A DNA stretch of 64,000 bases from Spirochaetota bacterium (lineage in GTDB: Bacteria > Spirochaetota > Spirochaetia > Treponematales > UBA12059): contig JAKLDN010000002.1 in the NCBI GenBank assembly GCA_022703505.1, positions 248,001 to 312,000 of the forward strand. Reading direction: 5' to 3'. How positions within the stretch are numbered: position 1 is the stretch's first letter; every line of letters begins with the position of its first letter. The position numbers were made by a program, and so were the translations under genes. Below the pieces are notes generated by a model, which saw only the letters and a program-made list of their open reading frames with translations, was not told where the DNA came from and made no database searches. This document shows, in pieces, positions 1 through 64,000 of the stretch.

Positions 1-1
1 C

Positions 2-244
2 AGGGTCTTCCGCGACCTGGTCTGGACGCCCGAGGCGGTGAGGGTCCACAGCTTCAGTTTCCGGACCTGCCGACTGTCCGCGGGCCTGACCCTGAAAGAC
101 CTGTCGCATCTCGCCGGGGTCCATCCGAACACGGTGTGGAATTTCGAGAACGCCCGGGCCGCCCTGTCCGCGACGGCCGCCTACCGCCTCTATCGCGCCG
201 TCGGCGCGGGCTTTATCGGGGGAACCGAGGGCGTCCTGAATTAA
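2..244 (+). CDS. HTH (XRE-like) domain protein, C-terminal part, 5' truncated by window edge
   Basis: The reading frame is open from the left edge, so the true start is probably outside the window; a GTG at 38 is the only internal start candidate. The visible part contains a helix-turn-helix of the Cro/C1 (XRE) type: a segment reading LTLKDLSHLAGVHPNTVWNF, then a run typical of recognition and scaffold helices, ending shortly after at TAA. It probably is a small DNA-binding regulator or the HTH end of a larger protein. Its target and full length cannot be told from here. Confidence 0.6.
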   Translation, partial: RVFRDLVWTPEAVRVHSFSFRTCRLSAGLTLKDLSHLAGVHPNTVWNFENARAALSATAAYRLYRAVGAGFIGGTEGVLN

Positions 245-267
245 GGCTCGGAAACACCGGCCTGTTT

Positions 268-283
268 TCACAATACCTTGTGA
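268..283. promoter_or_regulatory. Inverted repeat TCACAA-4-TTGTGA upstream of lipoprotein gene
   Basis: Perfect 6-bp arms with a 4-nt spacer, about 90 bp before the lipoprotein start. The half-site order is opposite to that of a CRP or Rex box. It could be an operator or a small hairpin; no promoter hexamers could be placed with confidence. Confidence 0.25.
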
Positions 284-372
284 GTTGCCCGGGCGCGCCG
301 GGTGCTAGAGTCTCCTTGAACGCCGCAGGGCTTCCCGCGAAGGCGGGCAGTTCCGGCATAAAAGGAGCTTTC

Positions 373-1437
373 ATGATATCGAAAAAGGATTGCCTCACGG
401 TTCTGACACTCCTTGTTGTTTCCCTTTTTATCACGGGCTGTCCCACCGATGTTAAGCTTGATACGAGCATCGAGCTTTCCAGGCTCGGGCGGGTATACAC
501 AGCCGGGTATTCGACGGGAACCATCCGAGCCTACTACTGGGTGGATGACCAACTCCAGACCATCACAGAAGCCGGCCTGGGCATCGCTACGAAGGCCGCC
601 TGCGTCGTTCCCACGACCTTCGGCGACTATGTAGCCGGAGCCAGGACGGATTTCGTCGATCCGATACTGATCGAACACGCCATCCTCTGGTTCAACGGGA
701 AGGGGGAATTCCTGGACGACAAGCCCTCCTTCGCCTTCTCCGCGGTCCTGCACGACGGAAAGGTCTTCGTGGCCGGTTGGCGGAATCCGGATGGTTCGGG
801 CGACCGGCCCTGCGTCTGGGAAGTTCGGGATTCCTGGATGATCGTGGACAGCGGTTATGTCGTAAGTACCAGGCAAATCATCCGGCATGATCTTCCCACG
901 GACGGCGGCTTCGGGGCGGCCCGGGATATCTCTTCCGACGGCTCGGACCTGTATGTATGCGGTTATTATTGGGATGAAGGAATCCGTCGCGCTTGCTATT
1001 GGAAGAACGATGAACGGGTGGATTTAGTCGATGGAAACGGAAGCTGGGCGGAGTCCTTGTGCGTGGATGAGGGTAAGGTCTACGTTGGGGGAAAGTCCGC
1101 CTCGTACGCGTGCTATTGGATCGATGGCAATATCTACGAATTCGAAGACACTACCGAGTTTCCCGCCGGAGCCTCGGATTTCATCGTGACCGCCGTCTCC
1201 GTGGATGAAGGCGAACTCTATCTCGGGGGAAACTACTACAAAGGGGATTATCTAGGTTTCAAATGGAACGCCGGGACCTTTTCCCTATCGCTTCCGCCCG
1301 TCATCGGCGTGGGCGCCCGAGGCACGGACGTCTATCTCGGCTGCGAAGAATGCTGGATCAAAAACGATGACGATACGCCTTTGCAATGGATCGGCGGAAC
1401 CGTTCGTCCCCGGGGAATCCGCATGCGGCTCTACTGA
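373..1437 (+). CDS. Hypothetical lipoprotein with repeated beta-propeller-like segments
   Basis: A 354-residue protein. The start is set by AAAGGAG 5 nt before ATG 373; longer in-frame extensions lack a ribosome site. Residues 1-23 form a lipoprotein signal peptide with lipobox FITGC, so the mature protein should be lipid-anchored. The body contains recurring motifs of the form 'AYYW-DD', 'ACYWKND', 'LYVCGYYW' and 'LYLGGNYY' spaced about 45-60 residues apart, resembling kelch/propeller blades. No enzymatic motif is visible and no function is assigned. It appears to be a single gene, with about 185 bp of unremarkable sequence before the next one. Confidence 0.75.
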   Translation: MISKKDCLTVLTLLVVSLFITGCPTDVKLDTSIELSRLGRVYTAGYSTGTIRAYYWVDDQLQTITEAGLGIATKAACVVPTTFGDYVAGARTDFVDPILIEHAILWFNGKGEFLDDKPSFAFSAVLHDGKVFVAGWRNPDGSGDRPCVWEVRDSWMIVDSGYVVSTRQIIRHDLPTDGGFGAARDISSDGSDLYVCGYYWDEGIRRACYWKNDERVDLVDGNGSWAESLCVDEGKVYVGGKSASYACYWIDGNIYEFEDTTEFPAGASDFIVTAVSVDEGELYLGGNYYKGDYLGFKWNAGTFSLSLPPVIGVGARGTDVYLGCEECWIKNDDDTPLQWIGGTVRPRGIRMRLY

Positions 1438-1622
1438 TCAGTAACTGTCAACCGGAAGCCTAAGACCGCCGCCCGGGCAAGCCCGACAAACTCCTAGGCG
1501 GACGGATAGTCGGGATTTTTAGCGCCAGTAAGCGCTTGAAATCCACAAGTCCGACTGGCTCCTGGCCCGGATCCGCGGTTCCATGTCATCATGATCCATC
1601 CCGATTCCTCGGAGGGGCGAAC

Positions 1623-2228
1623 ATGGGCAGGCTTTCGGACTGGGCGGACGGGTCCGGCCGTTTCCGGATCCATACCCGGTCCATCACGACATCGACCTAT
1701 CCCTATGATACAAACCGTGTGATCAGCGTCGGTCGGCTCACGGATACCCGGCACGCTCCCAGCTACGGCTTCACGGGACGCCCCCATCCGGCGGGCTCCC
1801 TGCACGACCTGGAGATCATCCTGCTCCTGCACACGCCGGACCTGACGATCGAGGAGGTGGAGGTCCGGATCCGGGCCGTCCCTCGGCCGGACTGCGAGTC
1901 CCTGGAACGTTCCTTGGACGGCGCCGTGGGGCTGAACATCGGCCCCGGGTTCACGGAGAAGGCCAAGGCCTTGGCGGGCCGCGGGACGGGATGTACCCAC
2001 CTGGCCCACCTGCTGGCCGTCATGGCTCCCGCCATCCTCCAGGGCTGGTGGGCCCTTTCGGACCGGGAACGCACGGAACCCGACGATGCCCGGCGACGGG
2101 CCGGCTCCGCGACGCTGTTTCTCCGGGACTCCTGTTACACCTGGCGCGACGGGGGAAACGCCCTTCGGGAGCTTGCGGAGATCGCGGGGGAGGGAGCAGT
2201 ACGGGAAGAAGGTACTCCCGGCAAATAA
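1623..2228 (+). CDS. DUF2889 family protein
   Basis: A 201-residue protein beginning at ATG 1623 with GGAGGGG just upstream. It shows the hallmarks of DUF2889: N-terminal HTRSI and GRLTDT segments, HDLEI in the middle, then GLNIGPGF followed by the GCTHL motif and hydrophobic LLAVMAPAI. The family's function is unknown. No signal peptide or membrane segment is visible, so it should be cytoplasmic. A strong terminator follows and separates it from the convergent liv operon. Confidence 0.8.
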   Translation: MGRLSDWADGSGRFRIHTRSITTSTYPYDTNRVISVGRLTDTRHAPSYGFTGRPHPAGSLHDLEIILLLHTPDLTIEEVEVRIRAVPRPDCESLERSLDGAVGLNIGPGFTEKAKALAGRGTGCTHLAHLLAVMAPAILQGWWALSDRERTEPDDARRRAGSATLFLRDSCYTWRDGGNALRELAEIAGEGAVREEGTPGK

Positions 2229-2230
2229 AA

Positions 2231-2265
2231 GCGCCGCCCGGTGAGACCCGGGCGGCGCTTCTTAA
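2231..2265. terminator. Rho-independent terminator, probably bidirectional
   Basis: An 11-bp GC stem (GCGCCGCCCGG with CCGGGCGGCGC) with a 6-nt loop, followed by TTCTT and preceded by AAATAAAA. It lies between the convergent DUF2889 gene and livF, so it could serve both strands. Confidence 0.85.
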
Positions 2266-2281
2266 TTTGACGGAGACTCGC

Positions 2282-2326
2282 GGAACGCGAAGCGTTCCGG
2301 GCCGCCGGGCCGCGCGCGGCCCGGCG
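2282..2326. repeat. REP-like double palindrome abutting the livF stop codon
   Basis: GGAACGC-gaa-GCGTTCC is followed by a perfect 24-bp GC palindrome (2303-2326) that ends one base before the livF stop. The layout, a small 'gaagcg' hairpin then a GC-rich hairpin, matches the elements near 34.6, 42.2, 42.4 and 48.7 kb. Confidence 0.6.
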
Positions 2327-3037
2327 CTAAATTCCCAGATACGCCTTCCGCACGCTCTCGTCCTGGGACACTTCCTTGGCCGTGCCGGACAGGACGATGC
2401 TGCCGGTCTGCAGGACGTAGGCCCGGTGGGCGATGGACAGAGCCATGAGGGCGTTTTGCTCCACCAGGAGGATCGTGGTGCCCTTGGAGTTGAGCTCCTT
2501 GATCACGTCGAAGATCTGGTCCACCAGAACCGGCGCGAGTCCCATGGACGGCTCGTCCATGAGGAGGATCTTGGGGTTGGACATGAGTCCCCGGGCGGTG
2601 GCCAGCATCTGCTGTTCCCCGCCGGAGAGGGTCCCCCCCTTTTGGGAGGACCGCTCCTTGAGCCGGGGGAAGAGGGAGAAGGCGCGGTCCACGCCGCGCT
2701 GGATCTCCGCCTTGTCCTTGACCAGGTAGGCGCCCATCTCGAGGTTTTCCAGGACCGTGAGCCGCGGGAAGATCCCCCGGCCCTCGGGGACCATGCCGAT
2801 CCCCTCCTTGTGAATCAGGTGGGCCTCCAGGTGGGTCACGTCCTTGCCGTTGAAAAGGACCTTGCCGGACTTGGGGTGGAGCAGGCCGGAGATGGAGCGG
2901 AGGGTGGTGGTCTTGCCCGCCCCGTTGGCGCCGATCAGGGTGACGATCTCCCCCTCCTCCACGGTGAGGGAGACGCCTTTGAGGGCGTGGATGTTGCCGT
3001 AGTAGCTGTGGATTTCCTTCAGTTCGAGCAGGCTCAT
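2327..3037 (-). CDS. livF: Branched-chain amino-acid-type ABC transporter ATPase LivF
   Basis: A 236-residue ABC ATPase. Walker A GANGAGKT at 36-43, signature LSGGEQQ, Walker B ILLMDEPS and the LivF-type C-terminus ending RKAYLGI are all present. It is the last gene of the five-gene livKHMGF operon, 10 bp downstream of livG. With LivG it forms the cytoplasmic nucleotide-binding pair that powers uptake. Liv systems also carry amides, urea or aromatic acids, so the substrate is not certain. Confidence 0.93.
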   Translation of the reverse strand: MSLLELKEIHSYYGNIHALKGVSLTVEEGEIVTLIGANGAGKTTTLRSISGLLHPKSGKVLFNGKDVTHLEAHLIHKEGIGMVPEGRGIFPRLTVLENLEMGAYLVKDKAEIQRGVDRAFSLFPRLKERSSQKGGTLSGGEQQMLATARGLMSNPKILLMDEPSMGLAPVLVDQIFDVIKELNSKGTTILLVEQNALMALSIAHRAYVLQTGSIVLSGTAKEVSQDESVRKAYLGI

Positions 3038-3047
3038 CGGCTTCTCC

Positions 3048-3842
3048 TTAATCGTTCATGGCGGAGGCGGCGCCCCGGCCCAGGTAGGCCTCGATGACCC
3101 TCGGATTGGAGGCGATCTCCTTGGGCGTGCCCTCGGCGATCTTCTCCCCGTAGTCCATGACCGAGATCCGCTCGGAGATGTTCATGACCACCTTCATGTC
3201 GTGCTCGATCAGGAGGATCGTGATCCCCAGGTCGTCCCGTAGGCGGCGGAAGAGCTTCATGGCGTCTTCGCTCTCCGCGGGATTCATGCCCGCCGCGGGC
3301 TCGTCAAGGAGGAGGAGCTTGGGTTCCGAGGCCAGGGCCCGGGCGATCTCCACCCGGCGCTGGGCCCCGTAGGGCAGGCTGGCCGCCAGTTCGTTGCCCA
3401 CGCCCCGCAGGCCCACGTACTCCATGAGCTCCTCGGCCCGGGCCTCGACACGCTTCTCCTCTTCCTTGAAGGCCTTGGTCCGGAGGACCGCCTGCACGGG
3501 GTTCTGCTTGAGCCGGGTAAAGGCCCCGACCATGATGTTCTCCACCACGGTCATGCCCCCGAAGAGGCGGATGTTCTGGAAGGTCCGGGCGATGTGCAGG
3601 GCGGTGATCTTTTCCGGAACCAGCCGCTCGATGCGGTGGCCGTCGAAGGTGATGGCCCCCTCCTCGGGGGGGTAGAGCCCGGAGATGGCGTTGAAGAAGG
3701 TGGTCTTCCCGGCACCGTTCGGGCCGATGATGCTGTAGAGCCGACCCTTCTCGATGTTGAAGTTCATCTTGTTGACGGCCACCAGGCCCCCGAAGCGCTT
3801 GACTACGTTTTCCGCGACCAGGATGTTCGCGCTGTCAGGCAT
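3048..3842 (-). CDS. livG: Branched-chain amino-acid-type ABC transporter ATPase LivG
   Basis: A 264-residue ABC ATPase with Walker A GPNGAGKTT, the LivG-type signature LPYGAQRRVEIARAL, and Walker B LLLLDEPAAGMN. The C-terminus carries the LivG extension (NPRVIEAYLG). Its start overlaps the end of livM by 8 bp, indicating translational coupling. It partners LivF on the LivHM permease. Confidence 0.93.
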   Translation of the reverse strand: MPDSANILVAENVVKRFGGLVAVNKMNFNIEKGRLYSIIGPNGAGKTTFFNAISGLYPPEEGAITFDGHRIERLVPEKITALHIARTFQNIRLFGGMTVVENIMVGAFTRLKQNPVQAVLRTKAFKEEEKRVEARAEELMEYVGLRGVGNELAASLPYGAQRRVEIARALASEPKLLLLDEPAAGMNPAESEDAMKLFRRLRDDLGITILLIEHDMKVVMNISERISVMDYGEKIAEGTPKEIASNPRVIEAYLGRGAASAMND

Positions 3843-5253
3843 GGTCGTCCTCCTTGGTCCCGGATGCGGCGCCGCCGTTCCCGTTCATGGCCAGGGTCCC
3901 TCCGTCCTCCGAGACATGGGCCTTGAGCTCCCGCTTGCGCCGGGCCGCGGGCAAGATGCCCGCGGGGCGGTAGATCATCATCAGGATCAGGATGATCCCG
4001 AAGACCAGCCGCTGGTACTTGGAGGGGTCCAGCTGGTTGGACAGGTCCCTCCAGTAAAAGTTGATGATGGGGATGTAGGCGTCGCTCTGCCGGAGGCGCG
4101 ACAGGAAGAGGGAGAAGCTCTGCAGGACCTGGAGGTTCAGGATGATGACCACCGAGGCCCCGATGATCACCCCCTGGATGCTCCCGATGCCGCCCAGGAT
4201 GACCATGGTCAGGACGCTGACCGACTGGAGGAAGCTGAAGGACTCGGGGCTGACGAAGGTCCGGCTGGCCGCGAAGAGCACCCCCATGGCGCCCGCGAAG
4301 GAGGCGCCCACGGCGAAGGCCCCGAGCTTGAGCTTGTTGGCCGGGATGCCCATGGCGCTGGCCGCCAGCTCGTCCTCCCGGATGGCCGTCCAGGCCCGTC
4401 CCACCTTGGAGTCGTCCAGGCGGTAGGTTATGACCACCGCGGCGACCACCACGACCAGGGCGATCAGGTAGAACAGGATGTTGTAGAACTGGTTCACCGT
4501 GACCGGCCGTCCCACCAGGGGCTCGAAGATGTTGTTGAAGAACTTGACGGTCTCCGGACCCAGGGTCGGCCGCTGGATGGGCGAGATGCCCTGGGGGCCG
4601 TTGGTCAGGTTGATCGGCTTGTCCAGGTTGTTGGCCAGCTGGCGCACGATCTCCCCGAAACCCAGGGTGATGATGGCCAGGTAGTCTCCCCGGACCCGCA
4701 GGACCGGCAGGCCCAGCACCAGGCCAACCACGGCGGCCAGGATGATACCCAGGAAGATGAAGAGGTAGAACCAGTCCGCGGCCATGAAGAAGGGAGTGCC
4801 CGGGGGAACGGTCCCGGGGATGGCCTTGAGCAGGAAGGGCTGGGAGGAGCCGAAGAAGGCCCACAGGTAGGCGCCCACCGCGTAGAAGGCCATGTACCCG
4901 AAGTTGAGGAGCCCCGAGAAGCCCACGACGATGTTCAGGCCCAGGGCCAGGGCGGAGAACACGGCGATCTGGAAGATGACCTCCAGGTAGAAGATGTTCC
5001 GGGCTCCCAGGATGGGCACCAGGACCACCGCCACCAGGACGGCCAGGGCCAGCTTCACGGGCTTGCGGATTTCCAGGAAATAGGGCAGGGCCGCGGCGGC
5101 GGCGAAGACCAGGAAGGCCGGTATGGACCGCGGGCTCAGGTACACCAGGATAAAGCCCAGGGCCAGGAGGGCCAGGCTCAGGATGTAGGGGATCTTTCCC
5201 CGGTTCGCGAAGACGGCCGCTTTCCGGAGGGCGTCCCGAATCTGGATCTTCAT
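3835..5253 (-). CDS. livM: Branched-chain amino-acid-type ABC transporter permease LivM
   Basis: A 472-residue permease with about 9-10 hydrophobic segments. The conserved LivM features GFSGLLNFGYMAFYAVGAY (around 110-130) and the cytoplasmic EAA-like loop near SAMGIPANKLKLGAF are clear. The N-terminal region, with extra hydrophobic segments before residue 110, makes it longer than the usual ~320-420-residue LivM. The hydrophilic tail is rich in charged residues. It lies between livH (12 bp upstream) and livG (overlapping). Confidence 0.92.
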   Translation of the reverse strand: MKIQIRDALRKAAVFANRGKIPYILSLALLALGFILVYLSPRSIPAFLVFAAAAALPYFLEIRKPVKLALAVLVAVVLVPILGARNIFYLEVIFQIAVFSALALGLNIVVGFSGLLNFGYMAFYAVGAYLWAFFGSSQPFLLKAIPGTVPPGTPFFMAADWFYLFIFLGIILAAVVGLVLGLPVLRVRGDYLAIITLGFGEIVRQLANNLDKPINLTNGPQGISPIQRPTLGPETVKFFNNIFEPLVGRPVTVNQFYNILFYLIALVVVVAAVVITYRLDDSKVGRAWTAIREDELAASAMGIPANKLKLGAFAVGASFAGAMGVLFAASRTFVSPESFSFLQSVSVLTMVILGGIGSIQGVIIGASVVIILNLQVLQSFSLFLSRLRQSDAYIPIINFYWRDLSNQLDPSKYQRLVFGIILILMMIYRPAGILPAARRKRELKAHVSEDGGTLAMNGNGGAASGTKEDDHA

Positions 5254-5265
5254 AGACGACCTCCC

Positions 5266-6441
5266 CTACGCCTTCTGGGAAACCTGCTCGCCGAGCAGGC
5301 CCGAGGGGCGGAATATGATGACGATGATCAGAATCAGGAACGCCAGGATGTCCTTGTACTCCGATCCGAAGTTTCCCATGGTGAAGGTTCCGAGGTAGGC
5401 GCCCGCGAAGCTTTCCAGCATCCCCAGGACGATGCCTCCCAGGAGGGCTCCCGTGAGGTTGCCGATGCCTCCCAGGACGGCGGCCGTGAAGGCCTTCATC
5501 CCCGGCATGAAACCCACGAAGGGGTCGATGCGGGTGAACTTCAGGGCGTAGAGCACGCCCGCGGCTCCGCCCAGGGAACCGCCGAGCAGGAAGGTGAAGG
5601 AGATGATCCCGTTCACCCCGATGCCCATGATGGCCGCGGTGTTGCGGTCCTGAGCCACGGAGCGGATGGCCTTGCCGATCCTCGTGGCGTTCACGATGTA
5701 GTTGAGCCCCACGAGCATGAACATGGCCGCCGCGATGACGACCAGGGATTTTACCTGGATGTCCACCCGGATGGGAGCTCCCCCGGTGGGAATCGAGAAC
5801 AGGGGAATCCGGTCGTCGAAGTTTCCGAAGGTCGGGATGACCCGGTAGAACTGCCCGGTGGTCAGGCTTTCGGTGAGGCGGATGATGTCCTGGAGGGCGA
5901 AGGACACTCCGATGGCCGAGATGAGGGGCACCAACCGGGGGGCGTTCCTCAGGGGCCGGTAGGCCACGCGCTCGATGAAGACCGCCGTCCCTCCCGAGGC
6001 GGCCATGGACACGATGAGGGCCAGGACCAGGTAGAGGTAGGGGCTCATGCCGCCCGCGGTCTTCAGGACTCCCGTCTGGTCCAGGATGATCAGGAACTCC
6101 ACCCCGGCGAAGGCGCCCAGGGCGAAGATTTCGCTGTGCGCGAAGTTGATGAATTCCAGTACGCCGTAGACCATGGTGTAGCCCAGGGCTATGGCGGCGT
6201 ATACGAAGCCCAGCGTCACCCCGTCGATGAGGACTTGAGGCAGGTTGGCCATGGTATAGGTGAAGATGTTGACACCCTGGGTCGTCTGAAGAAGCTTGTC
6301 GGCTCCCGAACCGCGGAAGAGCAGGGACAAGACGACCATGACGACGGAAAGAAGGGCTCCCGCTCCCAGGACGAAGATAGCCATCCGTCCCAGGGGAAGG
6401 AGGATCTCTCTCAGGGCGTCGGCTTTGATCAAGCGCCTCAT
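5266..6441 (-). CDS. livH: Branched-chain amino-acid-type ABC transporter permease LivH
   Basis: A 391-residue permease. The LivH core starts near residue 70 with IDGVTLGFVYAAIALGYTMV and GVLEFINFAHSEIF, and ends with the IFRPSGLLGE motif. An additional N-terminal membrane segment (about 15-45) makes it longer than the roughly 300-residue E. coli protein. It sits 66 bp downstream of the binding-protein gene and forms the membrane channel with LivM. Confidence 0.92.
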   Translation of the reverse strand: MRRLIKADALREILLPLGRMAIFVLGAGALLSVVMVVLSLLFRGSGADKLLQTTQGVNIFTYTMANLPQVLIDGVTLGFVYAAIALGYTMVYGVLEFINFAHSEIFALGAFAGVEFLIILDQTGVLKTAGGMSPYLYLVLALIVSMAASGGTAVFIERVAYRPLRNAPRLVPLISAIGVSFALQDIIRLTESLTTGQFYRVIPTFGNFDDRIPLFSIPTGGAPIRVDIQVKSLVVIAAAMFMLVGLNYIVNATRIGKAIRSVAQDRNTAAIMGIGVNGIISFTFLLGGSLGGAAGVLYALKFTRIDPFVGFMPGMKAFTAAVLGGIGNLTGALLGGIVLGMLESFAGAYLGTFTMGNFGSEYKDILAFLILIIVIIFRPSGLLGEQVSQKA

Positions 6442-6507
6442 AAGGCCTCCATGAAGTCCCCGCCCCCGGTTGCCCGGGGGCGGGGAAGGGATTGAATCAG
6501 GCTGGGA

Positions 6508-7698
6508 TCACTGCGGGGGGGCGATGTCCAGGATCTTGTCGATCTTGTTCTCCGACCACTTGGCCGGGTCGCCCGAGGTCACCTGGATGATGAAGTACTT
6601 GGCCTTTTCCAAGTCGCCCTTGGAGTTGAACGTGAAGGTTCCCGTGATGCCCGGGAAGTCCTTGAGGGCGCGGACGGCCTTGGCCACGTCCGGGCGGGCC
6701 GGCATCTTCTTGCCCGCCGCGATTGCGGCGTTCTCGATGGCCTTGAGGGCGATGGCGGCGCTGTCGTAGGACTGGGCCGCGAAGGGCTGGGGCTCGGCGC
6801 CGAACTTGGCCTTGAAGTCCGCCTGGAACTTGGCGGTTCCGGGGTAGGCGGCCGCGGGTCCGGCGACGGTGGAGAAGAAGGTGCCGGCGCCCTGCAGGAG
6901 GATGTCGCCGCCGATCTTGGCCGCGTCGGAGGAGTCGAAGCCGTCATCCGAGAGGAACATGCCCATGTAGCCCTTCTGGCGGGCCTGCTTGAAGAGGACC
7001 GCCGCCTGGTCGAACATGCCGCCGAAATAGATGGTCTCGGGCTTGGAGGCCAGGATGGGGGTCAGGATGGAGTCGAAGTTGGCCTTTTCCTCGGTGCCCT
7101 CGAAACCCAGGATCTTGATGCCGAGCTTCTCGGATTCCCGCTTGAAGTACTCCGCGATGCCCTGGCCGTAGGCGGTCTTGTCATGGAGGACGTAGGCGCT
7201 CTTGATGCCCTTGGTGCTGGCGAACTGGGCGCCCACCGCTCCCTGGACGTCGTCGCGTCCGCAGATCCGGCTGACCTCGAGGTAACCGCGCTCGGTGACC
7301 CTGGGGTTGGTGTTGGCCGGGGACACGTTGGCCAGGCCGGCGGCGTGGTATTCCTCGGAGGAGGGGATCTGGACGCCGGAGTTGTAGTGGCCGACGATCA
7401 CCAGGATGGCCGGATCGGAGACGATGTTCTTGGCGTTGGCCACGCCGGTGTCCGGGTTGCCCTGGTCATCGAAGGCGGCCAGTTCGACCTTGAAGCCCAT
7501 GGCCGTGAGGGGCCCGGAAAGCTGCTCGATGGCCAGCTGGGCGCCGTTCTTGATGTCCGTTCCGACCGCGGACATGCCGCCGGAGAGCGGGCTCTGGGTG
7601 GCGATCTTGATCACCTGCTCCTTCTTGCCCCCGCAGCCTGCGAGGAGAAGGCCGATCGCCAGAAGCGCCGCCATGATCCACACTGCGCGATTTCTCAT
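6508..7698 (-). CDS. livK: Liv-type periplasmic substrate-binding lipoprotein
   Basis: A 396-residue binding protein of the Peripla_BP_6 (leucine/isoleucine/valine) family. ATG 7698 is chosen because GGGAGG lies just upstream and the peptide then begins with a lipoprotein signal ending LLLAGC. The mature protein opens with IKIATQSPLSGG, contains GHYNSGV and KTAYGQGIAEYFK, and ends with the ligand-domain hinge typical of the family. It is first in the liv operon and captures the ligand outside the inner membrane. Confidence 0.93.
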   Translation of the reverse strand: MRNRAVWIMAALLAIGLLLAGCGGKKEQVIKIATQSPLSGGMSAVGTDIKNGAQLAIEQLSGPLTAMGFKVELAAFDDQGNPDTGVANAKNIVSDPAILVIVGHYNSGVQIPSSEEYHAAGLANVSPANTNPRVTERGYLEVSRICGRDDVQGAVGAQFASTKGIKSAYVLHDKTAYGQGIAEYFKRESEKLGIKILGFEGTEEKANFDSILTPILASKPETIYFGGMFDQAAVLFKQARQKGYMGMFLSDDGFDSSDAAKIGGDILLQGAGTFFSTVAGPAAAYPGTAKFQADFKAKFGAEPQPFAAQSYDSAAIALKAIENAAIAAGKKMPARPDVAKAVRALKDFPGITGTFTFNSKGDLEKAKYFIIQVTSGDPAKWSENKIDKILDIAPPQ

Positions 7699-8017
7699 AC
7701 ACAATCCTCCCGGAACGATACAACGAGTTCTGGACTCCGTTTGCGCGCGACGCGCGCTCTTCCTGTCGTCTGGGTGAGCTGATGAGATGGATGGTCTCTC
7801 GATCTCCGGCCGCCTCCTTGGGGTGGGTCGCCTGAGTGATGACCGCCGAGCCGTGGTACGCACGCTGCAGAAGGACGGCGGACTATCGTCCAACGCTCGA
7901 TTTGGTTTCTATAAAGAGAAACCGATTCCGAGTCTATTGAACGGCCTCCTTTGCCGTCAATCCATTTGTCTCATTTCGGGCATCCCCGCCCGAAAAACCA
8001 ACAAATATATCAGGAGT
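7699..8017. other. 319-bp intergenic region upstream of livK, no gene seen
   Basis: It lies between the rex stop and the livK start, both on the minus strand, so it should hold the liv promoter. Only the inverted repeat at 7904-7923 stands out; open frames here have no coding character. Confidence 0.6.
7904..7923. promoter_or_regulatory. Candidate operator GGTTTCT-6-AGAAACC upstream of livK
   Basis: A perfect 7-bp inverted repeat with an A/T-rich 6-nt centre, about 205 bp upstream of livK in unusually AT-rich sequence. It is a plausible regulator site for the liv operon, but no -35/-10 pair could be assigned. Confidence 0.3.
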
Positions 8018-8686
8018 CTATGTCTGCCTTGGAAAGCCGTCAAGGTTTTTTTCTCGTTCCCGGGCTTCCAGTTCCCCGGCCAGGGCGGCCAATCCGGCTC
8101 CGATGCCGATCCGCCGTACGATCAGGGTACGGGGGAAGGGGCAGGCGGATCCCGTGAGGTCGAGCATCCCGGTTATCCCGGCGCGGACCAGGGCCAGGGA
8201 TGCGGCCCCGGCCTGGTCGGGGTCCACGGCCAGCACGGCCAGACGACACCCCGTGCGCCGGACAAGGTCCGGGAGCGCCCCCAGGGGAAGGACCTTCCGG
8301 CCGCCCAGGATCCGGTCCACCCGGTCCGGCGAAAGATCGAAGACCCCGGCGATTCGGAAGCCGTGCCGGACTATCCCGGGGTCCTCCAGGAGCGCCCGTC
8401 CCAGGTTCCCGGCGCCCACGAGGAAGGCGTCCGAGCCTCCGCCCGTACCCGGGTACTCCCGGAGCCGCAGGATCGTCGCGGAAACGGGATACCCGCGCCG
8501 GGGGCTTCCCGGGGCTCCGAGGGCGGCCAGATCCTTGCGGACCTGGACGGCCCCGAAGCCCAGGCTCTGGCCGATCGCCTCGGAGGAGATCCAGGCCTCC
8601 CCCGCGGCCTCGCGGTCCAGGAGCACCCCGAGGTATTCCGGCAGGCGGCGCAGGGTGGGCGCGGGGATCGCGGGGGACTCCGGCAT
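8018..8686 (-). CDS. rex: Rex-type redox-sensing transcriptional repressor
   Basis: A 222-residue protein with the Rex two-domain order. The winged helix (about 8-75) contains LRRLPEYLGVLL and the AVQVRKDLAALG recognition region. A Rossmann NAD(H)-binding domain follows with GAGNLG at 91-96. Rex represses fermentative and respiratory genes until NADH rises. No Rex box could be located confidently in the window. It has no Shine-Dalgarno sequence; TATACT ends 6 nt before ATG, suggesting a leaderless transcript. Confidence 0.88.
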   Translation of the reverse strand: MPESPAIPAPTLRRLPEYLGVLLDREAAGEAWISSEAIGQSLGFGAVQVRKDLAALGAPGSPRRGYPVSATILRLREYPGTGGGSDAFLVGAGNLGRALLEDPGIVRHGFRIAGVFDLSPDRVDRILGGRKVLPLGALPDLVRRTGCRLAVLAVDPDQAGAASLALVRAGITGMLDLTGSACPFPRTLIVRRIGIGAGLAALAGELEAREREKNLDGFPRQT

Positions 8687-8692
8687 CCGTCC

Positions 8693-8698
8693 AGTATA
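8693..8698 (-). promoter_or_regulatory. -10 element TATACT, 6 nt before rex ATG
   Basis: A consensus-like -10 box on the minus strand. Transcription starting 6-8 nt downstream would begin at or next to the start codon. No clear -35 was found. Confidence 0.6.
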
Positions 8699-8879
8699 CG
8701 CCCTCCCGGTCCGGGAGCGCCAGCCGGAAACCGGCGACGATGGGGCGGCGCCGGGAGGTCCCGGGCTCGTGAGCTCCCGCCCGCCGATTCCTCGCGCGAC
8801 GCCTCCCTTGCCGCCCCGGGATCCCGATCAGTATTTTCCTATTCATACCCGAGATCCCACGCATCCCTAGGAGTGAACC

Positions 8880-10757
8880 ATGGCCCAGAAAGCGTTCCAG
8901 GCGGAGGTGAGCAAGCTTCTCCACCTCATCATCCATTCCCTCTACTCCCACAAGGAGATCTTCCTAAGAGAGCTCGTATCCAACGCCTCCGACGCCCTCG
9001 ACAAGCTCAAATACCTCACGGTGTCCGACGAGGCCTACAAGGCCATCGCCTTCGAGCCGGGAATCCGCGTCTCCTTCGACAAGGAGGCCAAGATCCTGAC
9101 CGTCTCGGACAACGGGATCGGCATGGACGACAAGGACCTGGAAGAGAACCTGGGGACCATAGCCCGGTCCGGTACCCGCCGCTTCCTGGAGGCCCTGGCC
9201 GAGGACGTCCGGAGGACGACCAACCTGATCGGCCGCTTCGGGGTGGGCTTCTACTCCTGCTTCATGGTTTCCGACACCGTGGAGGTCCTGACCCGGAAAG
9301 CGGGGCAGGAGGCGGCCTTCCTGTGGACCAGCGACGGGAAGGAGGGCTACGAGATCGCCCCGGCCTCCCGGGACGGCCACGGCACCACCATCACCCTCAA
9401 GCTCAACGAGGAGGGGCAGGAGTTCCTGTCCCGATGGCGGACCGAGGAGGTCCTCAAGAAGTACTCCAACCACGTGGCGTATCCCATCGTCCTGGCCTAC
9501 GAACAGGACACCTACGACGACAAGGGGAAGAAGACCGGGACCGAGCGCAAGGAGGAGCAGGTCAACGCGGCCAGCGCCCTCTGGCTCCGCCCCAAGTCCG
9601 AGCTGGCGGACTCCGACTACGTCGAGTTCTACAGGAACTTCGCGGACACCGACGAGGATCCCCTTCTTTGGATGCACACCAAGGCGGAGGGGACCATCGA
9701 GTACTCGACCCTCTTCTACGTGCCGGCCAAGGCCCCCTTCGACCTCTACCACGCGGACTACAAGCCCGGGGTCAAGCTCTACGTCCGCCGGGTCTTCATC
9801 ACGGACGACGAGAAGGAGCTCCTGCCGACCTACCTGCGCTTCGTCCGGGGCGTCATCGACTCCGAGGACCTGCCCCTCAACGTCAGCCGGGAGATCCTCC
9901 AGCAGAACCGGGTCATGACGAACATCCGCAACGCCTCGGTCAAGAAGATCCTCGGGGAGCTCAAGACCCTCTCGGAATCGGACAAGGAGAAGTACGAGAA
10001 GTTCGCGGACGAGTTCAACCGCCCCCTCAAGGAAGGGCTGTACTCGGACTTCGCCAACCGGGATGCCCTGCTGGAGTTGGTGCGCTTCAAGAGCACGAGC
10101 GTGGAGGGCTGGACGAGCCTGGCGGACTACAAGGTCCGGATGACCGGGGACCAGAAGGGGATCTACTACATCAGCGGCGACTCCGAGGAGCGCCTCCGGA
10201 AGAGCCCCCTTCTTGAGATGTACCGCCGCCAGGGCCTGGAGGTCCTGATCTGCGCGGACGAGATCGACGAGCTCGTGGTGCCCTCCATCGGCCGCTACGG
10301 GGACCTCGAGCTCAAGGCCGTGAACCGGGCCGGGGCCGAGGAGGACCTGGGGCCCGAGGCCAAGGGGGACGAGGCTGCCGAGAAGGCCGAGAAGGACCTG
10401 GCGCCCGCGGTGGAGCGGATCAAGAAGGCCCTGGGGGACCGCGTGAAGGACGTGCGCCTGACGCGCCGCCTGGCGGAGAGCCCCTCCTGCGTGGTCGTGG
10501 ACGAGGCGGACCCGTCCTTGCAGATGCAAAAGCTCATGAAGGCCCTGGGCCGGGGGGAGGGGATCGACGTGAAGCCCATCCTGGAGATCAACGGGTCTCA
10601 CCCCATGGTCTCCCGCCTGGCGGGGACCGAGGACGAGGACCTGGTCGCCGACACCGCGGAGGTCCTCCTGGGACAGGCCCTCCTTGTGGAAGGCGCCTCC
10701 CCCGCGGATCCCGCGGACTTCGTGAAAAGGATGAACAAGCTTATCTCCCGGCAGTGA
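8880..10757 (+). CDS. htpG: Molecular chaperone HtpG (Hsp90)
   Basis: A 625-residue Hsp90 of normal bacterial length, with AGGAG 6 nt before ATG. The N-terminal GHKL ATPase has ELVSNASDALDKL, the DNGIGM loop and GRFGVGFYS. The middle domain contains the GVIDSEDLPLNVSRE signature with the catalytic Arg region, and the C-terminal dimerisation domain follows. It is a cytosolic ATP-dependent folding factor. It stands alone, flanked downstream by a dispersed repeat. Confidence 0.97.
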   Translation: MAQKAFQAEVSKLLHLIIHSLYSHKEIFLRELVSNASDALDKLKYLTVSDEAYKAIAFEPGIRVSFDKEAKILTVSDNGIGMDDKDLEENLGTIARSGTRRFLEALAEDVRRTTNLIGRFGVGFYSCFMVSDTVEVLTRKAGQEAAFLWTSDGKEGYEIAPASRDGHGTTITLKLNEEGQEFLSRWRTEEVLKKYSNHVAYPIVLAYEQDTYDDKGKKTGTERKEEQVNAASALWLRPKSELADSDYVEFYRNFADTDEDPLLWMHTKAEGTIEYSTLFYVPAKAPFDLYHADYKPGVKLYVRRVFITDDEKELLPTYLRFVRGVIDSEDLPLNVSREILQQNRVMTNIRNASVKKILGELKTLSESDKEKYEKFADEFNRPLKEGLYSDFANRDALLELVRFKSTSVEGWTSLADYKVRMTGDQKGIYYISGDSEERLRKSPLLEMYRRQGLEVLICADEIDELVVPSIGRYGDLELKAVNRAGAEEDLGPEAKGDEAAEKAEKDLAPAVERIKKALGDRVKDVRLTRRLAESPSCVVVDEADPSLQMQKLMKALGRGEGIDVKPILEINGSHPMVSRLAGTEDEDLVADTAEVLLGQALLVEGASPADPADFVKRMNKLISRQ

Positions 10758-10785
10758 CCCTGCTCAGGAGAAGAGATTTGGAACC

Positions 10786-10911
10786 ATAGATCCAACAGGA
10801 TCTACAGGATGATGCAGGATGAACAAGATGGGGATAAGGAATCGATTCTATTCCTAATCCTATCTTGTTCATCTATTCTTTTTCTTGTCCATCTTGTTGG
10901 ATCTAGTGTCC
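10786..10911. repeat. Dispersed 'acaggatgaacaagat' repeat, inverted pair
   Basis: Short tandem units of the type ACAGGAT/GAACAAGAT are followed by their reverse complement, forming a long imperfect stem-loop between htpG and the cytochrome-like gene. The same family occurs at 17.4, 23.1, 26.9 and 58.8 kb. Confidence 0.7.
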
Positions 10912-10934
10912 CAAGGCCGAATCTTCTTCGTATC

Positions 10935-10975
10935 CTCCGTGAGCTCCGTGTCCTCCGTGGTGATTCCTGAAACCC
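10935..10975. repeat. Dispersed 'ctccgtg' repeat
   Basis: Three near-tandem copies of CTCCGTG ending in a GGTGATTCCTG block; the same arrangement recurs at 27022-27058 and, inverted, at 26857-26880. It is non-coding and lies 9 bp from the end of the cytochrome-like gene. Confidence 0.65.
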
Positions 10976-10983
10976 ACGGATTT

Positions 10984-11961
10984 CTACTCCGCCGGGGGGG
11001 CGGTCTTCGGTCGGGCCGGCAGCTCGATCACGATGCCCGCCCCGATCATGACCAGGGGGATGGCGAGTCCCACCGCAGCGTGGGCTCTGCCGAGGTTCGC
11101 GACCGTCTCATGGTCCCCCCTCTTGAGGGCGTCCGTGGTGAACAGGCCCATCACGATCTCCGAGGCCATCAGGGCCGCGTGGGTGAAGAAGGCCCAGCGG
11201 TGGATGTCGGACTTGCTGACCTGGCCCGGCTTGGCCTTGCGGGCCATGGACATCCCCGTGATCGCGTTGCCCAGGTAGAGGGTCTCCCCCGCCGCCAGCA
11301 GGCTCACGTGCGTCCACCGCAGGGCCTGGTCTCCGGACCAGAGATCCCGGATCATGTCGTAACAGACAGGATCCATCGTATCCTCGGTGATGCCCATAGC
11401 GTCCCGGTAGTCGTGCGCCGCATCCATCAGGTCGTAGGCCCGCACCGCCCCGACCACCCCGGCGGCCAACAACAGGCCCGAGGAGGTCCAGCCCGCCGCC
11501 CGGTGGTAGTCGACCTTGCTCTTGAAGCCCAGGAATCCACCGCCCTTACCCGGAGCCCCCGCGGACGCGGCGCTCCCGGCGTCCGCGCTCTCCGTGGCCC
11601 CCGAGACCGCCTCCGGAGCCGCGGCTCCCGAAGCGATCCACGCCCGCAGAAGTTCGATCTCCGCGGGGGACGGGGCCGGGGGAGAGGGGGGCATGTACCC
11701 CGACTCGACGTACTCGAACAGCCTGCTCTCGGAGGGCTTTCCCGGCACGATCACGCCTTCCGCGGCGATCTCCTTGTAGCCGGAGGCCCAGCCGTGGCAG
11801 GCCGAGCAGTACTTGGCGATCAGCGCCACGGCTCGCGGGGGATCCGCCGCGGCCGGAAGGGGGGTTCCCGGGGACGATGCGGCTCCCTGGGCCCAGGCCG
11901 CGGAGGCGGCCAGGGCCAGGAGCAGGGCCGGGAACGGGCGGAACGAGGATGTGGCTTTCAC
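10984..11961 (-). CDS. Cytochrome-c-type haem-binding protein fused to a multi-pass membrane domain
   Basis: A 325-residue protein starting at GTG. A signal peptide (1-25, ending AWAQ) precedes one c-type haem motif CSACH at 52-56; Met90 in SGYMPP is a likely sixth ligand. A low-complexity Ala/Ser/Gly linker (about 110-145) joins this to a C-terminal region with about four hydrophobic helices (about 160-315). The haem part resembles small PSCyt-type domains. The membrane part, with several His residues (HRAAGW, HAALMA, HAAVGL), could carry haem b, but this is inference. It would act in electron transfer at the membrane. The start follows a TAGACT box by 6 nt. Confidence 0.65.
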   Translation of the reverse strand: MKATSSFRPFPALLLALAASAAWAQGAASSPGTPLPAAADPPRAVALIAKYCSACHGWASGYKEIAAEGVIVPGKPSESRLFEYVESGYMPPSPPAPSPAEIELLRAWIASGAAAPEAVSGATESADAGSAASAGAPGKGGGFLGFKSKVDYHRAAGWTSSGLLLAAGVVGAVRAYDLMDAAHDYRDAMGITEDTMDPVCYDMIRDLWSGDQALRWTHVSLLAAGETLYLGNAITGMSMARKAKPGQVSKSDIHRWAFFTHAALMASEIVMGLFTTDALKRGDHETVANLGRAHAAVGLAIPLVMIGAGIVIELPARPKTAPPAE

Positions 11962-11967
11962 GATTCA

Positions 11968-11996
11968 AGTCTAGAGCCCCGCCCGCGGCGCCGCAA
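11968..11996 (-). promoter_or_regulatory. Promoter TTGCGG-17-TAGACT, 6 nt before GTG start
   Basis: -35 TTGCGG at 11991-11996, 17-nt spacer, -10 TAGACT at 11968-11973, then 6 nt to the start codon. The spacing predicts a leaderless mRNA for the cytochrome-like gene. Confidence 0.6.
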
Positions 11997-12025
11997 GGCC
12001 GGCGCCCGTGGTCCGGGCCGTCCGG

Positions 12026-12937
12026 TCAGTCCCCTGCGGGGCGCAGGGCCAGCTCCGCCCGGATCTCCGGGGGTATCTCCGGCGGGCGGTCGAGGGCGGC
12101 GGGATCCTCCACGAAATTCCGGACCAGCTCCAGGGACCGGCCCATGTAGATCCCGTCCGCGATGCGGTCGTCGAAGGAGTAGTTCACCCGGAGGATCTTC
12201 CGGGTCTCCACCCTCGGGGTCCCGTCCGGGGCCTCGGAGACGCGGTTCTCGTCCCGGACCTTCCCGACGGCCATGAAGATGGGGCAGGTCCCCCGCTCGA
12301 AGAGGTGGTGGAAGGGGGCGTCCAGTCCGAAGGACCCCACGTTGGCCAGGAAGATCGTGGACCACATGGGGTCGCTCTCGGTGACCGAGTAGGGGAGGAG
12401 GTTGTGGTCATCCAGCCGGTTGTAGGCGAAGTTGATGAACTTGAGGAGGAAGGAGGGCAGGCGCATCACGGAGTCCACGACCTTCTCGTTCTCGTGGCCG
12501 TCCTCGGAGATCCCCTTCTTGATGTAGTCCCGGACCTTCCGGGCAGCGGAGCCCAGGGTATCCTCCGGGTCGAAGGGCACCTTGACGTTCACCTCCTTCC
12601 CGTCGTCGGAGAGCTCCTTCTTGGCCACGAAGGACAGCAGGATCTGGTTCCGCTGGTAGTAGCGCCGGTTGGCGATGAAGCGGTTGATCCGGGGCCGCAG
12701 GGCCACGGCCCGGGCGGCCGCCACCAGGACGACCTCGAAAAGGGTGAGGAGGGCGCCCGCGGTCCGGGCGTTCCGGCGGTTCCAATCCTTGATGTACGCC
12801 AAGCACTCGGTGACGTCGTAGTCTTCCTGGTAGAAGATGACCGAGCCCGCCTTGTCAGGCATCAGGTAGGGCATGATGCGGGTGAACGCGGGCAGGTCCC
12901 GAAGGAGGGTTCCATCCCTGCGGCGGCTTTTCAGCAC
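12026..12937 (-). CDS. 2-oxoacid dehydrogenase E2-type acyltransferase domain protein
   Basis: A 303-residue protein with the trimeric CAT/E2 fold signature: LRPRINRFIANRRYY, a central LSFVAKKE segment, FLANVGSFGLD, and the C-terminal NYSFDDRIADG. In true E2 enzymes that last motif is DHRxxDG with a catalytic His; here the His is Asp257. It lacks lipoyl and peripheral-subunit-binding domains and no E1 or E3 genes are nearby. It is therefore a stand-alone member of unknown substrate. The GTG start is the only plausible one before the upstream in-frame stop, so the N-terminus is a little uncertain. Confidence 0.75.
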   Translation of the reverse strand: MLKSRRRDGTLLRDLPAFTRIMPYLMPDKAGSVIFYQEDYDVTECLAYIKDWNRRNARTAGALLTLFEVVLVAAARAVALRPRINRFIANRRYYQRNQILLSFVAKKELSDDGKEVNVKVPFDPEDTLGSAARKVRDYIKKGISEDGHENEKVVDSVMRLPSFLLKFINFAYNRLDDHNLLPYSVTESDPMWSTIFLANVGSFGLDAPFHHLFERGTCPIFMAVGKVRDENRVSEAPDGTPRVETRKILRVNYSFDDRIADGIYMGRSLELVRNFVEDPAALDRPPEIPPEIRAELALRPAGD

Positions 12938-13032
12938 CGGGTGCTCCTTGTACGGCCGATCGGCCTCGGGGCGGAAGTATGACGGCGGGGATGGGAAACG
13001 TCAACCTCCGGGAAGGGGCGCGGCGGCCGGGG

Positions 13033-13587
13033 TCAGCCCTCCAGTTCCTTGAGCTTGTCCCGGATACGGGCGGCCCGCTCGTAGTCCTCCTCGCCGATGG
13101 CCTCCTCGAGTTCCTTGCGCAGCCGCTCCTTCTCGTCCTCGGATCCCGCGGCTTCGAGCTTGGAGGATTCGGAGACGAGGTTCACCGAGATCCCCGCCTC
13201 CTCCACGATGGCCTCGGCGATGAAGACCGGGCAGCCCGCCCGCACCGCCGCGGCGATGGCGTCCGAGGGCCGGGCGTCCACGACCAGGGTCTCCTCCCCC
13301 CGGGCCAGGATGAGCCGGGCGTAGAAGGTGCCCTCCCGGAGGTCGTTGATCTCGATCCGGGTCAGGTCCGCCCCCAGGGCCTTGAGGGTCGACAGGAAGA
13401 GGTCGTGGGTGAGCGGGCGAGGAACCTCGACCCGCCCCAGGCCGATGAGGATGGACTGGGTCTCCAGTTGGCCGATGAAGATGGGAACCGCCAGCTCCGA
13501 CCGCTTGGGGCGCACCAGGACCACGTTGCCCTGGTCCGTCTGGGCGACGGTCCAGATGTCCGCCTCCACGAGGGTGTTCGTAGCCAC
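13033..13587 (-). CDS. Bifunctional nuclease (BFN) domain protein with C-terminal UVR motif
   Basis: A 184-residue protein. Residues about 5-130 form a BFN (DUF151) domain: VVLVRPKRSELAVPIFIG, LTHDLF and the conserved VDARPSDAIAAAVRAGCPVF. Residues about 148-183 form a UvrB/UvrC-type coiled-coil motif (LRKELEEAIGEEDYERAARI). BFN proteins have been credited with DNase/RNase activity, and the UVR tail suggests protein or nucleic-acid partners. It is cytoplasmic and monocistronic, starting at GTG only 6 nt after a TAGACT box. Confidence 0.85.
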   Translation of the reverse strand: MATNTLVEADIWTVAQTDQGNVVLVRPKRSELAVPIFIGQLETQSILIGLGRVEVPRPLTHDLFLSTLKALGADLTRIEINDLREGTFYARLILARGEETLVVDARPSDAIAAAVRAGCPVFIAEAIVEEAGISVNLVSESSKLEAAGSEDEKERLRKELEEAIGEEDYERAARIRDKLKELEG

Positions 13588-13593
13588 GGTTCA

Positions 13594-13622
13594 AGTCTAG
13601 CGGGAGGCGGCGGGGGATGCAA
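13594..13622 (-). promoter_or_regulatory. Promoter TTGCAT-17-TAGACT, 6 nt before GTG start
   Basis: -35 TTGCAT at 13617-13622, 17-nt spacer, -10 TAGACT at 13594-13599, then TGAACC and the GTG of the BFN gene. The sequence from -10 to start is nearly identical to that of the cytochrome-like gene. Confidence 0.6.
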
Positions 13623-13643
13623 ATGCCAAAGTGGTAGGATGAC

Positions 13644-13672
13644 TTGACAACTCGCGGGGGCGGATGTACGGT
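13644..13672 (+). promoter_or_regulatory. Promoter TTGACA-17-TACGGT for the GntR regulator operon
   Basis: A consensus -35 and a weak -10 at ideal spacing. The predicted start lies about 15 nt before ATG 13695, giving a very short leader. Confidence 0.5.
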
Positions 13673-13694
13673 GGCTTGGGGGGCCCGGAACGCC

Positions 13695-14426
13695 ATGGTC
13701 GAACCGATCAAGAAGACCTCCGTCGTGGAGCAGGCCATCGGCCGCATCTACGAGCTCATCAAGTCGGAGAACCTCCGGGAGCGCGACCGGCTTCCCCCGG
13801 AGCGCCGGCTCTCCGAGATGCTCGGCATTTCCCGGAATTCCCTGCGGGAGGCGATCCGCGTCCTGGACATGCTGGGCATCCTGAGGGTCGACCAGGGATC
13901 GGGCATGGTCATCGACTCCTCCCGGGTATCCGATTCCGTGACCCGGCACCTCTCCTTCGCCCTCCTCCTGAACCGGGACAGGCTCCAGGAGCTCTTCGAG
14001 GCGCGCCTGGTGATCGAGACGGAATGCGCGGGTCTGGCCGCCGAGCGCGCGACGGCGGAGGAGGTGGAGGAGCTCCGGACGGCCCTCTCGGAGCTCGAGG
14101 CTTCCGGTGCCGATCGGGAGCGCGGCATCCGATGCGAGCTCCGCCTCCACGACCTGGTGGCCCGGGCTTCCCGCAACACCGTGCTGGGGAGGATCCTGGA
14201 ATCCCTGCGGGACATACTCCGGGAAAGCCGGGAGACGACGGTTCCGGCGAGCGGCGTGACCGCCCGGACGATCGAGTCCCAGCGCAGGATCGTCGAAGCC
14301 GTCGGGAACCGGGACGCGGCGGCGGCCCGGGACCTGATGCGGGAGCACATCGCCGCGGTCGCGGAGCGTATCCAGAAGGCGGCGTCCGCCTCGGCGGGAC
14401 GGGATTCCACGGGCGCCTCGGCCTGA
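13695..14426 (+). CDS. GntR-family (FadR/FCD subfamily) transcriptional regulator
   Basis: A 243-residue regulator. The N-terminal winged helix (about 5-75) shows IYELIKSENLRERDRLPPER, LGISRNSLREAIRVLDMLGI and the wing QGSGMVID. The C-terminal FCD domain (about 90-235) has the helical pattern and His/Asp residues of ligand-binding FadR members. It is followed after 27 bp by the LeuA-like synthase gene, which it probably controls. The ATG is chosen because the HTH begins a few residues later and the promoter lies upstream. Confidence 0.88.
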   Translation: MVEPIKKTSVVEQAIGRIYELIKSENLRERDRLPPERRLSEMLGISRNSLREAIRVLDMLGILRVDQGSGMVIDSSRVSDSVTRHLSFALLLNRDRLQELFEARLVIETECAGLAAERATAEEVEELRTALSELEASGADRERGIRCELRLHDLVARASRNTVLGRILESLRDILRESRETTVPASGVTARTIESQRRIVEAVGNRDAAAARDLMREHIAAVAERIQKAASASAGRDSTGASA

Positions 14427-14453
14427 ACCGAGGGACGACAAAGGAGAGGACGG

Positions 14454-15665
14454 ATGACTTCGTACAAGAGCGACGGACAATGGTGGGTGAGCCCCTACAA
14501 CTTCAAGCCCGAGGTCCTCGCGGGCCGCGAGCGTCCAGGAAAGGTACGGATCCACGACGCGACCCTCCGGGACGGGGAACAGACCCCCGGCGTGGTGTTC
14601 CGCAAGGAGCACAAGGTCGCCATCGCCAAGGCCCTGGACGCCGTCGGGGTGGACAGGATCGAAGCGGGCATGCCCGCGGTGTCCGAGGAGGACTTCCGGG
14701 CCGTCGAGGAGATCGCCGCCCTGGGGCTCAAGGCGAAGATCTTCTCCTTCGCCCGGACGATGACCGAGGACATCGACAAGGCCGTGGAATGCGGAGCCCA
14801 CGGCGTGGTGATCGAGATCCCCATCGGGTACCCGAAGCTCGTCCACCAGTTCAAATGGACCTGGGAGGACGTGCTCCGGAAGAGTGTGCCGGTCATCAAT
14901 TACGCCAAGTCCAAGGGCCTGTATACCGTGTATTTCCCCTACGACGCGACCCGCGCCCGGGAGGAGGACCTGGACGCCCTCCTCCCGGCGATCATGCGGG
15001 AATCCCCGCCGGACTCCGTGGGCCTTGTGGATACCATGGGGTGCGCGTCCCCGGAGGCCATCGCGTACCTCACCCGCAAGTACCGGGACATCACGGGGTT
15101 GCCCGTGGAGATCCACACCCACAACGACTTCGGCCTGGCCGTGGCCACGGAGCTGGCCGCCGTCGGGGCGGGGGCCGAGGTGGTCCATTCCTGCGTGAAC
15201 GGCCTGGGGGAGCGCACGGGCAACGCGGCCCTCGAGGAGCTGATCCTGGCCCTGGACCTCCTGTACGGGGAGGGCACGGGCTGCGACCCGGCGGCCCTCC
15301 TGGGCCTGTCCGCCCTGGTCCAGGAGATTTCCGGCGTGCGGCTCGCGCAAAACAAGCCGGTGGTCGGCGAGGAGAACTACACCCGGGAGTCCGGCATCGG
15401 CGTGAACCTGGTCGTGGAGGAACCTCTGGCCATGTTCGCCACCCATCCGGCCCTCACCGGGCGGAAGGGGAAGATCGTCCTGGGCAAGAAGAGCGGCAAG
15501 CCCTCGGTGACCTACAAGCTCGCGGAGCTGGGCCTCGGGGAATTGGACGAGGAGACGGCCGCCGCGGTGCTGGCGGAGGTGAAGCGCCTGGGGAACGAGC
15601 GGCGGGGCCTGGTCGGGGACGAGGACTTCCGGGCCATCGTGGCGCGGGCGCGCGGCGGAAAGTAA
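14454..15665 (+). CDS. LeuA/homocitrate-synthase-like DRE-TIM metallolyase
   Basis: A 403-residue enzyme. It has the metal-binding DATLRDGEQTPG motif near residue 40, GVDRIEAGMP, and the HTHNDFGLA metal motif near 220, followed by NGLGERTGNAALEE. Members condense acetyl-CoA with a 2-oxo acid (isopropylmalate, citramalate, homocitrate synthases). The LeuA C-terminal regulatory domain is missing; the tail of about 100 residues resembles homocitrate-synthase-type proteins. The substrate is not clear from sequence. Paired with a GntR regulator rather than leu or lys genes, it may be catabolic or homocitrate-related. Confidence 0.85.
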   Translation: MTSYKSDGQWWVSPYNFKPEVLAGRERPGKVRIHDATLRDGEQTPGVVFRKEHKVAIAKALDAVGVDRIEAGMPAVSEEDFRAVEEIAALGLKAKIFSFARTMTEDIDKAVECGAHGVVIEIPIGYPKLVHQFKWTWEDVLRKSVPVINYAKSKGLYTVYFPYDATRAREEDLDALLPAIMRESPPDSVGLVDTMGCASPEAIAYLTRKYRDITGLPVEIHTHNDFGLAVATELAAVGAGAEVVHSCVNGLGERTGNAALEELILALDLLYGEGTGCDPAALLGLSALVQEISGVRLAQNKPVVGEENYTRESGIGVNLVVEEPLAMFATHPALTGRKGKIVLGKKSGKPSVTYKLAELGLGELDEETAAAVLAEVKRLGNERRGLVGDEDFRAIVARARGGK

Positions 15666-15699
15666 TCCCCCTGCTACCTGCGGGATCCGCGCCGGGGAC

Positions 15700-16737
15700 T
15701 CACTTCCCCGCCAGCAGGGGGAAGATCCCCAGCAGGGACTCCCGCCCCGGGCCCGGAGGGCAGGCCGTCCCGGCGGCCGCCTCCGCCCGGGCAAGGAGCC
15801 CGGCCGCCTCGGCCTCGGCCTCCTCCAGAGCCCCCGTAGCGGATATCGCCGCGACGGCCTCTTCCACCGCGGGGTCCCGGACGCCCCCGGCCTTCGCGCG
15901 GCCGAAGAACCCCGGCAGGCGGCCCGCCAGGGAGGGGTCCCGGGCGCAGGCCCGGAGGACCGGCAGGCTCTTCTTTCCCTCCACGATGTCGTCCCCCCGC
16001 TCCTTGCCGGGGTTTCCGGTCCTCAGGTTCCGGACGTCGTCCAGGATCTGGAAGGCCACCCCCGCCTCCTCGAAGGCCCGGACCAGGGCGTCCGCGGCTG
16101 CGTCCGGGGCGCCCCCGCAGAGGGCGCCGATCCGGGCGGCGAGTCCCGAGAGGGCCCCGGTCTTCAGGGAGCACATCAGGAGATACTCGGGCTCCGAGGG
16201 CAGGCGCCCGGGGTCCCGGTGCCAGGCGATGTCCAGGGCCTGGCCCAGGTGGACCCGGCGGAGCTGGGCGGCATAGGCCCCGTAGAGCCGGGCTCGCAGG
16301 ACGGGGTCCGGGACGCGGTCTTCCAGGAGGGCCAGGGGCAGGAAGTACATCAGGTTCCCGCCGTTGACGGCAGCGTCCAGGCCGTGTGCCAGGTGCACGG
16401 CGGGACCTCCGCGGCGGACCTCCGCCCCGTCCTCGATGTCGTCCACGATGAGGGTCCCGTTGTGCACGATCTCCGGCAGGGGGGCCAGGGCCAGGGCCAG
16501 GTCCCCGGAGCCGAAGGCCCGGGCGCACAGGACCTGCAGGAGGGGCCTCCAGCGCTTCCCTCCCCGGAGCACCAGCTCGCGGCCCGGGGCGGTCACGGCT
16601 TGCCGGTCCGCCTCGTTCGGCAGGGACGCCAGGGGGCCGAAGCGGCTCTCCAGCCACCCGTCGGCGGGTGTTTCCGGGAGTTCCCGGGTCAGCTCGGCTT
16701 CTATCTTTGCAAGGATTTCCGTATACTCTGGTCGCAT
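15700..16737 (-). CDS. Polyprenyl (isoprenyl) diphosphate synthase
   Basis: A 345-residue trans-prenyltransferase. GGKRWRP near 59-65 binds the diphosphate, and the first Asp-rich motif is DDIEDG at 99-104. The second Asp-rich motif reads DDVRN, with Asn in place of the last Asp. It condenses isopentenyl diphosphate with an allylic diphosphate; chain length cannot be read reliably. Convergent with the LeuA-like gene. TAGAAT lies 5 nt before ATG, so the mRNA may be leaderless. Confidence 0.88.
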   Translation of the reverse strand: MRPEYTEILAKIEAELTRELPETPADGWLESRFGPLASLPNEADRQAVTAPGRELVLRGGKRWRPLLQVLCARAFGSGDLALALAPLPEIVHNGTLIVDDIEDGAEVRRGGPAVHLAHGLDAAVNGGNLMYFLPLALLEDRVPDPVLRARLYGAYAAQLRRVHLGQALDIAWHRDPGRLPSEPEYLLMCSLKTGALSGLAARIGALCGGAPDAAADALVRAFEEAGVAFQILDDVRNLRTGNPGKERGDDIVEGKKSLPVLRACARDPSLAGRLPGFFGRAKAGGVRDPAVEEAVAAISATGALEEAEAEAAGLLARAEAAAGTACPPGPGRESLLGIFPLLAGK

Positions 16738-16742
16738 AGGTC

Positions 16743-16748
16743 ATTCTA
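16743..16748 (-). promoter_or_regulatory. -10 element TAGAAT, 5 nt before the prenyl synthase ATG
   Basis: A -10-like hexamer immediately upstream of the start codon, with no Shine-Dalgarno sequence between. No good -35 was found. Confidence 0.45.
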
Positions 16749-16814
16749 CCAGGACCGGGTTGAAGGCAGAAGTGGGGCGGAGCCGGACCGGGGAATCAAT
16801 CCGAAGGGGCGCGC

Positions 16815-17414
16815 ATGTCGGGGAACAGCTACGAGAAGCCGGACCACTGGACCCTCAAGGCCAAGAGCGAGGGCTATCCGGCCCGGTCCGTGTACAAGCT
16901 GGCGGAGATGCAGGAGAAGTTCAAGCTCCTCAAGCCGGGGACCCGGGTCCTGGACATCGGCGCCGCCCCGGGCTCCTGGTCCCTCTGGGTCCTGCGCTTC
17001 CTGAAGGGTTCGGGTTTCCTCGCCGCCGTGGACCTCTCGCCCCTGGGGATGAAGCCCCCCTTCGCCAACTTCTTTTTCCTCCAGGGGGACCTGTACGATC
17101 CCGCCGTCCGGGCCGCCCTGGCGGAGCGGGGCCCCTACGGCCTCATCCTCTCCGACGCCGCGCCCTCCACCACCGGGGACCGGACCGTGGACACCGGCCG
17201 ATCCGAGGCCCTCGTGGAGGCGGTGATCGGCTACGCGGACGCCCTCCTGGCTCCCGGGGGGCACCTCGTGGCCAAACTCTTCCAGGGCGGAGGGGAGCGG
17301 GACCTGCTGCAGGCCCTGCGAGGCCGCTTCGAGACGGCCCGGGGGTTCAAGCCCAAGGCCTGCAGAGCCGAAAGCTTCGAGACCTACCTTCTCGGGCTGG
17401 GGAAGAAGTCTTGA
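16815..17414 (+). CDS. rlmE: 23S rRNA 2'-O-ribose U-methyltransferase RlmE (FtsJ/RrmJ)
   Basis: A 199-residue SAM-dependent methyltransferase. VLDIGAAPGSWS forms the SAM-binding loop, and the catalytic tetrad is visible as Lys28, Asp114, Lys154 and Glu189, each exactly 10 residues earlier than in E. coli RlmE. It methylates a uridine in the A-loop of 23S rRNA. Divergent from the prenyl synthase gene across a 77-bp gap. Confidence 0.94.
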   Translation: MSGNSYEKPDHWTLKAKSEGYPARSVYKLAEMQEKFKLLKPGTRVLDIGAAPGSWSLWVLRFLKGSGFLAAVDLSPLGMKPPFANFFFLQGDLYDPAVRAALAERGPYGLILSDAAPSTTGDRTVDTGRSEALVEAVIGYADALLAPGGHLVAKLFQGGGERDLLQALRGRFETARGFKPKACRAESFETYLLGLGKKS

Positions 17415-17430
17415 AGGCGTTTTCCGGATA

Positions 17431-17475
17431 GATCCGACAGGATGAACAAGATTGAAGAGAGATGAACAAGTGATG
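17431..17475. repeat. Dispersed 'acaggatgaacaagat' repeat, one-armed copy
   Basis: A partial copy (GACAGGATGAACAAGATT plus a second GATGAACAAG) between rlmE and the alpha/beta hydrolase gene. The inverted arm seen in other copies is missing. Confidence 0.55.
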
Positions 17476-17504
17476 AGGAAGGAATAGGAAATAATGGAGG
17501 GACG

Positions 17505-18671
17505 ATGGGAGATACGGAGAACACCGGGAGGGCGTCTGAACCCGCGGTGCGGAAGGCGGCTCGCGTGCTGATGTTCGGGGTAGCGGTGGCCCTGGCCCTG
17601 GGGCTCGGAGGCTGGGCCCTCCTGCGGTCCCGGAGCCCGGGGGTGCCGATGCCCGTACTGGGTGTCGACGGACGTCCAGTGCCGGGCTCGATCTCCGAGA
17701 AGATCTTCGTCGACATCGGAGGCGTCCGGCAGGGCATGTTCATCCGCTCCGCGGATCCCGCCAACCCGGTTCTCCTCTTCGTTCACGGGGGCCCGGGCAT
17801 GCCCGAGTACTTCCTGGACGAGCTGTACCCGACCGGCCTGGAGAGCCGCTTCACGGTCTGCTGGTGGGAGCAGAGGGGAGCCGGGCTCTCGTACTCCCCC
17901 GGGATGGATCCCGGGACCCTGACCGTGGACCGCCTGGTCTCGGACGTCCTGGAGGCGACCGACTACCTGCGCTCTCGGTTCGGGAAGGATAAGATCTACC
18001 TCCTGGGGCATTCCTGGGGCAGTTTCCTGGCGATCAAGGCCGCCGACCGGGCGCCGGAGAAATTCCTCGCCTACATCGGCGTCGCCCAGGTGGCGGACCA
18101 GACGGAATCCGAGAAGCGGGCCTACGCGTATATGCTGGACCGGTACATGGAGGCGGGGAACGAGAAGAAACTGCGGAAGCTCTGGAAGTACCCCATCCTC
18201 GAATCCGGGGAGGACGTTCTTCTGTCCTACATGGGCTCCCTTCTGCGGGACGAGACCATGCACGAGCTCGGCATCGGGACCACCCGTACGATGAAGTCCG
18301 TGATCACCGGGGTCTTCCTGCCGGTTTGGCGCAGCCGGGCCTACACCCTGCGGGAGAAGGCGGACATCTGGAAGGCCAAGGCTTTTCTGGCCCGATCCAC
18401 GGACCTTCGAAGCCGCCTCCTGACCGCCCGGCCGGAGGAGGAGATCCTGTCCCTGGACATCCCGGCGTATTTCCTGAGCGGGCGCCACGACCTCACGGTA
18501 TCCCGGGACCTCTCAAGGAGATACCTCGGGAAGCTGGCGGCGCCCGTGAAGGGCTTCTACACCCTCGAAGACTCGGCCCACAGCCCGATGTTCGAGGAAC
18601 CGAAGAAATTCCTGCGGATCCTGACCGAGGACGTCCTGGCCGGGACCGTCAACCTGGCGGACCGGGACTGA
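17505..18671 (+). CDS. Membrane-anchored alpha/beta hydrolase (S33 proline-iminopeptidase-like)
   Basis: A 388-residue protein with an N-terminal membrane helix (about 20-40, MFGVAVALALGLGGWALL), so the hydrolase domain faces the periplasm or outside. HGGPGMPEYF forms the oxyanion region, WWEQRGAGLS follows, and GHSWGS is the nucleophile elbow. Asp in SGRHD and His in SAHSP complete the triad. The pattern is that of peptidase family S33 and relatives, but the true substrate is unknown. GGAGGG precedes the ATG. Confidence 0.82.
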   Translation: MGDTENTGRASEPAVRKAARVLMFGVAVALALGLGGWALLRSRSPGVPMPVLGVDGRPVPGSISEKIFVDIGGVRQGMFIRSADPANPVLLFVHGGPGMPEYFLDELYPTGLESRFTVCWWEQRGAGLSYSPGMDPGTLTVDRLVSDVLEATDYLRSRFGKDKIYLLGHSWGSFLAIKAADRAPEKFLAYIGVAQVADQTESEKRAYAYMLDRYMEAGNEKKLRKLWKYPILESGEDVLLSYMGSLLRDETMHELGIGTTRTMKSVITGVFLPVWRSRAYTLREKADIWKAKAFLARSTDLRSRLLTARPEEEILSLDIPAYFLSGRHDLTVSRDLSRRYLGKLAAPVKGFYTLEDSAHSPMFEEPKKFLRILTEDVLAGTVNLADRD

Positions 18672-18707
18672 ACCGCCGGGGATCGACGAATCACAAGGAG
18701 ACGACAG

Positions 18708-19937
18708 ATGAGCAGGTTAAAGGACGAGAATCTTCACGAATCGGGCCGGCGGAAGATCGAATGGGTCAAGCCCCGGATGCCCGTGCTGAGCGGCCTGGCG
18801 AAGGAACTCGCCGGTACGTTCCGGGGCGTATCCGTGGCCATGTCCATCCACCTGGAGGCCAAGACCGCCTACCTGGCGGAGGTCCTGACGGGTCTGGGCG
18901 CCAAGGTGGCGATCACCGGATCCAATCCCCTGTCCACCCAGGACGACGTGGCCGCCGCCCTGGCCCGGACCGGGGCCGAGGTTTTCGCCTGGCACGGGAT
19001 CTCCCCGAAGGACCAGGAAGCCTGCATCGCCGAGGTCCTGGCCATCAACCCGGACCTGGTCCTGGACGACGGGGCCGACCTGACCGTGACCCTGGCCCGC
19101 CGGGGCGGGGCGTCCCGGGTCCGGGCCATCACCGAGGAGACCACCACGGGGCTTCAGCGGCTCCGGGCCCTGGCCCGGGAGGGGAAACTCCCCGCCCCGG
19201 TCCTCGCCGTGAACGACGCCCAGTCCAAGAGCCTTTTCGACAACCGCTACGGTACCGGGCAGTCCAGCTGGGACGGGATCATGCGGACCACGAACCTGAC
19301 GGTCTGCGGGAAGACCGTGGTGGTGGCGGGCTTCGGCTGGTGCGGCCGAGGTCTGGCGCTCCGAGCCCGGGGCCTGGGGGCCAACGTCGTCGTCACCGAG
19401 GTGGATCCGATCAAGGCCATGGAGGCCCACTTCGACGGCTTCCAGGTCCTGCCTATGGAGAAGGCCGCCGTCCTGGGGGACATCTTCGTAACCGCCACGG
19501 GGAACACGAACATCGTCGACACCCGGCACTTCGGCCTATTGAAGGAAGGGTGCATCCTCTGCAACGCGGGCCACTTCGACGTGGAGGTCCAGATGCGGGA
19601 GCTCACCTCCTACGCCAAGGGTTTCCGTGAGGTACGGCCCAACGTCCGGGAGTACGAGCTTCCGACAGGCCGCAGGGTCTACGTACTGGGAGAGGGGCGC
19701 CTGGTGAACCTGGTCTGCGGGGACGGTCACCCCGCGGAGATCATGGACCTCTCCTTCTCCCTTCAGCTCCTGTGCCTGGCCTACGGCCTTAAGAACGGGG
19801 CGGGACTGGCCAAGACCGTGCATCCCGTGCCCGGCGAGGTGGACCGGCGCGTGGCCGCCTTGAAGCTGGCCGCAGCGGGCATCACCATCGACGTTCTGAC
19901 GAAAGAGCAGGAAGCCTACCTGGCGAGCTGGGACTGA
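18708..19937 (+). CDS. ahcY: Adenosylhomocysteinase
   Basis: A 409-residue S-adenosylhomocysteine hydrolase of the short archaeal/Thermotoga type. It has TGSNPLSTQDDVAAAL, the EETTTG motif, NDAQSKSLFDNRYG with the catalytic Lys, the NAD-binding GFGWCGRG loop and GHFDVEV. It converts S-adenosylhomocysteine to adenosine and homocysteine. AAGGAG precedes the ATG. Convergent with tcdA across a palindromic repeat that may end both transcripts. Confidence 0.95.
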   Translation: MSRLKDENLHESGRRKIEWVKPRMPVLSGLAKELAGTFRGVSVAMSIHLEAKTAYLAEVLTGLGAKVAITGSNPLSTQDDVAAALARTGAEVFAWHGISPKDQEACIAEVLAINPDLVLDDGADLTVTLARRGGASRVRAITEETTTGLQRLRALAREGKLPAPVLAVNDAQSKSLFDNRYGTGQSSWDGIMRTTNLTVCGKTVVVAGFGWCGRGLALRARGLGANVVVTEVDPIKAMEAHFDGFQVLPMEKAAVLGDIFVTATGNTNIVDTRHFGLLKEGCILCNAGHFDVEVQMRELTSYAKGFREVRPNVREYELPTGRRVYVLGEGRLVNLVCGDGHPAEIMDLSFSLQLLCLAYGLKNGAGLAKTVHPVPGEVDRRVAALKLAAAGITIDVLTKEQEAYLASWD

Positions 19938-19967
19938 TACTTCCCCTGGGGGCGCGGCAGGGCCGCC

Positions 19968-20008
19968 AGCAAGGTGTTGAACTGCTTCGAGTAATTCGAC
20001 AACCTGCT
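19968..20008. repeat. 'AACCTGCT' palindromic element overlapping the tcdA stop codon
   Basis: An imperfect stem-loop of about 17-bp arms (AGCAAGGTGTTGAA with TTCGACAACCTGCT). Its right edge contains the tcdA TAG stop. It is a diverged copy of the perfect element at 42415-42455, which does the same at the DeoR-family gene. Lying between convergent genes, it may act as a terminator. Confidence 0.6.
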
Positions 20009-20762
20009 AGACCCGGGGTTCGCCGAAGGGAAGACCCAGGATGGCCCGGACCGCGACGCTGGCCAGGATGTGGCCCGCCGCCTGGGGCACGAAGGGGCCG
20101 GAACCCTGGACCGCCCGGATCCGGATGCCGTCGGCGACGTCCCCGGGCCGGGACCCGTCCTCCGGGAGGGCGGGCGGCACGGGGGGCTCGTCCGACCAGA
20201 CCGCCGGAAAATCCCGTGTCACCCCGCGGCGCCGCAGGCGCTGGCGCAGCTTCTGGCCCAGGGGACAACCCCGGCTCTCCCAGATCGAGGACAGGCGCAG
20301 CCGCTCCGGGGCGATCCGGCCCGCGGTACCCAGGCAGGACGCGAAGGGCGCCTCCCGCGCGGCCAAGGCCGCGATGAGGTTGGTCTTGGGATTCAGGGTG
20401 TCGATGGCGTCCAGGTAGAAGTCGCAGCCTTCGAGGATCCGGTCCGCCGCCTCGGCCCCCCGGACCAGGGAGGCGAGGATCTCGACCCGGACCTCCGGGT
20501 TGATCCGGAGGGCCGCCTCCCGGAAGACCTCGGCCTTCGGCCGCCCCAGGTTTTCCCGGTAGGCGTAGGTGACCCGATTGAGGTTGGACTCCTGTAGGAC
20601 GTCGAAATCCACCACCTCAAGGTTCCCGATCCCCGCGCGCACCAGGTCCAGGGCGCAGGCGGACCCGACTCCCCCGAGGCCGAACACGCAGAGCCGGGCC
20701 CGGGCCAGGCGGTCGACGGCGGCGTCGCCGAGGAGGATGCGGGTGCGGTCCGTGAAGGGCAT
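20007..20762 (-). CDS. tcdA: tRNA threonylcarbamoyladenosine dehydratase (TcdA/CsdL, ThiF/E1-like)
   Basis: A 251-residue protein with the ThiF/E1 fold: RTRILLGDAAVDRL at the start, GLGGVGSACALDLVRAG as nucleotide-binding loop, VDFDVLQESNLNRV, then DAIDTLNPKTNLI. This order matches TcdA, which cyclises t6A to ct6A in tRNA with ATP. ATG 20762 is chosen over an ATG 19 codons upstream because homologues begin with this segment and a TATACT box lies 6 nt ahead of it. The stop codon is inside a palindromic repeat. Confidence 0.85.
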   Translation of the reverse strand: MPFTDRTRILLGDAAVDRLARARLCVFGLGGVGSACALDLVRAGIGNLEVVDFDVLQESNLNRVTYAYRENLGRPKAEVFREAALRINPEVRVEILASLVRGAEAADRILEGCDFYLDAIDTLNPKTNLIAALAAREAPFASCLGTAGRIAPERLRLSSIWESRGCPLGQKLRQRLRRRGVTRDFPAVWSDEPPVPPALPEDGSRPGDVADGIRIRAVQGSGPFVPQAAGHILASVAVRAILGLPFGEPRV

Positions 20763-20768
20763 GGGGAG

Positions 20769-20774
20769 AGTATA
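20769..20774 (-). promoter_or_regulatory. -10 element TATACT, 6 nt before tcdA ATG
   Basis: A perfect copy of the rex and tatD arrangement: TATACT, six nucleotides, ATG. It supports the shorter tcdA start and predicts a leaderless transcript. Confidence 0.6.
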
Positions 20775-20883
20775 CCGGAGTCGGGACGTCCGTTCCAGGC
20801 GGCCTGTCGTCCGATCCATGGACCGGACGGAGCAACCGTGCGATACTGGGAGTGCCCGCGATCCCGCAGGCCAGGAGGCCGTC

Positions 20884-21384
20884 GTGAACTTTGCCCTGAT
20901 GGTGATCGATCTCCAGAAAGCGTATTACCGGGGAGCCGCGAAGGAATCCATGGACACCGCGTGCGAATACATCAACGCGGTGCTTCCGCTGTTCCGAAAG
21001 CGCGGCAGCCCCGTCCTCTGGGTGCAGCACATGGACGAGGAGGACGGCGTCGTGCCCGGGAAGGAAGGGTTCGAATTGCTGGACGCCCTCAAGCCGGAGC
21101 CCGCCGAGCCTCGCATCCGCAAGGCGTACGGCAACTCCTTCAACAGGACCGACTGCGCCCGGATCCTGGCGGAAAGCCGCCCCGACCTCGTCGTGATGAC
21201 GGGCTACTGCGCCGAGCACTGCGTGCTCTCAACCTACCGGGGAGCCCAGGATCTGGATCTCCTTCCGGTGATCCTCCGCAACGGAATAGCCAGCGGCAGC
21301 CGGGAGAACAAGGCGTTCGTGGAGGGGATCAGCAACGTGATCACCTACGGTGTCCTGCGGAAGCTGCTGGAGAGCGCGAGCTAG
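20884..21384 (+). CDS. Isochorismatase-like cysteine hydrolase
   Basis: A 166-residue protein with the Asp-Lys-Cys triad of the family: Asp9 in VIDLQK, Lys80 in RIRKAYGN and Cys113 in CAEHCVL. The GTG start is fixed by AGGAGG 5 nt upstream. Family members hydrolyse isochorismate, nicotinamide, N-carbamoyl compounds or similar amides; the short length and neighbours do not identify the substrate. It is a single gene. Confidence 0.85.
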   Translation: MNFALMVIDLQKAYYRGAAKESMDTACEYINAVLPLFRKRGSPVLWVQHMDEEDGVVPGKEGFELLDALKPEPAEPRIRKAYGNSFNRTDCARILAESRPDLVVMTGYCAEHCVLSTYRGAQDLDLLPVILRNGIASGSRENKAFVEGISNVITYGVLRKLLESAS

Positions 21385-21427
21385 AACCGAACTGTGTCCG
21401 GTCGGCGGAGAACCGAGAACCGGGATC

Positions 21428-22009
21428 CTACCGGGGACGGAACAGGACTCCCGCGGTAATCGGGATGGCGATCGCGGCTGCCTCGCCGTACTCTCCGAAA
21501 AAGACCAGGACGGGGATCTCGAGACGGGCTTCCCAGGTCCGGCTGAATACATACCCCAGGCCCAGGTTGATCACGGTGCCGGAGGCGAAGTAGCCGTTGC
21601 CCTCCGTGTAGTCCGTGGTGCGGTTGTAGTTCTCCCAGGAGTAGCTCCCCGCGAAGACCCCCGTGCCCGCGACCTGGTACCAGCCCGGCACACCCGCCTC
21701 GTAGTTGAAGAGCCAGTCGGCCCGGACGGCTACGATGATCAGTGTCTCGGAATAGTCGAAGGTGTTGGCCCCCTCCGTATAGGTTTCCCAGTAGGGGCCG
21801 TAGAAGATGTCCGCCGCGATCTCCCCGATTCCCCCGGGGCCCGGGAACCGGTATACGGCCCCGACTCCCGCGGCCAGTCCGATGTCGATCACGTCCAAGC
21901 CGGCGCTGATCCGCGCCAGGAAGCCCTCATCCGATTCCTGCGCCCCGACGGGTGTCAGGAGTGCCGCGAATGCCAGAGAAAGGGCGGCTAATCGGTACGC
22001 TCTTTTCAT
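21428..22009 (-). CDS. Small outer-membrane beta-barrel-like protein
   Basis: A 193-residue protein with a cleavable signal peptide (about 1-22, ending VGAQ). The mature part is rich in alternating aromatic and hydrophobic residues (ADIFYGPYWETYTEG, GWYQVAGTGVFAGSYSW) and closes with a strand-like C-terminus ending LFRPR. ATG 22009 is preferred over a GTG 9 nt earlier because GGGAGG lies 8 nt before it. The function is unknown. Spirochaetes have similar small barrels, but no homologue was identified with certainty. Confidence 0.65.
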   Translation of the reverse strand: MKRAYRLAALSLAFAALLTPVGAQESDEGFLARISAGLDVIDIGLAAGVGAVYRFPGPGGIGEIAADIFYGPYWETYTEGANTFDYSETLIIVAVRADWLFNYEAGVPGWYQVAGTGVFAGSYSWENYNRTTDYTEGNGYFASGTVINLGLGYVFSRTWEARLEIPVLVFFGEYGEAAAIAIPITAGVLFRPR

Positions 22010-22042
22010 GCCGTTCACCTCCCGGGCGGAATCCTGGTTTTA

Positions 22043-22048
22043 ATTGTA
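22043..22048 (-). promoter_or_regulatory. -10 element TACAAT for the barrel-like protein gene
   Basis: A good -10 hexamer 33 nt upstream of the start, in a locally AT-rich stretch. The -35 region (TGTCCC) is weak. Confidence 0.35.
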
Positions 22049-22128
22049 GTACGGGTCGGGCGTGGGGGACAGGACTTGCCGTGTCGAGGTTGGCACGGTG
22101 CCGAGGGATGGGCGGTGGGGTTCGTGTC

Positions 22129-22219
22129 AGGTGAACTTCATATAATCGACGTACGGCCGCAAGTATGCGAAGTTCACCTAATCAGCAGGGGGCGTGTAGT
22201 ATGCGAAGTTCGCCTATCG
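22129..22219. repeat. Three copies of a GAAGTTC(A/G)CCT motif, one inverted
   Basis: AGGTGAACTTC (22129-22139) pairs with GAAGTTCACCT (22169-22179); a direct copy TATGCGAAGTTCGCCT follows 36 nt later. The 91-bp block lies just after the tatD stop and upstream of the barrel gene. It could be a terminator-like hairpin or a set of operator sites. Confidence 0.5.
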
Positions 22220-22235
22220 GAGCACAGCTCCCGCC

Positions 22236-22994
22236 TTACCCGAACACCGTCTCGAAGGCTCTCGCGGCGGACTCCTCCATCGCCTCGGGGCTGATCCCCC
22301 GAAGTCGGGCGGCCTCGTCCCGCACGAGGGCCAGGTGCTCGAGGGTGCAGAACTCCGCACCCCGGGGGGGCTGCCAAGGGGCGTCGGTCTCCAGGAGCAC
22401 CCGGTCCGCGGGCAGGAGGGCGCAGGACTCTCGGGCCTTGCGGTTTCCGTTCAGGACGGGGGCTCCGAAGGAGAAGTAGGCCGGCACGCCCTTGGCCAAC
22501 AGGGATCTCGCTTCCGCGAGAGGCCCGGACCAGGAGTGGAGGAGGGCCGCGGGGATCCGTTTGAGACGGGGGGCGTACTCGAAGACCAGGTCCAGGGCGC
22601 GGCGGACGTGGAGCACCAGGGGCAGGCCGTACCGCTCCGCCAGGCCCAGCTGGTACTCGAAGGCCGAGCGCTGGGCGGCCAGGTTCTCGGGGTTCCGCAC
22701 CCGCTCGGGGCGGTCCCCGAAGAAGTCGAAGCCCGCCTCCCCGATCGCCTCGATCCGGCCGTCCCGGGCCTCCTCGGCCAGGCGGTCCGCCCAGGTCCAG
22801 ATCGTCCACTGGGGGTGGATCCCGAAGGAGAGCCGGAGGTCGAGGCCCGAGTCCCGGAGAGCCCGGGCTGCGTCCAGTTCGGGCCCCGAGTGGGCGGCGG
22901 AGCAGGCCCGGTACCCGCCCGCCCGGAAACGTTCCGGGAAGCCGGGGTCCCGCTCGGCCAGCTCGGGGGCGTGAATGTGCGCATCGCGGAGCAT
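22236..22994 (-). CDS. TatD family metal-dependent hydrolase
   Basis: A 252-residue TIM-barrel hydrolase. Metal ligands of the TatD family are visible: His6 and His8 (HIH), Glu86 in IGEAGFDFF, His129, His153 and Asp204 in LETDAPW. TatD proteins act as DNases or proofreading deacylases. Starts at ATG only 6 nt after TATACT and lacks a Shine-Dalgarno sequence. Confidence 0.88.
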   Translation of the reverse strand: MLRDAHIHAPELAERDPGFPERFRAGGYRACSAAHSGPELDAARALRDSGLDLRLSFGIHPQWTIWTWADRLAEEARDGRIEAIGEAGFDFFGDRPERVRNPENLAAQRSAFEYQLGLAERYGLPLVLHVRRALDLVFEYAPRLKRIPAALLHSWSGPLAEARSLLAKGVPAYFSFGAPVLNGNRKARESCALLPADRVLLETDAPWQPPRGAEFCTLEHLALVRDEAARLRGISPEAMEESAARAFETVFG

Positions 22995-23000
22995 GGTGAC

Positions 23001-23006
23001 AGTATA
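23001..23006 (-). promoter_or_regulatory. -10 element TATACT, 6 nt before tatD ATG
   Basis: Same hexamer and spacing as at rex and tcdA, predicting a leaderless mRNA. Confidence 0.6.
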
Positions 23007-23035
23007 GCGACCCGCGGGCCAGTAGAAGAAGATTT

Positions 23036-23163
23036 GAACGATGAATCAGACAGGATGAACAAGATGAAGAGCGGATGGACAGGATTCATGTTTGGGGGTC
23101 GCCATCTCCCAAATTTTTATCTTGTCCATCGTTTCTTAATCCTGTCCATCCTGTCTATATTTT
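23036..23163. repeat. Dispersed 'acaggatgaacaagat' repeat, inverted pair
   Basis: Left arm of GACAGGATGAACAAGATG and GGATGGACAGGATT units; right arm with the complementary CTTGTCCATC and ATCCTGTCCATCCTGTC units. It separates tatD from the CoA-transferase gene. Confidence 0.7.
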
Positions 23164-23177
23164 GGTTCCAAGCTTTA

Positions 23178-24488
23178 TTACAAATACCCCAGCTTACGCG
23201 CCTGGGCCGTGAGCTCCTCCCGGAAGCGCGGGTCCGCCACGGCGATGAGCTCCCCTGTCCGCTCCCGGACCGTGCGGCCCCGGAGCCGGGCGATCCCGTG
23301 CTCGGTGACGATGTGGTCCACGAAGGACCGGTGCAGGGTCACGGCGGTCCCCTCCGGCAAGGTCGGGACGATGGTGCTCACGGCCCCGCCCTTGGCGGTG
23401 GCGTAGCAGGCGATGATGGACTTCCCCAGGCCGTCGAAGCCCGCCACCGCGCCCTGAGCCGTGTCGGACTGCCCTCCGGTCCCCGAGTACTGCTGGGTTC
23501 CCAGGGACTCGCTGGCCACCTGGCCCGTGAAGTCCACCATGAGGCAGGTGTTGATGGAGACCATCCGGGAGTTTTGGGCCACCACGGCGGGGTCGTTGAC
23601 CCAGCGGCCCCGGCGGAACTCCACGGCCACGTTGTCGTTCAGCCAGTCGTAGAGGGCCCGGGAGCCCATGGCGAAGGTGCACACGAACTTGTCCTTGAAC
23701 AGGGACTTCCGCTTGTTCGTGATCACCCCCATCTCGTAGAGCTCCATCATGGAATCCACCATCATCTCCGTGTGCACCCCCAGGTCCTTCTTGCCCCGGA
23801 GAGCCAGGGCCGCGGCGTTCGGGATGCCCCCGATCCCCAGCTGGATCGTGGACCCGTCCTCCACGAGGTCCGCTATGTACCCGCCGATGGACAGGTCCGT
23901 CTCCGTGGGTTGGGGGGCGGGGAGGGCGGGGACCTCCTGGTCGTGTTCCACGAAGTACGTGGCGTCCGTCACCCGCAGGTGGGTATCTCCCAGGGTCCGG
24001 GGGAGGCGGGGGTTCACCTCCAGGATGACCGCGGAGGCCGCCTCCAGGATGTCCTTCTCGTAGGTGATCCCCAGGGAGAGGGATACGAAGCCGTTGCGGT
24101 CCGGGGGGGTGCAGGTCCCGATGAAGACGTCGGGCCTCCGGGCGTGGATCCGGTCCGTGGCGGCCCGGTGCAGCATGTTCGGGACGAAGGTGACCGTGCC
24201 GGTCCCCCGCTTCAGGGCCTCCCGGGATCCCGGGGCGTGGAACCAGCTGGCCAGCTCGAAATGACCCTTCATCTCGGGCTTGGCATAGAAGTCGTAGGGT
24301 TTCAGGGTCAGGACCGAGAAGACCCGTACGTCCGTCACCCGGTCCGCGATCGTATGCAGCCTGGACATGGTGCCCTGGGGCTCCGAGGCGCACTGGGCCA
24401 CGACCACGTCGTCCCCGCTCTTGATCACCCGGATGGCCTCGTCGATCGACACGAGGCGCTTGCGGTATTCTTCCTTCCAGTCGCTCAT
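23178..24488 (-). CDS. Acetyl-CoA hydrolase/transferase family protein (4-hydroxybutyrate/butyrate CoA-transferase-like)
   Basis: A 436-residue CoA-transferase. GIGGIPNAA near 218-226 binds CoA and Glu241 in LGVHTEMM is the likely thioester-forming residue. QQYSGTGGQSD and GGAVSTIVP are also typical. The family moves CoA between acetyl-CoA and 4-hydroxybutyrate, butyrate or propionate; which one is unclear. It lies 61 bp downstream of a KAS III-like gene and probably shares its transcript, pointing to acyl-CoA metabolism. GGGAGG precedes the ATG. Confidence 0.88.
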   Translation of the reverse strand: MSDWKEEYRKRLVSIDEAIRVIKSGDDVVVAQCASEPQGTMSRLHTIADRVTDVRVFSVLTLKPYDFYAKPEMKGHFELASWFHAPGSREALKRGTGTVTFVPNMLHRAATDRIHARRPDVFIGTCTPPDRNGFVSLSLGITYEKDILEAASAVILEVNPRLPRTLGDTHLRVTDATYFVEHDQEVPALPAPQPTETDLSIGGYIADLVEDGSTIQLGIGGIPNAAALALRGKKDLGVHTEMMVDSMMELYEMGVITNKRKSLFKDKFVCTFAMGSRALYDWLNDNVAVEFRRGRWVNDPAVVAQNSRMVSINTCLMVDFTGQVASESLGTQQYSGTGGQSDTAQGAVAGFDGLGKSIIACYATAKGGAVSTIVPTLPEGTAVTLHRSFVDHIVTEHGIARLRGRTVRERTGELIAVADPRFREELTAQARKLGYL

Positions 24489-24549
24489 GGTTCCTCCCGA
24501 TCCGCGGGGCCTTGTCCGCCTCCGCGTTCGATTCTCAGCTCCGTATCCC

Positions 24550-25560
24550 TCAGTACACGAACAGGTTGGATCCCACCGCGAACCCGGCCCCCGAGGCGAC
24601 CAGGCACACGAGGTCGCCCCGCCGGATCCGGCCCTCCTTGACCGCGTGGTGGAGGGCCATGGGCACGCAGCCGGAGCCCGTGTACCCGTAGCGGTCCATC
24701 ACGCAGGTGGTCCTCTCCATCGGGAGTCCGAGGATGCCCATGACCTCCTCGATGACGCTCCGGTTGATCTGGGTGAAGATCACGTGGTCCAGGTCCTCGA
24801 TCGTCTTCCCCGCCTTCTCCAGGGTCGAGCGTACCAGGGGGGGCCAGAGCTTGACGTTGCGGTCCCCCGGCAGCTTCTGGAGGAGCTCCAGGCCGTACTG
24901 CCCGGCCTCCAGGAGCTCCCGGGTCACGGGCTTCCGGGTTCCCCCGGCGTAGACCCCGATGAAGTTCCACTGGGTGCCGTCGGTCCTTTGGCGGCCCGTG
25001 ACGTAGCCGGAAAGATCGTCGTCGGAAACCCGCTCCAGGACCGCGGCCCCCGCCCCGTCCGCGAAGATGGACCACCCGAAGGCGTCTCCGGGCCGGATGT
25101 GGGCGGGCATGTCGTAGACCCCTGCGACCACGGCGTAGCGGAGGCCGGGCTCCGTAGCCAGGACCCGGGCGGCCTGGTCCAGGGCTATGGTGAAGGAGGC
25201 GCAGGAGGCTCCCACGTCGTAGGCCCCCGCGTCCGTCTCACCGCACTGCAGACGTCCCTGGACCAGGATGGCGGTGGCGGGGCTCACGTACTCCGGGGTG
25301 TCCGTGCCCACGACGAATAATCCGACATCTTTGGGATCCACCCCGGCGTCCGCCAGGGCCGCCCGGGCGGCCTTTTCCGCGAAGTCTGCGGTGGTCTCCG
25401 ACATGCCCCGCAGGCGGGCGATGTGCCTTGAGCGGATGCCGAGCTTCTCCTCGTGCTTGGCCGCGTCGAACTCGATCCCCGCCAGCTTCATGAGCTCCCT
25501 GTTGTCTATGGGCTCGCCGGGGGCGTAGACGCCCGTGCCGATGATCCTGGCTTTAGCCAT
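24550..25560 (-). CDS. KAS III-like (thiolase-fold) protein lacking the usual His/Asn
   Basis: A 336-residue protein of the FabH/HMG-CoA-synthase fold. The nucleophile is kept (Cys120 in DVGASCASF). The position of the FabH HQAN motif reads FTQIN (Thr263), and the YGNT motif reads YGYT (Tyr292). The decarboxylating His/Asn pair therefore seems absent. It may transfer or hydrolyse acyl groups or perform non-decarboxylative condensation; it is unlikely to be the housekeeping FabH. It has AGGAGG upstream and sits between a TetR-type regulator and a CoA-transferase in one direction. Confidence 0.75.
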   Translation of the reverse strand: MAKARIIGTGVYAPGEPIDNRELMKLAGIEFDAAKHEEKLGIRSRHIARLRGMSETTADFAEKAARAALADAGVDPKDVGLFVVGTDTPEYVSPATAILVQGRLQCGETDAGAYDVGASCASFTIALDQAARVLATEPGLRYAVVAGVYDMPAHIRPGDAFGWSIFADGAGAAVLERVSDDDLSGYVTGRQRTDGTQWNFIGVYAGGTRKPVTRELLEAGQYGLELLQKLPGDRNVKLWPPLVRSTLEKAGKTIEDLDHVIFTQINRSVIEEVMGILGLPMERTTCVMDRYGYTGSGCVPMALHHAVKEGRIRRGDLVCLVASGAGFAVGSNLFVY

Positions 25561-25635
25561 ATCCGCCTCCTGGTCATAAGCCCGCCGGCGGAAACCGCCG
25601 TCCGGCGCCGTGAAGTCCCCGCGGAGCCTCCGGCC

Positions 25636-26793
25636 TCAAGCCGGGGTCCGCGCGCCCCGGGTCAGGTACGCCCCCAGGGAGCGCACGACGTTGCGCACGT
25701 TCTGGGGGGATTCGTCGAACGCCACCTCGATGCCGAAATAGTGGGAGATCCCCATCAGGTAGTTGATGACCGTGGGATGGTGCAGAGCCCCCAGATCCCC
25801 GAGGTTTTTCTCGTACCCGGCCTGGAAGGCGTCGTAGTACTCCTTGACCGCCCCGGGCAGGACGAACTCGGCTTCCCGGACGATGGGGTAGCAGTGGGGA
25901 TCGAGGGTCAAGAAGAAGGAGAAGAGGTAGATGCCCTGGAGTTCCCGCTCCAGCCGGGTGAGCTCGTGGTCCAGGTTCAGGGAGATGAAGCCCCGGATCT
26001 CCCGCCCCACCCGGTCGATGATCTCGGAGAAGAAGGCTTCCTTGCTCCCGAAGTAGGTGTAGAAGGAGCCCACGGCCAGGCCGAGGCTCCCGGTGATGTC
26101 GTGAATGTTGGTCTCGTGGTAGCCCCTCTCCCCGAAGAGCCGCTTGCCGGCCTTGATCAGGCGGTCCCGGGTGCCTTCCTCCAGGGAGATCGGCAGGGGG
26201 CGCACGACCACGTCGAAGATTCGCTCGTACCGGGGTTCCGGGGCGTCCCGGAAGATGCCGGCCTCCAGGATGGCTTCCATGGTCTCGTAGTCGAAGGGGG
26301 TTTCGTGGAAGGCCCGTCGAACCGCGCAGAACCGGAGTCCCGCCGCGGCGGCCAGGTATTCGGGGATCTCGGCCTTCCGCCCCAGGACCCCCGCGACCGC
26401 GTCGATGTACTGGCCGGTCAGGCGCTTCTCGTACTCGAAGTACCGATACTGTCCTTCCCGGAAGATGGAGACAAGGTCCCGGTGTTCGGTGGAATAGTCG
26501 GCCACGGACCGGACGAAGGAGCGGATCCGTTCTTCCACGGAATCGCCGCGGACCCCGGCCAGGAGCTCGCCGATGGATTTGAGAACGGATTCCAGGATCA
26601 GCCTGAAGATTTCTTCCTTGCTGCGGAAGTAGCGATAGAAGAGGCCGTTGGAAACCCCGGCCTCCCGGCAGATCTCCGCGACCGAGACGACGGCGAACCA
26701 CTTGCGGGCGAACAGGCGGATGGCTGCGGCCACGAGGGCTTCCCGGGTAGTGGTTGGATTCGAGATTTTAGTAAGAACCGATTCAGATGTCAT
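25636..26793 (-). CDS. Tandem TetR-family regulator (two TetR units in one chain)
   Basis: A 385-residue protein made of two TetR modules. The first HTH is at about 15-62 (VAEICREAGVSNGLFYRYF). The second is at about 210-257 (IHDITGSLGLAVGSFYTYF). Each is followed by an alpha-helical ligand/dimerisation region. Typical TetR proteins are about 200 residues, so this is a fused pseudo-dimer. It likely controls the adjacent ketosynthase and CoA-transferase genes, and perhaps the divergent operon at 27 kb. The TATACT box lies 10 nt before ATG. Confidence 0.85.
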   Translation of the reverse strand: MTSESVLTKISNPTTTREALVAAAIRLFARKWFAVVSVAEICREAGVSNGLFYRYFRSKEEIFRLILESVLKSIGELLAGVRGDSVEERIRSFVRSVADYSTEHRDLVSIFREGQYRYFEYEKRLTGQYIDAVAGVLGRKAEIPEYLAAAAGLRFCAVRRAFHETPFDYETMEAILEAGIFRDAPEPRYERIFDVVVRPLPISLEEGTRDRLIKAGKRLFGERGYHETNIHDITGSLGLAVGSFYTYFGSKEAFFSEIIDRVGREIRGFISLNLDHELTRLERELQGIYLFSFFLTLDPHCYPIVREAEFVLPGAVKEYYDAFQAGYEKNLGDLGALHHPTVINYLMGISHYFGIEVAFDESPQNVRNVVRSLGAYLTRGARTPA

Positions 26794-26803
26794 CTCGAAA
26801 CCG

Positions 26804-26809
26804 AGTATA
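26804..26809 (-). promoter_or_regulatory. -10 element TATACT, 10 nt before the double-TetR ATG
   Basis: A consensus-like hexamer giving a predicted leader of only 2-4 nt, slightly longer than at rex, tcdA and tatD. Confidence 0.5.
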
Positions 26810-26856
26810 CACCCTGCCCGGAAAGGGCGCAAGCGAGAAAAAATCTGACCCGGACT

Positions 26857-27058
26857 CACCACGGAGCACACGGAGGAAGGCTGCAATCCAAGAAGAGAGA
26901 CAGGATAACAGGATTAAGAACGGATGAACAGGATGAGACGTAGGGAAGTGGGCATATTCTTCCCATATCTTATCCTGTTGATCCTGGTACATCCTGGTAT
27001 TCTGTCTCTCTTTTCCTTTTTCTCCGTGCTCTCCGTGACCTCCGTGGTTCATTCCTGA
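26857..27058. repeat. Composite inverted repeat: 'cacggag' ends enclosing 'acaggat' arms
   Basis: From left to right: CACCACGGAGCACACGGAGG, a block of ACAGGAT units, a central loop, the complementary ATCCTG units, and CTCCGTG units ending in CCTCCGTGGTTCATTCC. The whole is a 200-bp imperfect palindrome combining two repeat families. This suggests a mobile, MITE-like or REP-like unit rather than chance. Confidence 0.65.
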
Positions 27059-27133
27059 AGGTCAGGGAGCGTTTTCTTCTTGACGGATCCGGGAAACGGG
27101 TGTACTACGGAAGTGAGAGGTGATTCATACCTT

Positions 27134-28153
27134 ATGCCGGATCATGTCGGAATTTTGGGCATCGGAACCTATATACCCCCCGCACGGATGTCCGCGGCGG
27201 ACCTGGCTGCGGCTTCGGGCCTGCCCGAGGACGTGGTGGCCTCCAAGTTCGGGGTGCTCCAGAAACCCGTGGCGGGCCCCGACGAACCCACCAGCGAACT
27301 GGGCCTCCGGGCCGCCCGGGAGGCCCTCAAGGACGCGGGGGTACCCGCGGCGGACGTGGACCTGGTGATCTGGTGCGGAGCCCAGCACAAGGACTACCCC
27401 TGCTGGCTGGCGGGCCTCTCGGTGGCCGACAAATTGGGGGCGAACCGAGCCTGGAGCTTCGACATGGAGGCCATGTGCGGGTCCATGATGGCGGCCCTGG
27501 ACGTGGCCAAGTCCCTGATGCTGGCCCGGGACGACCTGCGCACGGTCCTCCTGGTCTCGGGGTACCGCAACAACGATCTGATCGATCCCGCGGAGACCAC
27601 GACCCGGTTCATGCTGGACGTAGGCTCCGGGGGCGCCGCCTGCGTGCTCCGGAAGAACGCCGGCCGCAACGTCATTTTAGCCTCCGCCTTCCGGGGGGAC
27701 GGCTCCTTTTCCGAGATGTGCGTGGTGCCCGTGCTGGGTTCCAGGGCCTGGCCCCCGAGGAGCGGGGACGCGGACCGGCCCTTCTTCAAGGTCCCCGACG
27801 AGGAGGCCTTCAAGAGGAAGCTGGGGGAGACGACGATGCCGAACTTCTACGCGGTCATCCGGGACTCCCTGGCCAAGAGCGGGCTTTCCGAGAAGGAGAT
27901 CGGCTACCTGGCCATCCTCCACTTCAAGCGCAGCGCGCATCTGGCGGTCCTGGCGGAGCTGGGCCTTCCGGAGTCCCGGACCACCTACCTGGAGGACTAC
28001 GGCCACCTGGGGCAGAACGACCAGCTCCTGTCCCTCCAGCTGGGCCTTGCCTCCGGGAAGGTCCGGGACGGGATGAACGTGGTGCTGGTCGGGGCTGGGC
28101 TGGGCTTCGTGTGGGCCGCGACCACGGTGCGGTGGGGGCCCTATCCCGGCTGA
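27134..28153 (+). CDS. KAS III/HMG-CoA-synthase-like thiolase-fold protein (Cys-His-His)
   Basis: A 339-residue protein opening with VGILGIGTYIPPARM. Cys115 in DMEAMCGSM is the expected nucleophile; His263 in AILHFK takes the FabH His place and His291 in EDYGHLG the Asn place. This Cys-His-His set differs from FabH (Cys-His-Asn). It is first in a rightward run with a Liv-type transporter and two hydrolases, so it may process the transported compound as a CoA thioester. ATG 27134 is chosen by alignment to the fold; the ribosome site is weak. Confidence 0.75.
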   Translation: MPDHVGILGIGTYIPPARMSAADLAAASGLPEDVVASKFGVLQKPVAGPDEPTSELGLRAAREALKDAGVPAADVDLVIWCGAQHKDYPCWLAGLSVADKLGANRAWSFDMEAMCGSMMAALDVAKSLMLARDDLRTVLLVSGYRNNDLIDPAETTTRFMLDVGSGGAACVLRKNAGRNVILASAFRGDGSFSEMCVVPVLGSRAWPPRSGDADRPFFKVPDEEAFKRKLGETTMPNFYAVIRDSLAKSGLSEKEIGYLAILHFKRSAHLAVLAELGLPESRTTYLEDYGHLGQNDQLLSLQLGLASGKVRDGMNVVLVGAGLGFVWAATTVRWGPYPG

Positions 28154-28186
28154 CCGGGACGAGGTCGAAACGAGTACGGGGATCCG

Positions 28187-28207
28187 CGCGGCGCCGTCGG
28201 CGCCGCG
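28187..28207. repeat. Perfect GC hairpin, 10-bp arms
   Basis: CGCGGCGCCG, one T, CGGCGCCGCG between the ketosynthase-like gene and the binding-protein gene. No T-tract follows, so it is more likely an mRNA-processing or REP-like element than a terminator. Confidence 0.4.
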
Positions 28208-28265
28208 TCGACATAGCTTGTTCCGAAACGCCGGCCCCGAAGGGCGCCGGTCAAGGAGGCTCATG

Positions 28266-29462
28266 ATGAAACGGACTTTTGTCGCCCTCGCCCTGATCGC
28301 GGCGGCGGCGATGGCGTTCGGCCAGGGCACGATCAAGATCGGCGCCACCTGGCCCCTCGCGGACATCACCGGCAAGCAGGGCAGCATGGCCGCCCAGCAG
28401 GCGGTGGACGAGATCAACAAGGCCGGCGGCGTCCTGGGGCGCCAGCTGGAGCTGATCGTCATCGACGACGAGCTCAAGGCCGACAAGGGAGCCGCGGCCA
28501 TCGAGAAGCTGGTCACCGTGGATAACGTGGACCTGATCATCGGCGGCATGTCCTCCGGCGTGGCCCTGGGCCAGGTTCCGGCGATGAAGAAGTACGGTAA
28601 GGTCGTGGTCGCCACCGGCGCCGCCTCCTCCACCGTGGAAGCCGCCCTGGGCGCCGACGCGGACTGGTACTTCCACCTCCACCCCTGGGACTACAACCAG
28701 GGAGCGTCCTATGCCCAGGGCTGGGACGAGATCCAGAAGAAGTATCCGAACGTGAAGATCAAGAAGATCTTCCTCGCCTACGAGGAGGGAGCCTTCGGCA
28801 AGGCGTCCTTCGACCAGACCAAGATCCTCTTCGGCGCCGAAGGCCGGTACCAGATCGACGGCGCCCCCTTCAAGAGCGCGGCCCTGGGCGGCGGGGACTA
28901 CGGATCGGTCCTGGAAGCGGCCAAGATGTACAAGCCCGACCTCTTCCTGTGGGCCGGGTACGATGCGGATGCCCTGCCGATGTTGGAACAGGCCAAGGCC
29001 ATGAAGTTCTCCCCCGGCATCTACCTCGGAGCGCCCCCGGGATGGCCCGTCGGATTCGGAACCTCCCGGCTCTCCGAGAACGTCATGCTCTACGGCATGT
29101 GGGCCCCCTCGATCAACGAGGTCAGCCCGGTGAGCAAGAAGTTCTACGACGGCTTCGTGGCCAAGTACAAGGCCGAGCCGGCCACCTACTTCGCCCCCCT
29201 GTCCTACTCCGCGGTCTACATCGTGGCGGACGCGATCAAGCGCGCCGGGTCCACGGACACCGCCGCCCTGATCAAGGCCCTGAAGGAGACCAAGTATGAG
29301 TCCCCCCTGGGACAGACCGTCACCTTCACCCCCGCCAAGATCATCAAGAACCAGGGGATCAAGAACCAGAAGATCCTGCAGTGGCAGCGGGGACGCCAGG
29401 AGGTGATCTGGCCCTTCGAGTCCGCCACCGCCAAGCCCGTGTATCCCTTCCCCAAGTGGTGA
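28266..29462 (+). CDS. Liv-type periplasmic substrate-binding protein (second system)
   Basis: A 398-residue Peripla_BP_6 protein with signal peptide ending AMAFGQ. ATG 28266 is preferred over ATG 28263 because AAGGAGG then has a 6-nt spacing. The mature protein begins TIKIGATWPLADITG, contains IGGMSSGVALG and EGAFGKASF. It lacks a lipobox, unlike the first system's binding protein. It likely captures a carboxylate or aromatic compound; the neighbours (ketosynthase-like, hydrolases) argue against simple amino-acid uptake. Confidence 0.9.
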   Translation: MKRTFVALALIAAAAMAFGQGTIKIGATWPLADITGKQGSMAAQQAVDEINKAGGVLGRQLELIVIDDELKADKGAAAIEKLVTVDNVDLIIGGMSSGVALGQVPAMKKYGKVVVATGAASSTVEAALGADADWYFHLHPWDYNQGASYAQGWDEIQKKYPNVKIKKIFLAYEEGAFGKASFDQTKILFGAEGRYQIDGAPFKSAALGGGDYGSVLEAAKMYKPDLFLWAGYDADALPMLEQAKAMKFSPGIYLGAPPGWPVGFGTSRLSENVMLYGMWAPSINEVSPVSKKFYDGFVAKYKAEPATYFAPLSYSAVYIVADAIKRAGSTDTAALIKALKETKYESPLGQTVTFTPAKIIKNQGIKNQKILQWQRGRQEVIWPFESATAKPVYPFPKW

Positions 29463-29531
29463 TCCGGGCCCGACCCTGACCGTGCCGCCGGCCCCCGGGC
29501 CGGCGGCGTATTTTCTTGAAAAGGGAACCCG

Positions 29532-30452
29532 ATGGCGAACAAACGGAATTGGACGGTCGCGCTGGCCCTGGGGGCGGCGGTGATCGGTATCCTGGTCTGG
29601 CGCCCGACCGTGCTCATCTACGGGCTCCAGGCGGCGGGGATCTACGCCTCCATCGCGATCCCCATGGGCCTGATCCTGGGGATCGTGCACATCGTGAACC
29701 TGGCCCACGGAGAGTTCATGATGGCGGCCTCCTACCTGACCTACATGGTCTGCAGGGCGACGGGGATGGATCCCTTCCTGGCCCTGGTGCCGGTGGCGGC
29801 GGTCACCGCGGCCTTCGGCTTCGGGATCTACAAGCTGACCATCCGGCAGGCCCTCAAGGCCCCGGAGCTCAACCAGCTGATCCTGACCTTCGGCCTGGCC
29901 ATCCTGCTGACCCAGGCCGCCAACCTGGCCTTCACCTCCCAGACCCGGAAGATCTCTTTCGACTACGTCTCCGCCTCCGTGGACATCGGGGAGCTCTCCT
30001 TCGGAATCTACAACTTCGTGTTCGTCGCCATCGCGGTGGCCATGGTCGTGGGCCTCCGGCTCTTCCTGACCCGGACGACCACCGGGAAGGCGGCTCTGGC
30101 GGTCGGGCAGAACCCCCGGGGGGCCGCCATCGTGGGCATCGACGTGGACCGGACCTACGCCCTGGTCTTCTCCCTGGCCTCCGCGCTGGTGGGCATGATG
30201 GGGGCGGTGTTCATCACCCGGTCCTCGATCTTCCCGGCGGTGGGCAGTCCCTTCACCATGAAGAGCTTCTGCCTGATCGCCATGGCGGGGGTGGGGAACA
30301 TCCCCGGGATCCTGGCCTCCAGCGTCCTGCTCGGGGTTTCCGAGAACTTCCTCAAGGCTTTCCGCGGGACCCGCGGCTGGGCGGACATCGTCTTCTTCGT
30401 CCTGATCATCACGGTGATCCTGGGGCGCTCGATCCGGGGGAAAAAGGCATGA
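29532..30452 (+). CDS. livH: Liv-type ABC permease LivH (second system)
   Basis: A 306-residue permease with about eight membrane segments. It shows the LivH N-terminal GLQAAGIYASIAIPMGL and IVNLAHGEFMMAASY, the EAA-like loop near NPRGAAIVGIDVDRTYAL, and AGVGNIPGILASSVLLG. Its TGA overlaps the ATG of livM. It forms the translocation channel with LivM. Confidence 0.92.
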   Translation: MANKRNWTVALALGAAVIGILVWRPTVLIYGLQAAGIYASIAIPMGLILGIVHIVNLAHGEFMMAASYLTYMVCRATGMDPFLALVPVAAVTAAFGFGIYKLTIRQALKAPELNQLILTFGLAILLTQAANLAFTSQTRKISFDYVSASVDIGELSFGIYNFVFVAIAVAMVVGLRLFLTRTTTGKAALAVGQNPRGAAIVGIDVDRTYALVFSLASALVGMMGAVFITRSSIFPAVGSPFTMKSFCLIAMAGVGNIPGILASSVLLGVSENFLKAFRGTRGWADIVFFVLIITVILGRSIRGKKA

Positions 30453-31375
30453 AGAGGAACACCCTGTACCTGGCGGCCGCGGCCGCCGCGGTCCTGGCGG
30501 CCGCCCTCCCCGCCTTCCTGGGCGCCTACCCCCTGAACGTGGCCCGGAGCGTCATGACCTATATGGCCCTGGCGGTCTCCTGGGACATGCTCCTCCGGTC
30601 CGGGCAGATCTCCTTCGGCATAGCCGGGCTCTTCGGGCTGGGGTCCTACGCCTCGGCCCTCCTGGTGCTCCGGGCCGGGATGGATCCGGCGATGAGCCTG
30701 GTCTTCGCGACGCTTTTTACGGGAGCCCTGGCCTTCACGATCGGCTTCGCGGTCCTGCGCCTGCGGGCCATGTACTTCTCCATCACCACCCTGGCCCTGG
30801 CGGAGATCTTCCGGATCGTCCTCCATAACCTGCACGACTTTTCCGGAGGGCCCGAGGGGGTCGTGCTCCCGGGGGTGATCTTCGGGGGCGACACCCGCGC
30901 CCTCTACTGGCTCTGCCTGGGCGGGCTGGCCATCACCCTGGGGGTTTCCTGGTACTTCGAGAAGAGCAAGCTCCATCTGGCCCTGACGGCCATCCGGAAC
31001 GACGAGACCAGCGCCCGTTCCAGCGGGGTGGACATCTTCCGCTACCTCCTTATCGCCTTCACGATCACCTCGACCCTCCAGGGCATGATGGGGGCCATCC
31101 AGGTCCAGTCCTACGGCTTCACCACCCCGGAGACGGCCTTCGACGCGAACTTCACCCTCCTGCCCCTGGCCATGGCCCTGCTGGGCGGGATCCACAGCAC
31201 CCTGGGCCCCATGGCGGGGGCCGTGCTCCTGGGCATCGCCTCGGAGTGGCTCAAGCTCAAGATCCCCTACGGCCACCTGGTGGTCTACGGGATCATCATC
31301 GTCCTGGTGATCCTGCTCATGCCCCGGGGACTCGTGGGGCTGGCGCGGAAACGCCGGACCGGGAGGGGCGCATGA
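30449..31375 (+). CDS. livM: Liv-type ABC permease LivM (second system)
   Basis: A 308-residue permease with the LivM hallmarks LRSGQISFGIAGLFGLGSYASA and a cytoplasmic loop IRNDETSARSSGVDIFRYLL. It ends with the MPRGLVGLARKRR motif. Overlaps livH and livG by ATGA junctions, showing tight coupling. It lacks the long N-terminal extension of the first system's LivM. Confidence 0.92.
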   Translation: MKRNTLYLAAAAAAVLAAALPAFLGAYPLNVARSVMTYMALAVSWDMLLRSGQISFGIAGLFGLGSYASALLVLRAGMDPAMSLVFATLFTGALAFTIGFAVLRLRAMYFSITTLALAEIFRIVLHNLHDFSGGPEGVVLPGVIFGGDTRALYWLCLGGLAITLGVSWYFEKSKLHLALTAIRNDETSARSSGVDIFRYLLIAFTITSTLQGMMGAIQVQSYGFTTPETAFDANFTLLPLAMALLGGIHSTLGPMAGAVLLGIASEWLKLKIPYGHLVVYGIIIVLVILLMPRGLVGLARKRRTGRGA

Positions 31376-32091
31376 AAACCCTTGTGACCGAACACCTGAC
31401 CAAGCGCTTCCTGGGCCTCGTGGCCGTGAACGACGTAAGCTTTTCCCTGGACGCGGGGGAGATCCTGGGGATCATCGGCCCCAACGGGGCCGGCAAGACC
31501 ACCTTCATCCACCTGGTGTCCGGGATCCTCATGCCGAGCTCCGGGAAGGTCCTCTACAAGGGAAGGGATGTAAGCTACACCCCCGCCCACGAACGGGCCC
31601 GGGCGGGCATAGCCCGGACCTTCCAGCTGATCCACCCCCTGGAAAACCTGACGGTGATTGAGAACGTCATGATCGGCGCGGTCTTCAGCCGGGGGCAGTC
31701 CCTGAAGGAAGCCCGGAAATCCGCGGAGGGCATCTGCGAATCCCTCCGGCTGGGGGACCTGGGACGGGACACCGCCAGCCTTTCCATCCTGGAGATCAAG
31801 AAGATGGAGATCGCCCGGGCCCTGGCCAACGGGCCCGAGGTCCTCTTCCTGGACGAGGTAATGGCGGGGCTCAACACGGACGAGACCCGTCAGATGATCT
31901 CCATGGTCAAGGCCATCGCCAAGGAGCGGGGCCTGGCCGTGGGGGTGGTGGAGCACGTGATGGGGGTGATCCGGGAGCTGACCGAACGGGTCATCGTCCT
32001 GGAGTCCGGAGAGCTGATCGCCGAGGGCCCGTACTCCGAGGTGTCCAAGAACCCGAGGGTCATCGAGGCCTACCTGGGAGGCGCCGCATGA
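31372..32091 (+). CDS. livG: Liv-type ABC ATPase LivG (second system)
   Basis: A 239-residue ABC ATPase. Walker A is GPNGAGKT near 37-44. The signature region reads LSILEIKKMEIARAL instead of LSGGQ, and Walker B is VLFLDEVMAGLN with Val after the catalytic Glu; this variant is common among Liv-type ATPases. It starts within the livM stop (ATGA). Confidence 0.92.
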   Translation: MKTLVTEHLTKRFLGLVAVNDVSFSLDAGEILGIIGPNGAGKTTFIHLVSGILMPSSGKVLYKGRDVSYTPAHERARAGIARTFQLIHPLENLTVIENVMIGAVFSRGQSLKEARKSAEGICESLRLGDLGRDTASLSILEIKKMEIARALANGPEVLFLDEVMAGLNTDETRQMISMVKAIAKERGLAVGVVEHVMGVIRELTERVIVLESGELIAEGPYSEVSKNPRVIEAYLGGAA

Positions 32092-32792
32092 TCCTGGAAA
32101 CGAAGAACCTCACCTGCGGGTACGGCAAGCTCCCGGTCCTGCGGGACGTGAACATCCACATAGGCGCCGAGTCCGTGGCCCTGATCGGACCGAACGGGGC
32201 AGGCAAGACCACCCTGATCAACGCGATCACGGGCCTTGTCCGGCCCTGGGGGGGATCCGTCCTCTTCGACGGCAGGGATCTGGCGGGCCAGGCCACCCAC
32301 CAGATCGCCCGGGCGGGCATAGCCCTGGTCCCCCAGGAGCGGGAGCTGTTCCCGGGGATGACCGTGGCGGACAACCTTGCCCTCGGCGCGGCTTACATAC
32401 CCCGGGCCCAGGGCCAGGAGGAGCGCCTCCTGGACCAGGTGATTCGGCTCTTCCCGATATTGAAGGAGCGCTACCGGCAGATCGTCGGCACCATGAGCGG
32501 GGGCCAGCAGAGGATGGTGGCCATTGCCCGGGCCCTGATGGCCAACCCGAAGCTCCTGATCCTGGACGAGCCCTCCCTGGGGCTCCAGCCCTCCATCGTG
32601 TCCGAGGTCTTCGACCGCCTTTCGGAGCTCAAGAAGGACGTGGCCATCCTGGTCACCGAGCAGAACGTCAAGGAGAGCCTCCGTTCCGTGGACCGGGGCT
32701 ACGTCCTGGAGAACGGGGTCGTGGTCCTGGAAGGGGCGGCCGCCGACCTGGCCAAGGATCCCCACGTCGAGGCTTCCTACCTGGGGTTGTGA
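32088..32792 (+). CDS. livF: Liv-type ABC ATPase LivF (second system)
   Basis: A 234-residue ABC ATPase with Walker A GPNGAGKTT, signature MSGGQQRMVAIARALM, Walker B LLILDEPSLGL, and the LivF-type end (VEASYLGL). Coupled to livG by an ATGA overlap. The hydrolase gene starts 1 bp after its stop, so the operon continues. Confidence 0.93.
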   Translation: MILETKNLTCGYGKLPVLRDVNIHIGAESVALIGPNGAGKTTLINAITGLVRPWGGSVLFDGRDLAGQATHQIARAGIALVPQERELFPGMTVADNLALGAAYIPRAQGQEERLLDQVIRLFPILKERYRQIVGTMSGGQQRMVAIARALMANPKLLILDEPSLGLQPSIVSEVFDRLSELKKDVAILVTEQNVKESLRSVDRGYVLENGVVVLEGAAADLAKDPHVEASYLGL

Positions 32793-32793
32793 G

Positions 32794-33594
32794 ATGGAAC
32801 GAATCGAGGTCGGGGGCTGCGGCCTGGCGTACGAGGTGACGGGAGGGGGACCGAGGACGGTCGCCCTGTTGAACGGGATCGCCATGTCGGTCTCCCACTG
32901 GAAGCCGGTCACCGAGCGCCTGGCCGCCGCGGGCTGGCGGGTCCTTTGCCACGACATGCGGGGCCAGCTCCTCTCGGACAAGCCCGGGGGCTACTCCCTG
33001 GAGGGCCACGCCCGGGACCTGGCGGCCCTGATGGACCGTCTGGGGATCCCGAGGCTCCACGTTATGGGCACCTCCTACGGGGCCGAGGTGGGACTCGCCT
33101 TCGCACGGGACTTCCCGGACCGGGTCGAGAGCCTGGTCCTGGTGGACGGGGTCAGCGAGACCGACGCCCTCCTCGAAGCGGCCGTGGAGTCCTGGATGAG
33201 GGCGGCCCGGGCGGCCCGGGCGGATCCGGGCCTCTTCTACCGGACCATCATCCCCTGGAATTATTCGGCGGACTACATCGCGGCCAACCGGGAAGCCCTG
33301 GACAAGCGGGAGGCCGCGATCCGGTCCCTGCCGCCGGACTACTTCGAGGCCTTCGCGGGGCTCTGCGATGCCTTCCTGAAGATCGACCTGACCAAGGACC
33401 TGGGCCGGATCCGGTGTCCGACCCTGGCGGTGGTGGCGGAAAAGGACATCCTCAAGCACCGGGGCTTTTCGGAGATCCTGGTCCGGGGCGTCCCGGGGGC
33501 TCGGCTGGCGATGATCCCCGGGGCCGGCCACGCGGTGGTCGTGGAGGCCCCCGATGCCGTGGCGGACGCGGCTCTGGGATTCTGGGGGCCTTGA
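32794..33594 (+). CDS. Alpha/beta hydrolase
   Basis: A 266-residue cytoplasmic hydrolase. The nucleophile elbow is GTSYGAE, the acid lies in AEKDILK and the His in GAGHAVVVE. The N-terminal LLNGIAMSVSHWKPV replaces the usual HGxG loop. It begins right after livF, so it is probably co-translated with the transporter, and may act on the imported compound or its derivative (for example an ester, lactone or C-C hydrolase). The specificity is not readable. Confidence 0.82.
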   Translation: MERIEVGGCGLAYEVTGGGPRTVALLNGIAMSVSHWKPVTERLAAAGWRVLCHDMRGQLLSDKPGGYSLEGHARDLAALMDRLGIPRLHVMGTSYGAEVGLAFARDFPDRVESLVLVDGVSETDALLEAAVESWMRAARAARADPGLFYRTIIPWNYSADYIAANREALDKREAAIRSLPPDYFEAFAGLCDAFLKIDLTKDLGRIRCPTLAVVAEKDILKHRGFSEILVRGVPGARLAMIPGAGHAVVVEAPDAVADAALGFWGP

Positions 33595-33757
33595 GCCCGC
33601 GGCCGTGTCGAAGCCGAGGGGCCGGACCGCGGGGCGGCCGTCGGCCCGGCCCGCGGTTTCGCTCGACCTCGCGATCGCCCTCGCCGCGGCTCTGGCGCTG
33701 ACCTGCACGGCCGCCTGCCCCGCCCGCCGCGGACCGGACCGCGGGAAGGAGTCACGC

Positions 33758-34555
33758 ATGGAAACCAAGACAGCGACGGTCAAGGGAAGGAAGATCCTCT
33801 ACCGCGAGAGCGGCGCGGGGTATCCGGTCCTCCTGGTGCACGGGAACACGGGGTCCTCCCTCTGGTGGACCCGGGTGGGTGAAGTGGCCGGAGCCCGCCT
33901 GACGGCCCCGGACCTCCCGAACTTCGGGGGTTCCGACAGGCTTGACCCGGCGGAGGCCCCGGGCTCCTCGGACATCGACCTCTACGCGGACTACCTCATC
34001 GCCTTCGCCGAGGACCTGGGCCTGTTCCGGCCCGTCCTGGTCGGGCACTCCCTGGGCGGGGCTGTGGCGATCTCCGCCCTGGTCCGTCGGCCGGAACTCT
34101 GGGCTTCCGCGGTCCTGGTGGACTCCGCTCCGCCCGGGGGCCTGGTGACCCCGGAGGCCCACTACGCGGCCATCGAGCGCTTCAAGACGGACCGGGCTCT
34201 CCTTCGCTCCGCCCTGGGAGCGGTCTGCCCCGCGATAGACGACCCGGCCTTCCTGGATCGCCTGACCGACGAGGCCCTGCGCATGAACCCCGAATCCTTT
34301 GCCGGGAACGCCCGGGCCCTGGCCCGGTTCGACCGCTCCGGGGACTGCGGCCGGTACCCCGGCCCGGTCCTGGTCCTCTGGGGCCGGAGGGACGCCATCG
34401 TCACGGAGGCCATGGCCCGGGACACGGCCGCGGCCTTCCCGAGGGGTTCCCTGAGGATCCTCGAGAACGTCGGCCACTCCGCCATGGTCGAGGATCCCGC
34501 GGCCTTCCGGGAGATCCTGGCCGGGGTGGTGCGGAGGGCGGACCCGGGATACTGA
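33758..34555 (+). CDS. Alpha/beta hydrolase, second copy in the operon
   Basis: A 265-residue hydrolase from ATG 33758, chosen because GGAAGGAG lies 7 nt upstream. LLVHGNTGSS is the oxyanion loop, GHSLGGA the nucleophile elbow, then Asp in GRRDAIV and His in VGHSAM. The frame stays open upstream to a GTG at 33605. From there the protein would carry an Arg-rich n-region, a hydrophobic stretch and a possible lipobox TAAC, so an exported lipoprotein form cannot be ruled out. Last gene of the transporter operon. Confidence 0.78.
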   Translation: METKTATVKGRKILYRESGAGYPVLLVHGNTGSSLWWTRVGEVAGARLTAPDLPNFGGSDRLDPAEAPGSSDIDLYADYLIAFAEDLGLFRPVLVGHSLGGAVAISALVRRPELWASAVLVDSAPPGGLVTPEAHYAAIERFKTDRALLRSALGAVCPAIDDPAFLDRLTDEALRMNPESFAGNARALARFDRSGDCGRYPGPVLVLWGRRDAIVTEAMARDTAAAFPRGSLRILENVGHSAMVEDPAAFREILAGVVRRADPGY

Positions 34556-34741
34556 GCGCGTCAGCGCTTCGTTGCCGTCTCTCGTATCGAGGAAGAACGC
34601 GAAGCGTAGGGGTTATCGACGAAGCGCGTCAGCGCTTCATTGCCGTATCGAGGATAGACGCGCAGCGAGAGGTCATCGACGAAGCGCTCCGCACTTCGTT
34701 GCCGTATCGAGGATAGACGCGCAGCGTCTATCCTCGATACG
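34556..34741. repeat. Array of three REP-like 'gacgaagcgc...cgttgccg' units ending in a perfect 18-bp hairpin
   Basis: Three related units (about 34558-34620, 34618-34680, 34678-34741), each with a GAAGCG/CGCTTCGTTGCCGT core followed by TATCGAGGA(T/A)(A/G)GA. The last closes with CGTATCGAGGATAGACGC, loop GCA, and its exact complement (34703-34741). The hairpin overlaps the last codons and the stop of the leftward PII-like gene. Confidence 0.7.
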
Positions 34742-35891
34742 TGACCGCCTTCTCCACCGTCGTGATCTCCACCAGCCCGTAGACCTCCGGCTCGAAGAGA
34801 CCCCGGTCCGCCAGGGCCGCCAGGATGTCGTCGGTGAGGTCGGCGGGTACGATCAGGTCGCAGGTCTCCCGGGCGTGGGAGGGCGAGGTTTCCCGATGTT
34901 CCGCGGCCGCGCCCGGGAGGTCCCGGTAGCCCAGGCGCATGAGGGTGGCGCCGCCGGCTCCCGCCTCCATGGCCGCCCGCACGAAATCCCCGGCCCGTCC
35001 CTCGTCGCAGATCACCGAGAGGCAGGCCAGGGCCGGACCTTCGTCGGTCTGCCCGCCCCGGCCGCGGGAGGGAGCCGTGATCCTCCTCCAGTCCGTGGAG
35101 CCCTGGAGGGAATCCACGGCCAGGATGACCTGTTCCATGGAGGCGACGTGGCGCCTGCGGGAGCGGCTCATCCTCGTGTTGACCGCCGCGGCCCGGACCC
35201 GGCAGCGATAGATGAAGCCCTGCCCCGGCCGGTCCAGCCGGGCCTTGTGCACGGCTATGTTCTCCGCCAGGGGGCCGTCCGCGGCGGGCACCAGGAAGTA
35301 GATGACCTCCTTGTCCACGGGGATCGTGATCCGGAGCAGTCCCAGCTTGTTCCGCAGTCCCATGCCCTGGCCGTAGGTCACCACGGGCACGCAGAGCCCC
35401 ATCTCGAGCACGGTACGAGCCAGTGCGTCCCCCTGTCCCCGTTGGACGATGCAGGTCAGGGCCGTGTAATCCTGCAGCCCGGAAGGGAGTCTGAGCCGGT
35501 CCGGGAGCGCACCCTTCCCGTGAATCGGTCCCTCGCCCGATTCCGGGCTTGGAGTAGCTTCCCCGCCCGGGGCTCCCCGCACGATCTCCGCGGGCTCCAC
35601 GAAGAGGCTCCCCCGGCCCGGGAGGGCGAGGCCCGTGAAGTCCGATATCCGGGCGCAGATCTCCTCGGCCCGATCCGGCGGCGCGTAGAAGCGGTAGATG
35701 TCCGCCGCCGAATCCTCCAGCTCCACCCGGGGAACCAACCGGAACATCCCGGCGCGGTCCGCCAGGGAGACCTGCTTGCCCCGCTGGACGAAGGTGTCCC
35801 GGAGTCCCGAGTCCTCCAGGGCCGAAAGGATGGAAGATCCCAGGGAGGATGCCGCGATGCAGGTGATCTTGGATACGCGTTCCTTATTCAT
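34728..35891 (-). CDS. PII-like protein with apparent repeated GlnB-fold domains, DUF1538 partner
   Basis: A 387-residue protein starting MNKERVSKITCIAASS. It seems built of PII-like ferredoxin-fold units. Unit one is about 6-105. Unit two, about 150-275, has LTCIVQRGQGDALARTVLEMG and VVTYGQGMGLRNKLG, a T-loop-like stretch. Unit three, about 295-385, has ACLSVICDEGRAGDFVRAAMEAG. PII-type proteins sense nucleotides or small molecules and gate transporters. It lies 8 bp downstream of a DUF1538 membrane protein and probably regulates it. The last codons lie inside a palindromic repeat. Confidence 0.7.
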   Translation of the reverse strand: MNKERVSKITCIAASSLGSSILSALEDSGLRDTFVQRGKQVSLADRAGMFRLVPRVELEDSAADIYRFYAPPDRAEEICARISDFTGLALPGRGSLFVEPAEIVRGAPGGEATPSPESGEGPIHGKGALPDRLRLPSGLQDYTALTCIVQRGQGDALARTVLEMGLCVPVVTYGQGMGLRNKLGLLRITIPVDKEVIYFLVPAADGPLAENIAVHKARLDRPGQGFIYRCRVRAAAVNTRMSRSRRRHVASMEQVILAVDSLQGSTDWRRITAPSRGRGGQTDEGPALACLSVICDEGRAGDFVRAAMEAGAGGATLMRLGYRDLPGAAAEHRETSPSHARETCDLIVPADLTDDILAALADRGLFEPEVYGLVEITTVEKAVTYRG

Positions 35892-35899
35892 GTCCCGCC

Positions 35900-37867
35900 T
35901 CACAGGTCGTCCAAATTCACGGCAAGGGCCCGCCGCGCCCTGAGCCGTACCGCCAGACCGGACGACAGGACCGCCAGGATCGGGAAGACCGAGGCGGCGG
36001 CCACGACGCCGAAGCTGTCCAGGGCGGCGGATCGCTCGCCGATCCCCAGGCCCGCCGCGATGACCAAGGGGACGGTGATGGGCCCCGTGGTGACCCCCGC
36101 GGAGTCCCAGGCGATGCCGATGAACTCGTCGGACGAGAAGGCCGTGAGGATCAGGGCCGCCAGGTAGGGGATACCCAGCACCAGGATCAGGGGCAGGTCC
36201 AGGAGGATGCGCGCGAATCCCGCCGCCATCCCGAAGCCCACCCCCACGGCCACGGTTCGCACCAGGAAGGTCCGCTTGTAGGTCCCCGTGGTCAGCTCCT
36301 CCAGGGTGGAGCCCAGGGCGTTCAGGGATGGCTCGGCGAGGGTGGCCCCGAAACCGAGGACGAACACGAAGAGCAGCACCGCGGCGTATCCCGCCCATTC
36401 GGGGGCGTCCGCCAGGATGGGGCGCTGGACGGGGATGTGGACATAGGTTCCCGCCCGGGAATCGAAGCGGGTCCGGTCGAAGGGAAGGAACTCCGGTCCC
36501 TCCGGCCTCGCGACGGGTAGGTATTCCAGGGTGCCCTCGGGTCCCCGGGCCCGGAGGACCAGGGACTCGTCGATTCCCTGGAAAGTCTCCGCCCGGTCGG
36601 GTCGGGGGGAGGAGGTATAGGCCTGGGGGAGGGATCTGCCCGCCTCCCGGCCCAGGATGTTGAGCCCCCGCTCCATGCCGATGCCGAACAGGAAGAGCCC
36701 CGCCACCGCGAAGCCGAGGCCCAGGAGCATCTCGTCGGCGTTGGCGATGCGTTCCCGAAGCAGGAGCCGCAGGGTGAAGATCAGCACGAAGGACAGGGGG
36801 AGGATGGCTTTGAGGGCGTCCGCGAGGTGGACGGTCAGGGGGCCCCGCAGGAAGGAGGAAGATTCGGCCGTGGAGGGCGGAAGGTCCTCGGATACCGGAG
36901 TCGCCGCCGAATCGAACCAGCGTTCGTAGTCCTCGGTCCCCAGCTCCCGGGCCGCCAGGTCGCGCAGGCCCTCCGCGGAGCCGATAACGAACTCCGCCTT
37001 GGCGCGGGCCTCGGGGGCGAAGAAACCCGCCCGGTCCGAGGGGGCCGGGGTGCGGGGTCCCAGCGACAGGGCCAGCAGGAGGACCGTCAGGACCGGCAGG
37101 GCGGAGGCCAGGGTCACGACCCCCAATCCCCCGGAGGATCCGTCCCCGCGGCCCACGATCCGGGACACCCCGATGCCCAGGGCGATCACGAGGGGGACCG
37201 TCACGGGTCCGGTGGTCACCCCTCCGGCATCCCAGGCCAGCCCCGCCGCGGGGGCCAGGACCGGGTCCAGGGCGGCCCAGAGGGACAGCCCCAGGAGGAG
37301 GGGAACGAGGGTGAACAGGAAGGGCTTCAGGGACCAGTCCCGGATGAACCGGAACACCCCCAGCACGACCGCGATACCCACTCCCACGGCGATGGCCGCC
37401 ACGAGCCAGGGGGAGCCCCGGTTCAGAAGGAGGTAGAGCATCGGCGCGTCCCAGGGTCGGACGGCGCTACCCTGGGCCCGGAGGAAGCCGATGGCGGGTT
37501 CCGCCAGGGTCGCGGTGATGCCCAGGACCAGGGAAAAGAGGACGATCCCCGCCCCCCGGGCCCGGGAGGGCAGGCGGAGACCGCAGCGCTCCCCCAGGGG
37601 CATGACCCCCAGGAAGAGTCCCTCCAGGAAGAGGGCCAGCCCCGCGGCCACGGCCCCGATCCCGGCGGCCACCGAAAGTGCGCTTTCGATGGGCCGGCGC
37701 AGGACGAGGAACTGGAAGGCGGCCAGGTAGAGGACCAGGAACGATACGGCCCGGACCTGGGCGCCCAGCTTTCCCCGGGCGTAGCCCAGGATCATGGAGG
37801 CGCTTTGTCGGATCGGAATGCGCACTTGGCCTTTCCGGGACGCGGAGCCGAAGGACGATCGAGGCAT
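35900..37867 (-). CDS. DUF1538 duplicated multi-pass membrane protein (putative transporter)
   Basis: A 655-residue protein with about 14 hydrophobic helices in two homologous halves. Each half ends with the DUF1538 signature: WDAGGVTTGPVTVPLVIALG in the first, WDSAGVTTGPITVPLVIA in the second, followed by Pro-containing helices. A soluble region (about 280-345) separates them. The substrate is unknown. The downstream PII-like protein suggests regulated transport. GGAG lies 8 nt before ATG. Confidence 0.82.
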   Translation of the reverse strand: MPRSSFGSASRKGQVRIPIRQSASMILGYARGKLGAQVRAVSFLVLYLAAFQFLVLRRPIESALSVAAGIGAVAAGLALFLEGLFLGVMPLGERCGLRLPSRARGAGIVLFSLVLGITATLAEPAIGFLRAQGSAVRPWDAPMLYLLLNRGSPWLVAAIAVGVGIAVVLGVFRFIRDWSLKPFLFTLVPLLLGLSLWAALDPVLAPAAGLAWDAGGVTTGPVTVPLVIALGIGVSRIVGRGDGSSGGLGVVTLASALPVLTVLLLALSLGPRTPAPSDRAGFFAPEARAKAEFVIGSAEGLRDLAARELGTEDYERWFDSAATPVSEDLPPSTAESSSFLRGPLTVHLADALKAILPLSFVLIFTLRLLLRERIANADEMLLGLGFAVAGLFLFGIGMERGLNILGREAGRSLPQAYTSSPRPDRAETFQGIDESLVLRARGPEGTLEYLPVARPEGPEFLPFDRTRFDSRAGTYVHIPVQRPILADAPEWAGYAAVLLFVFVLGFGATLAEPSLNALGSTLEELTTGTYKRTFLVRTVAVGVGFGMAAGFARILLDLPLILVLGIPYLAALILTAFSSDEFIGIAWDSAGVTTGPITVPLVIAAGLGIGERSAALDSFGVVAAASVFPILAVLSSGLAVRLRARRALAVNLDDL

Positions 37868-37897
37868 CGGAACTCTCCGGATTCTTGGTCTACCTTC

Positions 37898-37926
37898 ATT
37901 CTATACGCGGAGGGGCCCCGAGTGAA
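37898..37926 (-). promoter_or_regulatory. Promoter TTCACT-17-TAGAAT for the DUF1538/PII-like operon
   Basis: -35 at 37921-37926, -10 at 37898-37903, 30 nt before the start codon. Confidence 0.45.
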
Positions 37927-37984
37927 GGGAACCCGCCGCGGCCGTCCGGTTCGGATGCGAGTTTTCGGTTTTTTCACCTCCCCT

Positions 37985-38013
37985 TTGAAATTATCCCCGC
38001 ATTTTGGTAGAGT
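37985..38013 (+). promoter_or_regulatory. Promoter TTGAAA-17-TAGAGT for valS
   Basis: -35 TTGAAA (37985-37990) and -10 TAGAGT (38008-38013) in an AT-rich stretch; leader of about 63 nt. The leader is too short for a T-box. Confidence 0.55.
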
Positions 38014-38082
38014 TTCTCCCTATTCGCGGTCCGCGCCGCTCCTCGGGGAGCGCGGGAGAACGCAGCGACGAAGGGAACGCCC

Positions 38083-40767
38083 ATGAAAGCCATCGAACTC
38101 GCGAAAGCCTACGCCCCCAAGGAATTCGAGGACCGCATCTACGAGTCCTGGGAGTCCGCCGGCCACTTCAAGCCCGCGGGAGAGCCCGGAAAGAAACCCT
38201 TCGTCATCGTCATTCCTCCCCCGAACGTTACGGGGGTCCTCCACATGGGGCACGGCCTCAACAACTCCCTCCAGGACATCGCCATCCGGTACAACCGGAT
38301 GCTCGGACGCCCGACCCTCTGGGTGCCCGGCAGCGACCATGCGGGCATCGCCACCCAGCACGTGGTGGAGAAGAAACTCCGGGCCAAGGGGATCCTCCGC
38401 CGGGACCTGGGCCGGGAGAAGTTCGTGGAAGAGACCTGGAAGGTCGCCAACGAACACCACGACATCATCAAGAAGCAACTGGAGAAGATCGGCTCCTCCT
38501 GCGACTGGACCCGGGAGCGCTTCACCCTGGACGAGGGCCTTTCCAAGGCCGTCCGGGAGGTCTTCGTCACCCTCTACGAACGGGGACTCGTGTACAAGGG
38601 CGAGTACCTGGTGAACTGGTGCACCTCCTGCGGCACCGCCCTGGCGGACGACGAGGTGGACCACGCGGACGAGGCGGGGGGGATGTACCACATCCGCTAC
38701 GAGATCGTCGATCCCCCGGCCGGCTCCCCTCCGGAGGGCGGGTGGACGGTGATCGGCGGGAAGGCCTACATCGAGATAGCCACGACCCGGCCGGAGACCC
38801 TCCTGGGGGACACCGCCGTCGCGGCCCACCCGGAGGACCCGCGCTACGCGGCCCTGATCGGGAAGAAGGTCAAGCTTCCCCTGACGGACCGTACGATCCC
38901 GATCATCGCGGACTCCTACGTGGACCGTGCGTTCGGGACGGGCCTCGTGAAGATCACCCCCGCCCACGACCCCAACGACTTCGAGGTGGGCAACCGCCAC
39001 AACCTGGAGCGGGTGAACATCCTGACCCCGGACGGCAGGCTCTCCGACGCGGCTCCGGCCAAGTACCGGGGCCTGGCCGTCAAGGAGGCCCGGAAGGCGG
39101 TGACGGCGGACCTCGAGGCCGCGGGCCTTTTCGTCCGGGAGGAGAAGATCAGCCACTCCGTGGGCCACTGCTACCGCTGCCACTCCGTCGTGGAGCCCTA
39201 CCTCTCGGAGCAGTGGTTCGTGCGGATGAAGCCCCTGGCCGAGAAGGCCCTCAAGGTCTGGCGGGACGGAGACGTCCGGTTCTACCCCCAGCGCTGGGAG
39301 AACACCTACGAGCACTGGCTCACGAACATCCGGGACTGGTGCATCAGCCGCCAGCTCTGGTGGGGGCACCGGATCCCCGCCTGGTACTGCGCCCACTGCG
39401 GCAAGACCGTGGTGGCCCGGGAGGATCCCCTGGAGTGCCCGTACTGCAAGTCCACGGAGCTGACCCAGGACGAGGACGTCCTGGACACCTGGTTCTCCTC
39501 CTGGCTCTGGCCCTTCAGCACCCTGGGCTGGCCCAAGGACACCGCGGACCTCCGGAAGTACTACCCCACCAGCGTCCTGGTGACCGGGTACGACATCATC
39601 TTCTTCTGGGTGGCCCGGATGATCATGGCGGGCATGGAGTTCATGGAGAGGTCCCCCTTCCGGGACGTGTGCATCACCACCCTGATCCGGGACAAGCAGG
39701 GCCGGAAGATGTCCAAGTCCTTGGGGAACGGGATCGATCCCCTGGAGATCGTGGACGAGTACGGGGCGGACGCCCTCCGCTTCACCTTGGCCTTCATGTT
39801 CACCGCCTCCCAGGACGTCCTCATCGACAAGGAGGACTTCAAGCTGGGCTCCAAGTTCGCCAACAAGGTCTGGAACGCCTCCCGGTACATCCTGGGCAAC
39901 CTGGAGGGCCGGGAGCTCCGGGCCCCGGGCACGGCGGACCTGTCGCCCCTGGACCGCTGGATCCGGCACCGCCTTTCCGAGGCCGCCGGTACCGCCCGGG
40001 CCGCCCTGGAGACCTACCGCTTCAACGACGGGGCCCAGGCGGTGTACGAGTACTTCTGGAACGACTTCTGCGACTGGTACATCGAGGGGACCAAGCTTTC
40101 CTTCCGCTCCGGGGACGAGGCGGAGAAGGACCGGGCGGCCACGGCCATCCTGGACGTCCTGGAGGAGAGCCTCCGGCTCCTCCATCCCTTCCTGCCCTTC
40201 GTGACCGAGGAGATCTACCGGATGCTCCCCAACCGGCGAGGGGACCTGATCGTCCAGCGGTATCCCGAGGCGGACGCCGCCCGCCGGGATCCCGCCCTGG
40301 CCGCGGAGTTCGAGACCGTGATGGAGTTCGTGCGCCTGGTGCGCAACCTCCGCAGCGAGTTCGGGATCGAGCCCCAGAAGGCCGTCGCGACCGCCGTACG
40401 CTTCGAGGCCGGGGCGGCCGCGGCCGGATCCTTCCCCCGCTGGGTCCCCCTGGCGGCCCTCCTGGTGAACGGGCCGGATCCCGAGGTCGTGACCGCCAAG
40501 CCCGAGGGATCCCTGGCCCTGGTGGGCCGCGGCTTCGAAGCCTACGCGAAGGTGAAGGACGCGGTGGACGGCGCGGCCCTGGCCCTGAAGTTCCGCAAGG
40601 AAGCGGAAAAGGAACGGGGCTTCGCCGAACGCGTCCGTGCCAAGCTCGGCAACGAATCCTTCCTCAAGTCCGCGCCTCCGGAGGTCGTAGATAAGGAAAG
40701 GGAAAAGCTGGCCGAGGCGGAACGCCGGGCGGCCAAACTGGAGCAGTACGTGAAGGAGCTTGCATGA
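38083..40767 (+). CDS. valS: Valyl-tRNA synthetase
   Basis: An 894-residue class I synthetase. PPPNVTGVLHMGH is the HIGH-type motif, the CP1 editing domain spans about 200-340 (TTRPETLLGDTAV), and KMSKSLGNG is the KMSKS loop. The anticodon-binding domain and a C-terminal coiled coil (about 830-890) complete it. It charges tRNA-Val with editing of Thr. The stop overlaps the start of the HD gene (ATGA), making a two-gene transcript. Confidence 0.97.
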   Translation: MKAIELAKAYAPKEFEDRIYESWESAGHFKPAGEPGKKPFVIVIPPPNVTGVLHMGHGLNNSLQDIAIRYNRMLGRPTLWVPGSDHAGIATQHVVEKKLRAKGILRRDLGREKFVEETWKVANEHHDIIKKQLEKIGSSCDWTRERFTLDEGLSKAVREVFVTLYERGLVYKGEYLVNWCTSCGTALADDEVDHADEAGGMYHIRYEIVDPPAGSPPEGGWTVIGGKAYIEIATTRPETLLGDTAVAAHPEDPRYAALIGKKVKLPLTDRTIPIIADSYVDRAFGTGLVKITPAHDPNDFEVGNRHNLERVNILTPDGRLSDAAPAKYRGLAVKEARKAVTADLEAAGLFVREEKISHSVGHCYRCHSVVEPYLSEQWFVRMKPLAEKALKVWRDGDVRFYPQRWENTYEHWLTNIRDWCISRQLWWGHRIPAWYCAHCGKTVVAREDPLECPYCKSTELTQDEDVLDTWFSSWLWPFSTLGWPKDTADLRKYYPTSVLVTGYDIIFFWVARMIMAGMEFMERSPFRDVCITTLIRDKQGRKMSKSLGNGIDPLEIVDEYGADALRFTLAFMFTASQDVLIDKEDFKLGSKFANKVWNASRYILGNLEGRELRAPGTADLSPLDRWIRHRLSEAAGTARAALETYRFNDGAQAVYEYFWNDFCDWYIEGTKLSFRSGDEAEKDRAATAILDVLEESLRLLHPFLPFVTEEIYRMLPNRRGDLIVQRYPEADAARRDPALAAEFETVMEFVRLVRNLRSEFGIEPQKAVATAVRFEAGAAAAGSFPRWVPLAALLVNGPDPEVVTAKPEGSLALVGRGFEAYAKVKDAVDGAALALKFRKEAEKERGFAERVRAKLGNESFLKSAPPEVVDKEREKLAEAERRAAKLEQYVKELA

Positions 40768-41462
40768 ACGGGAAGCCCCGGGAGGGTGGGAGCGTGAAGG
40801 CGCCCGTCGTCCCGGAGGAATCCACAGCCCCGGACTCGCCGACGACCGGGGGCTTCGATCCCGGGCCCCTGGCCCCGTTCCACCCTGGCTTGGAAGACGA
40901 GGGGCTCATGGACTCCGAGGCGATGATCCGCCTCAAGGAGATGCACTTGGCCCCCTACATCCAGCTGGCCACCACCCTGGTGGGCAAGCGGAGGCGGAGC
41001 GGGGGCAACATGTTCCGCCACCAGATCGACACCTTCGGCATCCTGATGGACTACGGGTACATCGACTCGGTCCTCCTCAAGGCTTCGGTGATCCACGACC
41101 TCCTGGAGGACGTGCCCGACTTCGACCGGGACGCCATCCTTTCCATCGACGAGGAGAGCCCGGAAGTCTACAAGCTGGTCCTGGAAGTGACCCGCCGGCC
41201 CATCGAATCCAAGCAGCAGTTCCTGGAACGGATCCAGCGCTTCGGATCCAAGCGCGCCAAGGTCCTGAAATGCGCGGATCGGATCAGCAACATTATCTCC
41301 CTGGGGTACGTGACGGACATGCGCTTCATCAAACGATACACCGACGAGACGGAGGCCCTGATCTTTCCGATCGCCCAGTCCGCGGACAAACGCATGCTGG
41401 AGGAGCTCGAGGAACTGGTAGCCTCCCGCCGGGAAAACCTGGCGACGAAGTTCGAGATATGA
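40764..41462 (+). CDS. HD-domain phosphohydrolase (SpoT/RelA hydrolase-like)
   Basis: A 232-residue protein. After a disordered N-terminus (about 1-50), HD residues appear as His86 in FRHQIDT, His111-Asp112 in IHDLLED and Asp172 in CADRISN. The HDLLED form is that of RelA/SpoT (p)ppGpp hydrolase domains, so it could be a small alarmone hydrolase; this is inference. No synthetase, TGS or ACT domain is present. Translationally coupled to valS. Confidence 0.8.
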   Translation: MNGKPREGGSVKAPVVPEESTAPDSPTTGGFDPGPLAPFHPGLEDEGLMDSEAMIRLKEMHLAPYIQLATTLVGKRRRSGGNMFRHQIDTFGILMDYGYIDSVLLKASVIHDLLEDVPDFDRDAILSIDEESPEVYKLVLEVTRRPIESKQQFLERIQRFGSKRAKVLKCADRISNIISLGYVTDMRFIKRYTDETEALIFPIAQSADKRMLEELEELVASRRENLATKFEI

Positions 41463-41473
41463 GGGGTTGCGGC

Positions 41474-42145
41474 ATGAAACAGTGGACCCGGGCCGAGCTG
41501 GCCAAGGCGATCGATCACAGCCTCCTCAAGGCGTTCAGCACGGAGAGGATGGCGGAGGAGCATTGCGCCGAGGCTCGTGCGTTCGGGTTCTACGGAGTCT
41601 GCGTGAATCCCTACTGGGTGCGCTTCTGCCTTCGGAAGCTCGCGGGCAGCGGGATCGCGGTCTGCACCGTAGTCGGCTTCCCCCTGGGGGCGAACGCCCC
41701 GGAATCCAAGGCGGAGGAAGCCCGGCTCGCCGTCCGGTCGGGGGCCGGGGAGATCGACATGGTCATCAACGTCGGCGCCGCCAAGTCCGGGGACTGGAAG
41801 GCCGTGGAGGAGGACATCCGGGGGGTCGTGGCCGCGTCCGGCCCCGCGGCGGTGAAGGTCATCCTGGAAACCTGCTACCTGAACGGGTCCGAGAAGGCCC
41901 GCGCCTGCGAGGCGGCGATCCGGGCGGGCGCCCGCTATGTCCAGACGAGCACGGGCTTCGGGACCGGGGGCGCGAGCGTGGACGACATCCGGATCCTACG
42001 GGACGCGATCAGGGACCGGGATCTCCGCATCAAGGCCTCCGGCGGCATCCGGACCTACCACGACGCCGTTCAGCTCCTGGAGGCCGGCGCGGACCGGATA
42101 GGCGCAAGTTCCGGCGTCGCCATAGTCTCGGAACTCCCCGAATAG
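41474..42145 (+). CDS. DeoC-like aldolase with Gln in place of the Schiff-base lysine
   Basis: A 223-residue TIM barrel of the deoxyribose-phosphate aldolase family. Asp95 (EIDMVINVG) and Lys187 (IKASGGIRT) of the catalytic set are kept, but the Schiff-base lysine motif VKTSTGF reads VQTSTGF (Gln157, codon CAG at 41942-41944). It is therefore probably inactive as an aldolase or uses altered chemistry. ATG 41474 with GAGGGG upstream is chosen over an in-frame ATG at 41459. It follows the HD gene by 11 bp. No encapsulation peptide is present, unlike the BMC DeoC. Confidence 0.82.
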   Translation: MKQWTRAELAKAIDHSLLKAFSTERMAEEHCAEARAFGFYGVCVNPYWVRFCLRKLAGSGIAVCTVVGFPLGANAPESKAEEARLAVRSGAGEIDMVINVGAAKSGDWKAVEEDIRGVVAASGPAAVKVILETCYLNGSEKARACEAAIRAGARYVQTSTGFGTGGASVDDIRILRDAIRDRDLRIKASGGIRTYHDAVQLLEAGADRIGASSGVAIVSELPE

Positions 42146-42172
42146 CATGCCCGTATCCGGTCCGCACCGTTC

Positions 42173-42228
42173 GTGAAGATCGACGAAGCGCGAAGCGCTT
42201 CGTGGCCGCGGGGCGCGCCGCGCCCCGC
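42173..42228. repeat. REP-like 'gacgaagcgcgaagcgcttcg' unit, copy 1
   Basis: GACGAAGCGC hairpin followed by GGCCGC and a perfect CGGGGCGCG/CGCGCCCCG GC palindrome. The first 36 nt match copy 2 at 42351 with three changes. Confidence 0.65.
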
Positions 42229-42230
42229 GC

Positions 42231-42281
42231 CGGATCGGAGCAAGTTCCGGCGTCGCGATCGTATCGGAGTTGCCGGAGTAG
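42231..42281 (+). pseudogene. Remnant of a second deoC gene (last 16 codons plus stop)
   Basis: The frame encodes RIGASSGVAIVSELPE and TAG, the same 16 residues that end the intact deoC-like gene 85 bp upstream. The DNA differs at about ten mostly third-codon positions. The near-purely synonymous divergence means this was once selected coding sequence, not a recent copy. The body of the gene is missing and a REP-like unit lies directly against its left edge. Confidence 0.7.
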
Positions 42282-42350
42282 TCCTGCGGAAAATCGCCGA
42301 AGCCTTGGCTTCGGCGCCGCCGGGCCCGCGGCCCGGCGCCCCGTCGGTAC

Positions 42351-42408
42351 GTGAAATTCGACGAAGCGCGAAGCGCTTCGTGGCCGCCGGGCCGAGGGCC
42401 CGGCGCAA
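42351..42408. repeat. REP-like 'gacgaagcgcgaagcgcttcg' unit, copy 2
   Basis: Same order as copy 1: GTGAAATTCGACGAAGCGC, hairpin, GTGGCCG, then CGCCGGGCC-gag-GGCCCGGCG. Confidence 0.65.
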
Positions 42409-42414
42409 TTGCAG

Positions 42415-42455
42415 AGCAGGTTGTAGAAATGCTAGAAGCATTTCTACAACCTGCT
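42415..42455. repeat. Perfect 19-bp palindrome overlapping the DeoR-family stop codon
   Basis: AGCAGGTTGTAGAAATGCT, loop AGA, then the exact complement. The stop TAG of the leftward regulator gene (42454-42456) overlaps its right edge. Related to the element at 19968-20008. Confidence 0.75.
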
Positions 42456-43230
42456 AGACGACAGTCAGCCGGATGCCCCGTTCCCCGGCTATTCTGCGGT
42501 ATTCGTCCGGGATCCCGGGATCCGTCACGATCTCGTCGAAATCTGCGAGGTCCGCGAAGTAGGCCGGACGCACGGCGCCGAACTTGGAGGAATCCACGAC
42601 CAGGATCTTGCGGAGGGAGGACTGGATCACGGCCTTCTTGGTCTCCCTCTCGTAGGCGTTGCTGCAGGTGACCCCGAACCGGGCGTCCACCCCGGAGGCG
42701 GAGAGGAAGGCCTTGTTGGCCCGGAAATGCCGTATTGCCTCGAGGCCCTCGGGGCTTTCGAACATCAGGGTGTTCTCGTGGAACAGGCCCCCGGAGAAAT
42801 GGGTGCGGCAGCCGCTCCGGCGCACGAGCTCGGACACGACGTTCAGGGAGTAGCACAGGACGGTGTATTCCTCGTCCTCGGGCAGGTACCGGGCCACGTA
42901 TTCCGTCGTGGAGCCGCAGTCGACGATGAGGCTGTCCCCCGGCTCCGCGAGGGCCGCGGCGGCCTTCCCGATCCTCCGCTTCTCCTCCGCGTGCTCGGCT
43001 CCCGCCGCGTTCAACGAGTAGTGCGCGTCGCCCTCCCTCCGTGCGAGGTTCGGGTGGAGCATGGCGCTTCCGTACAGGACGCGGACCTTGCCCTCCCGGG
43101 CCAGGGCGGCCAGGTCCCTGCGCACGGTCATCGGGGACACGTCGAGGTCCCGGGAGAGCTCCAGGATGCTCGCCGCCGTCTCGAAGCCGAGCCGCTTCAT
43201 GATCGCGTTCCAGCGTTCGCCCTTCGTCAT
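42454..43230 (-). CDS. DeoR/GlpR-family transcriptional regulator
   Basis: A 258-residue regulator. The N-terminal winged helix (about 5-60) contains ILELSRDLDVSPMTVRRDL and GKVRVLYGSAML. The C-terminal sugar-phosphate-sensing domain has IVDCGSTTEYVARYL and LVVDSSKFG. It is divergent from the BMC operon and is the obvious candidate for its control, presumably with deoxyribose-5-phosphate or another sugar phosphate as effector (inference). A GGAG precedes the ATG. Confidence 0.88.
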   Translation of the reverse strand: MTKGERWNAIMKRLGFETAASILELSRDLDVSPMTVRRDLAALAREGKVRVLYGSAMLHPNLARREGDAHYSLNAAGAEHAEEKRRIGKAAAALAEPGDSLIVDCGSTTEYVARYLPEDEEYTVLCYSLNVVSELVRRSGCRTHFSGGLFHENTLMFESPEGLEAIRHFRANKAFLSASGVDARFGVTCSNAYERETKKAVIQSSLRKILVVDSSKFGAVRPAYFADLADFDEIVTDPGIPDEYRRIAGERGIRLTVV

Positions 43231-43311
43231 GCCCTTACTCCACTCGTCCTCGGTCCGCCCGGGGGACGGCCGGTGTCCGGCTCGGCCCGGACGGTAATGT
43301 CGTCGGTCCTG

Positions 43312-43396
43312 ATGGTAAAACTATACCATGGAATGTTGTAAAATTACCATAAATTCCGGAAGATTGCTTGACCTGCAACATTCCGTCCTCTATACT
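43312..43396 (+). promoter_or_regulatory. BMC operon promoter TTGACC-17-TATACT with two inverted-repeat operators
   Basis: -35 TTGACC at 43368-43373, -10 TATACT at 43391-43396, exactly 17 nt apart. Operator-like repeats: ATGGTA-6-TACCAT (43312-43329), and the long-range pair GGAATGTTG (43330-43338) with CAACATTCC (43376-43384), the latter sitting between -35 and -10. Looping by the divergent DeoR-type regulator would block this promoter; the repressor gene's own promoter probably overlaps. Confidence 0.7.
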
Positions 43397-43469
43397 TGAG
43401 CCAAGTCGGCCGGGTTTCCCGGAGGGCGGCACGGCCGTCCCGGGCCGCCGCGGCGCGCCAGGAGGAAGT

Positions 43470-43766
43470 ATGGCTGGATCGACGAACGACGCTCTCGGCA
43501 TGATAGAGACGAAAGGATTCGCGGCCATGGTGGAGGCCGCGGACACGATGGTCAAGGCCGCGAAGGTCGACCTGGTGGGATACGAGAAGATCGGCGGCGG
43601 GTACGTGACGGTCGTCGTCCGCGGGGACGTCGCGGCCTGCCGGGCCGCCGTGGACGCGGGAGTCCGCTCGGCGGAGAAGGTCGGGGAGGTCGTCTCGACC
43701 CTCGTGATCCCCCGGCCCCACGCCTCCGTGGACGAGGCCCTGCCCCTGGGCCGGAAGGGGGACTGA
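43470..43766 (+). CDS. BMC-H hexameric microcompartment shell protein
   Basis: A 98-residue single BMC domain: [20 protein letters not shown], then [20 protein letters not shown] and the pore-side segment. GGAGGAAG lies 3 nt before ATG. It builds the hexagonal facets of the shell. First gene of the BMC operon, with a near-identical paralogue two genes on. Confidence 0.95.
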
Positions 43767-43769
43767 TCC

Positions 43770-44411
43770 ATGAACATCGACCTGCGGACCTACGTGTTCC
43801 TGGATTCCCTCCAGCTCCAGAACGCCTCCTTCATCGCCACCGTCAGCAAGGGCTACTACCCGGTCGGATTCCAGGCCTGCTGCATCATCGAGATCGCCCC
43901 GGGCATCGAGATCAACCGCCTCACGGACATCGCCCTCAAGGCGACCGCCGTGACCCCGGGGCTCCAGATCGTGGAGCGCGCCTACGGCCTTTTGGAGGTC
44001 CATTCCGACCGCCAGGGGGACGCCCGCACCGCCGGGGAGGCCGTGCTCCGGGAGCTCGGCCTCAAGGAGGAGGACCGGCTCAAGCCCCGGATCCTCACGA
44101 GCCAGCTCATCAAGAACGTCTCGGACCACCACGCCCAGCTCATCAACAAGGTCCGCCACGGGAACATGGTCCTGCGGGGGGACACCCTGTACGTGCTGGA
44201 GGTGGAGCCCGCGGGCTACGCCTACTACGCGGCCAACGAGGCCGAGAAGACCGCCCGGGTGAACATCGTGGAGGTCCTGGGCTTCGGGGCCTTCGGGCGC
44301 GTGTACATTTCCGGGGACGAGGCCGAGGTGATCGAGGCCCGGAAGACCGTGGAGGCCCGGCTGCAGGGCCTGACCGGCCGGACGATCGGGGCCGGAACCC
44401 AGAGAATCTGA
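43770..44411 (+). CDS. BMC-T tandem-domain trimeric shell protein
   Basis: A 213-residue protein with two BMC domains (about 1-100 and 105-205). The first has a diverged opening (DSLQLQNASFIATV), the second VNIVEVLGFGAFGRVYISG. BMC-T proteins form pseudohexameric trimers, often with gated larger pores for cofactors or bulky metabolites. It starts 3 bp after the first BMC-H gene. Confidence 0.88.
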   Translation: MNIDLRTYVFLDSLQLQNASFIATVSKGYYPVGFQACCIIEIAPGIEINRLTDIALKATAVTPGLQIVERAYGLLEVHSDRQGDARTAGEAVLRELGLKEEDRLKPRILTSQLIKNVSDHHAQLINKVRHGNMVLRGDTLYVLEVEPAGYAYYAANEAEKTARVNIVEVLGFGAFGRVYISGDEAEVIEARKTVEARLQGLTGRTIGAGTQRI

Positions 44412-44446
44412 GCGCCCCTTCCGGGACGCCCTTCTAAGGAGCGGAT

Positions 44447-44755
44447 ATGGCGGATACAACGAACGACGCGCTCGGCATGATCGAGACGCGGGGCTTCGCG
44501 GCGATGGTGGAGGCCGCGGACGCGATGGCCAAGGCGGCGAAGGTCGACCTGGTCGGGTACGAGAAGATCGGCGGCGGCTACGTCACCGCCGTCGTGCGAG
44601 GGGACGTGGCCGCCTGCCGGGCGGCCGTCGACGCAGGTGCCCGGGCCGCGGAGAAGGTGGGGGAGGTAGTCTCGACCCACGTGATTCCCCGGCCCCACGA
44701 ATCCGTGGAGGCCGCCCTGCCCCTGGGCAGGAAGCCGGCCCCCGCCCGGAAATAG
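44447..44755 (+). CDS. BMC-H hexameric shell protein, second copy
   Basis: A 102-residue BMC domain differing from the first BMC-H at only a handful of positions, with a short Lys/Ala/Pro tail (KPAPARK). It probably co-assembles in the facets. Preceded by AAGGAG. The recent duplication suggests dosage or mixed-hexamer use. Confidence 0.95.
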
Positions 44756-44764
44756 GGCCGACCC

Positions 44765-45067
44765 ATGCTGATCGCCCGGGTCCGGGGGACCGTCGTCTCC
44801 ACCCACAAGAGCCCCTCCATGGAGGGGCTCCGGCTGCTCCTCCTCGAGAAGATCGATCCCGTGACCCTCGCGGGCAAGGGCGACTTCGTGGTCGCCATGG
44901 ATTCCGTCGGGGCCAACGCCGAGGAGGTCGTGTTCTACGTGACCGGCTCCAGCGCCCGCCTCACGGAAGCGACCAAGGGCCGCCCCACGGACGCGACGGT
45001 GATCGCCGTGGTGGACGCGATCGAGAAGGACGGCGCGTACACCTACGAGAAGGCGCGGTCCGAATGA
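44765..45067 (+). CDS. BMC-P pentameric vertex protein (EutN/CcmL), copy 1
   Basis: A 100-residue EutN/CcmL domain opening MLIARVRGTVVSTHKSPSME, with DSVGANAEEVVFYVTGSSAR and the end VVDAIEK. Pentamers cap the shell vertices. Its stop overlaps the next BMC-P start (ATGA). Confidence 0.93.
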   Translation: MLIARVRGTVVSTHKSPSMEGLRLLLLEKIDPVTLAGKGDFVVAMDSVGANAEEVVFYVTGSSARLTEATKGRPTDATVIAVVDAIEKDGAYTYEKARSE

Positions 45068-45366
45068 CCCTGGCGAGGGTCCGGGGCACCGTGGTCGCGT
45101 CCCGCCGCTCCGACGGCCTTGCCGGGGCTCGGTACCTCCTGGTGGAGGACTGCGGCCCCGAGGGAGCCGGGCGGGGGGACTACCTGGTGGCCCTGGACAT
45201 GGTGGGCGCGGAGCGGGGCCAGCTGGTCCTTTTGACCCAGGGCAGCTCCTGCCGCTGGACCTACCGGACCGAGAACGCGCCCATGGACACCCTGGCCGTG
45301 GGGATCGTGGACGCGGTGGACTCCGGCGGGGCGACGCTCTGGAACGAGTCGGAACGGGGGCGATAG
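45064..45366 (+). CDS. BMC-P pentameric vertex protein (EutN/CcmL), copy 2
   Basis: A 100-residue EutN/CcmL domain starting MTLARVRGTVVASRRSDGLA and containing ALDMVGAERGQLVLLTQGSS. Overlaps copy 1 by ATGA and abuts the aldehyde dehydrogenase gene with no gap. Confidence 0.93.
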   Translation: MTLARVRGTVVASRRSDGLAGARYLLVEDCGPEGAGRGDYLVALDMVGAERGQLVLLTQGSSCRWTYRTENAPMDTLAVGIVDAVDSGGATLWNESERGR

Positions 45367-46806
45367 ATGGCGTACGGCGCGGAGGATGTTCGTCGGGTGG
45401 TCGAGGAGATTCTGCGGTCCCCGGAGATCGCCGCCCTCCTGTCCTCGGGGACGAAGGGCGGGAGCGCCGCGGCCTCCCGGGGTCCGGGGATCTTCCCGGA
45501 CATGGATTCCGCCGTCCAGGCGGCCCAGGCTGCCCAGCGGGAGCTCGTCCGGCTTCCCCTGGACACGCGGCGGGCCGTGATCGACGCGATCCGCCGGACC
45601 GTGCTCGAGGCCAACGAGGCCCTGAGCCAGGCCGCCGTCGCGGAGACGGGCCTGGGCAACGTCCGGGACAAGACGGTCAAGAACCGCCTGGCCGCCCTCC
45701 GCACCCCGGGGGTCGAGGACCTCGAGTCCCGGGTGGTCACGGACGAGCACGGGCTCACCCTCACGGAGCTGGCCCCCTACGGGGTGATCGGCGCGATCAC
45801 CCCGGTGACGAATCCCATCTCCTCGATCGCCAGCAACGCCATCGGGATGGTCGCGGCGGGGAACTCCGTGGTGTTCAACGTGCATCCGGGCGCCAAGGGG
45901 GTCTCCCGCCTCCTCATAGAGATGCTCGGCGGGGCGATCGTCCGCGCCGGGGGTCCGGGAAACCTCCTGTGCGCCGTGGCGGAGCCGACCCTGGAGACCG
46001 CGGGGGAGCTCATGCGGCACCCCGGGGTGGCCCTCCTGGTGGTGACCGGAGGCCCGGGGGTCGTCCGCGCCGCCATGGCCAGCGGCAAGAAGGCCATCTG
46101 CGCGGGCCCCGGGAACCCGCCCTGCGTCGTGGACGAGACCGCCGACCTGGCCAAGGCCGGCAAGGACATCGTGGACGGGGCCGGCTTCGACCACAACGTG
46201 GTGTGCATCTGCGAGAAGGAGATCCTGGCGGTCGCCTCCATAGCGGACCGCCTCAAGGAGGAGCTCCTCCGGAACGGGGCCTACGAGCTCAAGGGCGGCC
46301 AGATCGACGCGGTCACCAAGCTCGTCCTGGCCGAGCCGGGAGGACCCGGCCGGCCGGGCTCCCCGAACCGGGCCTTCGTCGGCAAGAGCCCGGCCCACAT
46401 CGCCCGGGCGGCCGGGATCGAGGTGCCCGAGGGCACGCGGATCCTGCTCCTGGAGACGACGAGCGGACATCCCCTGGTCTGGACGGAACAGCTCATGCCG
46501 GTGATTCCCTTCGTCCGCATGCGGAACGCCGACGAGGCCATCGAGTTCGCCGTCCTTGTGGAGCACGGGTACCGGCACACCGCGATCATGCACTCCCACG
46601 ACGTGGCCCGCCTGTCCCACATGGCCCGGGCCATGGACTGCTCCCTCTTCGTCAAGAACGGGCCCTGCTACGCGGGGCTGGGGGAGGGTGGCGCGGGGCA
46701 CGCGTCCTTCACGATCGCGAGCCCCACGGGCGAGGGGATCACCCGGCCCACGTCTTTCACCCGGGAGCGGCGCTGCACCCTGGTCGACTATTTCCGGATC
46801 GTGTAG
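45367..46806 (+). CDS. CoA-acylating aldehyde dehydrogenase (PduP/EutE-like), BMC cargo
   Basis: A 479-residue enzyme. The catalytic Cys280 lies in FDHNVVCICEKE, and TGGPGVVRAAMASGKK is the cofactor region of acylating ALDHs. Residues 5-25 (AEDVRRVVEEILRSPEIAAL) form an amphipathic helix followed by a Gly/Ser/Ala linker, typical of an encapsulation peptide. It would oxidise acetaldehyde released by DeoC to acetyl-CoA with NAD+. It lies between two pairs of BMC-P genes. Confidence 0.92.
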   Translation: MAYGAEDVRRVVEEILRSPEIAALLSSGTKGGSAAASRGPGIFPDMDSAVQAAQAAQRELVRLPLDTRRAVIDAIRRTVLEANEALSQAAVAETGLGNVRDKTVKNRLAALRTPGVEDLESRVVTDEHGLTLTELAPYGVIGAITPVTNPISSIASNAIGMVAAGNSVVFNVHPGAKGVSRLLIEMLGGAIVRAGGPGNLLCAVAEPTLETAGELMRHPGVALLVVTGGPGVVRAAMASGKKAICAGPGNPPCVVDETADLAKAGKDIVDGAGFDHNVVCICEKEILAVASIADRLKEELLRNGAYELKGGQIDAVTKLVLAEPGGPGRPGSPNRAFVGKSPAHIARAAGIEVPEGTRILLLETTSGHPLVWTEQLMPVIPFVRMRNADEAIEFAVLVEHGYRHTAIMHSHDVARLSHMARAMDCSLFVKNGPCYAGLGEGGAGHASFTIASPTGEGITRPTSFTRERRCTLVDYFRIV

Positions 46807-46817
46807 AAAGGCTGGCT

Positions 46818-47096
46818 ATGAAACTCGGGAAGGTGATCGGCCGGGTGGTCAGCACCCGCAAGTTGGAATGCCTCGAGGGGCTCAAGCTCCTCCTGGTCCA
46901 GCCCGTCGACGAGACGGGCGCCTCCGCGGGGCCGCCCCTGGTGGCCTTCGACGCGGCCCGGGCGGGGGAAGGGGACCTCGTGATCTTCGAGTCGGGCAAG
47001 GAGGCCGCCCAGGCGAACCCGAACGGGTGGTTCAACCCGGCGGACGCGGCGATCCTGGGCGTGGTGGACGCGGTGGACCGGGGAGGCGCCCCGTGA
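46818..47096 (+). CDS. BMC-P pentameric vertex protein (EutN/CcmL), copy 3
   Basis: A 92-residue EutN/CcmL domain: MKLGKVIGRVVSTRKLECLE, LLLVQPVDE, then ADAAILGVVDAVD. AAAGG lies upstream of the ATG. Its end overlaps the GTG start of copy 4. Confidence 0.92.
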   Translation: MKLGKVIGRVVSTRKLECLEGLKLLLVQPVDETGASAGPPLVAFDAARAGEGDLVIFESGKEAAQANPNGWFNPADAAILGVVDAVDRGGAP

Positions 47097-47374
47097 TCCT
47101 GGCCCGGGTCGTCGCCAGCGTCGTATCCACGGAGAAGGATCCCCGCTACACGGGCAAGAAGATCCTGGCGGTCCGCCCCGTGGATCCCGACGGGAGTTTC
47201 CGGGGCAGGACCCTCCTGGCCGTGGACGGGGTCCAGGCCGGGATCGGGGACCTCGTGCTGGTGGTGGACGAGGGCGGCTCCGCCCGGACCGTCGTGGGGG
47301 ACGAGGGGGCGGTGACCGTGCGGACCGCGGTGTGCGGCATCGTGGACCGGATCGACATGGGAGGGGACGAATGA
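47093..47374 (+). CDS. BMC-P pentameric vertex protein (EutN/CcmL), copy 4
   Basis: A 93-residue EutN/CcmL domain with GTG start: [47 protein letters not shown]. Overlaps both copy 3 and the RpiB-like gene by 4 bp. Confidence 0.92.
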
Positions 47375-47862
47375 GCGCCGAGGAAGGGTCCGCGCCCGCG
47401 GACGTCGTGCGGAACGTGGCCATCGGCGCGGACCACGGGGCCGTCGAGCAGAAGGCCCTCCTGGTCCGCTACCTCGAGGTCCTGGGGTACCGGGTGACCG
47501 ACGTGGGGACCTTCGGGACCGAGAAGGTGGACTACCCGGACATCGCCCTGGCGGTGTGCCGGAAGGTGAAAAGCGGGGCCTGCGAGCGCGGGATCGTCCT
47601 GGACGGGGCGGGCATCGGGTCCTGCATGGCGGCGAACAAGGTTCGGGGCATACGCGCCGCGATGTGCTACGACCTCCGGACCGTGGTGAACAGCCGGGAG
47701 CACAACAACGCGAACGTGCTTACCCTGGGCGGCCCCTTGCACACGCCGGACCGCCTGGCGGAGATGGTGAAGGTTTGGCTGGAGACCCGGTTCGCCGGGG
47801 GCCGGCATATCGTCAGGATCAACAAGATCATGGCCCTGGAGCGCGGAGGCTTCGAAGGATGA
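47371..47862 (+). CDS. rpiB: RpiB-like sugar-phosphate isomerase, BMC-associated
   Basis: A 163-residue RpiB/LacAB-family protein: [14 protein letters not shown], the phosphate-binding [20 protein letters not shown], and [15 protein letters not shown]. In E. coli RpiB the base is Cys66 in ICGTGIG; here that position is Asp78 (LDGAGIG), so the substrate or mechanism may differ. RpiB homologues mark SPU-type BMC loci. No clear encapsulation helix at the N-terminus. Overlaps neighbours by ATGA on both sides. Confidence 0.88.
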
Positions 47863-48641
47863 CGGACGAGGAAAAGGTAATCGAGAGGATCGTGCAGGAG
47901 GTCCTGGCGAGGATGGGGACCCGGACGGCCGAGGTTCCGAACGACGAGGGGCCCGCCCGGCCCCGGATGGAACCGGCCGAGCTGGCGCCCTTCATCGACC
48001 ACACCCTTCTCAAGCCCGAGGCCACGGAAGACCAGATCGACGTTCTGTGCGACGAGGCGGCCAAGCACCGCTTCGCCTCCGTCTGCGTGAACTCGACCTG
48101 GGTGGAGCGCTGCGCCCGCCGCCTGGGCGGGACGGGGGTCAAGGTCTGCACGGTCGTGGGCTTCCCCCTGGGGGCCATGGACAGCCGTTCGAAGGCCTTC
48201 GAAGCCCGCACCGCCGTCTCGAACGGGGCGTCCGAGGTCGACATGGTCATGAACATCGGGGCCCTGAAGGCCGGGGATCTCAGGGCCGTGCGGGAGGACA
48301 TGCTGGCGGTCCGCCGGGCCTGCCGCGTCGGCATCGTCCTCAAGGTCATCATCGAGGCCTGCCTCCTCACGGACGCCGAGAAGGTCCTGGCCTGCCAGGT
48401 CGCCAAGGACGTGGGCGCGGATTTCGTGAAGACCTCGACGGGATTCTCCAAGTCCGGCGCCACGGTCGCGGACGTCGCGCTGATGCGCCGGACCGTGGGA
48501 CCCTCCGTGGGGGTCAAGGCCGCCGGCGGGATCCGCAGCTTCGACGACGCCCTGGCCATGCTGGACGCCGGCGCGAACCGTCTGGGCACCAGCCAGGGCG
48601 TCACCCTGGTGAGCGGCCAGACCCCGGGAGGCGGCTACTGA
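47859..48641 (+). CDS. deoC: Deoxyribose-phosphate aldolase DeoC with encapsulation peptide
   Basis: A 260-residue aldolase with the full catalytic set: Asp128 (EVDMVMNIG), Schiff-base Lys191 (VKTSTGF) and Lys220 (VKAAGGIRS). It cleaves 2-deoxyribose-5-phosphate to glyceraldehyde-3-phosphate and acetaldehyde. Residues 2-20 ([19 protein letters not shown]) form an amphipathic helix followed by a flexible linker to about 38, as in BMC encapsulation peptides. Ordinary DeoC starts near what is residue 42 here. Last gene of the BMC operon. Confidence 0.93.
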
Positions 48642-48665
48642 CGGTTCCGATCCTTTGGATACGAC

Positions 48666-48696
48666 GCGGCCCCCGTGGAACGGGGGCCGCTTTTAT
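48666..48696 (+). terminator. Rho-independent terminator of the BMC operon
   Basis: An 11-bp stem GCGGCCCCCGT / ACGGGGGCCGC with a GGA loop followed by TTTTAT, 25 bp after the deoC stop. Confidence 0.9.
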
Positions 48697-48717
48697 AGTG
48701 CCGGCTTAGGGAAACTC

Positions 48718-48775
48718 GACGAAGCGCTTCGCGCTTCGTTGCCGTAGGACCGCGCGCAGCGTGGTCCTACGCTAG
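48718..48775. repeat. REP-like unit between the BMC operon and the nucleoside transporter
   Basis: GACGAAGCGC/GCGCTTCGTTGCCG followed by CGTAGGACC...GGTCCTACG. The end of the leftward permease gene (stop at 48772) overlaps its right arm. Confidence 0.65.
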
Positions 48776-49725
48776 CGTTTGCCCTGGTCGTAGGGCTCCC
48801 CGGCCGCCCGGGGCGCCTGGCTGCTCTTGGAGAACAGGACCAGGGCGATCAGGGTGACCACGTAGGGGAAGGCCTTCAATAGGAGTCCCGGTATCCGGGA
48901 GAACTGGGGAATCACCTGGGAGACGTTGGCGATGGTGGCCGCGAAGCCGAAGAAGGCCGTGGCCCCCAGGATGCCCAGGGGATTCCACTGCCCGAAGATC
49001 AGGGCCGCCAGGGCCAGGAACCCGAGACCCGCCACGCTTCCGTTGAACTCCCCGGAATAGGTCACCAGGATGATCCCCCCCGCCAGCCCCGCCAGGGCGC
49101 CCGAGAGCGACACCGCGATGTAGCGCATCCGGTACACGTTGATCCCCGCCGCGTCCGCGGTCTGGGGATGCTCCCCGCAGGCCCGCAGGCGGAGGCCGAA
49201 GGGAGTCTTGTAGATGACGAACCAGGCCAGGGCCAGGATGGCGGCCGTAAGCCAGGTGGTGGCGTAGGTCTTCGTGAAAAAGAGGGCCCCCAGGATCGGG
49301 ATGTCCGAGAGGACCGGAATGTCCGAGGGGATGAAGCCCAGGACGATCCGGACGTTGCCGGAACCGGTCATGGTCCGGGCCAGGAAGACGGTCAGGGAGC
49401 CGGCGATCATGTTGATGGCCGTGCCGCTGATGACCTGGTTGGCCTTGAGGCTGATGCTGGCGAAGGCGTGGAGCAGGGAGAAGAGCGCCCCCACCACAAC
49501 GGCCGCCCCCAGCCCAAGCCAGAGGGCGCCGGGATGCCCGGGGCCCAGGACCGTCTCCATCCGGCTGGCCACCACGGCGCAGGTGAAGGAGCCGGAGACC
49601 ATGAGCCCTTCCAGGCCGATGTTCACCACCCCCGAGCGCTCGCTGAACAGGCCCCCCAGGGACGCGGCCAGGAGGGGCACGGTGAAGGCTACCGCGTAGG
49701 GAAAGATCAACGCGAGGGTCTGCAT
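48772..49725 (-). CDS. Nucleoside-type ABC transporter permease (NupQ/YufQ-like)
   Basis: A 317-residue permease with about nine helices. NIGLEGLMVSGSF and the loop GEHPQTADAAGINVYRMRYIAVSLSG are typical of the second permease of Bmp/Nup nucleoside systems. Ends with a hydrophilic tail. It follows the first permease by 1 bp. Its stop codon lies within a REP-like palindrome. Confidence 0.88.
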   Translation of the reverse strand: MQTLALIFPYAVAFTVPLLAASLGGLFSERSGVVNIGLEGLMVSGSFTCAVVASRMETVLGPGHPGALWLGLGAAVVVGALFSLLHAFASISLKANQVISGTAINMIAGSLTVFLARTMTGSGNVRIVLGFIPSDIPVLSDIPILGALFFTKTYATTWLTAAILALAWFVIYKTPFGLRLRACGEHPQTADAAGINVYRMRYIAVSLSGALAGLAGGIILVTYSGEFNGSVAGLGFLALAALIFGQWNPLGILGATAFFGFAATIANVSQVIPQFSRIPGLLLKAFPYVVTLIALVLFSKSSQAPRAAGEPYDQGKR

Positions 49726-49726
49726 C

Positions 49727-50779
49727 CTAGGCCTCCTTGCTCCGCTTCCGCGTGAGGCGCTCCCACAGGCGGGTGAAGAGCACCCCCGTGGCGGCGAAGT
49801 AGATGATGATGGCGATGATGGTGTCCCCGATCTCCGGGGGCACCTTGGTCATGGCGTTCATGAAGCCCTTCCCGGAATGGAGGATCCCGAAGAACACGGA
49901 GGAGGCCGCCACCCCCCAGGGGCTGTTGGCCCCCAGGAGGGCCACGGCGATCCCGTCGATGCCCGCGGACGGCACGACCCCGATCTGCATGTTCACCGCG
50001 TAGCCCAGGTAGTAGGTGGCCCCGGCCAGGCCCGCCAGGAAGCCGGAGATGGACATGGACAGGACGATGTTCTTGGGTACGTGGATGCCCGCGTACTCCG
50101 CCGCGTGGCGGTTGAAGCCCACCGCCTTGAGCTCGAAGCCCAGGGTCGTCTTGTCCAGGATGATCGCGATGACGACCACGGCCGCCGCGGCCAGGAAGAT
50201 CCCCATGTTGATGTAGGAACCCCGGAAGATGTTCGTGAGCCACTCGGCCCGGAAGGACGCGAGCGCGGGGATGCGACGGGACTCGGTTTCCAGGAAGGTG
50301 CCCTTGAAGTAGGCCGGGATGGTGTAGTACACGGTCCAGTAGGCGATCCAGTTCATCATGATGGTCGCGACCACCTCGTGGACGTTGAACCGGGCCTTGA
50401 GGAACCCCGGTATCGCGGCCCAGAGGGCCCCGGCGGACGCGGCCGCCAGGACGATGAGGGGCAGGAGCACGATCCGCGGCATCTGGACGGACAGGCCGAT
50501 GGCCGTGGCCGTGAGGCCTCCCATCAGCATCTGCCCGGAGGCCCCGATGTTGAACAGCCCGGTCTTGAAGGAGAAGGCCACGGCCAGTCCGGTGAAGATG
50601 AGGGTCGTGGCGGAGGCCAGGGTGTTGCCGATCCGCTCCAGGTTCATGAGCCCGCCGCGGAAGAGGTAGTAGAATCCCGCCACGGGGTTGGACCCGGATA
50701 GGGCCATGAAGACCGCCCCCGCGAGCAGACCCAGCACCACCGCGGCCAGGGCGGTAAACAGACTCTTGTAGCGGTTCAT
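49727..50779 (-). CDS. Nucleoside-type ABC transporter permease (NupP/YufP-like)
   Basis: A 350-residue permease with about eight to nine helices. FKTGLFNIGASGQMLMGGL, MMNWIAYW and the coupling loop KAVGFNRHAAEYAGIHVPKN are hallmarks of the first permease. Its start overlaps the ATPase stop (ATGA). Confidence 0.9.
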   Translation of the reverse strand: MNRYKSLFTALAAVVLGLLAGAVFMALSGSNPVAGFYYLFRGGLMNLERIGNTLASATTLIFTGLAVAFSFKTGLFNIGASGQMLMGGLTATAIGLSVQMPRIVLLPLIVLAAASAGALWAAIPGFLKARFNVHEVVATIMMNWIAYWTVYYTIPAYFKGTFLETESRRIPALASFRAEWLTNIFRGSYINMGIFLAAAAVVVIAIILDKTTLGFELKAVGFNRHAAEYAGIHVPKNIVLSMSISGFLAGLAGATYYLGYAVNMQIGVVPSAGIDGIAVALLGANSPWGVAASSVFFGILHSGKGFMNAMTKVPPEIGDTIIAIIIYFAATGVLFTRLWERLTRKRSKEA

Positions 50780-52302
50780 TCCATCCCTCCCGCGCCCGCG
50801 ATGCCCGCCATCATGAGGCCGATCTCGCTCTCGTTGGTTTCCTTGGGCAGCTTGACTCCCGTGAGCTCCCCGTGGCTGATGACCGCGATCCGGTCCGAGA
50901 GATCCAGGATCTCGTCCAGCTCCAGGGATACGAGGAGCACCGCCTTGCCGTTGTTGCGCTGTTCCACGAGCCGCTTGTGGATGTACTCGATGGAGCCCAC
51001 GTCCAGGCCCCGGGTGGGCTGGACGGCCAGGAGGAGGTCGGGGTCATGGTCGATCTCCCGGCCCACGATGGCCTTCTGCTGGTTGCCTCCCGACAGGGTG
51101 CGGCCCACGGAGAGGGCCCCCTGGCCGGACCGCACGTCGAAGTCCTGGATCAGCTTTTCCGCGTGGTCCCGGATGGCCTTGCGGTTCAGGAATCCCTTCC
51201 GGGAGTAGGGCGGAAGGCCGTAGATCTCCAGGATGAAGTTGTCCTCCATGGAGTAGTCCAGCACGAGGCCCCGTTTCTGCCGGTCCTCCGGGATGTGGGC
51301 CATCCCGGCCATCACCCGGGAATGGATGTCGTCGTGGGTGATGTCCCGGCCCTTGAAGAGGATGGAGCCGGACTCCACCTTGCGCAGTCCGGTGAGGGCC
51401 TCCACAAGCTCGGTCTGGCCGTTCCCGTCCACACCCGCCAGTCCCAGGATCTCCCCCCGGTGCACGTCCAGGGAGAAGTTCTTCAGGGCCTGGGTCTTAC
51501 GGCTGGACAGGACGTTCAGGTTCCGGATCGAGAGGACCGCCTCTCCCCGTTCCTGTTCCCGCTTGTCCACCTTGAAGTTCACGGTGCGGCCCACCATCAT
51601 CTCCGCCATGCGGGATTCCGCCACGTCCGCGACGTCCACGGTGTCGACGACCTTGCCGCGCCGGATGACCGTGCAGCGGTCCGCGATGGCCTTGATCTCC
51701 TTGAGCTTGTGGGTGATGAGGAGGATGGATTTCCCCTCCTTGAGCAAGTTCCGCATGATCTGCATGAGGTCATCGATTTCCTGGGGGGTGAGCACCGCGG
51801 TGGGCTCGTCGAAGATGAGGACCTCGGCGTCGCGGTAGAGCATCTTGATGATCTCCACACGCTGCTGCATCCCCACGGAGATGTCCTCGATTTTGGCGTC
51901 CGGGTCCACGTTCAGGCCGTACTGCTCGGACAGGGCCTTGATCCGCTTGGCCGCGTCCCGGGTCTGCAGCATGGGACCCGCGGTGGGTTCCATGCCCAGG
52001 ATGATGTTCTCGGTCACGGTGAAGTTGTGCACCAGCTTGAAGTGCTGGTGGACCATGCCGATCCCCAGGGCGTTGGCCACGTTGGGGTTGTGGATGGAGA
52101 CTTCCTTGCCCCGTACCTTGATGATCCCGGAGTCCGGCCGGTACAGGCCGAAGAGGATGCTCATCAGGGTGGACTTGCCCGCCCCGTTCTCGCCCAGGAG
52201 GGCGTGGATCTCGCCCTTCCGGAGCCGTACGGTGATGTCGTCGTTGGCGCGTATCCCGGGGAAATCCTTGGTGATACCGAGCATCTCTACGATGTATTCC
52301 AT
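50776..52302 (-). CDS. Nucleoside-type ABC transporter ATPase, two nucleotide-binding domains (NupO/YufO-like)
   Basis: A 508-residue double ATPase. The N-terminal half has Walker A GENGAGKST and signature SVGMQQRVEI. The C-terminal half has the degenerate Walker A GVDGNGQTE and signature LSGGNQQKAIVGREI. This is the RbsA/NupO layout. It energises uptake of nucleosides captured by the Bmp lipoprotein encoded upstream, from which it is separated by tandem palindromes. Confidence 0.92.
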   Translation of the reverse strand: MEYIVEMLGITKDFPGIRANDDITVRLRKGEIHALLGENGAGKSTLMSILFGLYRPDSGIIKVRGKEVSIHNPNVANALGIGMVHQHFKLVHNFTVTENIILGMEPTAGPMLQTRDAAKRIKALSEQYGLNVDPDAKIEDISVGMQQRVEIIKMLYRDAEVLIFDEPTAVLTPQEIDDLMQIMRNLLKEGKSILLITHKLKEIKAIADRCTVIRRGKVVDTVDVADVAESRMAEMMVGRTVNFKVDKREQERGEAVLSIRNLNVLSSRKTQALKNFSLDVHRGEILGLAGVDGNGQTELVEALTGLRKVESGSILFKGRDITHDDIHSRVMAGMAHIPEDRQKRGLVLDYSMEDNFILEIYGLPPYSRKGFLNRKAIRDHAEKLIQDFDVRSGQGALSVGRTLSGGNQQKAIVGREIDHDPDLLLAVQPTRGLDVGSIEYIHKRLVEQRNNGKAVLLVSLELDEILDLSDRIAVISHGELTGVKLPKETNESEIGLMMAGIAGAGGME

Positions 52303-52409
52303 GTCCCCTCCTTGGAGAAGGCCAAGGAGGGGAGGGTCTCCCTGGCCAAGATTTTTTCAATTCGGATACGCAGTATAATCCGCCCCCGGCGGAATCGACA
52401 AGAAAAATA

Positions 52410-52493
52410 GGGTGTCCAATAAGTCGGTCACTTATTGGACACCCTGCACGGGAACCAGCCGTCCAAAAAGCTAACTGAGCTTTTTGGACAGCC
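52410..52493. repeat. Two tandem palindromes ('gtccaataagt' and 'gtccaaaaagct') between bmp and ATPase genes
   Basis: GGGTGTCCAATAAGT with exact complement around a CGGTC loop (52410-52444). Then GCCGTCCAAAAAGCT pairing with AGCTTTTTGGACAGC with one mismatch (52458-52492). On the minus strand they come right after the Bmp gene. They may attenuate or stabilise the mRNA so that the binding protein is made in excess. Related elements occur at 61025-61150. Confidence 0.7.
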
Positions 52494-52515
52494 TTGGGAT
52501 TCCGGAGTCCGGATC

Positions 52516-53595
52516 TTACTTGATGAGGGTGCCCTGCTCGGCCTTGACCGCGATGGTCCCGGCCTGCAGGAGCTTGAAGACTTCGGCGACCTTGGCCTGG
52601 ACCTCGGGGGAGAGGTTGGGGTTCTTGGCGGGGATGCCGACGCCGTTGTTCTTGGCGTCGAAGATCAGGGTCTTCCCGCCCGGGAAGGTTCCGCCCAGCT
52701 CGGCCTTGATCATGTCGAAGGCGGCAACGTCGATCCCCTTCATGGCGCTGGTCAGGATGATGGACTTGTCGCCCGAGTAGATGCCCTCGGCGTACTGGTC
52801 GACGTCCACGCCCACGATCCAGGCGGTCTTGCCCGCGGTGGCCCGGGCCTTGGCCTCGTTGATGGCGCCCACGCCCACGCCGCCGGCGGCGGCGAAGATC
52901 ACGCTGACGCCCTTGTCGTACATGGAGGCGGCGATCTGCTGTCCCGCGGCCACGTTGTCGAAGGAGCCCTGGTAGATCACGTTCTCGGCCTTCATGGTGA
53001 TCTTGGTCCCCAGGTTCTTATTGGCGTAGTCCACGCCCTGCTGGAAGCCCCAGTTGAACTTCTGGACCGGGGGAATCTCCATGCCGCCGATGAAGCCGAA
53101 GGACCCGGTCTTGATCTGCAGGGCCGCGGCGACGCCGGCCACGAAGCCGGACTCGTGCTCGGCGAAGAAGATGGACACGGTGTTCGGGCCGACCACGGAC
53201 TTCCAGTCCCCGGCGTGGGGGCTGCCGTCGATCAGGACGAACTTGGCGTCCGCGTACTTGGTCTGGGCCTGGAAGATGGTGGTCTCGAACTTGAAGCCCG
53301 GGGTCACCACGAACTTGTAGCCCGCGTCGTAGAGGTTGCCGATTTCCTTGAGGTAGTCCGCCTCGGTGGTGCCGGAGGGCTTCAGGTACTTGGTGTCGAG
53401 CTTGAACTCGGTCCCCGCGCGAACGACGCCTTCCCAGGTTCCCTGGTTGAAGGACTTGTCGTCGATGGTGCCGGCGTCGGTGACCATGCCGACCTTCAGG
53501 GACGGCGCGGCCGCCGGGGCTTCCTTCTTGGCGCAGCCCGCGATCGCGAGCACGACCATGAGGCCGACGAGGAGGATGGAGATCTTGGATTTCAT
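52516..53595 (-). CDS. Bmp/PnrA-type nucleoside-binding lipoprotein
   Basis: A 359-residue Bmp-family protein with signal MKSKISILLVGLMVVLAIAG and lipobox AIAGC. The mature part opens with LKVGMVTDAGTIDDKSFNQG, the family signature, then GYKFVVTPGF and GFIGGMEIPPVQKFNWGF. PnrA of Treponema and relatives bind purine nucleosides. ATG 53595 is preferred, preceded by GAAGGA. It is the first gene of the transporter operon converging on the BMC locus. Confidence 0.92.
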   Translation of the reverse strand: MKSKISILLVGLMVVLAIAGCAKKEAPAAAPSLKVGMVTDAGTIDDKSFNQGTWEGVVRAGTEFKLDTKYLKPSGTTEADYLKEIGNLYDAGYKFVVTPGFKFETTIFQAQTKYADAKFVLIDGSPHAGDWKSVVGPNTVSIFFAEHESGFVAGVAAALQIKTGSFGFIGGMEIPPVQKFNWGFQQGVDYANKNLGTKITMKAENVIYQGSFDNVAAGQQIAASMYDKGVSVIFAAAGGVGVGAINEAKARATAGKTAWIVGVDVDQYAEGIYSGDKSIILTSAMKGIDVAAFDMIKAELGGTFPGGKTLIFDAKNNGVGIPAKNPNLSPEVQAKVAEVFKLLQAGTIAVKAEQGTLIK

Positions 53596-53701
53596 GAAGG
53601 TTTCCTTCACATTTAGGACAATACGGACGCACAAGGCTTCCGTCCTTGGTGTTGTGCCGCCGGCCGTATTCGCGAGCCAGCCGCGCAGCACCGGGGCCAC
53701 C

Positions 53702-53730
53702 ATCATACAACACCGGTACGGCGCGCACAA
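53702..53730 (-). promoter_or_regulatory. Promoter TTGTGC-17-TATGAT for the nucleoside transporter operon
   Basis: -35 at 53725-53730 and -10 at 53702-53707. Predicted leader of about 100 nt. A similar CTTGTGCGTCCGTA stretch occurs in the leader, possibly a regulator site. Confidence 0.5.
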
Positions 53731-53772
53731 GGGGAAAGAGGTCCGATCAGGGTCCGAAATGCGGCGAGATCC

Positions 53773-54198
53773 TTAGAACTCCGCCTCCACCCGGTCGCTC
53801 CGTGCGTCCGATACGTAGCGCACGTGCAGGGTCAGGAAGGCCACCATCACGAGTCCCAGGCCCCGCCAGCGCCCGTCCTCGATGTTGTATCCCGTCCGGG
53901 GATTCTTCCCGCCCCGGGCGAAGGACCGGAATTTGACGGATCGGAAGGAGAACACGAGCCGGGCACCCCCCGCCCGGAGGCGAAGGGAGGTCCGGACGGA
54001 GCCCCCCTCCAAGGGGCCGGAGTGGCGGATGAGGTTGTCCAGGATCTCGAGCCCCGCCAGCCGGACGCGATCCCGGAGCCGCGGATCCGGGATCGCGGCC
54101 CTGTCCAGCCAATCCTCGAATCGGGGGATGGCCGACCTGTCCCCGGGCAGGCGGGTCGAGAAACCGGGGGATTTGGAGGGGTCGGTCATTCCGGACAC
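53773..54198 (-). CDS. Anti-sigma-factor-like HATPase (RsbW/SpoIIAB-like)
   Basis: A 141-residue GHKL-type protein. The N-box is AGLEILDNLIRHSG (about 48-61) and the glycine box RWRGLGLVMV (about 110-119). Such proteins bind a sigma factor or the STAS antagonist and phosphorylate the latter. An in-frame ATG at 54189 is an alternative start; neither has a strong ribosome site. It is last in the SpoIIE-SpoIIE-STAS operon, which supplies its antagonist and phosphatases. Confidence 0.75.
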   Translation of the reverse strand: MSGMTDPSKSPGFSTRLPGDRSAIPRFEDWLDRAAIPDPRLRDRVRLAGLEILDNLIRHSGPLEGGSVRTSLRLRAGGARLVFSFRSVKFRSFARGGKNPRTGYNIEDGRWRGLGLVMVAFLTLHVRYVSDARSDRVEAEF

Positions 54199-54224
54199 CG
54201 GATTCGCGCCGCCCGGGCGGTTCG

Positions 54225-54551
54225 TCAGGCCAGGTCTTTCATGGATTGCGCCACCGGGAACCGGTCCGAGAAGCCGGTCGACTCGATGGCCAGCCGGACG
54301 ATCTCCGAGGGCCGCAGGATCCAGATCTTCCGGCCGGCGCCCTCCGCATCCTCCATGGCCGCCATGAGGACGCCCAGGCCCGCGGAGGACAGGGTCGTCA
54401 CCTTCTCCATGTCCACCACGATGTCCGAGCGCCGGACGGCCTTGAATATCTTCTCCTGGAAATCCGTGAACGTGTAGCTGTTGACCGGTCCCGCGATTTG
54501 CAGGATGGTCCGTCCGGTTTCCCGGATTTCCTCGACTGTTAGCTGGTTCAT
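54225..54551 (-). CDS. STAS-domain anti-sigma-factor antagonist
   Basis: A 108-residue STAS domain. DIVVDMEKVTTLSSAGLGVL carries the phosphorylatable Ser (TLSSAG). It would be phosphorylated by the HATPase and dephosphorylated by the SpoIIE-type phosphatases encoded just upstream. Start overlaps the phosphatase stop by 4 bp. Confidence 0.9.
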   Translation of the reverse strand: MNQLTVEEIRETGRTILQIAGPVNSYTFTDFQEKIFKAVRRSDIVVDMEKVTTLSSAGLGVLMAAMEDAEGAGRKIWILRPSEIVRLAIESTGFSDRFPVAQSMKDLA

Positions 54552-56698
54552 GCCTCGCTCCTGACGTTCGTGTCGTATTTCAACGTAAAGATGGTCACGT
54601 CGTCCTCCATCCGGTTGTCCGTGAAGGCCAGGAGATCCCGCAGCAGCCCCTCCGCAAGCTCCTTGGCCGGGCCTTCCCGGTTCGCGGTGAAGGACCGTTG
54701 GAGGCGTTCCTTGCCGTATCGCTCCCCGCGCAGGCTCTCGGATTCCAGGATCCCGTCCGTGGATATGAGCAGGGCGGAACCCTTGACCAGGGGCACCCTG
54801 CGGAGCTTGAGGTAGGGCCGGATATCCCGCACGAAGCCCAGGACCCGTCCGTCCCCCTGGATCTCGATCACCGTGTTGAAGGCCGGCGAGTACATCTGCA
54901 TGACCGGGATGCCGCAGTTGATGAAGTACAGGGAATCCTTCGCGAAGTCGAAGTAGCCGAACACCCCGGCGAAGAAGGTTCCCTTCGGCAGGTTCTCCTT
55001 GATGAAGGAGTTGGCGCGCTCGGCGATCCGAAGGAAGTCCTTCTCCTCCTTCAGGAAGTTCCGGACCATGGTCTTCAGGATGAGCATGGACATGGAGGCG
55101 TTCAGGCCCTTGCCGGAGACGTCCCCCACGACGAAGAAGAACCGGTCCCGCCCGAGCCCGACGAAGTCGATGAAGTCCCCGCCCAGCTTGCGGGTGGACC
55201 GGGCGATGAAGTGGGCGTCCGCCTTGGGGTGGGCGATCCGGTCGACGTTCTCCTGGATGGACTCGATGACCTGGCTCGAGAAGGCGATCTCCCGGTCCAC
55301 GGTGCTCAGGATGGATTCCCGGGCGATGTTCTTGACGTAGTAGAGGACCACGAAGAGCTTGCCGTACACCGCCCTAAAGGTCTCGTAATCGTAGGACGTG
55401 TAGTCGCCCCCGGACAGCCGGGCGCCGAGGGCGAAGATGCCCAGGGTCTCCCGCCCTTCCCGGACCACGATCATCGCCTCCGCGCGCAGGGAGTCGTAGA
55501 TCTCCAAAAGTTCCTTCTTCACCGAGGCATAGGAGCGGTTGGCGATGACGTCCGTCTTCAGGAGCACGGTGATGCCCCGCTCCGTCAGGGTTCCGAGGGC
55601 CGCGGAATCCCCCCGGATCGAGAGGCTCGTGCCGGTGGTCGAATACACGGGCCGGAGCTCGCCTTCGTCGTCCTCGGCCAGGACGGTGAAATCGGAGAAT
55701 CCCAGGGGGCCGGAGAGTATCCCGTGCACCTCCTTGAGGACCGCGTCCCGGCCCCCCGCGAGGTCCACGTGGGCCAGGGAGCTCTGAAGGTCCTCGCGAT
55801 AGCGCTTGCGTCCCGCGATGGAATCGAGGAACCGGTTCACGAAGGCGGAGGCGATCCGGGCTCCCAGGATGAAGCTGAAAAAGGCCCCCAGGAAGGAGAT
55901 CAGCGGAAAGGCCTTCACCATGAGGAAGACGGAGACCGCGACGCCGACGGGGGTTCCCGCGAGGATCGCCAGGATGAGGTAGGAGACCAGGCGGCGGGCC
56001 ACCTCCTTCCACGCGAAGATCCGCGAGGTGGACACCGCGTAGAAGAATCCGACGGCGACCACGACGGGGCTGAGGGTGGAGACGAGGTAGAGGGACCCGA
56101 TCCGGCCGACCTGGGGCAGGCGGATCGCCGTCACGTATCCCAGGACGATGCTGGCCGCGATCCCGAGGGCCAGGATCAGGCCCTGCTGCTGGAAGATGCG
56201 GCTGCGCATGGCCAGGCTTCGGAACAGGAGGACGGCGGCGCCCAGGAACCCCAGGGCCGCGGCCCCGGTGCTGATCGCCCCGTACAGGGGGCCTTCCTGG
56301 CGGAGGAAGTCCAGGTTCACCCTCTCCACATGGCTCACGTAGAGCGGGGTGCCCAGGGTCAGGGCCAGGACCCCGAGGACCGCCGCGGCGGCCGCCAGGT
56401 CGGCGATGCGGTTCCGGGTCTCGTACGGGAAGCTCAGGCAGACCCGGAACAGGACGATGTAGCCCGCCGCGGCCGAGGCGGCCGCGAGCCGGGTGAAGAA
56501 GAGAGCCAGGGGCTGTTCGAGGGTGTAGGGCTGGGCGGCCAGGTATGCGACCCCCAGGGAAAGGGTGAAGACCGAGAAGCCGATCCCGATGGCCAGGAAG
56601 TACCGGCTCCAGGCGGTGTCCCGGATCCGCGTCCGGGCGCGGGCCCAGAGGCCCAGGAGGATGGGAGGAGCCAGGAAGGCGAAGATCGTCAGTCCCAT
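54548..56698 (-). CDS. Membrane SpoIIE-type PP2C phosphatase with multi-helix sensor and GAF-like domain
   Basis: A 716-residue protein from ATG 56698. About eight to nine N-terminal helices (1-300) form a membrane sensor. A GAF-like region (about 320-480) follows, then a PP2C/SpoIIE domain with GGDFIDF, VVGDVSGKGLNAS, LISTDGI and EDDVTIF. It dephosphorylates a STAS antagonist in response to a membrane or intracellular signal. Overlaps the upstream phosphatase gene by 10 bp and the STAS gene by 4 bp. Confidence 0.88.
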   Translation of the reverse strand: MGLTIFAFLAPPILLGLWARARTRIRDTAWSRYFLAIGIGFSVFTLSLGVAYLAAQPYTLEQPLALFFTRLAAASAAAGYIVLFRVCLSFPYETRNRIADLAAAAAVLGVLALTLGTPLYVSHVERVNLDFLRQEGPLYGAISTGAAALGFLGAAVLLFRSLAMRSRIFQQQGLILALGIAASIVLGYVTAIRLPQVGRIGSLYLVSTLSPVVVAVGFFYAVSTSRIFAWKEVARRLVSYLILAILAGTPVGVAVSVFLMVKAFPLISFLGAFFSFILGARIASAFVNRFLDSIAGRKRYREDLQSSLAHVDLAGGRDAVLKEVHGILSGPLGFSDFTVLAEDDEGELRPVYSTTGTSLSIRGDSAALGTLTERGITVLLKTDVIANRSYASVKKELLEIYDSLRAEAMIVVREGRETLGIFALGARLSGGDYTSYDYETFRAVYGKLFVVLYYVKNIARESILSTVDREIAFSSQVIESIQENVDRIAHPKADAHFIARSTRKLGGDFIDFVGLGRDRFFFVVGDVSGKGLNASMSMLILKTMVRNFLKEEKDFLRIAERANSFIKENLPKGTFFAGVFGYFDFAKDSLYFINCGIPVMQMYSPAFNTVIEIQGDGRVLGFVRDIRPYLKLRRVPLVKGSALLISTDGILESESLRGERYGKERLQRSFTANREGPAKELAEGLLRDLLAFTDNRMEDDVTIFTLKYDTNVRSEA

Positions 56699-58083
56699 AG
56701 TCTGCCCACCTTCGCGGCCAGGATGGTGATGTCGTCCCGGAGCTGGCGCCCCTCCACGAAGGAATACGCGAATCCCGCGATGCCCTCCACGATGCTCTCC
56801 GCGGTCTCCCGGGAGGATTGCTGCAGCAGCCGCTCGAAGGCGGCGGACTCGCTCAGGGGCTCGCCGGCGCTGTTCTCCAGCTCGAGCAGTCCGTCGGAGG
56901 CGATCAGGATGACGTCGTCGGTGCGCAGGGGTATCTCCTCCACGGGGATCTCCCCTTCCAGGGGCAGGAGGCCTAAAAGACCCATGGTGGACCCCAGTTT
57001 CTTGGGCTTGGCGCCCAGGGCCGTCTGGGAGATCACGAGGGGGTCCGCCATGGAGGCGTTGACGTAGCGGAGCACCTTTTCCCCCGTGTCGACGATCCCC
57101 AGGAAGATGACCGTGTACTTGTCCTCGAACCGCATCTCCCGGATCGCCTCGTCCACGTTCCGGACCAGGGCCGGCAGGTCCGTCTTGTCCGGGGCCACCC
57201 GGATCGTATTCACGATGATTCCCATGATCAGGGCCGCGGCCAGGCCCTTTCCGGACACGTCGCCGACGACCAGGAGGGTCCGGCGGTAATCGACGGGTAT
57301 GACGTCGTAGTAATCCCCGGAGACGTTGACCAGGGGGCGGTAGTAGGAGGCGGTCTCCAGCTTGGCCAGCTTGGGCATCTCCTTGGGCAGGAAGGACTTC
57401 TGGGTTTCCGCGATCAGGGACCATTCCTTGGAGAGGTTCGCGATGTTGAACAGCCGGGCCACCGTGATGATGCGGTCGAAGTACAGCTGGAGCTCTCCGT
57501 GGAGAAGCCGGAACGCCTCCAGTTCCGCGAGTCCCGCCGAACGGGAGAAGACGAAGAGGTGGTATCCCTTGCAGACGCTCAGGTAGCCGCGGCAGCCCGC
57601 GTTCGAGGGATGCAGGCCGTACTCGTCGGAGAGGAAGGCGAAGCCCTCGGACCATTCCCGGAAGTTCCGGTGCAGGATCGCCAGGGTCTCCGGATCCTTG
57701 GCCAGGGTGGACGGGCTGGCGTAGACCGTCTCCCAGGTGGCACTCTTGATGAGCAGGACGCTGGCGTCCGCCCGCATCTCCAGGCAGTCCCGGGCGGCCT
57801 CCACCAGGTCCGCCACCGTGAAGGAGACCCGCAGGCGCTCCACGAAGTCCATGACGATGCGGGTTTCGGCCCGGTCGAAGTGGCGCTTCCGGAGGTCCGA
57901 GTCCAGGGCGCGGACCAGCGCGTCCTGGATCAGGAAGAGGACCACGAAGGATCCGGCTCCGAGCAGGGTGGTGGGCAGGAAGGGAAGCCCCGGCGCGGCG
58001 AAGACCAGGATCGCCGCGAACAGGGCCGCGATGGAGAACGTGCTTGTCCACGCCGAGAGGCGCAGGGCTTGTTGCAGGACCAT
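56689..58083 (-). CDS. SpoIIE-type PP2C phosphatase with two N-terminal membrane helices
   Basis: A 464-residue protein. Two hydrophobic helices (about 14-32 and 36-54) anchor it; a GAF-like sensory region spans about 80-220. The PP2C domain shows GDYYDVI, VVGDVSGKGLAAALIMG, LIASDGLLE and LRDDITIL. AAGGAG precedes the ATG. Together with the next gene it offers two different inputs to one STAS switch. Confidence 0.9.
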   Translation of the reverse strand: MVLQQALRLSAWTSTFSIAALFAAILVFAAPGLPFLPTTLLGAGSFVVLFLIQDALVRALDSDLRKRHFDRAETRIVMDFVERLRVSFTVADLVEAARDCLEMRADASVLLIKSATWETVYASPSTLAKDPETLAILHRNFREWSEGFAFLSDEYGLHPSNAGCRGYLSVCKGYHLFVFSRSAGLAELEAFRLLHGELQLYFDRIITVARLFNIANLSKEWSLIAETQKSFLPKEMPKLAKLETASYYRPLVNVSGDYYDVIPVDYRRTLLVVGDVSGKGLAAALIMGIIVNTIRVAPDKTDLPALVRNVDEAIREMRFEDKYTVIFLGIVDTGEKVLRYVNASMADPLVISQTALGAKPKKLGSTMGLLGLLPLEGEIPVEEIPLRTDDVILIASDGLLELENSAGEPLSESAAFERLLQQSSRETAESIVEGIAGFAYSFVEGRQLRDDITILAAKVGRLWD

Positions 58084-58107
58084 TCAGGGCTCCTTAGGAA
58101 ACGGCCT

Positions 58108-58728
58108 TCACGGCCTCGGGTCGATGATGTTCCGCATGAAGGACAACAGGACCGTCAGGGCGTTCTCGTTCGCCCCGCCCTCGGGGATGATGATGTCCGC
58201 GAAGCGCTTGGTAGGCTCGATGAACTCGAAGTGCCCCGGCCGCACGACGTTCAGGTACTGCTCGATCACGGAATCCACCGTCCGCCCCCGCTCCTTGATG
58301 TCCCGGCCGAGCCGCCGGATGAACCGGATGTCGTCCGGGGTGTCCACGAAGATCTTCAGGTCGATCAGGTCCCGTATAACCTTATCGGTGAAAACCATGA
58401 TCCCCTCGAAGATAACCAGCTTCCGGGGCGTCACCTTGATCGTCTGCTCCGCCCGGCGGTGGTGCACGAAGTCGTAGGTCGGCATCTCGATCGGCCGCAT
58501 CGCCTTCAGCTCCCGGAGGTGGGCGGAGAGCAGTTCGTTGTCGAAGGCCTCGGGGTGGTCGAAGTTGAAGGCCGTGATGTTGGAGTTGGAGATGTACTCG
58601 GCCGACTTGTAGTAGTTGTCCTGGGGGATGAAGACGAAGTCCGAGACGACCTCGGAAATTTTCCTCACGATCGTGGTCTTGCCCGCCCCGGAGCCCCCGC
58701 AGATGCCGATGATCATCGCAGTCGCCAT
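58108..58728 (-). CDS. udk: Uridine kinase (uridine/cytidine kinase)
   Basis: A 206-residue kinase with P-loop GGSGAGKTT at 11-19, IPQDNYYKS, FDHPEAFD and EGIMVF. It phosphorylates uridine and cytidine with ATP or GTP. ATG 58728 (MATAM) is chosen because the P-loop follows directly; an upstream in-frame start is inside the promoter. It sits 24 bp ahead of the phosphatase operon and may head its transcript. The neighbouring nucleoside transporter makes pyrimidine salvage a sensible role. Confidence 0.92.
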   Translation of the reverse strand: MATAMIIGICGGSGAGKTTIVRKISEVVSDFVFIPQDNYYKSAEYISNSNITAFNFDHPEAFDNELLSAHLRELKAMRPIEMPTYDFVHHRRAEQTIKVTPRKLVIFEGIMVFTDKVIRDLIDLKIFVDTPDDIRFIRRLGRDIKERGRTVDSVIEQYLNVVRPGHFEFIEPTKRFADIIIPEGGANENALTVLLSFMRNIIDPRP

Positions 58729-58735
58729 GAGGGGC

Positions 58736-58764
58736 AGGATACCACCGCATCGGGGTATCCGCAA
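58736..58764 (-). promoter_or_regulatory. Promoter TTGCGG-17-TATCCT, 7 nt before udk ATG
   Basis: -35 TTGCGG at 58759-58764, -10 TATCCT at 58736-58741. The same -35 hexamer and spacing appear before the cytochrome-like gene. Predicts a leaderless or near-leaderless mRNA. Confidence 0.55.
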
Positions 58765-58800
58765 CGGGCGGTTTCCGGATGGGGGGTTGTTTCCAAGGAC

Positions 58801-58908
58801 TCTGACAGGATGAACAGGATATTTTCTTGATCAACAGGATAAGATCAGGAAAGTACCAATGCCGATCCTGTTCATCCTCTCTCCATCCTGTCCATCCTGT
58901 CTGTCTTA
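58801..58908. repeat. Dispersed 'acaggatgaacaggat' repeat, inverted pair
   Basis: TGACAGGATGAACAGGATA and AACAGGAT units, then the complementary CCTGTTCATCCT and CCATCCTGTCCATCCTGTC. It begins immediately after the nitroreductase stop codon on the other side. Confidence 0.7.
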
Positions 58909-59469
58909 TCCGGAAACCGGATCCGGCCAGCGGTTCCGGAAGGCCACCTTCTCCAGGGGTTCCCGCAGGCGGGGGCCCGTCTCCCGCTCCTTTTGCCAGT
59001 CCGAGAGGAGCTCGTCGGAGCCTTTTCCGCCGACGATGACCAGGGTATGTACCACGTAGTCCTCCGGGATGCCCAGGGCCTTCCGCACCTTGCCGGGGGA
59101 GTATCCCGCTATGGGATGGGCTACCAGGCCCTCGTGGGTCGCCTGGAGGACCAGGCTCATGACCGCCAGTCCCAGGTCGAAGGGGGCGTAATCCCGGCCC
59201 TCGTCCAGGCGGCAGTCCAGGGAGGGCTTCTGGGCGGCCGCCACGATGAGGGGTGCCCGGGTGGCCCACTTGTTCCCCTCCGAGAGGGTCTCCCGGAGCC
59301 CGGCCAGGGCGTCTCCGCTGACCGCCACGAAGCGCCAGCTCTGCTTGTTGAAGCAGGAGGGAGCGTGATGGGCGGCCGTAAGCAGGCGTTCCACCTGGTC
59401 TTCCGGCAGGGGATCCGGGGACAGAGCTCGGTATGCGCGTCGTTCCTCGATTTCCTTCATAAGGGTCAT
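58906..59469 (-). CDS. Nitroreductase family FMN-dependent oxidoreductase
   Basis: A 187-residue protein. EERRAYRALSPDPLPED and AHHAPSCFNKQSWRFV form the FMN-binding N-terminus. DLGLAVMSLVLQATHEGL and HPIAGYSPGKVRKALGIP are typical of the family. It reduces nitro, quinone or enal compounds with NAD(P)H; the physiological substrate is unknown. GGAGG precedes ATG 59469. Confidence 0.88.
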   Translation of the reverse strand: MTLMKEIEERRAYRALSPDPLPEDQVERLLTAAHHAPSCFNKQSWRFVAVSGDALAGLRETLSEGNKWATRAPLIVAAAQKPSLDCRLDEGRDYAPFDLGLAVMSLVLQATHEGLVAHPIAGYSPGKVRKALGIPEDYVVHTLVIVGGKGSDELLSDWQKERETGPRLREPLEKVAFRNRWPDPVSG

Positions 59470-59712
59470 GGCGAGCCTCCGGCGTTCGTGTCGAACTATA
59501 GATCTCCTTGAATATACGAATCCGGCGGGGGACTCGGCAAAACGTGTCCCGAGAATCCGACCCGGTCGGCCCGGTTTTTTCGACCAAATGCCGGAATCGT
59601 AGCATTGCGGGTTTCCCGAAACCGCCCCACCCTGGAACCAGGGAAGACCCTCGGCGCCCCGATCCCCGGGCCCCGCCGGGTACGGCCGTCCCGATCCTTC
59701 AAGGAGGCACGC

Positions 59713-61011
59713 ATGAAACGAATCCTTACCGCGATCCTGGTGATCGCCCTGTCCCTGCCCGTCCTGGCCCAGGCCCCGGCTGTCCCGGAGCTCAAGGGCA
59801 AGTCCGTGGAGCTGACGATCTGGACCCACGAGGACCCCGCCCGGACGGCCCTGGAAAAGCGCCTGATCGCGGAGTTTTCGGCCGCCAATCCGGGGGTCAA
59901 GGTCAACTACGTCACCTACCCCTCGTCCAAGATCAAGGACATCGTGGTGGCCGGGTTCTCCGCCAACCAGGGCCCGGACATCTTCAACCTGGAGATCTTC
60001 GACGAGTACCAGTTCATCGTGAACGGACGGGTGGCCCCCGTGGACCTCAAGGCCGCGGGCTACAAGAGCGCCCGGGACCTCCAGGGCAAGTACCTGCCCG
60101 GCATGCTCGACCCCGTGACCGAGGGCGGCAAGGTCTACGGGCTCCCCCTGGAGCTGACCAACTGGTGCATCTACCTCAACAAGAAGATCTTCCGGGACGC
60201 CGGACTCGACCCGGACAAGGACTGGCCGAAGACCTGGGAGGACGTGGTCGCGGTCTCCGAGAAGATCGTGAAGCGGGACGGACAGATCATCACCCGCCGG
60301 GGCTTCGACTTCCGCTACGGCTACTACCTGACCTCCGTGCTCCCCATGGTGGAGCAGCTGGGCGGGGAGCTCATCTCCAAGGACGGCAAGAAGGCCATCC
60401 TGGGGGACGCCGCGTGGATCAAGGTGCTGACCTATTTCCGGGATTTCGGCCCGAACGGGAAGAACCTCGGGTCCCCGACCTATACGGACGCCCGCCGCAT
60501 CTTCGACAACGACAAGAACGAGATCGCCATGTCCCTGTCGGGGCTCTACCAGGAAGCCCGCATGCGGGGTGCGAATCCGGCCTTCTTCAACAGCTCCGAC
60601 TGGATGGTCATCCCCTTCCCCCAGTGGAAGGACGCGGTCAAGAAGGTTCCGAACAACTACTACGGCCACTACTACATGGTGAACGCCCAGAAGCCCAAGC
60701 TGAGCCAGCAGGCGTCCTGGGCCCTGGTGTCCTACATGCTGAGCCACGGCGCCGAGTACCTGGAGAAAGTGGCCATCGTACAGCCGACCAAGGCCCTGAT
60801 GGAGTCCGCGACCTTCAAGAACATGCCCTACTCGGACGTGTTCGCCAAGGATATGGCCGCCGGGCACATCGTGTACTACGGCGCCTCCAGCTCCAAGATC
60901 GAGGCGCTCTTGAAGGAAGCCTTCACTTCGGTCATGCTTTCCGGTGTGGAGCCTGCGAAGGCCCTCGAGAAACTCCGGAAGGACGTCACCGCGGCCCTGG
61001 CCGACGAGTGA
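59713..61011 (+). CDS. ABC transporter extracellular sugar-binding protein (family 1)
   Basis: A 432-residue SBP_bac_1 protein with signal peptide (about 1-20, ending VLAQ) and AAGGAGG before the ATG. The mature part begins VELTIWTHEDPARTAL, then AANPGVKVNYV and GPDIFNLEIFDEY, and has LPLELTNWCIYLNKKIF. It would bind an oligosaccharide or related solute outside the membrane. It is followed, after a block of palindromes, by two permease genes. No ATPase is encoded here, so a shared MsmK/MalK-type ATPase is likely elsewhere. Confidence 0.9.
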   Translation: MKRILTAILVIALSLPVLAQAPAVPELKGKSVELTIWTHEDPARTALEKRLIAEFSAANPGVKVNYVTYPSSKIKDIVVAGFSANQGPDIFNLEIFDEYQFIVNGRVAPVDLKAAGYKSARDLQGKYLPGMLDPVTEGGKVYGLPLELTNWCIYLNKKIFRDAGLDPDKDWPKTWEDVVAVSEKIVKRDGQIITRRGFDFRYGYYLTSVLPMVEQLGGELISKDGKKAILGDAAWIKVLTYFRDFGPNGKNLGSPTYTDARRIFDNDKNEIAMSLSGLYQEARMRGANPAFFNSSDWMVIPFPQWKDAVKKVPNNYYGHYYMVNAQKPKLSQQASWALVSYMLSHGAEYLEKVAIVQPTKALMESATFKNMPYSDVFAKDMAAGHIVYYGASSSKIEALLKEAFTSVMLSGVEPAKALEKLRKDVTAALADE

Positions 61012-61024
61012 GTCCCAGGCCCGG

Positions 61025-61150
61025 GGCTGTCCAAGAAGCTCGGATAGCTTTCTAGGCAGCCGGTTTTAGGGTGGCGGTTTCTAACGTTCTCAACAGAACG
61101 TTAGAAACCGCCAGGGGTGTCCAATGAGTAACCGACGTATTGGACACCCC
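61025..61150. repeat. Three tandem palindromes between sugar-binding-protein and permease genes
   Basis: First, GGCTGTCCAAGAAGCT pairs imperfectly with AGCTTTCTAGGCAGCC (61025-61061). Second, a perfect 18-bp stem GGCGGTTTCTAACGTTCT with loop CAAC (61073-61112). Third, GGGGTGTCCAAT / ATTGGACACCCC (61114-61150). The first and third belong to the same families as 52410-52493. No T-tract follows. Confidence 0.7.
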
Positions 61151-61266
61151 GCCTTCCCGGGGGACCCCCGCCGGCCGGAGCGTCCCCCGGGAAGGCCGGC
61201 TGCGGTTTCGCCCCCGGGCCCGCGGATCGTGTCCGCGAACCTATACTCTCTCTATACGGAGCGCCC

Positions 61267-62178
61267 ATGAAACCGGCTGTGACCTCCGGGGTACTCGAAC
61301 GGAACCGTTCCCGCTGGGGCTGGGCCTTCACGGCGCCCGGCCTGGTCTTCTTCTCGATATTCTCGTTCTACCCCATCCTGAACGCGATCTGGACGAGCTT
61401 TTTCAACAAGCGGCTCCTGTCCCTGCGGCCGCCCAAGTTCGTGGGTTTCCAGAACTACGCCCGGGTCCTGGGATCCGAGGACTTCTGGAACTCCGTCCGG
61501 GCCACCGCCGCCTTCACCGCCGGGGTCTTCGTGCCCCTGTTCACACTCTCCCTCCTATTAGCTGTCTTCATCGCGTCTCGCAAGCGGTTCCGGAGACTCT
61601 TCCAGATGGCCCTCTATTCCCCGGCCGTCCTTTCCTCCGTGGTGGCCGCCCTGATCTGGCTCCTCCTGCTGGATCCCCGGGGGCTGGCCAACCAGTTCGT
61701 CAACCTGGTAGCCCGGACCCCGGGTGTGGACCGGCGGTGGCTGTCCGACGGGACCATGGTCCAGGTGTCCACCATGATGGTCTATGTCTGGAAGTACGTC
61801 GGGTACTTCACGATCCTGTTCATCACGGGGATCGGCAAGATCCCCGAGTCCGTGTACGAGGCCGCGGTGATCGACGGGGCGGGACCGGTCCAGAGGTTCT
61901 TCCGGATCACGATGCCCCTCCTGCGGCCCACGACGGTCCTGGTCTCCGTCATGATCCTGATCCAGTGCCTGAAGACCTTCAGCACCCAGTACCTCTTCAC
62001 CCAGGCCGGTGCCCCCGTGGGACCCGTGAACGTCATCACCCTGAACATCTACAACACCGCCATGCGGGACTTGAACCTGGGCCGGGCCAGCGTGATGAGC
62101 ACCTTGTTGTTCTTGTTCATGCTGGGCCTCACCTGGGTCCAGCTTCGGTTCTCCCGCCGGGACGAGGTGGAGCTGTGA
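61267..62178 (+). CDS. Sugar ABC transporter permease (MalF/UgpA type)
   Basis: A 303-residue permease with six helices. WAFTAPGLVFFSIFSFYPI begins the first, and the EAA loop YEAAVIDGAGPVQRFFRITMPLLRP is clear near 195-220. GGAG precedes ATG 61267. The TATACT at 61242 just upstream could give an internal promoter. It pairs with the next permease. Confidence 0.92.
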   Translation: MKPAVTSGVLERNRSRWGWAFTAPGLVFFSIFSFYPILNAIWTSFFNKRLLSLRPPKFVGFQNYARVLGSEDFWNSVRATAAFTAGVFVPLFTLSLLLAVFIASRKRFRRLFQMALYSPAVLSSVVAALIWLLLLDPRGLANQFVNLVARTPGVDRRWLSDGTMVQVSTMMVYVWKYVGYFTILFITGIGKIPESVYEAAVIDGAGPVQRFFRITMPLLRPTTVLVSVMILIQCLKTFSTQYLFTQAGAPVGPVNVITLNIYNTAMRDLNLGRASVMSTLLFLFMLGLTWVQLRFSRRDEVEL

Positions 62179-63038
62179 GGGCCCGGGTCGGGGTCTCCCG
62201 CGTCGCGGAGGCCGCCGGGGGGGCGGCTGCCCTGGCCTTCCTGGCCGCCGCGTGCCTCCTGGTGCTGGTGCCCCTGGCCTTCATGGCGGGGGCCTCCTTC
62301 ATGCCCGCCCTGGACATCATGAAGATGCCCTACCGCTGGATACCCGAGACCTGGAAACCCGCGAACTACCTTCGGGCCCTGGCGGGCAACGACGGGAACT
62401 GGATGTACCTGCGGAACATCCTGAATTCCCTCGTCGTCTCCTCCAGCATCGCCGTATCCACGGTCTTCCTCTCCTCCCTGGTGGGCTACGGCCTGGCCAA
62501 GTTCCGGTTCAAGGGAAACCAGGTCGTATTCCTCCTTATAATGGCCACCATGATGATCCCCTTCGAGACGGTGATGATCCCCCTGTACATGATCATCGTG
62601 AAGCTGGGCCTCCAGGACAGCTACGCGGGGCTGATCGTGCCCTTTCTGATGAACGCCTTCGGGGTCTTCCTGATGCGTCAGTACCTGATCACCTTCCCCG
62701 GGGAGATCCTGGACGCAGCCCGGATCGACGGGTGCTCGGAGCCCCGGATCTTCCGGGAGATCGTGTTCCGGAACGCCGGCCCCGCGGCCGCGACCCTGGC
62801 GGTGCTCTCCTTCCGCCAGCAGTGGGACAACCTCCTGTGGCCCCTCCTGGTGGCCCAGCGGGAGGAGATGAAGACCATCCCGGCCTACATCGTGAAGTTC
62901 GCCGCGGAAAAGCACGCCGACGAGGGCGCCATGATGGCGGTGGCGGTGATCGCCAGCCTTCCGGTCTTCGCCCTCTTCTTCGGGCTCTCCAAGTACTTCC
63001 TGGGGGGCTCCGCGGTCTATTCGGCGGGCAAGGAATGA
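62175..63038 (+). CDS. Sugar ABC transporter permease (MalG/UgpE type)
   Basis: A 287-residue permease from GTG 62175, overlapping the first permease by 4 bp. Six helices; the EAA loop reads LDAARIDGCSEPRIFREIVFR. FLMRQYLITFPGEI and the end FLGGSAVYSAGKE are standard for the family. Confidence 0.92.
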   Translation: MRARVGVSRVAEAAGGAAALAFLAAACLLVLVPLAFMAGASFMPALDIMKMPYRWIPETWKPANYLRALAGNDGNWMYLRNILNSLVVSSSIAVSTVFLSSLVGYGLAKFRFKGNQVVFLLIMATMMIPFETVMIPLYMIIVKLGLQDSYAGLIVPFLMNAFGVFLMRQYLITFPGEILDAARIDGCSEPRIFREIVFRNAGPAAATLAVLSFRQQWDNLLWPLLVAQREEMKTIPAYIVKFAAEKHADEGAMMAVAVIASLPVFALFFGLSKYFLGGSAVYSAGKE

Positions 63039-63637
63039 TCGACCTGTTCGTGTTCGACCTGGGCGGGGTCCTCGTGCACGACTTCGACATCATCCCCGAG
63101 GCCGCCCGCCGCCTCGGCCTGGCGGAGGGCCGCATGCGGGACCTGGCGCATCCGGACATGGAGGACTACCTGTCCGGACGGATCGGCCCCGGGGAGTTCT
63201 GGGAGCGCTTCCGGATCCGGTCGGGACTGAGGGTTCCGGAGAACTACTGGGCCACCCTCTTCCGTCCCGTCCTTGACCCCGACATGGAGGCACTGGTCCT
63301 CTCCCTAAAAAGCTCCGGCCGGGTCGTCTGCGGGACCAACACCATCGACGTCCATTACGAGTGGCTCCGGGAGCGGGGGTTTTACTCCTGCTTCGACGCC
63401 GTCTACGCCTCCCAGCTCCTGGGGGTTTCCAAGCCCCGCGGGGAGTTCTGGCTCCGGATCCTGGAGGCCGAGGGCCGGGACCCCGGCCGGGCCTTCTTCA
63501 CGGACGACATGGAGGAGAACGTGGAGGCGGCCGGGGCTCTGGGGATCCGGTCCCACCGCTTCGAGGGGATCGGAGGGCTGGTCTCCGCCCTGGAGGAGGC
63601 CGGAATTCCCGTACCCGTCGAGAGGGCTCGGCCGTGA
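63035..63637 (+). CDS. HAD-superfamily hydrolase (YihX/epoxide-hydrolase-N-like)
   Basis: A 200-residue HAD protein. Motif I reads VFDLGGVLV, with Gly in place of the usual second Asp; motif II GTNT; the Lys lies in GVSKPRGEFW; motif III/IV is FFTDDMEENVEAA. It likely dephosphorylates a sugar phosphate, fitting its position after sugar permeases. ATGA overlaps link it to the genes on both sides. Confidence 0.85.
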   Translation: MIDLFVFDLGGVLVHDFDIIPEAARRLGLAEGRMRDLAHPDMEDYLSGRIGPGEFWERFRIRSGLRVPENYWATLFRPVLDPDMEALVLSLKSSGRVVCGTNTIDVHYEWLRERGFYSCFDAVYASQLLGVSKPRGEFWLRILEAEGRDPGRAFFTDDMEENVEAAGALGIRSHRFEGIGGLVSALEEAGIPVPVERARP

Positions 63638-64000
63638 GGCCCGGGAGCGCGTTCGCCCTCGCCGCGGCGATCGCGGCCGCCCTGGCCTCCTGCGGCCCCC
63701 GGGCGCCGGAGCCGGCCCCGGAAGCCCCGGCGGACCTGGTGGTCTACTCGTCCCACCCCGCCGAGTTGGTCCGGGCGGTCGTCCGGGAGTTCCGGGAAAG
63801 GACCGGCCTCCGGATCCGGGTCGTCTCCGGGGGCACCGGGGAGCTCCTGGCCCGCCTGCGCTCGGGCGAACAGGCTTACCAAGCGGACCTTGTCTGGGGC
63901 GGCGGGGCCGAGAGCATGGCGGCCGCCTCGGACCTCCTGGAACCCTACGTCTCCCCCGAGGCGGCCTCGATACCGCCGGAGCTCAAGGATCCCGACGGCG
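63634..64000 (+). CDS. ABC-type substrate-binding lipoprotein, 3' truncated by window edge
   Basis: Only the first 122 codons are present. A GTG start overlaps the HAD stop. The signal peptide has lipobox LASC at about 17-20, followed by an Ala/Pro/Glu linker. The mature part begins DLVVYSSHPAELVRAVVREF and has RVVSGGTGELLARL and QADLVWGG. This is the opening of iron/thiamine/2-aminoethylphosphonate-type (SBP_bac_1/6) binding proteins. The substrate cannot be judged from the fragment. Confidence 0.8.
   Translation, partial: MRPGSAFALAAAIAAALASCGPRAPEPAPEAPADLVVYSSHPAELVRAVVREFRERTGLRIRVVSGGTGELLARLRSGEQAYQADLVWGGGAESMAAASDLLEPYVSPEAASIPPELKDPDG

Follow-up and report, generated by a model that had tools for sequence, protein, structure and literature searches.

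The closest known logic for the arrays described here is, by analogy, that of prophage e14 at icd (icdA/icdC) in Escherichia coli. There, a housekeeping gene receives a new 3' end from an insert and its old end is left stranded; of the 12 SNPs that distinguish the two ends, 10 are synonymous, and the old end is regained by recombination at 11-bp direct repeats (PMC4759930). The second point of reference is the group of REP, BIME and REPIN sequences with RAYT, which are short, multicopy extragenic palindromes that are frequently clustered, frequently lie right behind stop codons and have stems that vary while pairing is kept (PMC2817692, PMC3116915, PMC3733652). Finally, small inverted triplications and template-switch duplications have been described in cancer and yeast genomes, and their elimination has been tested on an E. 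coli plasmid (PMC13334657).

The arrays that we describe share features with each of these. As at e14/icd, the genes deoC and rny have a replacement end and a stranded native end that differ mainly at synonymous sites, but the inserts are about 60-130 nt of hairpins without an integrase or att core (no gene lies in inserts of about 70-140 nt), and the tails (5-18 codons, up to three per array) are found at many genes. The repeated units resemble REP and BIME sequences in all the traits named above, being short palindromic repeats, in many copies and mainly extragenic. In contrast to these, they consist of two hairpins, are not next to a Y1 transposase gene and form clusters that include copies of the last codons of the upstream gene. 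REP palindromes have a GTAG or CGTC tag at one end; the unpaired ends of the unit read TCG and GCC. The direct-inverted-direct order (X-T-X'...T) seen at rny, ychF, ackA, proS and deoC is that of small inverted triplications, whereas the copies here are tied to the REP-like unit and to gene ends. We class them as REP-like two-hairpin arrays containing exchangeable gene tails, because the units resemble REPs but show no association with RAYT. The literature searched, whose coverage was partial, held no description of gene-tail arrays or of tail duplication at REP units. Our preferred reading, which we consider likely, is that each locus is a tandem array whose cell comprises the last codons of the gene, its stop, a short spacer and a two-hairpin unit, and whose copies cycle through the coding position.

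The array behind deoC

The window, i.e., the whole stretch of 64,000 nt that was analysed, corresponds to positions 248001-312000 of contig C7 in a genome of 3.66 Mb and 14 contigs (G000). The stop codon of its deoC-like gene is followed by a 34-nt spacer, a two-hairpin unit, a copy of the gene's tail and two further units (Table 1). Both 51-nt tails, the coding one (type A) and the stranded one (type B), encode RIGASSGVAIVSELPE and a stop, and they differ by 10 nt in 9 codons, all synonymously. This agrees with the original prediction, which had described an identical peptide with about ten mostly synonymous differences and a REP-like unit at the break; unit 1 indeed lies directly before the copy. 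None of 20000 neutral simulations with 10 changes was free of non-synonymous codons, and the synonymous-only changes support the view that the stranded tail diverged while it was coding. In a census of the 564 genes of the 630-kb contig, the tail copy of deoC scored 27, against a maximum below 18 in controls that paired genes with mismatched downstream DNA, and its post-stop inverted repeat X' ranked second.

Table 1. Features of the deoC locus, in positions of the window, and gene-end hairpins at other loci.
Feature	Position	Strand	Details
deoC-like gene (DeoC/LacD aldolase family)	41474..42145	+	ORF, gene call, Pfam PF01791 (E=3e-12)
Coding tail type A, last 16 codons + stop	42095..42145	+	Equals non-coding copies 2 and 3 in G001
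Post-stop inverted repeat X' of gene DNA 42085-42106	42148..42169	+	86% over 22 nt; fold
Two-hairpin REP-like unit 1	42180..42229	+	Hairpin 1 42180-42203, hairpin 2 42207-42229
Stranded tail copy, type B	42231..42281	+	Serves as coding tail in G001
Two-hairpin REP-like unit 2	42294..42338	+	Hairpin 1 42294-42314, hairpin 2 42318-42338
Two-hairpin REP-like unit 3, without tail copy	42358..42405	+	Hairpin 1 42358-42381, hairpin 2 42385-42405; direct repeat of unit 1
Perfect 19-bp inverted repeat between convergent deoC and deoR-type genes	42415..42455	.	
REP-like unit downstream of second deoC (47862-48641), without tail copy	48716..48771	+	
Gene-end hairpins, 13-20 bp	L102 (G000 C3:33.9k), L035 (C9:70.2k), L056 (C7:76.8k), C7:615.2k, L130		

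The original prediction had also pointed to a Lys-to-Gln change in this gene, and the change is there. The deoC-like genes of G000 and of the sister species G001 have Gln in the motif YVQTSTGF, where G002 and 77 of the 78 motifs scored among the loci of a wider scan have Lys (VKTSTGF); two other family members, G007 and G012, have Met. We take this lysine to be the Schiff-base position of deoxyribose-phosphate aldolase. Purifying selection still acts on the Gln-bearing gene (45 synonymous versus 23 non-synonymous codon differences). The second deoC of the window keeps the lysine and adjoins BMC-type shell genes. Separately, the post-stop inverted repeat after deoC, GTATCCGGTCSGCACC, recurs almost unchanged in G008 (L010), which belongs to another genus and whose protein has only 69% identity.

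Sister species differ in which tail is coding and which is stranded

G001 is the closest relative among the genomes compared, and its deoC has 90% protein identity to that of the window. It ends in a type-B tail, followed, as tail B is in the window, by the unit 2 variant and then by two type-A tails, each behind a unit. Over 30 nt, the tails differ by 1 nt between A and A, by 2 between B and B, and by 7-9 between A and B. Together with the order of the G001 array, these distances show that coding and stranded status are swapped between the two species. The body of the gene is 12% different between G000 and G001, and 11 of its last 15 codons differ synonymously, the highest value among 55 orthologous gene pairs; among unit-bearing genes generally, such a rise in tail divergence is clear only at deoC and absent at most others. 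Behind deoC, both unit and copy are absent from G002 and from most other members of the family, and the tail copy of G015, whose contig ends inside it, is kept as tentative. The difference between A and B may stem from exchange between lineages or from old switching within one.

The gene rny allows a comparison of loci with and without the insert. In G001 and G002, its tail is followed by an insert whose first part is the gene end in inverted orientation together with a hairpin; downstream of the insert come GAGTACGCGCGATGA, in which the old tail (EYAR-TGA) is stranded, and the native downstream DNA. In G000 there is no insert, and the gene ends in GAATACGCGCGATGA, followed by the same downstream DNA as in G001 and G002. 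Because G000 and G001 are the closer pair by their rny and proS distances (a third gene tested does not resolve), the sequences point to a probable precise loss of a cell in G000, by which the stranded tail became coding. Independent gain in G001 and G002, or transfer between them, is a possible alternative.

The order at rny in G001 and G002, with native tail and downstream DNA after the insert, is exactly what one would expect of a tail-carrying miniature mobile element, whose unit inserts with its own recoded tail and strands the native one, as prophages do at icd. The deoC array of G001, where tail B and a unit precede the native-like tail A and its X' repeat, also fits. However, tail A with its X' is proximal in the window, the arrays of oppF in G002, galE and arcC are plain tandem duplications, and the unit has no associated transposase or integrase: Y1_Tnp genes are present, but none is flanked by it. 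We therefore regard this explanation as unlikely, if worth keeping in mind, and give slightly less credit still to the idea that unit and gene tail form a miniature element moving between strains into the same gene ends and bringing a synonymously recoded C-terminus that lets the host gene survive. If true, this would be a transposase-free, gene-specific system of spare tails at many housekeeping genes.

Recurrence, coding history and origin of the tail arrays

The census, which covered contig C7 and was complemented by targeted stretches, identified tail copies at ackA, an ABC-2 permease, deoC, proS, galE and oppF (short), and almost none in mismatched controls. The targeted stretches added ychF (G000), oppF (G002), rny (G001, G002), eno (G010, G015) and a small gene of G001 (L159); gene names other than deoC were read from the translated sequence without a family search. 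In G008, from an independent genus, a fresh tandem duplication of a 36-nt tail, spacer and unit lies behind the carbamate kinase gene (arcC). The same anatomy is thus found at deoC and nine other genes (proS, galE, oppF, ackA, the ABC permease, ychF, rny, eno and carbamate kinase), in this genus and two more. The copies lie directly 3' of hairpin 2 in nearly all cases, and the array of the ABC permease has tail copies without the two-hairpin unit. On C7, a tail copy follows 5 of the 14 genes that carry a forward unit, versus 1 of the 550 without (Fisher p=2.5e-8), and a contig of G016 without units has tail copies at 0 of its 229 genes.

This recurrence bears on the explanation initially given for the second deoC tail, a formerly expressed tandem paralogue or xenologue deleted except for its last 17 codons, with the REP unit at the break. 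Part of it stands, as synonymous-only divergence needs a coding history, and two deoC genes lie near each other in G008, G010 and G017. The lost second gene itself finds no counterpart: the relatives compared have no same-direction second deoC at this locus, nor a tandem deoC giving such a tail, and G001 has one coding and two stranded tails, an array of tails instead of the remnant of a gene. Moreover, nine unrelated genes with tail-only copies would have required as many losses with the same endpoint. Since these copies are nearly all directly 3' of the same unit, only the tails seem to have been duplicated, and we consider a lost paralogue very improbable. Nor do the relatives show what the original prediction had named as its own refutation, a tail conserved within a non-coding element unlinked to deoC: each copy belongs to the gene just upstream. 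A deoC pseudogene remnant was also rejected, homology starting about 16 codons before the stop and tandem deoC genes being absent from relatives.

Tails A and B look like alleles, which raises the question of whether the metagenome assembly strung together, around a repeated hairpin, the ends that one gene has in different strains. One such case exists: the tail copy of deoC in G051 (L028) was discarded as a plain scaffolding artefact, the duplicated tail flanking an N gap on both sides. The window genome, on the contrary, has few contigs and no N at the locus; the same junctions of unit and tail are found in separate assemblies (G000, G001, G002, G008, G010 and G015), and orthologous arrays are conserved between species (rny in G001/G002, eno in G010/G015). 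We regard such an artefact as very improbable.

Pooled over all comparisons of gene tail and copy, there are 58 synonymous and 13 non-synonymous codon changes, where neutral changes would be 77% non-synonymous on average and at least 63% (3000 simulations); the pooled codons are not independent, one gene being compared in two rows of G001. Among copies detected purely through DNA similarity, the changes are 13 synonymous versus 4 non-synonymous, so the use of peptide searches is not the whole reason for the excess. At eno, gene and copy in G015 share the species-specific EYPGMKAFYNVKK, and gene and first copy in G010 share EYAG(R/K)KAFYNVHK, in both cases with differences at synonymous sites. 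Some copies are decaying (the third copies of ychF and proS, and a G001 permease copy with a nonsense change), so not every tail has cycled. 

The conserved peptides could also be accounted for if the stranded tails were themselves expressed and selected, as small ORFs through the hairpins or as an alternative end. At every copy with a unit, the reading frame of the tail extends without a stop for at least 54 nt upstream, across the hairpins, and all three eno copies have an in-frame start. Yet GC-rich hairpins are rarely interrupted by stops anyway, the copies of deoC, ackA, oppF and L159 have no start codon, and the spacing to the gene stop is in most cases not a multiple of three; we find this explanation quite improbable. 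Readthrough into the copy, or its in-frame use, was rejected on this spacing and on the missing start codon at deoC.

Under our preferred reading of cycling tandem cells, a cell would be a tandem duplication, produced when slippage or template switching of replication at the hairpins copies the gene end a second time. Deletion or recombination between the direct tail repeats would then remove a cell cleanly, and the downstream tail would take over the coding role, so that the gene is not broken. Most tails would have been coding for the greater part of their history, here or in a related lineage exchanging DNA, and would look like coding sequence because of this; the reshuffling would leave species coding with different members of the array. 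The arrays of oppF (G002), galE (G000) and arcC (G008) are recent, plain tandem duplications of tail, spacer and unit. In the post-stop spacers of deoC, ackA, proS, ychF and rny, stretches of nearby gene DNA are found again in inverted orientation, which is what template switching at hairpins would produce. The spacers after gene stop and copy stop are similar at some loci only. Exchange between lineages is probable; like the duplication and the switching of tails, it is deduced from one MAG per species.

The arrays show that a bacterial housekeeping gene can take its coding end from a small set of spare ends lying downstream, and that REP-type repeats are linked to this. The units seem to copy gene ends, which would offer a handle on the origin of REP units. 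Tail copies also call for caution, as they can distort gene phylogenies and dN/dS values close to stop codons and lead to errors in annotating pseudogenes.

The two-hairpin unit

The unit is about 60 nt long and reads TCG-[NNGAA... hairpin]-NGCC-[GC-rich hairpin of varying sequence]. Our unit finder identified 27 units in 630 kb, all with hairpin 2, and 0 in the reversed sequence; in a stricter list of 21 units, 20 are intergenic and 1 is in coding sequence. In the genome, an exact 5' pattern is present 47 times (palindromes being counted on both strands). It is also common in G001, in G002 and in the genus to which G010, G015 and G017 belong, and rare or absent elsewhere.

Mobilisation by RAYT was rejected: none of the five PF01797 (Y1_Tnp) genes of G000 and four of G001 is flanked by a unit within about 1.5 kb on each side, where the contig allows. 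A known structured RNA was discarded as well, as the array matches no Rfam family near the gathering score. Neither sigma-70-type promoters nor T-tailed terminators were found within the array. The unit probably acts as an RNA 3'-end or terminator-like structure, or is a selfish REP-type element.

Near gene ends, the hairpin next to a reverse-oriented unit may consist of the gene's last codons, including the stop, and their inverted copy, as at a fabG-like gene (C7:76.8k), at C7:615.2k, at L035 and on C3. The hairpins of this kind listed in Table 1 are perfect, their 5' arm being the end of the upstream gene. Two other intergenic arrays of tandem hairpins, L051 and L046 (G000 C1:224k and C9:19k), have a period of about 60-85 nt. 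The gene after proS (C7:26271-27378) begins within the array, with a REP-like unit in its predicted N-terminus, and its start reads as a lipoprotein signal.
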